Origin: a virus
Virus record (IMG/VR): IMGVR_UViG_3300020220_000321
Span: 1 to 24,365 of that record
DNA length: 24,365 nucleotides
Direction: 5' to 3' (one strand)
Below are positions 1 to 24,365 of the stretch, in pieces. The position numbers were made by a program, and so were the translations under genes. The notes under the pieces were generated by a model. It was not told the DNA's origin and ran no database searches. It was given only the letters and a program-made list of their open reading frames with translations. Every line of letters begins with the position of its first letter. The first letter of the stretch is position 1.

Positions 1-2
1 TG

Positions 3-47
3 AAGGCGTTGATTGACGATCTGCGGAGCTATGGCTTGCACGGATAA
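3..47 (+). CDS. 3' end of an unidentified gene (truncated by window edge)
   Basis: The reading frame that starts at base 3 is open from the window edge and ends at TAA (45-47), giving the last 14 residues KALIDDLRSYGLHG. The other two forward frames stop within the first 15 bases, so this is the only frame that can carry an upstream gene into the window. Nothing in these residues identifies the product. The following 63 nt hold only a ribosome binding site (aaggaaa) for the next gene. Confidence 0.5.
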   Translation, partial: KALIDDLRSYGLHG

Positions 48-110
48 CGACTGGCCACCAGTTGAGGGCAGCGCATTTCACCGCATGAAAGAGCCAAGGA
101 AACCCCACAC

Positions 111-287
111 ATGGAAATCCCAGCTAAAGCCCTGCAAAACGTTATGATCTTGGCCGCTCATGCCCTGAGCGGTAAGACCTACACCGCGGAGCCGGAACAG
201 ATGGCCGAGCTTTGGTCTGACGTTGCCGCGGTCAAAGCGCACCTGGCAGAAGCGCAGAAACCGGGCGAACCGGAGCAACCGGCGTGA
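111..287 (+). CDS. Small hypothetical phage protein, 58 aa
   Basis: The ORF begins with ATG after an aaggaaacc ribosome binding site and ends in TGA that overlaps the next GTG start by 4 nt (GTGA). The product (MEIPAKALQNVMILAAHALS...) is predominantly helical with a Pro/Glu-rich C-terminus (KPGEPEQPA). No cysteines or catalytic motif are visible and I do not recognise a family. The first half is moderately hydrophobic but lacks a clean membrane span. It sits at the head of a tightly coupled set of small lysis-type genes, so a role there is possible but only inferred from position. The coupling and codon use support it being real. Confidence 0.6.
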   Translation: MEIPAKALQNVMILAAHALSGKTYTAEPEQMAELWSDVAAVKAHLAEAQKPGEPEQPA

Positions 288-496
288 ATCGACCGAACGG
301 ATTCGACGCAAGCCCGCAAGCGCCTGTCCGCACGACGTGGGCAACGCTTGGGGCTTTCATCGGGTTTGCCTTCGGCGCAGGCGTATGGGCAACGTGGATG
401 AGTCTCAAAGTTGAATCGCTGGAAAACATCGTGACCGAAATGCGAGCCGATCTGCGGGACATTCGGCAACATTACAACGTCAGCAAATACCCATAA
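284..496 (+). CDS. Small single-span membrane protein with C-terminal helix, 70 aa
   Basis: GTG start overlaps the preceding stop by 4 nt. Residues about 17-40 (TTWATLGAFIGFAFGAGVWA) form one hydrophobic span, followed by a charged amphipathic helix (VESLENIVTEMRADLRDIRQ) that could form a coiled coil. One N-terminal membrane span plus a coiled-coil tail is the layout of inner-membrane spanins (Rz), and a small lipoprotein that could be an Rz1 partner lies 300 nt downstream. The protein is short for an i-spanin and the helix is brief, so spanin is only a hypothesis; a small accessory membrane protein beside the holin is the safer description. Confidence 0.65.
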   Translation: MNRPNGFDASPQAPVRTTWATLGAFIGFAFGAGVWATWMSLKVESLENIVTEMRADLRDIRQHYNVSKYP

Positions 497-509
497 CCCT
501 GGAGGCTTT

Positions 510-707
510 GTGAAGTCTTGGCGCACTACCATTTTTGGCGCTGGCGGGCTGACGTCCGTCATCGTCCCCGCAATCAACGCCCTGCTTGATGGCGACCCGG
601 CTACCGTCCCAAATTGGGAAGCCGTCGTGCCCGCTATCTTCATGGCGGTTGCGCTTTTCTTCGCGCGTGACAACGCGGTTAGCAGCGAAAGCGTCGGGGC
701 CAAGTGA
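510..707 (+). CDS. Holin-like small membrane protein, 65 aa
   Basis: GTG start nine bases downstream of a strong GGAGG ribosome binding site (501-505). The N-terminus (MKSWRTTIFGAGGLTSVIVP) is a hydrophobic stretch after a basic residue pair, and residues about 38-53 (AVVPAIFMAVALFFAR) form a second span; a short DGDP(A)T loop lies between. This fits a widespread family of roughly 60-70-aa phage membrane proteins encoded in lysis cassettes and often annotated as holin-like. Two spans with both ends in the cytoplasm would resemble class II holins, which permeabilise the inner membrane at the time of lysis. The stop (TGA 705-707) overlaps the next GTG. Holin function is inferred from topology and context, not shown. 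Confidence 0.7.
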   Translation: MKSWRTTIFGAGGLTSVIVPAINALLDGDPATVPNWEAVVPAIFMAVALFFARDNAVSSESVGAK

Positions 708-985
708 CCGGCGCGCTTGAGGCTATCGCATATGCGATTGCTAAAGGCGTTTTCAAGGCATGGCTTGAGCACCAGGCCGACATATCGGCCGCAGACATGG
801 AATCCCCCGATGCAACTGCGCGCGCTCGCGCTGCTCGCCTTCGTGCTGCTGTGTTGCGGCTGCATGACGCGAGCGGCAATCCCCGACCACTCGGTGCCAC
901 ATCGAGTAGCAACGGAGACAGCGGTCGAGGTATGGGTGCAGCGACCGGATCAACGGTGGGTAAGGACCAAGGTCCGCTTGCTTGA
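704..985 (+). CDS. Small helical lysis-cassette protein, 93 aa
   Basis: GTG start overlaps the holin-like stop (GTGA). Residues 1-55 (MTGALEAIAYAIAKGVFKAW...) are Ala/Arg-rich and helical, in keeping with short phage proteins found next to holins. From about residue 36 onward the DNA is also read in another frame by the lipoprotein gene at 810, and there this frame loses the usual third-position G/C preference and becomes Gly/Ser-rich (SSSNGDSGRGMGAATGS). The N-terminal half is therefore credible; the C-terminal half may be constrained mainly by the overlapping gene. No function can be assigned. Confidence 0.55.
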   Translation: MTGALEAIAYAIAKGVFKAWLEHQADISAADMESPDATARARAARLRAAVLRLHDASGNPRPLGATSSSNGDSGRGMGAATGSTVGKDQGPLA

Positions 986-1025
986 AGGCTGGTGGATAGC
1001 CGCGCCGCAAGTGGTCGAGCCATGA
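810..1025 (+). CDS. Small lipoprotein, candidate outer-membrane spanin (Rz1-like), 71 aa
   Basis: The ORF starts at ATG inside the 704 gene, in a different frame, and runs past its end. It opens with a lipoprotein signal: MQLR, then hydrophobic ALALLAFVLLC and a lipobox-like LCCGC with the modified Cys at residue 18. The mature part is short (about 53 aa) and contains a repeated V-rich strand pattern (VEVWVQRPDQRWVRTK) and the end GWWIAAPQVVEP. Third-position G/C is much higher in this frame than in the overlapped 704 frame, so this one is clearly coding. A short lipoprotein embedded in another lysis gene is the classic Rz/Rz1 arrangement, but a convincing Rz partner is lacking. The stop overlaps the next ATG (ATGA at 1022). 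Confidence 0.7.
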   Translation: MQLRALALLAFVLLCCGCMTRAAIPDHSVPHRVATETAVEVWVQRPDQRWVRTKVRLLEGWWIAAPQVVEP

Positions 1026-1474
1026 GCCGCAATGTCCGCCTAACGGAACAGCAGGCGCGCGAATGGCTGGCGCTGTGGGCGCATCACGGGTTCAATATCG
1101 CTGCCATCGCGCGCTCGCGTGGCGAATCGCGCAAGACGTGGTTTGACCGCATATCCGGCGCGCGGCGCTTGGTTCCTGACTCTGGTGTGGTGGTTACTGA
1201 CGTTCCGGATTCGCTGCGCTTCGATCGCACTACGGTGCAGTATGACGCACGCGGCAACGTCATTCAGGAATGGCGCCGGCTCAACAAAAGCGCGGCAGAC
1301 ATCGAGGCGCTCGCCGCCTCCTTGGGTGAAGCGCTTGCGCGCAAATGCCCAAGCTGCCACGCCCAAGCAAGCAGTGTAACGACAAGCGCACGCTTGTTTT
1401 CCCCGTCTATGATCCGCACTTCGGCAAGTACGCCTGGGAAAAGGAAACCGGCGAAGACTACGACACGGGCATAG
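1022..1474 (+). CDS. N-terminal HTH fragment of the broken metallophosphoesterase
   Basis: Coding quality is good from the ATGA-coupled ATG (MSRNVRLTEQQ...) to about residue 108 (EALARK), then becomes poor up to the TGA. The useful part holds a helix-turn-helix-like segment (FNIAAIARSRGESRKTWFDR) and the linker GNVIQEWRRL typical of phage HTH-phosphoesterase fusions. A GTG at 992 would extend the frame, but it lies inside the lipoprotein gene and lacks the coupling signal. If translated as is, the last 42 residues would be out-of-frame noise. Confidence 0.6.
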   Translation: MSRNVRLTEQQAREWLALWAHHGFNIAAIARSRGESRKTWFDRISGARRLVPDSGVVVTDVPDSLRFDRTTVQYDARGNVIQEWRRLNKSAADIEALAASLGEALARKCPSCHAQASSVTTSARLFSPSMIRTSASTPGKRKPAKTTTRA

Positions 1475-1890
1475 CGCGGCGCGTGCTGGTGCGAACCGCG
1501 CAGATTGCCATGCAGCGAAGCGGTCCAGTGCGCGAGGTTGTCTTGATCGCTGGCGGCGATTGGTACCACGCCGACACCAGAACCCCGCAGACCGAACGCA
1601 GCGGGCATGTCCTAGACGTAGACAGCCGGTCGGAGCGCGTGCGGGATGTCACCATACAAGCCTTGCACGAAGCTATCGCGGTCTTTTCCAGCATGGCCGA
1701 TCGCGTGCATGTCGTGTGCATTCCCGGCAATCATGACCACGAGTCTATGCACTGGACGGCGCGCATCTTGGAAGCCGTGTATAAAGGCCAGCCGCATATC
1801 ACCGTTGACCGCTCCCCGCGATCGCGTCGCTACCTGCGCCGCGGCAAGATGCCTGCTAGGCATCGATCACGGGCTAATGAAGATCAATGA
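1345..1890 (+). CDS. Central catalytic fragment of the broken metallophosphoesterase
   Basis: The frame opens at ATG 1345 (MPKLPRPSKQ) with no convincing ribosome binding site, and carries the first metal-binding motifs of a calcineurin-like phosphoesterase: DPH at residues 23-25, GGD near 70, and GNHDHE near 129. The characteristic phage stretch YAWEKETGEDYDTGIA follows the first motif. After about residue 167 (RRYLRRGKM) the frame turns into Arg/Ser-rich out-of-frame sequence and stops, losing the C-terminal histidines, so this piece alone should not form a complete metal site. Confidence 0.6.
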   Translation: MPKLPRPSKQCNDKRTLVFPVYDPHFGKYAWEKETGEDYDTGIARRVLVRTAQIAMQRSGPVREVVLIAGGDWYHADTRTPQTERSGHVLDVDSRSERVRDVTIQALHEAIAVFSSMADRVHVVCIPGNHDHESMHWTARILEAVYKGQPHITVDRSPRSRRYLRRGKMPARHRSRANEDQ

Positions 1891-2164
1891 ATACCTCACT
1901 TTGATGCCCTGCGAGGCGCACGCCGATTGGTCGGCAACCACGGAACGCCTTTGGCTGCTTGGCCACATCCACTCACAGAAGGTCATTCAGAAACACGGCG
2001 TAACGGTTGAGCACCTGGAAAGCATCAGCGCAACCGATGCCTGGCATGCGGAATCCGGTTACGTCGGCAACCCGCGCAGGACGGTTACATTCCTAATAGA
2101 TGACAGCTACGGGCTAGTCTCGCGCAGCTACATCACGGTGCAGGAGGCCATGCAAGATGCCTAA
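1877..2164 (+). CDS. C-terminal fragment of the broken metallophosphoesterase
   Basis: The same frame as the HTH fragment is open again from before 1850 (CLLGIDHGLMK) and continues MKINEYLTLMPCEAHADW..., including the GHIH motif that supplies the last metal ligands. The first internal ATG is 1877 but has no ribosome binding site, so independent translation is doubtful. The end (ITVQEAMQDA) overlaps the start of the next gene by 8 nt and contains that gene's AGGAGG site. Confidence 0.5.
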   Translation: MKINEYLTLMPCEAHADWSATTERLWLLGHIHSQKVIQKHGVTVEHLESISATDAWHAESGYVGNPRRTVTFLIDDSYGLVSRSYITVQEAMQDA

Positions 2165-2414
2165 CCTCAAGCCCGTTTTGGTGTGCTGGATTGATGCCGT
2201 GAGCGCAAACCACATGGATTGGGAAGAAGCCGACGCCGAACCGCTGGCGGCGTGTACGGTGAAGTCCATTGGCTTTCTGCGCAGCCGAACGCCGGCCGGC
2301 ATTGAACTTGTCATGTCGCACGGCGGCGAGCAAATCTGCGGGCGCTGGTTTATCCCCGCGTGCTGCATCGTGTCCGTTGCCGACCTGACAACTGAGCCGC
2401 AGTTAGCGGGATAG
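2157..2414 (+). CDS. Hypothetical phage protein, 85 aa
   Basis: ATG follows an AGGAGG ribosome binding site at about 2142 and overlaps the preceding gene by 8 nt. The product is a compact alpha/beta protein (MPNLKPVLVCWIDAVSANHM...) with strands around VLVCWIDA, VKSIGFLRS and IELVMSHG and a C-terminal CGRWFIPACCIVSVADL. Its pattern, a W-D substrate-like start followed by TVKSIGFL and FIPACCI, matches a group of small uncharacterised phage proteins that sit next to structural genes. No catalytic residues are evident. A 40-nt spacer with AAAGGA separates it from the next gene. Confidence 0.65.
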   Translation: MPNLKPVLVCWIDAVSANHMDWEEADAEPLAACTVKSIGFLRSRTPAGIELVMSHGGEQICGRWFIPACCIVSVADLTTEPQLAG

Positions 2415-2454
2415 GCGCGCCGTCCATCATGGCATCAGCAAAGGACCACTAGCC

Positions 2455-2868
2455 ATGAGTTTGGACAACGACGCCGAAGCCGACACCCTAGACATGATCC
2501 TGCGCGGGGTTGACCCGTCGTGGCGTGCCGGTGCAACCGCCTACTTGGCGCTTGTGTCGCTGGCATCGCCGGACGAGGCCGACCCGCTCGCCACCGAGTT
2601 GACCTATACCGGCTATGCGCGCGTAGCCCTAACGAAGTCGAGCGCGTGGACGACTGGCGGTAGTTCCCGCACCAACACCGGCTTGATCCAATTTGGCAAG
2701 CGCACGGACGGCGGCGCCACGCAGTACGCCCGCGCCGCTGTCATCGTCGACACGGCGAGCGGCCCGGTAAACATGGCAGTGATCGCCACGATTGGCGACG
2801 AACTCCCCGTGTCGTTGAACATCCGCCCGCAATTCGACATCGGCACCGTGACCGTCACCGCGGAGTAA
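2455..2868 (+). CDS. Small virion protein, phage tail-fibre-like family, 137 aa
   Basis: ATG is preceded by AAAGGACC. The layout matches short phage proteins usually annotated as tail fibre protein: an N-terminal helix (SLDNDAEADTLDMILRG), then a YLALVSLA strand with an acidic acylated-looking turn (SPDEADPLATEL), TGYARVALT, a Ser/Thr-rich loop, IQFGKRTDGGATQ, and beta strands to the end (TVTVTAE). In relatives the corresponding strand reads like YVALFT followed by a GGYARQ-type segment. The protein is likely beta-rich and part of the virion; whether it lies at the head, neck or tail cannot be decided. Two bases separate it from the next gene. Confidence 0.65.
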   Translation: MSLDNDAEADTLDMILRGVDPSWRAGATAYLALVSLASPDEADPLATELTYTGYARVALTKSSAWTTGGSSRTNTGLIQFGKRTDGGATQYARAAVIVDTASGPVNMAVIATIGDELPVSLNIRPQFDIGTVTVTAE

Positions 2869-2870
2869 CG

Positions 2871-3728
2871 ATGATTGCGAACCGCTTTGACGCGCGCGAC
2901 GCCGTGCTAGAGGGGCGGACGTGGGTTGGGTTCGTCCGCCGTGCTGGTCCCGCAATGACGGCATCCCGGTGGGCGGACCTATCGTACAGCGCGGGCATTC
3001 CCGTGGCGAACTACTACGCGAGCGCTCCGCTTGTGGGCGCAACGTTGGCGGCACGCGATGGCATCGACATAGGCCCGGCGCCGGCTACCGGGCTAACGAA
3101 GTACATCAAGGGCGTGACGCTCATTCCGCCAACGGCAACGGGGCGCCTCACGTTCTGGCTGCATGACATCTGCCTCTACTACCCGTTTGTTGACGGCGAC
3201 GGCGGCTACCAAGACATGATCCAATCGGCCCCTGTCACCCGCTACAATGGCGGCGTTGGATGCCGGATCATGGTCGTTTCGCAAGGCGTTGGAACCAGCG
3301 CGGTTGGCGTGCGGGTCACGTACACCAACAGCGACGGCGTGGCGGGCCGCCAAGTAACGGCGACGCTGAGCCTGGACGCGGCAGCCGGGACGCTGTGCTC
3401 ATCTGCTCCGGTTGCTGTCGCCACGTCGCTCCCATGTGGCCCATACCTGCCGTGGTTCGGCGATGACAAAGGCGTGCGCTCCATCGAAAGCGTCGAGCCC
3501 CTTACGCCAGGCGGCGGCATTCAAGCGTTTGTAATATGCCATCCGCTCGGCGCACCCTTCGGCATGCATGAAGGAACCGCGGCGCCGCTTGAAATTGATT
3601 TCACGGCGGAACAAAGCATGGCACTGCCGGACATCAGCGCGGACTCGTACATCCATTTCATCGCTATGGGCACCACGACGGCGTCGCCGTCCCCGCTCAC
3701 TGGCTACGTAGAAACCGTTTGGGGGTAA
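2871..3728 (+). CDS. Virion-type protein, upstream copy of a tandem paralogous pair, 285 aa
   Basis: ATG starts 2 nt after the previous stop. The protein is beta-rich, without signal peptide or membrane span, and shares an ordered set of motifs with the next gene: GIPVANYYASAPLVGATL, DICLYYPFVD, RYNGGVGCRIMVVSQ, CGPYLPWFGDDKGVRSIESV, an AFVICHPLGAPFGM strand, and a short C-terminus ending ETVWG. I recognise this general type from siphophage structural clusters but know no defined function; a capsid decoration, tail or neck component are all possible. It contains several Cys (in GVGCR, TLCSS, PCGPY and VICHP), more than its neighbour. Assignment as structural rests on context and composition. 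Confidence 0.65.
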   Translation: MIANRFDARDAVLEGRTWVGFVRRAGPAMTASRWADLSYSAGIPVANYYASAPLVGATLAARDGIDIGPAPATGLTKYIKGVTLIPPTATGRLTFWLHDICLYYPFVDGDGGYQDMIQSAPVTRYNGGVGCRIMVVSQGVGTSAVGVRVTYTNSDGVAGRQVTATLSLDAAAGTLCSSAPVAVATSLPCGPYLPWFGDDKGVRSIESVEPLTPGGGIQAFVICHPLGAPFGMHEGTAAPLEIDFTAEQSMALPDISADSYIHFIAMGTTTASPSPLTGYVETVWG

Positions 3729-3731
3729 CTC

Positions 3732-4637
3732 ATGTCTTACACTTCGCTTGATGACATCGCGGCAGAACTCGCCGCCGGCAAACTATTCTCGACGCCCTGG
3801 TTCAAGCTGTCGGGTGCGGCGGCGCACGTCGCGGGCAACGCCTACGACCTGTCGCTAACTACCGGCGTCCCGGCGGCGAACACCTACACCGGCACGGCGC
3901 TTGCCGCGCAAGTCCCAACCGAAACGACCGGGTGGGGCATATATCACGGTGGCAACGTGTCGGCGGACGTGAAGCACATCCTCAACTCGTTAGCGGTCGC
4001 GGTCGGCACGAACTCCGCGCCCGGCGTGCTGATCCTGGTCGACATTGCGCTCTATTACCCTGGCGTTGACCTCCGGAGCACATCGCTGCAATCGCTGACC
4101 AACGGCACCACGTTGACGCGCCACACCAGCGGCGTGGGCTTGCGTCCCTTCATCGTGTGCACGACGCAAAGCGGCGGCACGCCGGCATCCACTCCGGTTG
4201 TGAGCGGGTTCAACTACCGCAACCAGAGCGATGTGGACGCGGCACTGTCCGGCGTTGGCACTATCAACTTCACCGCGGGCGCCGCGGGCATTCCGCCGGT
4301 TTCCAAGATCGTCCACTGTGCGCCGGCCGCCAACCATCACGGTCCGTTCCTGCCGCTCAACGCGGGCGACACCGGTATCAAGCGCGTCAACTCCTTTCAG
4401 CTTTCGACCGCCTACACCGGATCGACCACCACCACCGGGTGCATTGTGTTGGCCAAGGTGCTGACGATGATCCCGCTGATGGCGGTCGGCACGCCGTCCG
4501 AGCGTTCGTTTTTTGCCCCGACCCCGATCCTGCCGCCGATCCCGGACGGCGCGTGCTTGTCGTGGCTGTATTTTGCGGGTGCAGCGACCGCGGCAAACTC
4601 CGTGTTCATGGGCAACCTAGACTTCGGCTGGGGCTGA
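3732..4637 (+). CDS. Virion-type protein, downstream copy of a tandem paralogous pair, 301 aa
   Basis: ATG three bases after the previous stop, with GGGGGTAA upstream serving as ribosome binding site. It begins with a helix (YTSLDDIAAELAAGKLFSTP), then AAAHVAGNAYDLSLTTGVPA, GWGIYHGGNVSADVKHIL, DIALYYPGVDL, TRHTSGVGLRPFIVCT, HGPFLPLNAGDTGIKRVNS, VLAKVLTMIPLM, and ends PDGACLSWLYFAGAATAANS...LDFGWG. These align in order with the upstream gene, although identity by eye is modest, so the duplication is old. Beta-rich, no membrane span. The copy with the helical N-terminus and full motif set looks like the standard family member; the upstream gene is the more divergent. Function unknown, virion role inferred. 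Confidence 0.65.
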   Translation: MSYTSLDDIAAELAAGKLFSTPWFKLSGAAAHVAGNAYDLSLTTGVPAANTYTGTALAAQVPTETTGWGIYHGGNVSADVKHILNSLAVAVGTNSAPGVLILVDIALYYPGVDLRSTSLQSLTNGTTLTRHTSGVGLRPFIVCTTQSGGTPASTPVVSGFNYRNQSDVDAALSGVGTINFTAGAAGIPPVSKIVHCAPAANHHGPFLPLNAGDTGIKRVNSFQLSTAYTGSTTTTGCIVLAKVLTMIPLMAVGTPSERSFFAPTPILPPIPDGACLSWLYFAGAATAANSVFMGNLDFGWG

Positions 4638-4638
4638 C

Positions 4639-5406
4639 ATGTTGCGGCCCAATCGTCACCGCGACAGCATGACAGGATGCCGCCCTGGCGGCGCCTTCAT
4701 GGCACCCAACGCCGCGCACACATGGGCCGCCGTGACCATGCGCGCAAACGGATTCGGGCGCACCGCGTCCGCGCCGGTCGGCTACGCGGCGCCACAGCGC
4801 GGCGGCGTTTGCCCTGCTGTGACCGCTGGCGCAATGGCGACCTACCGCCACACCACAATCACAGTCGCCGGGTCAGCGGTTGGCGAACTGGGGCGTGACG
4901 GGACGGCCACCTGCACCATCACCATCGACGCCGCCAGCATCGGTGAGCTGATCGCAAGCGGCGCGGCGTTGTCGAACATCACCATCAACGGAGTTGGCGA
5001 CCTGGTCGGCACGTTGTCGGGCGATGCGTCCGGCACGGTGACAATTGGCGCCGTTGCCAACGTCGACGCCCTGGCATTGCCCAATGCAACCGCGGCAATC
5101 GTGATCACGGGAACCGCGCAACCCATCGGATTGGGTCACATGACGGCGACCACGGAAGACCTTGGCGAACTGACGCCGGAATCAATCGCCGCCGCCGTGC
5201 TTGCCGCCACAGCGGAAAGCGGACCGGATGGTAGTTTTTCGACAGCGGAGATGTTGCGAATCATCGCTGCGGCTGTTGCCGGTCTGCTGAGCGGCGGACC
5301 TGGATCGCCAAACATCAAGGCACTGACCGACGCCACCAAGACCCGCATCAACGGTACCGCCGACAGCAGCGGCAACCGCACGGCGGCAACCTACGACGCG
5401 ACCTGA
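4639..5406 (+). CDS. Phage structural protein with conserved tail/neck-type C-terminus, 255 aa
   Basis: The frame opens at ATG 4639, one base after the previous stop; internal ATGs at 4669 and 4699 are alternatives, and the first residues (MLRPNRHRDSMTG) look less conserved than what follows. The middle is low-complexity beta sequence rich in Gly, Ala and Thr with a recurring pattern (ITIDAASIGELIASGAAL, ITINGVGDLVGTLSG, VTIGAVANVDAL). The C-terminus has a helical segment (TAEMLRIIAAAVAGLLSG) and ends TRINGTADSSGNRTAATYDA, a signature ending of many phage tail or neck proteins that read like VDSNGNRTAVTYD. No enzymatic motif. Likely a virion appendage or neck component. Confidence 0.65.
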   Translation: MLRPNRHRDSMTGCRPGGAFMAPNAAHTWAAVTMRANGFGRTASAPVGYAAPQRGGVCPAVTAGAMATYRHTTITVAGSAVGELGRDGTATCTITIDAASIGELIASGAALSNITINGVGDLVGTLSGDASGTVTIGAVANVDALALPNATAAIVITGTAQPIGLGHMTATTEDLGELTPESIAAAVLAATAESGPDGSFSTAEMLRIIAAAVAGLLSGGPGSPNIKALTDATKTRINGTADSSGNRTAATYDAT

Positions 5407-5409
5407 TCC

Positions 5410-5799
5410 ATGTGGAATGCCGCTAATTGGTTCCGGTCTAATTGGTTCCGGTCTAATTGGTGGGGCGGTTCCAGCAGCGGCGGCACGGGTACGAGTGTCA
5501 AAAAGCGATACCGGCTAACGGCCGAACGCCGGCGCATGGTGTTTGCCGAAGCCGGCCGCGCGCTGGCGCTGGCCGGCGTTCGCTCCGTGTCGCTTGAGTC
5601 GCTGCGCCCCGCAGTCACAATGCCCAAGCGCGCGGTTGCCGCGGAATCGCTGCGCGGCGTGTCGCTTGAGTTACAGCGCGAGGCCTTGCCGTGCGCGCTC
5701 CGCTCGGTCGGCGCGTCTGCCGATCGCACCGCAAGCCATGAGTGGCGCCCGCGCATCGCTTCGCTTGATTCATCCCGCACCCTAACGGTGGAGGACTAA
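5410..5799 (+). CDS. Small virion-cluster protein with N-terminal NWFRS repeats, 129 aa
   Basis: ATG three bases after the preceding stop. The N-terminus repeats a five-residue unit (NWFRSNWFRSNWWGG), encoded by a 15-bp tandem repeat, then a Gly/Ser linker and a basic region (VKKRYRLTAERRRMVFAEAG). The rest consists of two loosely similar segments (AGVRSVSLESLRPAV and ESLRGVSLELQREAL). Phage genomes often carry a gene at this place whose product begins with Trp/Phe-rich repeats like this, with unknown role in the neck or appendages. The stop overlaps the next ATG by one base (TAATG). Confidence 0.6.
   Translation: MWNAANWFRSNWFRSNWWGGSSSGGTGTSVKKRYRLTAERRRMVFAEAGRALALAGVRSVSLESLRPAVTMPKRAVAAESLRGVSLELQREALPCALRSVGASADRTASHEWRPRIASLDSSRTLTVED
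5424..5460 (+). repeat. 15-bp tandem direct repeat, about 2.5 copies
   Basis: The unit taattggttccggtc occurs twice without mismatch (5424-5438 and 5439-5453) and is followed by a partial third copy (taattgg). It lies in frame inside the N-terminus of the 5410 gene and encodes NWFRS twice plus NW. Gain or loss of a unit would keep the frame and change the number of aromatic repeats. Confidence 0.9.
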
Positions 5800-6137
5800 T
5801 GGCCGTTCCCTTGATCCGCAGCGGCTACGATGTCGCGGTTGCGCTGCGCGTTCGCGTCGATGGCGCCAACGAAGACTTGAGCGCCGCGACCATCAAGGCA
5901 TCGCTGGTGAATGCCGCGAAGACCAGCGAGCTAATCGCAGACACCGCGCAATCGGCTGCGGCTGCGGGCGCGGCATGGGGCTCTGGCCTTGTCGTGGTCG
6001 AATTTAGCGCCGCGCAGACCACCGGGCTGTCGCCCGCGGACGTCGCCTACATTGAGCTAGCAATCACGCTAAGCGGCAAGCGCCTGCCGGTTGAGCACGT
6101 ACCCGTCAAGGTCGAAACTGGCTGGACGGTGACCTAA
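5799..6137 (+). CDS. Small beta-rich phage protein, 112 aa
   Basis: TAATG overlap with both neighbours and a GGAGG site at 5790. The sequence has a beta-sandwich feel: GYDVAVALRVRVDGANEDLSA, then TIKASLVN, a helical Ala-rich stretch (SELIADTAQSAAAAGAAW), GLVVVEFSAAQTTGL, YIELAITLSGKRLPVEHVPVKVETGW. This is the pattern of short immunoglobulin-like baseplate or tail accessory proteins that read XXYDVTLRLRXXXG...TASLV...VQVTRG. A virion appendage role is plausible. No metal-binding or catalytic motif is visible. Confidence 0.6.
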   Translation: MAVPLIRSGYDVAVALRVRVDGANEDLSAATIKASLVNAAKTSELIADTAQSAAAAGAAWGSGLVVVEFSAAQTTGLSPADVAYIELAITLSGKRLPVEHVPVKVETGWTVT

Positions 6138-6613
6138 TGGCTACCGCTGGCACAACCCTAGCCGATCGCGTAGCGCAAGGGCTGCGCTCGCCAAACGTCG
6201 CCGCACAAGCCGGCATCGCGTCAAGCACATGGGCAAGCACGGACACGCCCCGCGTATTCCGCGGGCTTGGCGGCTACCTCAACGGGCGCAGCCGCGGGCG
6301 GTTGCCGTTTATCGAATTTGACGTTACCTCGCAGGGCTTCACGCAAGACACCCGCGAGGGCGGCACGCTCACCAGCCGCGTCTTGATCCGCGCACACTGC
6401 GGTGGGCGCGACCTTGAAGCGGCGGCAAATATGCTAGAGGCAATCCTAGCCGCTGCGCTTGCGTGCATCCGCGATGAATCCGCGGACAACTACATGGCGC
6501 TAGGCGATGACGAGTTGGGCCAACTCATCCCCGGCCCGTGGGGCTTGTCGCGCGATGCCACAATCCTAGTCCAGCACACTTTCGGCCGCAACGATTATGA
6601 GGTATACCCGTGA
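6137..6613 (+). CDS. Probable tail terminator / head-tail completion-like protein, 158 aa
   Basis: Coupled to both neighbours by TAATG at its start and GTGA at its end. The order of elements fits tail terminators and related completion proteins: an N-terminal helix, a strand with an RLPFIEFDVTSQGF core, a loop EGGTLTSRVLIRAHCGGRDLEAA and a following long helix (AANMLEAILAAALACIRDE), then a C-terminal strand with a hydrophobic HTFGRNDYEVYP. Such proteins cap the tail tube or bind between neck and tail. The sequence evidence is fold-level only, so a different neck protein is possible. Confidence 0.5.
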   Translation: MATAGTTLADRVAQGLRSPNVAAQAGIASSTWASTDTPRVFRGLGGYLNGRSRGRLPFIEFDVTSQGFTQDTREGGTLTSRVLIRAHCGGRDLEAAANMLEAILAAALACIRDESADNYMALGDDELGQLIPGPWGLSRDATILVQHTFGRNDYEVYP

Positions 6614-7350
6614 GTAAATATAACCGCTTCGGCAAGGTCGCCGCCGATGTAACGAAACTCTACCCCGGCACCGTTACCGCCGACTATGACAACGGCGGCG
6701 CGAACGGCGCGACGAACATTGAGGGCGCGCTGGATCGTGCCGTCTTTGAAATCGCCGCGAGCCTCACGCCTGCCGTCTTCCGATCGCTGACCACGGTCGA
6801 CGCGCAAGAGGTTGTCAGCTACGCCACGCAGGGACAAACGTCTTTCTCGCTCGGCATGGCGCCCGTTGTTTCCGGCTCGGTCCATCTGTGGATCTATCCC
6901 ATGCTGCCACCGCTGGGCGGGGCCTACGGCGACACCTACCTAGACTCCTGCTGGTACCAGAAGCCGACGCTTGGTTATAACGAAGTGTCGGCGTCTGAAT
7001 ACGTGGTAAACGTCACGAACGGGTCAATCACCTACAGTGGTCGCACGCTGCAAGCCGGCGAGCGCGTTTACGCTTCGTATAATGTGGACATGGACTCTGC
7101 GACATTCGCAAGCCCGATGCTTGGGCAGATTGCCGTACTCGGTGCGGCGGCAGAACTTGGCGAGCAACTTTACAGCACGGCAACGCAAGAGTGGGCGCTT
7201 GTCACGCAGTACCGCGAGCGGTTCAACCGCTTTCTGGAACAACTGAAAGACGGCACGCTGATCCCCGACGAAGTGCGCCGGCTGAAATACTTCGAAGAAA
7301 TCGAGCGCAGCAATTCTGAGGTTCGCAGCATTCGCCTGTCACGGGGCTAA
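6610..7350 (+). CDS. Probable head-tail connector / neck protein, 246 aa
   Basis: GTG start overlaps the preceding stop (GTGA). The N-terminus (SKYNRFGKVAADVTKLYPG) and following helical AIDRA-like segment (ALDRAVFEIAASLTPAVFRSL) resemble gp36/gp6-type head completion proteins, while residues about 70-150 form a Tyr-rich beta insert (VHLWIYPMLPPLGGAYGDTY). The C-terminal third is helical (MLGQIAVLGAAAELGEQLYS, FNRFLEQLKDGTLIPDEVRR). The protein is longer than typical connectors because of that insert. Position between tail-completion-like and minor-head-like genes supports a neck role; identification is tentative. Confidence 0.45.
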   Translation: MSKYNRFGKVAADVTKLYPGTVTADYDNGGANGATNIEGALDRAVFEIAASLTPAVFRSLTTVDAQEVVSYATQGQTSFSLGMAPVVSGSVHLWIYPMLPPLGGAYGDTYLDSCWYQKPTLGYNEVSASEYVVNVTNGSITYSGRTLQAGERVYASYNVDMDSATFASPMLGQIAVLGAAAELGEQLYSTATQEWALVTQYRERFNRFLEQLKDGTLIPDEVRRLKYFEEIERSNSEVRSIRLSRG

Positions 7351-7352
7351 GC

Positions 7353-7985
7353 GTGGGCGCGCTTGAATCCTTTGAAGCGCTGAAGGAAAAGCAGGAAGCG
7401 GAGGCGGCGAAGCTATCGGCGCAGGCCTCGCTTGCCGCTAGTCGCCCGCTGTCTACGTCGACGATTGCCGCGGCAACCAAGGCAACGCGCGACGTAGCGG
7501 AAGACCGCGGGCGCGGCGGACTTGCTGAGCCTGCCGCGGACTTGCAGGATCTTCGCAAGGATGCCGCCTTCACTGGCGGTCTGATGAAGGACGTTCGCCT
7601 AGCGGAATCGCAGGCACACATGCTCCTAGCTGGAGCGCTGATGGTCGGATACCGCACGCAGGTAGAAGGCACGAAGCTAGCCAAGGGCGTTCGCCTAGTC
7701 TACACGCCCGACCCTGCGACCACGGCAGCCGTGCAATCGTACCCGATCCTTGGCGAGACGGCAGCAGAGCACGCGCACGCGCTAGCCGATGCCCTGCGGC
7801 GTGATACGCTGCGCGCGGTAGGCTTGCCGCTCACAGGACAAGCGTCTTACGAGCTAATCGCCGAAGCGCTGGGCGCTGTCGCAACGCAGCACTCGACGCG
7901 CGTAGGCTCTGCGGTTGCGGAAGCCTACTTTGCAGGCGTGCAAGCGGGATTCATTGACGCAGGAAGGGCGCTGGTGCATAAGTGA
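7353..7985 (+). CDS. Possible N-terminal half of a divided minor head protein, 210 aa
   Basis: GTG start 2 nt after the previous stop, with GGGG upstream. The first 70 residues are an Ala/Glu-rich coiled-coil type helix (ESFEALKEKQEAEAAKLSAQ). The rest is helical and ends VATQHSTRVGSAVAEAYFAGVQAGFIDAGRALVHK, which resembles the segment just before the HG/CRC domain in Mu gpF/SPP1 gp7 proteins (Arg followed by a helix reading like ENAAAYNAGRYEA). The next gene, coupled by a GTGA overlap, supplies exactly that missing domain. No independent function is recognisable. It may be half of a two-chain minor head protein or an unrelated scaffold-like gene. Confidence 0.55.
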   Translation: MGALESFEALKEKQEAEAAKLSAQASLAASRPLSTSTIAAATKATRDVAEDRGRGGLAEPAADLQDLRKDAAFTGGLMKDVRLAESQAHMLLAGALMVGYRTQVEGTKLAKGVRLVYTPDPATTAAVQSYPILGETAAEHAHALADALRRDTLRAVGLPLTGQASYELIAEALGAVATQHSTRVGSAVAEAYFAGVQAGFIDAGRALVHK

Positions 7986-8506
7986 CGATCAAGCTAGACT
8001 TTAGCCTCGACCTTTCCGACTTGCGCCTGGATCAGCTAGCCGCAGCGGAGGCCGGCGGGCCGCTCGATTCTGACAGCGTCTATTTCCAGTACGTGTGCAC
8101 GACCACAGACGGCGGGCATGATCCCGAAGGCACGCCCGATGATAAGGTGCGCGACAGCCACCGCGCCTTGCACGGCACCGTGTGGCGGATCGATGACCCG
8201 CTAGCGCCTATCCCGCCGATCGGCTACGGCTGCCGCTGCGCAATGCGCTACGTAGCTAAGCCGGAATCGCCGGCCGAAAAGATTCTGGAAGCGGTCGCGC
8301 CGTCTGAGCCTACCACGGTAGGCAACGCATACTCGAAGTGGCTCGACGGCAACTTGCCGTCGTGGAACAAGTACGCGGCCTTAGCTAAGGACGCCAAGCC
8401 GGCCGACCGCCTGGCGGTTGTCTATGACGCATTGAAAGACGCGGGCGCGGGTGACGCACGGGAACTAGCGCGCATGATTATCAGCGCAGGGGGTTTGCGT
8501 GGTTGA
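7982..8506 (+). CDS. Minor head protein, Mu gpF / SPP1 gp7-like domain, 174 aa
   Basis: GTG start overlaps the previous stop by 4 nt. The signature of the phage Mu F-like family is intact: DSHRALHG at residues 58-65, then VWRIDDP and GYGCRC with Cys84 and Cys86, a probable metal-binding site. In relatives this domain is the C-terminal part of a 250-450-aa minor head or head morphogenesis protein that sits inside or at the neck of the capsid and can travel with the DNA. Here it begins only about 35 residues before the signature, so the usual N-terminal half is absent or provided by the previous gene. The C-terminus (NAYSKWLDGNLPSWNKYAAL) is helical. Confidence 0.75.
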   Translation: MTIKLDFSLDLSDLRLDQLAAAEAGGPLDSDSVYFQYVCTTTDGGHDPEGTPDDKVRDSHRALHGTVWRIDDPLAPIPPIGYGCRCAMRYVAKPESPAEKILEAVAPSEPTTVGNAYSKWLDGNLPSWNKYAALAKDAKPADRLAVVYDALKDAGAGDARELARMIISAGGLRG

Positions 8507-9335
8507 CGGATTCGAAACACCAGCAGACCGCAAGGTCCGCATTCTGTACCGCATATCCCACGCAATCCGTACATCGGTGCAGGCGGGCGCTAACGCCTAC
8601 GCAAACGGGATCGCCGGAGAAAAGCCGATTGTTGATAAGCATTTCACCGCGGGCAATCAACTGCGGTACGGCTGGGCGCCGCTGTCGGAAGACTACGCGC
8701 GCGCCAAGATGCGCGGGATTGTCAAGGCAGGCGGCGCGGCGTTCCATCTAAACGCAAGCGAAATGAAGCAATACAAGGCCAAGCGCAAGGAACTGGCGAA
8801 GAAAGCTAGCATCTTCAAGGCGAAGCCCGGCGACGACGAAGACACCATAGGAGCAATGAAGGACTTCCGCGCCGACCAGTTGCGCGCGAACAAGGTCGAG
8901 CTTGCCGACTTCGTGCGCAAGCTGACCGGCGGGCGGCAGGGTAGCCGCTTGGATAAGAACGCGGAATACATGGGCAAGACCGCTACGCCGTCGCTTATCT
9001 TCGGCGCGCAAAAGAGCATCATACGCGCCGGGAACTTGCCCATGCTTGTGCTAAATGGCCAACTGCGCGCCGCAGTAACGGGGCGCAAGCACACGATAAG
9101 CACGCCAGGAGACGGAAGCTGGGCCACTATCCACTTCGCCGGGCTTCCTGACTACGCGGAATACCATCACACCGGAACGGCCAAGATGCCCAAGCGCTCG
9201 CCCGTCGAGCCGAACGAGCAAGACCGGCTAGAGGTTATGGCCGTGATGCGCCGGCACATCGACGCGGCCATAGGCACCGGCGGGCGGGTGGCGGTATCGC
9301 GGAACACGATCCCCGGCATGGCGCGTCTGATCTAA
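8499..9335 (+). CDS. Phage virion morphogenesis protein (Mu gpG / tail completion-like), 278 aa
   Basis: GTG start overlaps the preceding gene by 8 nt. The diagnostic block is YAEYHHTGTAKMPKRSPVEP at residues 219-238 followed by NEQD, matching the H-x-x-G-x-x-x-M-P-x-R-x-P-L/V pattern of the phage virion morphogenesis family next to Mu F-like genes; members help complete the tail or join it to the head. Residues about 80-150 form a highly charged helical insertion (MKQYKAKRKELAKKASIFKA) not typical of the family and account for the length, which is well above the usual 150-200 aa. The start may be GTG 8499; no better site is visible. Confidence 0.7.
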   Translation: MVDGFETPADRKVRILYRISHAIRTSVQAGANAYANGIAGEKPIVDKHFTAGNQLRYGWAPLSEDYARAKMRGIVKAGGAAFHLNASEMKQYKAKRKELAKKASIFKAKPGDDEDTIGAMKDFRADQLRANKVELADFVRKLTGGRQGSRLDKNAEYMGKTATPSLIFGAQKSIIRAGNLPMLVLNGQLRAAVTGRKHTISTPGDGSWATIHFAGLPDYAEYHHTGTAKMPKRSPVEPNEQDRLEVMAVMRRHIDAAIGTGGRVAVSRNTIPGMARLI

Positions 9336-9352
9336 CAACTGCGCGCCAGTTG
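9336..9352 (+). other. Inverted repeat directly after the gpG-like stop codon
   Basis: CAACTG (9336-9341) and CAGTTG (9347-9352) can pair in a 6-bp stem with a CGCGC loop. It begins one base after the TAA of the gpG-like gene and opens the 62-nt gap before the tail tube gene, the longest gap in the structural block. No run of T follows, so it is not a standard intrinsic terminator; a processing site or weak attenuator that sets off the tail tube message is a guess. Confidence 0.45.
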
Positions 9353-9397
9353 GCGACAGGCACGAGCGGCAGACCCTAGCTAGCGGAGGGCTGCGCA

Positions 9398-9808
9398 ATG
9401 CCTGCCGCAAAAGCATATCGGGCTAAGACCGTGACCTACAAAGGCACGGCTATTACCGGCATCAATGACGTATCCATCAACGAAAGCGGCAGTAGCGTGG
9501 ACCTGACCACGGACGCGTCGGCCTATGTCCAGGCGGTTTTCGTCGATCAGATCGCCGTTGACGTGACCGTCAATACAACCGACATTGACCGCTGTGCGTC
9601 CATCGTTGTGGGCGACATCGGCGCGCTCGTGGTGACGTTCCAGCTTCGCGCGGAGGGCTCCGGCGCTGGTGTTGGCGATGAAGTCGCCACCATGTCCACC
9701 GCGGTGTGTACCGGCAAGACCCCGCAGGCTGGCACGAACGGCATTGGCTCGGTTGCTCTGACCTTCCGTTGCTCTGGCCCGTCTGCCCATCCGACCACTT
9801 GGAGCTAA
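9398..9808 (+). CDS. Tail tube (major tail) protein, 136 aa
   Basis: ATG after a GGAGGG site. A compact all-beta protein: KTVTYKGTAITGINDVSINE, then SSVDLTTDASAYVQAVFVDQ, IAVDVTVNTTDIDR, LVVTFQLRAEGSGAG and the end SVALTFRCSGPS. This strand order, with the alternating V/T strand followed by a sharp acidic turn and a final short strand, is that of small tail tube proteins of the siphophage type, which polymerise into hexameric rings around the tape measure. Length is at the short end of the family. Position supports it: the tail assembly chaperone and tape measure genes follow directly. No C-terminal Ig-like decoration domain is present. Confidence 0.75.
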   Translation: MPAAKAYRAKTVTYKGTAITGINDVSINESGSSVDLTTDASAYVQAVFVDQIAVDVTVNTTDIDRCASIVVGDIGALVVTFQLRAEGSGAGVGDEVATMSTAVCTGKTPQAGTNGIGSVALTFRCSGPSAHPTTWS

Positions 9809-9812
9809 GACC

Positions 9813-9995
9813 ATGAACCGCGACGCCTTCGCGGTTGCCTGGCGAATGACGGAAAGCGTTCGCTGGTACGATTGGGTGGGGCGCACCTCGCTGGGCGAAG
9901 TGGTGCGCTGTCAGTCTCTCACTATGATGAAAGAACCTTACACGCGCAACGTGCTGTGTGTAAATGTCCAACCCCACAAAAAGGAAACCCCCTAA
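9813..9995 (+). CDS. Small hypothetical protein in tail module, 60 aa
   Basis: ATG with a weak GAGCTAAGACC leader, 4 nt after the tail tube stop, and TAATG overlap with the chaperone gene. The product (MNRDAFAVAWRMTESVRWYD...) is short, with Trp/Tyr residues and a basic C-terminus (NVQPHKKETP). No family is recognised. Its coupling to both neighbours and sustained coding character make it credible, and its place between tail tube and chaperone suggests tail assembly, but the sequence shows no motif. Confidence 0.6.
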   Translation: MNRDAFAVAWRMTESVRWYDWVGRTSLGEVVRCQSLTMMKEPYTRNVLCVNVQPHKKETP

Positions 9996-10627
9996 TGCCT
10001 TGCTACTTCGCACCCGATGTCACGTGCACCGGATCGGTGCGCGTGCTTCCGGCGTTCGCGCGCCTACGCGGCGGCGACAAATGGAAGACGCGCGACTCAA
10101 CGCAGAACGGCAAGCGCGGCACAATCGCATGGATGGGCGACAGCGAAGACTGCCCGCAGCCAGGCACAACCGGGTGGGAAGAATGCGCGGACGGCTTGCT
10201 CTACTTGCGCGGCGTCAAGATGCCGGAGCAAGGCGCGCTTGTGCGCCCGCATCGTGTCGATGGCATCGACTACACGACCGCGGCCGGCGCGACCATTACC
10301 ATTCCCAGCGCATTCGCTGCGCCGCGTAAGCTCCTGTTTTCAACGGCGAAGGTAGGCGACCCCGCAAGCGATTGGGCGCAACGCGCGTTTGCGTTGTTTG
10401 ACCAACTCGCGTCTAAGGAACACGTAAGCGCGTTTAGCACTGAGGTTCTGAGCCTCATCGCTGACGCGATCGGCCACGTTTACTACGTGACGCCAGAGAT
10501 TCTCGACGAACTCGGCTGGATCACTTCGGCCGACATTGACCCGATCTTGGTTTGCATGATGGGCCTTGACCCAAAAAAAGCACACCAGCCCGCAGGCGCT
10601 ACCTCGCCCTCGCCTGTGGGGGTCTAG
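9995..10627 (+). CDS. Tail assembly chaperone, zero-frame product (lambda gpG analogue), 210 aa
   Basis: ATG overlaps the preceding TAA (TAATG) and is the preferred start; upstream extension in the same frame has no initiation signal. A beta-rich N-terminal half (PCYFAPDVTCTGSVRVLPAF, WMGDSEDCPQPGTTGWEE) includes several Cys, followed by helices (SDWAQRAFALFDQLASKEHV, FSTEVLSLIADAIGHVYYVT). Identification comes mainly from position between tail tube and tape measure genes and from the -1 frameshift signal near its 3' end, the arrangement of lambda G/GT. Unshifted translation adds AHQPAGATSPSPVGV after the slippery site and stops at TAG 10625-10627. The sequence itself does not resemble lambda gpG. 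Confidence 0.7.
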   Translation: MPCYFAPDVTCTGSVRVLPAFARLRGGDKWKTRDSTQNGKRGTIAWMGDSEDCPQPGTTGWEECADGLLYLRGVKMPEQGALVRPHRVDGIDYTTAAGATITIPSAFAAPRKLLFSTAKVGDPASDWAQRAFALFDQLASKEHVSAFSTEVLSLIADAIGHVYYVTPEILDELGWITSADIDPILVCMMGLDPKKAHQPAGATSPSPVGV

Positions 10628-10716
10628 CGGATGTGGAACTTGCGCCGGCAGAGGCGCAAGCCATAGCCGACTGGCTAGTCAGAACCGGGCGCGCGCCGGC
10701 CTTCAAGGCCAGATAG
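9995..10716 (+). CDS. Tail assembly chaperone, -1 frameshift fusion (lambda gpGT analogue), 240 aa
   Basis: A -1 slip on the A-run at 10573-10579 joins residues 1-195 of the zero-frame protein to 45 residues read from 10579: STPARRRYLALACGGLADVE followed by LAPAEAQAIADWLVRTGRAP and AFKAR, ending at TAG 10714-10716. This extension looks like real protein, with a helix and strong third-position G/C, yet its frame has a TGA (10567-10569) three bases before the slippery run and no good start of its own. It fills the interval up to the tape measure GTG at 10723. In lambda-type phages the shifted form binds the tape measure protein and recruits tail tube subunits. Inference from layout; the shift has not been shown experimentally. 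Confidence 0.75.
10570..10620 (+). promoter_or_regulatory. -1 programmed ribosomal frameshift signal: slippery run plus stem-loop
   Basis: In the chaperone frame the bases read GAC CCA AAA AAA GCA. They contain two overlapping slippery heptamers of the X XXY YYZ form, C CCA AAA (10570-10576) and A AAA AAA (10573-10579). After a 9-nt spacer, CCCGCAGGCG (10589-10598) can pair with CGCCTGTGGG (10611-10620) over 10 bp with one G-U pair, closing a 12-nt loop. The zero-frame stop follows 4 nt later. A 7-A run is conspicuous in this G+C-rich region. Confidence 0.85.
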
Positions 10717-10722
10717 GTTCCT

Positions 10723-11823
10723 GTGTCCGATATTCCGATAACCTTCTCAACGAACGCAGCGACCACAGCCGCGCAGGTTGACAAAGCGGCGGCATCGACC
10801 GCGAAGGCATCGGCGGCGCAGAAGGCGCACACGACCGTCACCAATGCGGAATCCGAAGCACTTCGGCGCGCAGCGGCGGCGGCACGCGAGAAGGCAGCCG
10901 CGGACAAGCAGGCAGAGCTAGCGGCGACCAAGGCTGCGGCGGCAGATCGCGCACGCGCGGGCAAGGCTGCCGCATTCCTTGGCGTCGGCCGCGGCTTCGG
11001 CGGCGCCTCTGCTGTGCTCGGCGCGGGCGCCGGCATTGGCTCAATGGTTGCCGCTACGGCGGCGATGACCGCGCTAGGCGCCGGCATTGGCCTGCTCATC
11101 GGCGTCATCGGTAAATGGATCGAAAGCGCCACGGAAGGCGACAAGATCGTAGCCGACCTAACGAAGAAGTTAGACGACCTCAAGACGCGAGACGCGGACT
11201 TAGGCATCCAGGCGGCGGAAAAATTCGGGCCAAGCATTACCGCGCTTAACTCGCTGGGCGGCGATTCGCGCGACCTGGCCGACGAATTTTCTAAGCGCTT
11301 CGGCTTTGCCGATGCGTCGAAGGCCGTGCTTGAGGCGCGCCGGCTTTTCCCCGACAACATGGAGGCGGCGCTACGGGAAGCCAATGACGCATCACGCATC
11401 ACCGGAGCACCGCTGAGCGAATCGCTTTCGGCACTCAAGGGTATGCCGGTGTCTATGCTGGGCGAAGGCCGCGCCGCGGCTGGCGTTGTTGGGCAATTCT
11501 TCGGGCACCATATCCCGTTCGATCAAGTCACGGCGATGCGCGACCGCTCGGACGAAGATCCAGAAACGCTAGACATTCGGCGCTTGCAGGCGGTAGGCGG
11601 GCGGCTCGATCAATTCGGCATTTCCAACATTGAAGGCGGCGTGCAAAAGGCTATTGCCGATTACATCAAGCTCACCAGCGAGCGCGGCGACGCAGAGAAA
11701 GAACTAACCGACGAAATTCGCAAGCAGACCGAAGCCACGGAAAAGCTGCGCGCGCAGATGGAAGGCTACAACAGGTTGATGAACGCCTACTATGGCGGCG
11801 GACCATTCGGAGGCTCGCCCTAA
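10723..11823 (+). CDS. Tape measure protein, short, 366 aa
   Basis: GTG start 6 nt after the frameshift-product stop. Residues about 12-82 are an Ala-rich charged helix (AAAAAREKAAADKQAELAAT) fit for coiled coil; residues about 84-130 are a Gly/Ala hydrophobic region (FLGVGRGFGGASAVLGAGAG, GAGIGLLIGVIG) that could insert into a membrane during DNA entry. The remainder is helical up to a Gly/Pro-rich end (YYGGGPFGGSP). This layout and the gene's place directly after the frameshifting chaperone identify it as the tape measure. At roughly 0.15 nm per residue it would set a tail near 55 nm, short for a siphovirus. No lytic or peptidase domain is evident. Confidence 0.75.
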   Translation: MSDIPITFSTNAATTAAQVDKAAASTAKASAAQKAHTTVTNAESEALRRAAAAAREKAAADKQAELAATKAAAADRARAGKAAAFLGVGRGFGGASAVLGAGAGIGSMVAATAAMTALGAGIGLLIGVIGKWIESATEGDKIVADLTKKLDDLKTRDADLGIQAAEKFGPSITALNSLGGDSRDLADEFSKRFGFADASKAVLEARRLFPDNMEAALREANDASRITGAPLSESLSALKGMPVSMLGEGRAAAGVVGQFFGHHIPFDQVTAMRDRSDEDPETLDIRRLQAVGGRLDQFGISNIEGGVQKAIADYIKLTSERGDAEKELTDEIRKQTEATEKLRAQMEGYNRLMNAYYGGGPFGGSP

Positions 11824-12218
11824 TGGCAAACCTAACCAACGTCGCAATCATCGGCACGGTCTATCTTCACGGCTGGCACGGTCGGCTCGGATACCTGCAA
11901 TACACGGTAGACGATTACGCGCGCATCGGCCAAACCGGAAGCGGTTCGCAGCTTACGGGCCGGCGGTCGCGCAAATCGCAAATCAACGCATGGCTGGGCG
12001 CTGGTACGCGCGTCGATGCCATCGGGCTAGCTGACACGCTTGAAGGGTATAAAGGCAGCGTGCTTGCGGTGTCCGATGACATGGGGCGGAACTTCGCCCG
12101 CGTGCGCGTCTATGAAATCACCGCGACAATCCGCGCCGGGCGCGGCGGAACTATCCCAGGGGGCGCGCAAATGCTTTTCCGTATTGATGTCGATTGCGTG
12201 CTTGAGGCGTTGCCGTGA
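11823..12218 (+). CDS. Minor/distal tail protein, 131 aa
   Basis: TAATG overlap with the tape measure gene and GTGA overlap with the tail hub gene, so translated in step with both. Beta-rich: LTNVAIIGTVYLHGWHGRLG, YLQYTVDDYARIGQTGSGSQ, then GAGTRVDAIGLADTLEGYKG and a final pair of strands (FARVRVYEITATIRAGRGGT, QMLFRIDVDCVLEALP). Genes at this position usually encode a distal tail or baseplate-hub component that joins the tube to the tip. The family cannot be named from the sequence. Confidence 0.6.
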   Translation: MANLTNVAIIGTVYLHGWHGRLGYLQYTVDDYARIGQTGSGSQLTGRRSRKSQINAWLGAGTRVDAIGLADTLEGYKGSVLAVSDDMGRNFARVRVYEITATIRAGRGGTIPGGAQMLFRIDVDCVLEALP

Positions 12219-15196
12219 CCTACGCGCTGTCACAGTTTCGCGTGTGGGTGCAGCCCGCTTACGTTGCTGGCTCCGCGTTCTACTACCCGTGGAACCTGTC
12301 GGCCTTCGTGCATGAGCCGCGCATGATTCCAGAGCGCGTCAGCACGCGCGCCGGTGGCATGGGTTCTGCTTCGTTCCGCTACCTGCGCGCGTGGCGCGAG
12401 GAAGGCGCGGGCACGTTCTACGATGGCGGCTGGGGCAATGTCGGTTGCTACGTCGCTGTGACTGCCGGCGTCACCGCCTTTGACCGTGCGGCGGTTATCT
12501 TTTGGGGATTCATTTCCCAGCGGGCGATTGTCGAAATATCCGGCGGCAATGACAAGGCCGGAACGATTACCGCGCAGGGGCTTGGGTATCTGCTTGACGG
12601 AACGCAGATCGGCGGATTCCGCGCCGGCCCAAGCGGCGGCGTGTCGGGCGCTATCTCAAGCCCGCCGACGTTCAACCTGCAAGGCGACGGCGGTTCGATC
12701 GTTGGCAACAAAGTAACGGACTCGAACGGCGTTGCTGTGTTCGCTAACCTGCTGTCGGAGTGCTCAAGCGCGGCGCTTTTCTCGCGCAATGATTGCCTGG
12801 TGCATGTGCTGCGCTACTGCCGCCCCAATGGCATGCCGACACTGACCGCAACCGGAAGCGCTGCGGTCCAGGCTTACCTTGCCGACACGACGTCAAAGGA
12901 AGTCTTTGACCTGTCCAACGTGACCATGCGCGGCGCGATTGACATGCTCGTCAGTCGCGTGCATGGCTTCGGCTGGAACGTCGTACCCAATGCGTCGAAC
13001 GGCTGGGATATTGTTGTTTACCCGCTGCTTGATGACGGTTCGGCCTATGGCACCGGATACCCAACGGCAACGCCCGTCAACGTCGACCTAACATCCGCAG
13101 CGGTTGAATCGTTCACCTACACCGAAAGCGCGGACGATCTTTGGGATGCCGTAACGGTGCAGGGTGACAACATTCTGGCTGGCGTAACGCTGAGTTATGC
13201 AGACGGAAACTTGGTCAAAGGTTGGTCTTCGTCGCAGGAGACAGCATACCGCGCGGCGGCGGTTGGTGACGCCACCTACCCGTCACTGACGCCGGACGAA
13301 AAGATCGCGCGCAACGAACAGTTGCGCAATGCCGCGCACTTGGCCGATGTGTTCCAGCTTCACACGATCAACGCGGCAACCGCCGCTCCGCTTCGCTCCG
13401 CGAACCCTGGCACCGGCAGCGCAACGCTTGCGCTTGTGCCTGAGATTTCATGGAACGGCACGACGGCAAGCGTGGGCGCCGCGAACCGCTCGCCGTATCT
13501 GCCGGCGGCTCGATTCTCGCGCAACGTTCCGTGGTTGTCTGGTGTCTCTGGTGATGGCACGGACTCGCGCACGACCGAAGCGAAGGCGCGCCCCGCGTAC
13601 CTGACCCCGCTCGTTTTCAAGTATGACACCGGCGTCAGTGGCGGCGAGAATGTTTGCATGGACTTGCTAACGCCGATTTACAAGCGCGCATCGGCAAGCG
13701 TTGCGCCGGATGAGCGCACGCCTGGCTTGCGCGTGATGTTCAATCCGCCGGAGACGTGCGCGCGTGGCTCGTGGTCGGATGCATCCGATGGGCAAGGGCG
13801 AATCGAGAAGGTGGAAACTGACTCGCTCAAGCGCACTTTCAATTACACCAAGATGGCGGTAACGGTTGGAATCCCAAGCGATCAGCGCGTGAGTGTGACC
13901 AAATACCGCTACGGCGTGCCGGTTGGCTCTGAGCGGCGCGTGATGGTTATCACAGACGATTCGCTACAATTCTGGTTCACGGTTGCCGGAACGATCGTCG
14001 GCGCAAAGGCCGATGGGTCCGCCGATCGCGTGACCGTTTCAACGTTTGTCCGCAATGACTTTCCGACTGCCGAACGCTTGGCCACGATGTACGCGGCCTT
14101 TATGTTCCGGCGTCGTACGTCAATCAATGTAACGCTGGCTCAACCGGATTACCTGCCGGCGTGGGCTGCAATCGGAACGATGATTGGCCAGGTGACGGAA
14201 GCGAGCGCAACCGGTCCCTACCCCGCTATCGTGGTCGACTCCTATACCACCGTCGAGTCGGTCGACTATTCACTTGGCGAGCAACCGCGCGTCACGGTGC
14301 AGACAACGCTACCGGCTACGCCCGCCATGAGCGGCGGCGGATCGTCGCCCGCATCCGGCGGCTCGGTATCGCAAACGCTTGGCGGCACCGTTGCGCAAGC
14401 GCTCAACAGCACGCAAGCGCGCGTTGAGAAGGTCGCGCAGCAAACGGCGAAGGCGCCCACGACGGTGGGGCGGTCGGCAGATTCCGCCGCATCTGGCGAT
14501 AGTCTCCGCATGACCATTACGCAGGCCAATAGCTTCACCGCCGGGCAAGTAGTCTACAACAACGCCGGGACATGGGCGCTAGCCCGCGCCGACGCGGAGA
14601 ACACCGCGCGCTATAGCGGCGTCGTGGAAAGCGCGACTAGCTCTAGCTTCGTTGTTGTGTTGGCTGGCCGCATCACGCTAGCGGCTGCCGTTGGCTTTAC
14701 CTATTACCTAAGCGACGCGGTAGCCGGCGCGCTCGTGGGCGCGGGGGCACTTACTACCGGCTCAATGACAATCCCGGTTGTGCGTTCGATTTCCGCAAGT
14801 GAATGCCTAGTGCTGCCGGCGCGCGATGATGGCAGCGACTTGCTTTCGCTGGTTGCCGGCACGCCGGGCGCGGGCGGCGGCGACTTGTCGGTCAACCTTA
14901 CGTCGGTGAAGGACCTTACGGTAGACTCAACCGACGGCGTCAAATTTACCTTCGGATCGGGGCAGTATTTCCAAGTCACGGCTGCCGGCGCGCTAGATTT
15001 CTATCACTCGGCAACGGCGCGCGTGCAGATCGATTCGGCTGGCAAGGTGACGATCACGTACCCCAGCAGCAACACCGTCACCATTGACCCGTCGCACTTC
15101 GTCGGAACATCGCGCGATGTACGTTTGCGCGAGATTGACGTTTGCGACGCGGGCGTGGCAAAAAAGATGCTGATGCTGGCGTCTGCGGCGTATTGA
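12215..15196 (+). CDS. Tail hub / tip protein, 993 aa
   Basis: The largest gene here; GTG start coupled by GTGA. The N-terminal ~330 residues are beta-rich with typical hub features (SQFRVWVQPAYVAGSAFYYP, KAGTITAQGLGYLLDGTQIG); residues about 300-690 continue with domains resembling the central tail hub of siphophages. A Gly/Ser/Ala-rich linker (about 702-755, GGGSSPASGGSVSQTLGGTV) leads to a compact beta module (about 775-870; VVYNNAGTWALARADAENTA, SSSFVVVLAGRITLAAAVGF) and a C-terminal part that ends VRLREIDVCDAGVAKKMLML then ASAAY, an ending shared by many phage tail-tip proteins. Likely binds receptors or supports fibres. No peptidase or muramidase motif is seen. Confidence 0.7.
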   Translation: MTYALSQFRVWVQPAYVAGSAFYYPWNLSAFVHEPRMIPERVSTRAGGMGSASFRYLRAWREEGAGTFYDGGWGNVGCYVAVTAGVTAFDRAAVIFWGFISQRAIVEISGGNDKAGTITAQGLGYLLDGTQIGGFRAGPSGGVSGAISSPPTFNLQGDGGSIVGNKVTDSNGVAVFANLLSECSSAALFSRNDCLVHVLRYCRPNGMPTLTATGSAAVQAYLADTTSKEVFDLSNVTMRGAIDMLVSRVHGFGWNVVPNASNGWDIVVYPLLDDGSAYGTGYPTATPVNVDLTSAAVESFTYTESADDLWDAVTVQGDNILAGVTLSYADGNLVKGWSSSQETAYRAAAVGDATYPSLTPDEKIARNEQLRNAAHLADVFQLHTINAATAAPLRSANPGTGSATLALVPEISWNGTTASVGAANRSPYLPAARFSRNVPWLSGVSGDGTDSRTTEAKARPAYLTPLVFKYDTGVSGGENVCMDLLTPIYKRASASVAPDERTPGLRVMFNPPETCARGSWSDASDGQGRIEKVETDSLKRTFNYTKMAVTVGIPSDQRVSVTKYRYGVPVGSERRVMVITDDSLQFWFTVAGTIVGAKADGSADRVTVSTFVRNDFPTAERLATMYAAFMFRRRTSINVTLAQPDYLPAWAAIGTMIGQVTEASATGPYPAIVVDSYTTVESVDYSLGEQPRVTVQTTLPATPAMSGGGSSPASGGSVSQTLGGTVAQALNSTQARVEKVAQQTAKAPTTVGRSADSAASGDSLRMTITQANSFTAGQVVYNNAGTWALARADAENTARYSGVVESATSSSFVVVLAGRITLAAAVGFTYYLSDAVAGALVGAGALTTGSMTIPVVRSISASECLVLPARDDGSDLLSLVAGTPGAGGGDLSVNLTSVKDLTVDSTDGVKFTFGSGQYFQVTAAGALDFYHSATARVQIDSAGKVTITYPSSNTVTIDPSHFVGTSRDVRLREIDVCDAGVAKKMLMLASAAY

Positions 15197-15197
15197 T

Positions 15198-15707
15198 ATG
15201 GGTACGTCGCTTCTTGCGCCGATAGACGGAACCGTAGCCGGATGCGACATCGATTGGCGCGCGCCGGACCCGTTCGGCTCGCCGGCGTGCCTCGGTAAGT
15301 TGCTTATCTGCTTCACGGCAACTCTTGGCATTCCCGGCTCGTGGATTTTGGAAGTGAATTTTGCCGGGCGTGGGTATTCGGCATATAACAACCTCGCTTG
15401 CGGCTATTCCGCCGATTCGTATGTAACTTTTATATGGGGCCGCGGGCAGGCTGAAATAGACGTATGGAAGGCGCTCCGCGACGGAGTATGGACTAGCTCA
15501 ACAACCATCCTATGCCGCACGGCAACGGCTGGCGCATATTCCGGAACGATCGGAGTAGGGCGAGAGAAATACAACGCATTCAACGCGCTTCCGGACGCCG
15601 ATCCAGACTATGTGTCGAAAGCGGTTTCATCCAACGCAGCAACATGCGCGACGACGCTACGCGCCACGGTAACGGTAAACGATGACGGAACTTTCAGCAT
15701 TGCTTGA
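15198..15707 (+). CDS. Hypothetical tail-module protein, 169 aa
   Basis: ATG one base after the hub stop. The protein is beta-rich with many Gly, Tyr and Cys (GTVAGCDIDWRAPDPFGSPA, LGKLLICFTATLGIPGSWIL, GRGYSAYNNLACGYSADSYV) and ends on a clear strand (LRATVTVNDDGTFSIA). A TVTVNDDGTFS ending is typical of small tail or fibre-associated proteins. Codon use is less G/C-biased at third positions than in the hub gene, hinting at separate origin. A tip accessory or host-contact protein is plausible; nothing more specific can be read. Confidence 0.6.
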   Translation: MGTSLLAPIDGTVAGCDIDWRAPDPFGSPACLGKLLICFTATLGIPGSWILEVNFAGRGYSAYNNLACGYSADSYVTFIWGRGQAEIDVWKALRDGVWTSSTTILCRTATAGAYSGTIGVGREKYNAFNALPDADPDYVSKAVSSNAATCATTLRATVTVNDDGTFSIA

Positions 15708-16047
15708 GCAAGCCGGCTGCCCGCCGGCGCAAGAGCGGCACCGCTTGGATTGCTTGGTGCGCTGGCTCTTGGCTAACGGATGGGGAGGCGAACCGCTCGA
15801 CATTCGTGCTGGGATTGGGCGCTTGCGCATTGGCAACGGCACGCAGATATGGGAGCCAACCATACGCGCTGCGCCTCCTGAGCCAATGAAAGCCGACGAA
15901 GAAACGCAGAAAGCGCGGCAAATCGCGTGCGATTCGTGCGACCGCTGGCAAGGCAAATGCACTGCCTCTGGCGGTTGCGGGTGCTCTGGACTTGGCAAGC
16001 CGCAAAACAAATTCAGCAAGTGCCCACTTGGTAAGTGGGCTAGCTGA
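15682..16047 (+). CDS. Zinc-ribbon-like small tail-module protein, 121 aa
   Basis: ATG lies 26 nt inside the previous gene in another frame. The N-terminal half is helical (SALLEQAGCPPAQERHRLDC). The C-terminal part has a Cys cluster: C83-x2-C86-x6-C93-x5-C99-x-C101-x12-C114, within CDSCDRWQGKC, CGCSG and KCPLGKW. A closing CPxGKW after CxxC and CGC is found in many small phage proteins encoded at the end of tail operons, presumably binding one or two zinc ions. Function unknown. The codons for the CPLGKW end form a perfect inverted repeat (16022-16040). Confidence 0.65.
   Translation: MTELSALLEQAGCPPAQERHRLDCLVRWLLANGWGGEPLDIRAGIGRLRIGNGTQIWEPTIRAAPPEPMKADEETQKARQIACDSCDRWQGKCTASGGCGCSGLGKPQNKFSKCPLGKWAS
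16022..16040 (+). other. Perfect 8-bp inverted repeat at the end of the tail operon
   Basis: GCCCACTT (16022-16029) and AAGTGGGC (16033-16040) pair perfectly around a GGT loop, just before the TGA of the zinc-ribbon-like gene. Only A/G-rich sequence follows (tagctgaaaggg), with no T run, so it is not a canonical intrinsic terminator. It coincides with the conserved CPLGKW codons and may be partly coincidental, but it stands at the junction between the tail block and the RHH regulator. Confidence 0.45.
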
Positions 16048-16064
16048 AAGGGCTTGCGCTTCGT

Positions 16065-16089
16065 GTCGCACGTGTCGCACAAGTCGCAC
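16065..16089 (+). promoter_or_regulatory. Three phased GTCGCAC repeats upstream of the RHH gene (candidate operator)
   Basis: GTCGCAC occurs at 16065-16071, 16074-16080 and 16083-16089, exactly 9 bp apart, in the 76-nt non-coding gap before the small RHH gene at 16124. Omega-type RHH repressors are known to bind runs of 7-bp heptads, so this could be an operator for the downstream protein. Possible weak promoter elements follow (TTGCAA 16090-16095 and TAGGTT 16111-16116, spacing 15). The binding and the promoter are inference. Confidence 0.45.
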
Positions 16090-16123
16090 TTGCAATCCGA
16101 ATCAGCTTGCTAGGTTGCCCCGT

Positions 16124-16276
16124 ATGAGAACGCGACCAAGACTAACCACGACCACGACCGCCGAAACGCTGGCAGAGATTGCCAAGATTGAGGCTAGCGA
16201 AAAGCGCACGCGCGCTAGCGTGGTTGACGAACTCTTAGCCGCTGGCTTGCGCGCTCGTCGCCGTAAAGCCAAATAA
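16124..16276 (+). CDS. Ribbon-helix-helix (Arc/CopG-type) DNA-binding protein, 50 aa
   Basis: ATG 16124 is chosen because the residues before it (from 15992) read as out-of-frame sequence over the tail gene end, while MRTRPRLTTTTTAETLAEIA begins a clean RHH fold: a basic strand (RPRLTTTTT), helix 1 (AETLAEIAKIEASEK), a turn, and helix 2 (RASVVDELLAAGLRARR) with a Lys/Arg-rich tail. Such dimers bind DNA with the paired strands and often repress their own promoter. Three GTCGCAC repeats lie just upstream. The gene stands alone between the tail block and the lysis genes, a sensible place for a regulator. Confidence 0.7.
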   Translation: MRTRPRLTTTTTAETLAEIAKIEASEKRTRASVVDELLAAGLRARRRKAK

Positions 16277-16299
16277 CCCACAGCGCCCACGGAGGCCAT

Positions 16300-16626
16300 A
16301 TGCCCTACGACCCTACCGCCCCAATGATCGAACGCCTCGCCGCCCTGCGCGGCGCGATCAAGCGCGACACCTGCGGCCACGATTGGGTGCACGTTCAGGG
16401 CGCGACCATCTGCGCCAACTGCGGCGCGGACCTGGAAAAAATGTTGGACGAGTACCGCACCTTGGCCGATGACGGCGCGTCGGGCTTTCGTCGCCCGGTC
16501 TACGTGACGCTGAAAGCAGAACCGCAGCCAGAGCCGGAACCTGACGCGCTGCGCGGCTTGGTCTACATGCTTGCCGGCGTTGCCGGCGTCCTTGGCGGCT
16601 TGCTCGTCGCGCGGATGCTGTCATGA
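16300..16626 (+). CDS. Zinc-ribbon protein with C-terminal membrane anchor, 108 aa
   Basis: ATG after GGAGG (16291-16295). The N-terminal half has a helix and a probable zinc site, C25-x-H27 and C38-x2-C41 (TCGHDWVHVQ, ATICANCGADLE). A Pro/Glu-rich linker (KAEPQPEPEPD) leads to one C-terminal span (GLVYMLAGVAGVLGGLLVAR) that ends in a short basic tail. The stop overlaps the endolysin ATG, so the two are made together. A tail-anchored partner of lysis (holin or antiholin-like) is one possibility, but a zinc ribbon is not usual in holins; function unknown. Confidence 0.65.
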   Translation: MPYDPTAPMIERLAALRGAIKRDTCGHDWVHVQGATICANCGADLEKMLDEYRTLADDGASGFRRPVYVTLKAEPQPEPEPDALRGLVYMLAGVAGVLGGLLVARMLS

Positions 16627-17066
16627 GTCGTAGCGAAATCGCCAAGGCGCTTCTGGCGGCAATCGCGCTAGGCGTGATGCTGCTTACAGCAACCGCCGCT
16701 AGCCTACACAGCGCCGACGTCCCGGCGTGGGTAATTCGCGGCATCGCTGCGGTTGAGACGGGCACCGATTGGCGCGAGATTGGCGACGTGCGCGGAGCAT
16801 GGAAGCGTGGCGCGATCGGCGAGGTGGGGCCGTGGCAGTTGTCGCCCGCCGTGCTGGCTGACATGCGCGTCAGCAGCAAACGCGAGCGCGCGCACCGTTG
16901 CCCGGTGCTTGCTGAATCGCTCACGCGCGCATGGTTGACGCGGCTTTACAATGTGACCGGATCATGGCCGGAAGCGTGTGCGGCATACCATGCGGGACTC
17001 GCCGGCCGCTCGCGGCAGTACGCGCTTGACTACGCGGAGCGCGTGCAAGCTGCGGGCCTGCGCTAA
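16623..17066 (+). CDS. Endolysin, lysozyme-like lytic transglycosylase fold with N-terminal SAR/signal anchor, 147 aa
   Basis: ATGA overlap with the upstream gene. Residues 8-28 (KALLAAIALGVMLLTATAAS) form a weakly hydrophobic Ala-rich segment that could act as a signal-arrest-release anchor or signal peptide, so export would not need a holin pore. The catalytic part has the expected Glu (AVETGT, Glu45), a substrate-site GPWQLSP at residues 69-75 and an AYHAG motif near 121-125, the usual hallmarks of SLT/lysozyme-fold muralytic enzymes that cleave the glycan strand of peptidoglycan in the periplasm. Short for the family. Exact bond specificity cannot be told. Confidence 0.75.
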   Translation: MSRSEIAKALLAAIALGVMLLTATAASLHSADVPAWVIRGIAAVETGTDWREIGDVRGAWKRGAIGEVGPWQLSPAVLADMRVSSKRERAHRCPVLAESLTRAWLTRLYNVTGSWPEACAAYHAGLAGRSRQYALDYAERVQAAGLR

Positions 17067-17094
17067 ACAATCACATCCGACCCCTGGAGGGCTT

Positions 17095-17442
17095 ATGAAA
17101 AACGAAACGCCAGACGACGCGACTCCGTCGCGTGGCGCGCAGATTCGCCGCAAAATGATGCGGTACGAAAGTGCGCTAAAATACGCCGAAGAACGGCGCG
17201 CGGATAAGATCGAAGAAGAGCTAATCTGCGGCAATCCCAAGGACTTCACGGAAGACTTGTGGGACGAAATTGAACAGATATTGCACACGATACACGATCA
17301 GACGCGCATGGATCAGATGGAAGACTTGACGCTCATGGACTTAGCTAGGCGCGCGGCAGAGAACCGCGCGGCGCGCGATGTCCAGAGCGGGCTGCTGGAC
17401 GATGACGCCGACGAAATCATGCGCGAATCAGAAGACGACTAA
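17095..17442 (+). CDS. Acidic helical hypothetical protein, 115 aa
   Basis: ATG is set by a TGGAGGG ribosome binding site; the frame is open further upstream but only over the endolysin gene. The protein is charged and helical (QIRRKMMRYESALKYAEERR, DKIEEELICGNPKDFTEDLW) with a strongly acidic end (GLLDDDADEIMRESEDD). Charge alternation suggests a coiled coil or a protein partner, and acidic tails sometimes mimic DNA, but no family is recognised. It comes just before the recombination/replication genes, from which a 26-nt spacer with a weak hairpin separates it. Confidence 0.6.
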   Translation: MKNETPDDATPSRGAQIRRKMMRYESALKYAEERRADKIEEELICGNPKDFTEDLWDEIEQILHTIHDQTRMDQMEDLTLMDLARRAAENRAARDVQSGLLDDDADEIMRESEDD

Positions 17443-17468
17443 CCCCACACGCTGCCAAGGCAGCAGAA

Positions 17469-18272
17469 ATGAGAACCCCCATGCCTCTACCCGTTACCAC
17501 TACCAAAACTCCGCGACCGCCGCGCCTGTTTCTGTACGGCCCGGCGGGCATCGGCAAGACCACATTGGGCGCCGCATTCCCCGGCGCGCTGATTCTTCCA
17601 GCGGAAGAAGGCGCCGACGCGCTCGACGTTCCGCGCCTGCCGCGTCCAAGGACCTGGCACGAAGCGCTCGCGCTCATCGATGCCGTAGCGGCTGAGCCGA
17701 GCGGCTACAAGGCGCTAGTGATCGACAGCGTGTCCGCGCTTGAGGTTCTGGCCTGCCGTCAAGTTGCCGAAGAAGCGCACGTTGCGGCGGTCGAGGACAT
17801 CCCGTACGGCCGCGGCTTCCCGCTTGTGGCTGCGCTGTGGGCTTCCTTCCTCGATCGCCTGGAAGTCGTGCGGTCAAAGGGCTTGGCTATCGTGCTCATC
17901 GGCCATCTTGAAATCCGCCGGTACGATGACCCGCGCACCGCTGGGTACGATCGCTTCCAGCCGCGCCTGCATAAATCAATTATGCCCATGACCATTGAGC
18001 GCTGCGACGCTTTGTTGTGCGCGAATTATAAAGTATTCACGGACAGCGAAGATAGGGGCTTCAATAAAGAGCGCGTGCGCGCTATCGGCGGCGGCGAGCG
18101 TGCGCTATTCTGTACCGAACAGCCCACGCACTTGGCCAAGAACCGCTACAACCTGCCGCCAGAAGTCCCAATGAATTGGGCGCCAATCCTCGCCGGCATC
18201 ACCGCCGCATTTACCCCCGCTGCTCCGGCAGCACAACCGGTGCACACCGCACCAGAAAGCAAGGAAGTATGA
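17469..18272 (+). CDS. RecA-like ATPase, AAA_24 / Sak4-type single-strand annealing protein, 267 aa
   Basis: ATG 17469 has a weak AAGG leader; ATG 17481 is a second possibility. Walker A is GPAGIGKTT at residues 24-32 and Walker B is ALVIDS at 82-87, followed by a region rich in conserved charged residues (ERCDALLCANYKVFTDSEDR). Phage ATPases of this type often pair with a DUF669 protein, as here, and include Sak4, which promotes annealing or strand exchange with a single-strand binding protein. The ATG of the DUF669 gene overlaps its stop (ATGA). The C-terminus is a flexible Ala/Pro tail (AAFTPAAPAAQPVHTAPESK). Confidence 0.75.
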   Translation: MRTPMPLPVTTTKTPRPPRLFLYGPAGIGKTTLGAAFPGALILPAEEGADALDVPRLPRPRTWHEALALIDAVAAEPSGYKALVIDSVSALEVLACRQVAEEAHVAAVEDIPYGRGFPLVAALWASFLDRLEVVRSKGLAIVLIGHLEIRRYDDPRTAGYDRFQPRLHKSIMPMTIERCDALLCANYKVFTDSEDRGFNKERVRAIGGGERALFCTEQPTHLAKNRYNLPPEVPMNWAPILAGITAAFTPAAPAAQPVHTAPESKEV

Positions 18273-18739
18273 ACTTTTTCAACAAGGGCTTCGACGCAAA
18301 CAAGGTCGAGCCGGAGAACGGTTTCGAGCCGCTGCCAGATGGCGCATATCCGTGCATGATCGTCAAATGTGAAGAAAAGCCGACCAAGACCCCCGGCGGC
18401 GTGCAGCTTGTCGTGGAGTTTCGCGTGGCCGATGGCAAGTACGCTAAGCGCACGGTCTTTCACCGCATCAACCTTGAGAACGCAAACGCGCAAGCGGTCC
18501 AGATCGGGCAAGGCCAACTGTCCGCGCTGTGCCGCGCTACCGGAATTATGACGCCGAAAGCGGCGCACGAGTTTTGCAACAAGGTAGTGCGCGTGACGGT
18601 CAAGGTTGTTCCCGACACCCGCCCCGGCGGCGGGCTGCAAAACAAGGTGGTCAAGGTGGAATCGATGGGCGGCGGTACGATCGCTCCGGCTCCGGTCCCT
18701 GCCCCGCAAGCGGCAACTGGCGCCGCGCCTTGGGCGTGA
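18269..18739 (+). CDS. DUF669 family protein, candidate single-strand DNA-binding partner, 156 aa
   Basis: ATGA overlap with the ATPase gene. The signature of the DUF669 family is clear: FEPLPDGAYPCMIVKCEEKP, then GGVQLVVEFRVADGKYAKR, TVFHRINLENANAQAVQIGQ, and a later basic strand (FCNKVVRVTVKVVP). It ends with an Ala/Pro-rich tail (PAPVPAPQAATGAAPWA) and a terminal Trp, reminiscent of tails through which SSBs recruit partners. DUF669 genes lie beside recombination ATPases and helicases in many phages. A single-strand DNA-binding role is inferred from that association and the OB-like strand pattern. Confidence 0.75.
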   Translation: MNFFNKGFDANKVEPENGFEPLPDGAYPCMIVKCEEKPTKTPGGVQLVVEFRVADGKYAKRTVFHRINLENANAQAVQIGQGQLSALCRATGIMTPKAAHEFCNKVVRVTVKVVPDTRPGGGLQNKVVKVESMGGGTIAPAPVPAPQAATGAAPWA

Positions 18740-18747
18740 CCCTGTGT

Positions 18748-18765
18748 CCCGGTGGCAACACCGGG
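18748..18765 (+). other. Perfect 7-bp hairpin with GCAA tetraloop between DUF669 gene and wHTH gene
   Basis: CCCGGTG (18748-18754) and CACCGGG (18759-18765) pair completely around GCAA, a GNRA-type tetraloop, in the 53-nt gap 18740-18792. No T run follows, so it is unlikely to be a simple terminator. The downstream AAGGAG (18781-18786) lies 15 nt beyond the stem and stays free. A message-stabilising or processing element is possible. Confidence 0.55.
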
Positions 18766-18792
18766 CATCAGAGTACGCCCAAGGAGCGACCT

Positions 18793-19026
18793 ATGCTTGC
18801 AAAAATCCTCAAACAACTTGACGAGAAACCGGAAGGCCTAGGCATCGGCGAACTCGCTACGCTATGCGAGCGAACCGTGCCGGCGATTCTCGCAGCGCTT
18901 GCAACTGAGCCGTGGGGCTGGTGGTATGTCGAACAGGTCGCCGGCCCGCATGGCTGGATCTACCGCAAGCGAACGCTTCTGATGGGCTACGTGCCGCGCG
19001 TTATGCGCAAGGGGGAAGACGAGTGA
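18793..19026 (+). CDS. Small winged-helix-like protein, 77 aa
   Basis: ATG after a strong AAGGAG (18781-18786). Helices LAKILKQLDEKPEGLGIGEL and ATLCERTVPAILAALATEPW are followed by a two-strand wing-like segment (GWWYVEQVAGPHGWIYRKRT) and a basic end (RVMRKGEDE). This is the layout of a minimal winged helix-turn-helix, with a GLGIGELATLCERTVPAILA helix-turn-helix. It could modulate replication gene expression or serve as a DNA-binding accessory to the helicase made from the overlapping GTG (GTGA at 19023). Confidence 0.6.
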   Translation: MLAKILKQLDEKPEGLGIGELATLCERTVPAILAALATEPWGWWYVEQVAGPHGWIYRKRTLLMGYVPRVMRKGEDE

Positions 19027-20750
19027 TCTTGCGCGCCTACCAAACCGAAGCGATAGCCGCGGCCTACGCACACATGAGGGCGAGCCCGTCGCCTACGCTG
19101 ATCGTGCTGCCAACCGGCGCGGGCAAGTCCGCGGTAATCTCATCAATGGCCAAGGATGCGGTCGGATGGGGCGGGCGCGTACTGATCCTGTCGCACGTGC
19201 GCGAGTTGATCGGCCAGGTTGCCGACACGATCCGGCGTATATGGGGCGACCCTATGGCGCCCGTTGGCGTCTACAGCGCGGGACTCAAGAGCCGGGACAC
19301 TGACGATGCAATCATCTGCGCCGGCATCCAATCCGTTTACAAGCGCGCGTGCGAGCTTGGTCGCTTTGATCTTCTGCTGGTCGACGAAGCGCACCTGATC
19401 CCTACTGATGGGGAAGGGATGTATCGGAAGCTGCTAGAAGACTTGCGCGTCATCAATCCGAACCTTCGACTTGTGGGCCTGACTGCGACGGACTTCCGCC
19501 TAGATTGCGGGTATATCCACGGAGAGGGGAAGCTTTTTGAGTCGGTATGCTATGAGGCCAAGGTCCGCGACCTTATCGACCAAGGCTTTCTCTGCCCGCT
19601 GCGCGGCAAGAACGGCGGCACGCCTGACCTGTCGAGCGTGCACATTCGCGGCGGCGAGTATATCGCTGGCGAGCTTGAAGACGTTATGGCCGACGATGCG
19701 AAGGTTGCGGCGGCGTGCGATGAACTCATGCGCTACGGCGGCGACCGCAAGACGTGGCTAGTCTTCTGCTGTGGCGTCAAGCATGCCGGCATGGTGTCGG
19801 CCGCGCTCGCTGCGCGAGGCATTGAGGCACCCGTAATCGTGGCCGACACGCCAAGCGATGAGCGTGCGGAACTCATCGGAAGATATAAGGCCAAGGGCCT
19901 GCGCTGCTTGGTATCGGTTGGCGTGCTGACGACTGGTTTTGACGCGCCACACGTTGACTTGATCGCACTTCTGCGCCCAACGCAAAGCGCGGGGCTCTAT
20001 GTGCAGATGGTTGGCCGCGGCTTGCGCATCGATGCGGGCAAGCGTGATTGCCTGGTACTTGATATGGCCGGCGTCATCAGTGAGCACGGCCCGGTTGATG
20101 CCATCGAAATCCGCGAGAAGCGCAAGGCTAAGGGCGAGGTTGACGCGCCGACCAAGACGTGTCCGCAATGTCAGGAAATCTTGCCCGCTGCGGCCGTGAC
20201 CTGTCACTGCTGCGGCCATGTCTTCCCGCGAGAGACTGCCAAGCATGACGAATTCGCGCACGACGTGTCGCCGCTGGTGGAATACACCGAAGAATGGGTG
20301 GACGTAACGTCATGGGATTGGGCCGTGCACAACAAAAAGCGCCTGAACGCAGCGACCGGCAAGCAAGAGAAGGTCAAAGACGCGCCGCAAACCTTGCGCG
20401 TCACCTACTCGCACGGATTCCGGCAAGACGTGAGCGAGTGGGTGTGCTTTGGGCATACGGGATTCGCGCGCAACAAGGCGGAAAAGTGGTGGGAAGAAAT
20501 CACCAGCCAGCCCGGCGCGAGTGCCCCGCCGTCAGCGCTTGAAGCACTCGACAAGCTCGACGAACTGCGCAACGCTGGTGACGTTCGCTTGGTCAAGCGC
20601 CTACTGCTTCGCCTTGGCGGAAGGTGGCCGGAAATTGTTGGGCGCGAGTTTCACGAACGCCCCGACATGCCAGCGCCAGAACCGGGCGCAGACGAAGCCG
20701 AGCCGGCTTATCGGGCGATGATTCCGACTGATGATGAAGTCCCATTCTGA
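19023..20750 (+). CDS. Superfamily 2 DEAH-box helicase with C-terminal zinc ribbon, 575 aa
   Basis: GTG start overlaps the previous stop by 4 nt; a longer frame upstream only shadows that gene. Motifs in order: LRAYQTEAI near residue 3 (Q-like), Walker A PTGAGKS at 30-36, DEAH at 121-124, TAT at 154-156, TTGFDAP near 303-309, and motif VI QMVGRGLR at 328-335. Two RecA-like domains are complete. A zinc ribbon follows at C380-x2-C383-x10-C394-x2-C397 (CPQC, CHCC), and a C-terminal region of about 175 residues with a Trp-rich beginning (WVDVTSWDWAVHNKKRL). Similar to phage helicases related to the RecG/UvsW group and type III restriction helicase domains. Likely unwinds or remodels DNA in replication or recombination. 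Confidence 0.85.
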   Translation: MILRAYQTEAIAAAYAHMRASPSPTLIVLPTGAGKSAVISSMAKDAVGWGGRVLILSHVRELIGQVADTIRRIWGDPMAPVGVYSAGLKSRDTDDAIICAGIQSVYKRACELGRFDLLLVDEAHLIPTDGEGMYRKLLEDLRVINPNLRLVGLTATDFRLDCGYIHGEGKLFESVCYEAKVRDLIDQGFLCPLRGKNGGTPDLSSVHIRGGEYIAGELEDVMADDAKVAAACDELMRYGGDRKTWLVFCCGVKHAGMVSAALAARGIEAPVIVADTPSDERAELIGRYKAKGLRCLVSVGVLTTGFDAPHVDLIALLRPTQSAGLYVQMVGRGLRIDAGKRDCLVLDMAGVISEHGPVDAIEIREKRKAKGEVDAPTKTCPQCQEILPAAAVTCHCCGHVFPRETAKHDEFAHDVSPLVEYTEEWVDVTSWDWAVHNKKRLNAATGKQEKVKDAPQTLRVTYSHGFRQDVSEWVCFGHTGFARNKAEKWWEEITSQPGASAPPSALEALDKLDELRNAGDVRLVKRLLLRLGGRWPEIVGREFHERPDMPAPEPGADEAEPAYRAMIPTDDEVPF

Positions 20751-21142
20751 TGCAAGGTTACACCCACATGCAAGCAGTCATCAGCTACGAAATACCAAGC
20801 CAGAACAAGCGCGATCATTGGCATTGGTCGCAGCGTCACCGCGACACCAAGCGCGCGGAAACGGCGTTGCGTGTCCAGGCGTCCAGCATCCCACGGGCCA
20901 AAGGACCACGCAAGATATGCGTAACCGCTTACCGCAAGGTCAGGTGCGCCGACATCGCTAACTTGATCGGCGGGGCCAAGGGCTTGGTTGACGCGCTCGT
21001 GCGTGTCGGCCTTTTGATCGACGACAAAGACGCTTGCGCTTCTATTTTCTACGAGCAGTTTACATGCTCGCAGATGCCGCCGGACGTGCACGATTGGACC
21101 AAGGGTCGCCCGTGCACCGTCATCCGCATTGAGGATCTATGA
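20750..21142 (+). CDS. RusA-like Holliday junction resolvase, 130 aa
   Basis: TGATG overlap with the helicase gene; ATG at 20768 is an alternative start. After a strand with PSQNKRDHWHW come a basic helix and the catalytic block ADIANLIGGAKGLVDALVRV followed by GLLIDDKD, matching the RusA pattern of Asp-x-Asp-Asn, a Lys, then Asp in the helix and a final pair of Asp. D68, K77, D81 and D91/D92 are visible; the position of the second Asp in the first pair is Ala (DIAN instead of DxDN). The enzyme would cut four-way junctions formed in replication and recombination. Whether it is active with that change is open. Confidence 0.7.
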   Translation: MQGYTHMQAVISYEIPSQNKRDHWHWSQRHRDTKRAETALRVQASSIPRAKGPRKICVTAYRKVRCADIANLIGGAKGLVDALVRVGLLIDDKDACASIFYEQFTCSQMPPDVHDWTKGRPCTVIRIEDL

Positions 21143-21324
21143 ACGCAGAGCATGACTTGATGGAAGAGCGCGCGCACCAATGCCGCAGACTTGCGCGCGT
21201 TCTGCGCGAAGACCTTGTGTCCGTTCCAGTTGATAAGCTGCCGGAAGTCTTGGCGCGCATAAAGCGCTACGAAGTGCGCGCCGAAGCGCTAGAGAAACAA
21301 CTAAAGAAAGCGCGCGGATATTAG
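21139..21324 (+). CDS. Small charged helical protein, 61 aa
   Basis: ATGA overlap with the resolvase gene. Almost entirely helical and charged (HDLMEERAHQCRRLARVLRE, ARIKRYEVRAEALEKQLKKA), consistent with a short coiled coil. No family is recognised. It opens a run of very small coupled genes typical of phage early regions, whose products often adjust host functions. Confidence 0.6.
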   Translation: MNAEHDLMEERAHQCRRLARVLREDLVSVPVDKLPEVLARIKRYEVRAEALEKQLKKARGY

Positions 21325-21325
21325 C

Positions 21326-21463
21326 ATGGCATGGCCGCGATGCTGCAAGCGCTCGATGGGATGGCTGCCAGACGTGCAGAAATTCCATTGCCCAATTTGC
21401 AAGCGTTCGCGGTTTGTGCTTCGCGGATCAGTGAAACCAAAGCCGAAGGAGAAAGGCAAATGA
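21326..21463 (+). CDS. Very small zinc-ribbon protein, 45 aa
   Basis: ATG begins one base after the preceding stop and the TGA overlaps the next ATG (ATGA at 21460). The frame reads MAWPRCCKRSMGWLPDVQKF followed by HCPICKRSRFVLRG and a basic end KPKPKEKGK. C6/C7 and C22-x2-C25, with H21 and a CKRS motif repeated after each pair, suggest a compact treble-clef or zinc-ribbon fold. Such Com-like or Ogr-like miniature zinc proteins often act as regulators. The coupling at both ends and the ribosome binding site for the next gene in its tail support it as a real gene. Confidence 0.6.
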   Translation: MAWPRCCKRSMGWLPDVQKFHCPICKRSRFVLRGSVKPKPKEKGK

Positions 21464-21792
21464 ACATCCTCGACCACCTCACCAAGCTGCACGCGGAGGC
21501 AGTGCCGGTGCCGTGGGCATCTGTGCAAGACGAAATCAGAGACGGCGCCGATCATCGCATGGCAATCATCAATGGTCCGACAGCCCAATGGGCCGAAGAT
21601 ATTGCCACGGCCGCGCTCATCGTCGCCATGCGTAACGCCCTTCCGCAACTCCTGGCGGTGGCGAAGGCGGCGCAGGCTGTCGGCGTCCATTTCAAGGACG
21701 CTGAACGCTTTGAGGCAATCGGCGAGGACCGTCTTGAACGAATCGAAGTTCTACAGCGATCGCTCGCCGCGCTGGGGGGGGTGAAGCTGTGA
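21460..21792 (+). CDS. Hypothetical helical phage protein, 110 aa
   Basis: ATG 21460 follows GAAGGAGAAAGG and overlaps the previous stop. The longer frame from 21331 merely shadows the zinc-ribbon gene. The product (MNILDHLTKLHAEAVPVPWA...) has an N-terminal segment with a WASVQDEIRDGADHRMAIIN strand-turn, a helix (WAEDIATAALIVAMRNALPQ) and a helical end (HFKDAERFEAIGEDRLERIE, VLQRSLAALGG). The start resembles a class of phage early-region proteins of unknown function. A run of eight G near the end (21774-21781) could be prone to length variation; here the frame stays open to VKL. Confidence 0.6.
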   Translation: MNILDHLTKLHAEAVPVPWASVQDEIRDGADHRMAIINGPTAQWAEDIATAALIVAMRNALPQLLAVAKAAQAVGVHFKDAERFEAIGEDRLERIEVLQRSLAALGGVKL

Positions 21793-21908
21793 AGACCAAG
21801 CCGAAGGCGAAGCGCGGGGCGTTCCGTGTCGTCAATCTAGATCCGGCCAGCACGTCCGAGGTTTGTCCTATCAAGATCACCAAGACCAAGCGAAAGGCGA
21901 AGAAATGA
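21789..21908 (+). CDS. Very small basic protein, 39 aa
   Basis: GTG overlaps the preceding stop (GTGA) and TGA overlaps the next ATG (ATGA). The protein is Lys/Arg-rich at both ends (MKTKPKAKRGAFRVVNLDPA, KITKTKRKAKK) with a short strand between. Its last codons (caagcgaaaggcga) recur at the end of the 21905 gene, with the same spacing to the next start. A nucleic-acid-binding peptide is possible; equally, it may exist chiefly to carry translation signals. Confidence 0.5.
   Translation: MKTKPKAKRGAFRVVNLDPASTSEVCPIKITKTKRKAKK
21887..21908 (+). repeat. Gene-end cassette, copy 1 (caagcgaaaggcga + ATGA)
   Basis: The 14-mer caagcgaaaggcga (21887-21900), 4 nt, then ATGA (21905-21908). An identical 14-mer with identical spacing ends the next gene at 22156-22177. 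It encodes a Lys/Arg-rich C-terminus and carries the AAAGGCGA ribosome binding site for the following gene. A looser version (gccgaaggagaaaggcaaatga) precedes 21460. Confidence 0.75.
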
Positions 21909-22177
21909 AAAAGAATCTCCCCGGCCCAATCAACGGCACCAAGAAGCCGCCGCGTCCAGGCGTCTACCTTGTGACCGTTCAGAGCGCGAGCGGGCAGCAT
22001 GGCGCGTGCTACCTATGGGACGGCAAGTGCTGGCTTGGATGGGTGACGATGTTTGACCCGCCAGAGTGGGACCAAGCGGAGTTCCACAACTGCCGCGTTG
22101 TCGATTGGGTCGATCCTGACGATGCGATGCGGGCGCTGATGCGGGCCAGAAACGTCAAGCGAAAGGCGACCAAATGA
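21905..22177 (+). CDS. Hypothetical phage protein, 90 aa
   Basis: ATGA coupling at both ends. A Trp-rich compact protein: PPRPGVYLVTVQSASGQHGA, CYLWDGKCWLGWVTMFDPPE, WDQAEFHNCRVVDWVDPDDA. The order of a PGVYLV strand, a WDGKCWLGW strand and a WVDPD end matches a family of small phage proteins seen in early regions near primase genes. No catalytic residues. The end (RNVKRKATK) carries the same DNA cassette as the previous gene end. Confidence 0.65.
   Translation: MKKNLPGPINGTKKPPRPGVYLVTVQSASGQHGACYLWDGKCWLGWVTMFDPPEWDQAEFHNCRVVDWVDPDDAMRALMRARNVKRKATK
22156..22177 (+). repeat. Gene-end cassette, copy 2 (caagcgaaaggcga + ATGA)
   Basis: The 14-mer caagcgaaaggcga (22156-22169) is identical to the copy at 21887 and again stands 4 nt before an ATGA start-stop overlap (22174-22177). 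It ends the 90-aa gene and supplies the ribosome binding site of the 166-aa gene. Confidence 0.75.
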
Positions 22178-22674
22178 GCGACAGCGACCCAATCGACTAC
22201 CCCGACACGCCGCTGTCGGTTGCGTTGGTAAACTCCAACCTGTCCACGGAAATGCGGGCATGGGCGCTGCAAGCGATCAATGACCGGCGCGCCCTGCGGG
22301 CGCAACTCGACGCGACGCTAAACGGCGTGAAGTTTGCCGAGAAAACGATCGGCGCAGTTATCAAGGAGCGCGACGAGGCGCGGGCCAAGCTGGCGCAGAT
22401 GCAAGCCGATGGATGGGAGCCGGGCGGGCTGACGCGCAAGGAATATCAGCAGGAGGTGACGCTAGGTTATGAGTTGCGCATGAAGGCCGAGGCGCAGCGG
22501 GATGAGGCTGCGAAGTTGTTGGTGGGCGCCCTGCCGTACATTGCGGTTACTGATGCTGAAGGGCGCAGTGAGAATGTCTTGCGCGAGGAATACCCCGGAA
22601 TCGGCGCGGGCGTAGATGAGTTACGCAGCAAGATCGACGCCTTCCTGGCGCGGGTTGGGGGTGGGCATGCCTGA
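22174..22674 (+). CDS. Coiled-coil hypothetical phage protein, 166 aa
   Basis: ATG coupled to the previous gene by ATGA, with AAAGGCGA upstream. The N-terminus (SDSDPIDYPDTPLSVALVNS) is followed by a long charged helix (residues about 25-75; RRALRAQLDATLNGVKFAEK, KERDEARAKLAQMQADGWEP) and further helix (YELRMKAEAQRDEAAKLLVG), then a short alpha/beta end. Proteins with this coiled-coil plus Asp/Pro-rich start are common in phage early regions and mostly unnamed. It overlaps the HNH gene by 8 nt. Confidence 0.6.
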   Translation: MSDSDPIDYPDTPLSVALVNSNLSTEMRAWALQAINDRRALRAQLDATLNGVKFAEKTIGAVIKERDEARAKLAQMQADGWEPGGLTRKEYQQEVTLGYELRMKAEAQRDEAAKLLVGALPYIAVTDAEGRSENVLREEYPGIGAGVDELRSKIDAFLARVGGGHA

Positions 22675-23122
22675 GAAGAAACACGGCTACGCAACGCGAC
22701 ACGGCCGCTCGCCGACGTGGAGGACCTGGAAATATATGCGCGCAAGGTGCCTAAGTAAAACAAATAAGAACTACCATGATTATGGCGGCGCCGGCATTGG
22801 GATGTGCGAGCGGTGGGCCGGCTCATTTCTCAACTTCCTCGCCGATATGGGCGAGAGGCCACCAGGGATGAGCATAGACCGGATCGACAACTCTAAGGGC
22901 TACTCGCCAGAGAATTGCCGATGGGCAAGGCCACTAGAGCAGTCCTGGAACAGCAGAAGAACGAAGCTAATTACACACGAAGGCGAGACTCTTTCTGGTC
23001 GCGGCTGGGCGCGAAAGCTCGGCATGCAACAGACGACATTTGCAAAGCGCATCAGGTCCGGCGAGCCAATCGCATCGATTGTCGCAGGCGCGAAGAACGC
23101 CACGAAGGAGGCCAAGCCATGA
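22667..23122 (+). CDS. HNH homing-type endonuclease, 151 aa
   Basis: ATG 22667 follows GGGGGTGGG and lies 8 nt inside the previous gene. The order matches phage HNH endonucleases: RSPTWRTWKYMRARC, YHDYGGAGIGMCERW (residues 36-50), FLNFLADMGERP, SIDRIDNSKGYSPENCRWAR (69-88) and QSWNSRRTK. The C-terminus has a helix-turn-helix-like nuclease-associated DNA-binding module (LSGRGWARKLGMQQTTFAKR). The 5' third is more A+T-rich than the surroundings (aaatatatgcgc...aagtaaaacaaataagaac), a sign of recent arrival. It would nick or cut DNA at its insertion site and spread by homing. Catalytic His residues appear to be in the DRID region, though the classical HNH triad is degenerate. Confidence 0.75.
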   Translation: MPEKKHGYATRHGRSPTWRTWKYMRARCLSKTNKNYHDYGGAGIGMCERWAGSFLNFLADMGERPPGMSIDRIDNSKGYSPENCRWARPLEQSWNSRRTKLITHEGETLSGRGWARKLGMQQTTFAKRIRSGEPIASIVAGAKNATKEAKP

Positions 23123-23709
23123 CCACACACAGCGAGCTTTTGCCGTGTCCTCTGTGCGGATCGCCAACGCATCCCGTCAAGCTGAACACTTGGCTGGGCG
23201 AGTATGGTTACTGGTCAGCGCAGGCGCATTGCCTTGATTGTCACCTCACGGTCGATCATTCCGCGCTTACCGAAGACGATGCGGTTGCTGCGTTGCTCAA
23301 GCACTGGAACACCCGCCCAGCGCAGCCGGTGACGGTGAGCGAGGGGATGGTGGATGCGGCACTTTCCGCGCCTGTATCGCTTTCTGGCGACCCGTCCGAG
23401 GTGGGCGAGGTGCTGGACTTCCTGGTGCCTGGAATCAATAAAAACAACAACGCGCGGGCGATAATGCACGCCGCCCTCGCCGCTGCGATTGGGCGGGGTG
23501 GGGACGAAGACCCTGGCGTAACCCTGCGCGCGGCAGACAGGACGCTGACCATCTACCGCACGCCCACGGGTCTGTCCTACGATTCGACGCATTGGGAGGG
23601 CGGGCGGCTAGTCCTCCAGGAGGGCACATTCACCGAAGCGGAGAGGTCGTTGCGCTGGTTGCTGGGGATTGATCCGACGCTGCCGGATGCGCCGAGGGGT
23701 GACGCGTGA
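23119..23709 (+). CDS. Lar-like zinc-ribbon protein with C-terminal extension, 196 aa
   Basis: ATGA overlap with the HNH gene and AAGGAGG just upstream. Residues 8-66 match the Lar (restriction alleviation) type: LLPCPLCGSP with C10 and C13, then HCLDCH with C38 and C41, and HWNTRP. Lar proteins modulate type I restriction, and phages carry many related zinc ribbons of unclear role. Residues about 70-196 are an extension with a helix-rich part (EVGEVLDFLVPGINKNNNAR, AIMHAALAAAIGRGGDE) and a beta end, ADRTLTIYRTPTGLSYDSTH. The extension may be a separate domain appended by fusion. Anti-restriction function is inferred. Confidence 0.6.
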   Translation: MTTHSELLPCPLCGSPTHPVKLNTWLGEYGYWSAQAHCLDCHLTVDHSALTEDDAVAALLKHWNTRPAQPVTVSEGMVDAALSAPVSLSGDPSEVGEVLDFLVPGINKNNNARAIMHAALAAAIGRGGDEDPGVTLRAADRTLTIYRTPTGLSYDSTHWEGGRLVLQEGTFTEAERSLRWLLGIDPTLPDAPRGDA

Positions 23710-23807
23710 GCCCTGAATTCCGCTCTGGCCTTGTCGTCTTGCTTGCGTCGCAGGTTCCACTATGGATCTACTGTCTTGTAGGAATCCTTTTCGGCACTCC
23801 GAGATAA
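23706..23807 (+). CDS. Very small membrane protein, 33 aa
   Basis: GTG overlaps the previous stop (GTGA) and the frame ends at TAA 23805-23807. The product (MSPEFRSGLVVLLASQVPLW, then IYCLVGILFGTPR) is mostly one or two hydrophobic stretches flanked by Arg, like a membrane miniprotein. It has no ribosome binding site beyond coupling. Sixteen bases later the primase-polymerase begins. Existence is likely from coupling, function unknown. Confidence 0.5.
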   Translation: MSPEFRSGLVVLLASQVPLWIYCLVGILFGTPR

Positions 23808-23823
23808 AAACGAAAGAAAACCC

Positions 23824-24365
23824 ATGAGCGTTTTTCGTGATGCTGCGCTGGCATATGCCGCGCAGGGCTGGTCCGTCTTCCCATGCTTGCCGCGCACGAA
23901 GGTGCCTGCTACGCCGAACGGATTCAAAGACGCGACGCGCGATGCGAATTTGATTCGTCAATGGTGGGATGAGGACCCTGGGTATAATGTGGCGATTGCT
24001 ACGGGCGAAGCGTCGGGCTTGTTTGTGCTTGATGTCGACGAGAAGCCAGGGCGCACGATTACGGAAGCGCTGCGGTCATTCCCTATGCCGTTGCCGGATT
24101 GTCCAACCGTTCGCACTGGCGGCGGCGGTATGCAATACTTTTTCAGGTTCCCGCAAGGGTCGGGCTTGACGATCAGCGGCGGGCGCTTGGGGCTCGGCAT
24201 CGATACGCGCGGAAATGGTGGGTATGTGGTCGCGCCGCCTAGCGTGCATCCGCATGGGCCTACCTACGAGTGGATAGATACGGAAGAAGGCCAGGAACCG
24301 CCGGAATGTCCGTCGTGGATCGTCGACGCACTGCGCAAGCAAGCGGCGGGAAGCAAGCAGCTAGC
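23824..24365 (+). CDS. Bifunctional primase-polymerase (AEP superfamily), N-terminal 180 aa, cut by window end
   Basis: ATG after AAAGAAAA; no stop before the window edge. The N-terminal signature of phage prim-pol proteins is clear: AALAYAAQGWSVFPCLPRTK (residues 8-27), GFKDATRD, IRQWWDEDPGYNVAIATGEA (44-63), the metal-binding LDVD at 69-72, TGGGGMQYFFRFP at 98-110 and GIDTRGNGGYVVAPPSVHPH at 125-144. The motif usually containing His (GGxH) reads GGMQ here. These enzymes make primers and can extend DNA, and often continue into a helicase domain, which would lie beyond the window. Together with the helicase, Sak4-type ATPase, DUF669 protein and resolvase it makes up the replication block. Confidence 0.85.
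   Translation, partial: MSVFRDAALAYAAQGWSVFPCLPRTKVPATPNGFKDATRDANLIRQWWDEDPGYNVAIATGEASGLFVLDVDEKPGRTITEALRSFPMPLPDCPTVRTGGGGMQYFFRFPQGSGLTISGGRLGLGIDTRGNGGYVVAPPSVHPHGPTYEWIDTEEGQEPPECPSWIVDALRKQAAGSKQL

Follow-up and report, generated by a model that had tools for sequence, protein, structure and literature searches.

The -1 ribosomal frameshift of the lambda G/GT genes is established and widely conserved (PMC5009743, citing Xu et al. 2004). The lambda G/GT and HK97-type pairs were compared with the window, by which we mean the whole 24,365-nt stretch of DNA that was analysed. They share with it a gene located before the tape measure gene, which in the window is a probable one, a -1 shift near the 3' end of that gene, an extension that ends before the tape measure start, and two products; in the window the shift and both products are predicted. 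No sequence homology was detected between the window chaperone and lambda G/GT or the HK97-type pairs. In contrast to the GGGAAAG of lambda, the window has an A7-based tandem heptamer. It also has a much shorter extension than lambda G/GT and a clear downstream stem. The original prediction from this DNA had noted that two slippery heptamers combined with a strong stem are not the lambda GGGAAAG form. The sequence does differ, but the implied novelty was not upheld, since A-run heptamers are common in tail-chaperone shifts (PMC3483164, PMC3556154, PMC6003738).

AAAAAAG sites were described in Burkholderia phage AH2 (PMC3483164) and for VT1-Sakai, psiM2, PVL and others (cited within PMC3483164). 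AAAAAAC was found in Caulobacter phiCbK and GGGAAAC in Colossus (PMC3556154), and AAAAAAG, possibly AAAAAAC, in Paenibacillus larvae phages (PMC6003738). In AH2, phiCbK and the P. larvae phages, the A-run heptamer occupies the corresponding place in this gene pair. However, these sites are A6G or A6C, whereas in the window the seventh base is A as well and the heptamer is overlapped by C CCA AAA. A_AAA_AAA is one of the heptamers conserved in clusters of frame transitions; reporter shifting reached 10% with a 7-A cassette of this sequence and 6-7% with two cassettes from tail chaperones (PMC3711429). A_AAA_AAA was less shift-prone than A_AAA_AAG in E. coli (PMC5009743). In the literature searched, we found no report of CCCAAAA in a tail chaperone gene; it is an ordinary XXXYYYZ site. 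Given the lambda G/GT, A6G/A6C and A_AAA_AAA precedents, the site, as a probable shift site, belongs to a known kind. It adds a further clean example to a known device, A-run slippage having already been published for tail chaperones, and current knowledge of the mechanism itself is unchanged by it.

A further likeness was seen with E. coli dnaX, where, as in the window, a stem-loop follows an A-run slip site. E. coli dnaX also has an upstream Shine-Dalgarno stimulator, which sets it apart from the window. It differs further in its A AAA AAG site, its efficiency of ~50% and its shortened product (PMC5009743).

Probable slip site and downstream stem

The slip site, the stem, the stop codons, the -1 extension and the ORFs at 9398-9808, 9995-10627 and 10723-11823 lie on the plus strand. 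The zero-frame ORF at 9995-10627 encodes 210 aa from an ATG with AAGGAA upstream and is a probable G-like tail assembly chaperone gene. From ATG 9995, the zero frame was read as GAC CCA AAA AAA GCA at 10568-10582, with positions recomputed from the sequence. An in-phase X XXY YYZ site, as in shifts of the lambda G/GT type, was found at 10570-10579. It consisted of C CCA AAA (10570-10576) and the overlapping A AAA AAA (10573-10579), both in slip phase, and this reproduced the in-frame C CCA AAA AAA with two overlapping heptamers described earlier. A AAA AAA is the probable main slip site; AAAAAAG at 10574-10580 is out of slip phase. The slip-phase A7 sits 45 nt upstream of the zero-frame stop, TAG 10625-10627. 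TGA 10567-10569 shuts the -1 frame directly 5' of the slip site. A -1 slip at either heptamer gives the identical junction ...GLDPKK/STPARRR..., and the tandem heptamers would therefore alter efficiency and not the product. The peptide ACGGLADVELAP, which had been proposed as the junction peptide, is instead a peptide of the extension.

AAAAAAA occurs once in the window, at the slip site, and 1.7 occurrences were expected on both strands. This meant that A7 is not rare per se and that its place and phase carry the weight. Coding stretches of 18 codons elsewhere seldom held an in-frame X XXY YYZ (Y = A or T), with a frequency of 0.6%. Other runs were also noticed in the window. A_AAA_AAG lies at 15160, near the end of a 993-aa ORF, where the -1 frame stops after ~21 codons within the next gene. 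A run of eight G was seen at 21774-21781, at the 3' end of ORF 21331-21792.

A 10-bp stem, the candidate stimulator, was identified downstream. Its arms are CCCGCAGGCG (10589-10598) and CGCCTGTGGG (10611-10620), which form 10 pairs, one of them G-U, with -17.6 kcal/mol and a 12-nt loop; the hairpin spans 10589-10620. The spacer between slip site and stem is 9 nt (10580-10588), and the zero-frame TAG lies 4 nt 3' of the stem. Spacer, stem and stop were thus as in the original prediction. A helix of at least 10 bp located 5-9 nt 3' of the codon was found for 18 of 4807 codons (0.37%). The z-score of the hairpin was -3.6 as an isolated 32-mer and -1.6 in a 50-nt context. Because the region is GC-rich, the stem is just mildly to moderately unusual in its context. 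Of eight folding windows, six gave the stem a pairing probability of 0.94-0.96 and two gave 0.28-0.29. An alternative structure starting from 10590 can displace the stem, depending on the length of the downstream RNA that is folded. With the stem or with the alternative fold, structure exists 9-10 nt 3' of the slip site. A pseudoknot with the stem loop was also considered, and the sole match was an unconvincing 5 bp located 66 nt 3' of the stem.

The probable -1 extension and the tail module

The -1 frame extension covers 10579-10716 and consists of 45 codons and TAG 10714-10716. It probably forms the T-like domain of the fusion, and its 45 residues are STPARRRYLALACGGLADVELAPAEAQAIADWLVRTGRAPAFKAR. 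Past the zero-frame stop lie 29 of its codons. It ends 6 nt before GTG 10723 of the next gene, the probable tape measure gene, which shares its frame. The sole start candidate in the -1 frame is GTG 10633, which is poor and would encode 27 codons. These results agreed with the earlier claims that the -1 frame is blocked by the TGA, has no good start, and would code for 45 residues ending 6 nt before the next start.

Codon usage was compared without stops; a stop-inclusive version gave 22 nats, largely owing to stop codons in the other frame. Over 10627-10713, the -1 frame scored 3.6 and 6.7 nats above the two remaining sense frames. This score was low for a real coding sequence of such length, and the antisense model was just 0.6 nats behind. 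The tape measure gene came similarly close to a tie with the antisense model over its first 29 codons, so the near-tie in the extension was not damaging. The score of the 29 codons past the stop was intermediate between null and coding stretches. The full 45-codon extension was at the off-frame level (47% of null stretches were equally good) and scored below almost all real coding stretches. The 15-codon overlap with the zero frame showed no -1 preference, which was not surprising because two frames overlap there. Codon usage past the stop modestly favored the -1 frame and weakly supported a protein-coding extension. A perfect 8-bp inverted repeat, CTTGCGCC-GGCAGA-GGCGCAAG (10638-10659), lies within the -1 extension and has no T run after it.

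The ORF at 9995-10627 directly precedes the probable tape measure gene (10723-11823, 366 aa, GTG start), which was named by its position and a match to phrog_1506 (E 0.0052). This adjacency fits the lambda G/GT type, with a tape measure match that is weak. Upstream, a 136-aa ORF (9398-9808) is a candidate major tail protein by position (synteny) only and gave no family or tblastn match. The gene at 8499 matched a neck/tail-completion family (phrog_26, E 2e-6), and 7982-8506 gave matches to head-morphogenesis families. The gene order is head morphogenesis, tail completion, candidate tail tube, ORF 9995-10627, tape measure and tail-tip-like genes. This is the standard long-tail order, and ORF 9995-10627 occupies the chaperone slot. 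With E values of up to 10 admitted, PHROGs and Pfam gave this ORF just one match, to a PHROG of unknown function (E 0.15). The profile miss bars its filing in a family but not the mechanism, because such ORFs share low sequence similarity (PMC5009743). Single-sequence AlphaFold models had a mean pLDDT of 36 for the chaperone and 33 for the candidate tail protein, too poor to compare. We infer the chaperone identity from its position and the shift signal, and the tape-measure identity mainly from position. The frameshift reading of the original prediction thus held on anatomy and position, but the two gene identities did not stand as certain, with no profile match for the chaperone and E 0.005 to phrog_1506 for the tape measure.

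A lambda G/GT-type -1 ribosomal frameshift in the tail chaperone gene was the best explanation of the anatomy and position, with a probability of about 0.78. The sequence elements and their spacing were read directly from the DNA, and from them we infer the occurrence of the shift, its rate and the roles of both products. Ribosomes would mostly stop at TAG 10625, giving a protein of 210 aa. On A AAA AAA or C CCA AAA, with the stem 9 nt downstream assisting, a small share of them, probably between a few and ~10%, would move back by one base. These would translate 45 more codons (STPARRR...KAR), and the resulting fusion of ~240 aa would end shortly 5' of the tape measure gene. If the two products work as in lambda, the tape measure protein would be coated by the short form, and the tail tube protein would be recruited by the extension. 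If the fusion is made, YLALACGGLADVELAPAEAQAIADWLVR and the junction ...GLDPKKSTPAR would be peptides of the shifted product. It is doubtful, though conceivable, that the 45-residue extension suffices as a tube-recruiting T domain and that the tandem site tunes, perhaps raises, the ratio of long to short form relative to lambda.

The finding speaks for a long-tailed phage, siphovirus- or myovirus-like, as the source of this unclassified fragment. The site also indicates which genes are likely to encode the chaperone and the tape measure in a tail module that profile libraries barely recognize. Such a frameshift signal is usable as an annotation landmark where sequence homology fails.

Relatives and the same layout in other phages

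Homologues of the chaperone ORF were searched for by tblastn in INPHARED, by a scan of IMG/VR and in GTDB genomes, and none was found. The tail genes tested likewise gave no homologue in INPHARED, IMG/VR or GTDB genomes. The IMG/VR and GTDB scans were based on exact short-peptide matching, which detects close relatives only, so distant relatives may exist. The window is an IMG/VR record. Its left 3.6 kb (1-3597) is 99.94% identical to another IMG/VR contig, IMGVR_UViG_3300020198_000174 (L016/L017), which in turn matches a third contig (L018) at 99.07% identity to L017. IMGVR_UViG_3300020198_000174 extends the window leftward with terminase-, portal-, scaffold- and P22-type coat-like genes that are absent from the window; these were named from sequence features and the coat protein match. 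Distantly related P22-type coat proteins, at 33-42% identity, are present in five phages: HK639, Klebsiella phage 5, Acinetobacter phage qsb1, Rhizobium phage P106B and Synechococcus phage Ssp-JY42. Relatives of the head region were collected with the structural paralogues, and with the coat protein that the overlapping contig encodes, as baits, and none had a recognizable copy of the tail module. These adjacent paralogues, at 2871-3725 and 3732-4634, are 27% identical and probably structural. The protein at 3732-4634 has relatives in LR756502 (a 642-kb uncultured phage), Pseudanabaena phage PA-SR01 and MW202692, and copies 73-75% identical in two contigs (L006 and L007).

The gene before the annotated tape measure was scanned for heptamers and a -1 extension in the coat-related phages and in Idiomarinaceae phage 1N2-2, which was reached via its helicase. 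The standard layout was found in HK639 (AAAAAAC), Klebsiella phage 5 (AAAAAAG), 1N2-2 (AAAAAAG) and qsb1 (GGGAAAG). The first three resemble the window in having an A6C or A6G site before the tape measure and a -1 extension. HK639 and Klebsiella phage 5 also share the P22-type coat protein distantly with the contig that overlaps the window, at 33-37% identity. The four comparison phages have 59-111 extension codons past the stop, compared to 29 in the window. Plausible sites were seen in P106B (TTTTTTT) and CGphi29 (AAATTTT), and Ssp-JY42 and Me-ZS1 were less clear because their -1 frames are already open a long way 5' of the site. Caulobacter phage DMCA gave a single hit, in the wrong place; there, no gene separates the tail tube gene from the annotated tape measure. 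This meant that the layout is not universal. No relatedness between the chaperones of these phages and that of the window was detectable.

Alternative explanations of the site

Chance was the main residual rival, because coding potential and conservation were both indecisive. The A-run and the stem would merely coincide, no useful amounts of fusion would be made, and 10628-10722 would be a mere spacer. The coding signal of the extension is weak, slippery-type heptamers (A or T type) were present in 2 of 19 other gene tails, and one A7 per window is expected. However, the site lies directly before the tape measure in the right phase, with a stem found at 0.4% of codons, and the -1 frame is closed just upstream and ends 6 nt before the next gene. 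We regarded chance as improbable. The GTG at 10633, 5 nt past the zero-frame stop, might also allow reinitiation after TAG 10625, so that a separate small -1-frame gene would be translated with no shift. Such a gene would have a poor ribosome-binding site and a product of just 27 aa, and it would account for neither the stem nor the slip site, which made this reading extremely improbable.

The ribosomal frameshift was also weighed against two readings in which the run gains one A. RNA polymerase might add an A in A7, and the A8 transcripts would be translated into the same fusion. A-runs serve as sites for transcriptional and ribosomal slippage alike. It has been argued that transcriptional realignment may operate in some dnaX genes whose runs fall short of 10 As, and poly-A cassettes shifted more as the runs lengthened (PMC3711429). 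However, efficient transcriptional slippage was documented at runs of at least 9 As (PMC5009743, PMC4256274), and n > 7 is cited in PMC3711429. The run in the window is 7 As, short of the ~8-9 or more of programmed transcriptional realignment, and both the spacing of the stem, which is correct, and the XXXYYYZ phase of the tandem heptamers are marks of ribosomal shifting. Transcriptional slippage was thus considered quite improbable. The true run might instead be A8 in the DNA, the result of a sequence error, since a single added A would join both frames exactly into one uninterrupted ORF. A nearby gene matching phrog_704 (1023-2164) seems to shift frame twice, a point for this reading. However, its frame changes recur in the second IMG/VR contig (99.94% over 3.6 kb), and if the reads differ they are not private assembly errors. 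The other long ORFs are intact, A7 is short for short-read miscalls, and the position and stem fit the programmed reading. A sequence error was therefore judged very improbable.

The phrog_704 family is annotated as DNA-repair exonuclease / metallophosphoesterase. The frame changes in the gene lie near 1345 and 1850, with profile positions 127-289 in one frame and 289-387 in the next, and the same sequence is present at 8093-9231 of L016. The apparent double frame change may reflect a decayed gene, split genes or a shared error.
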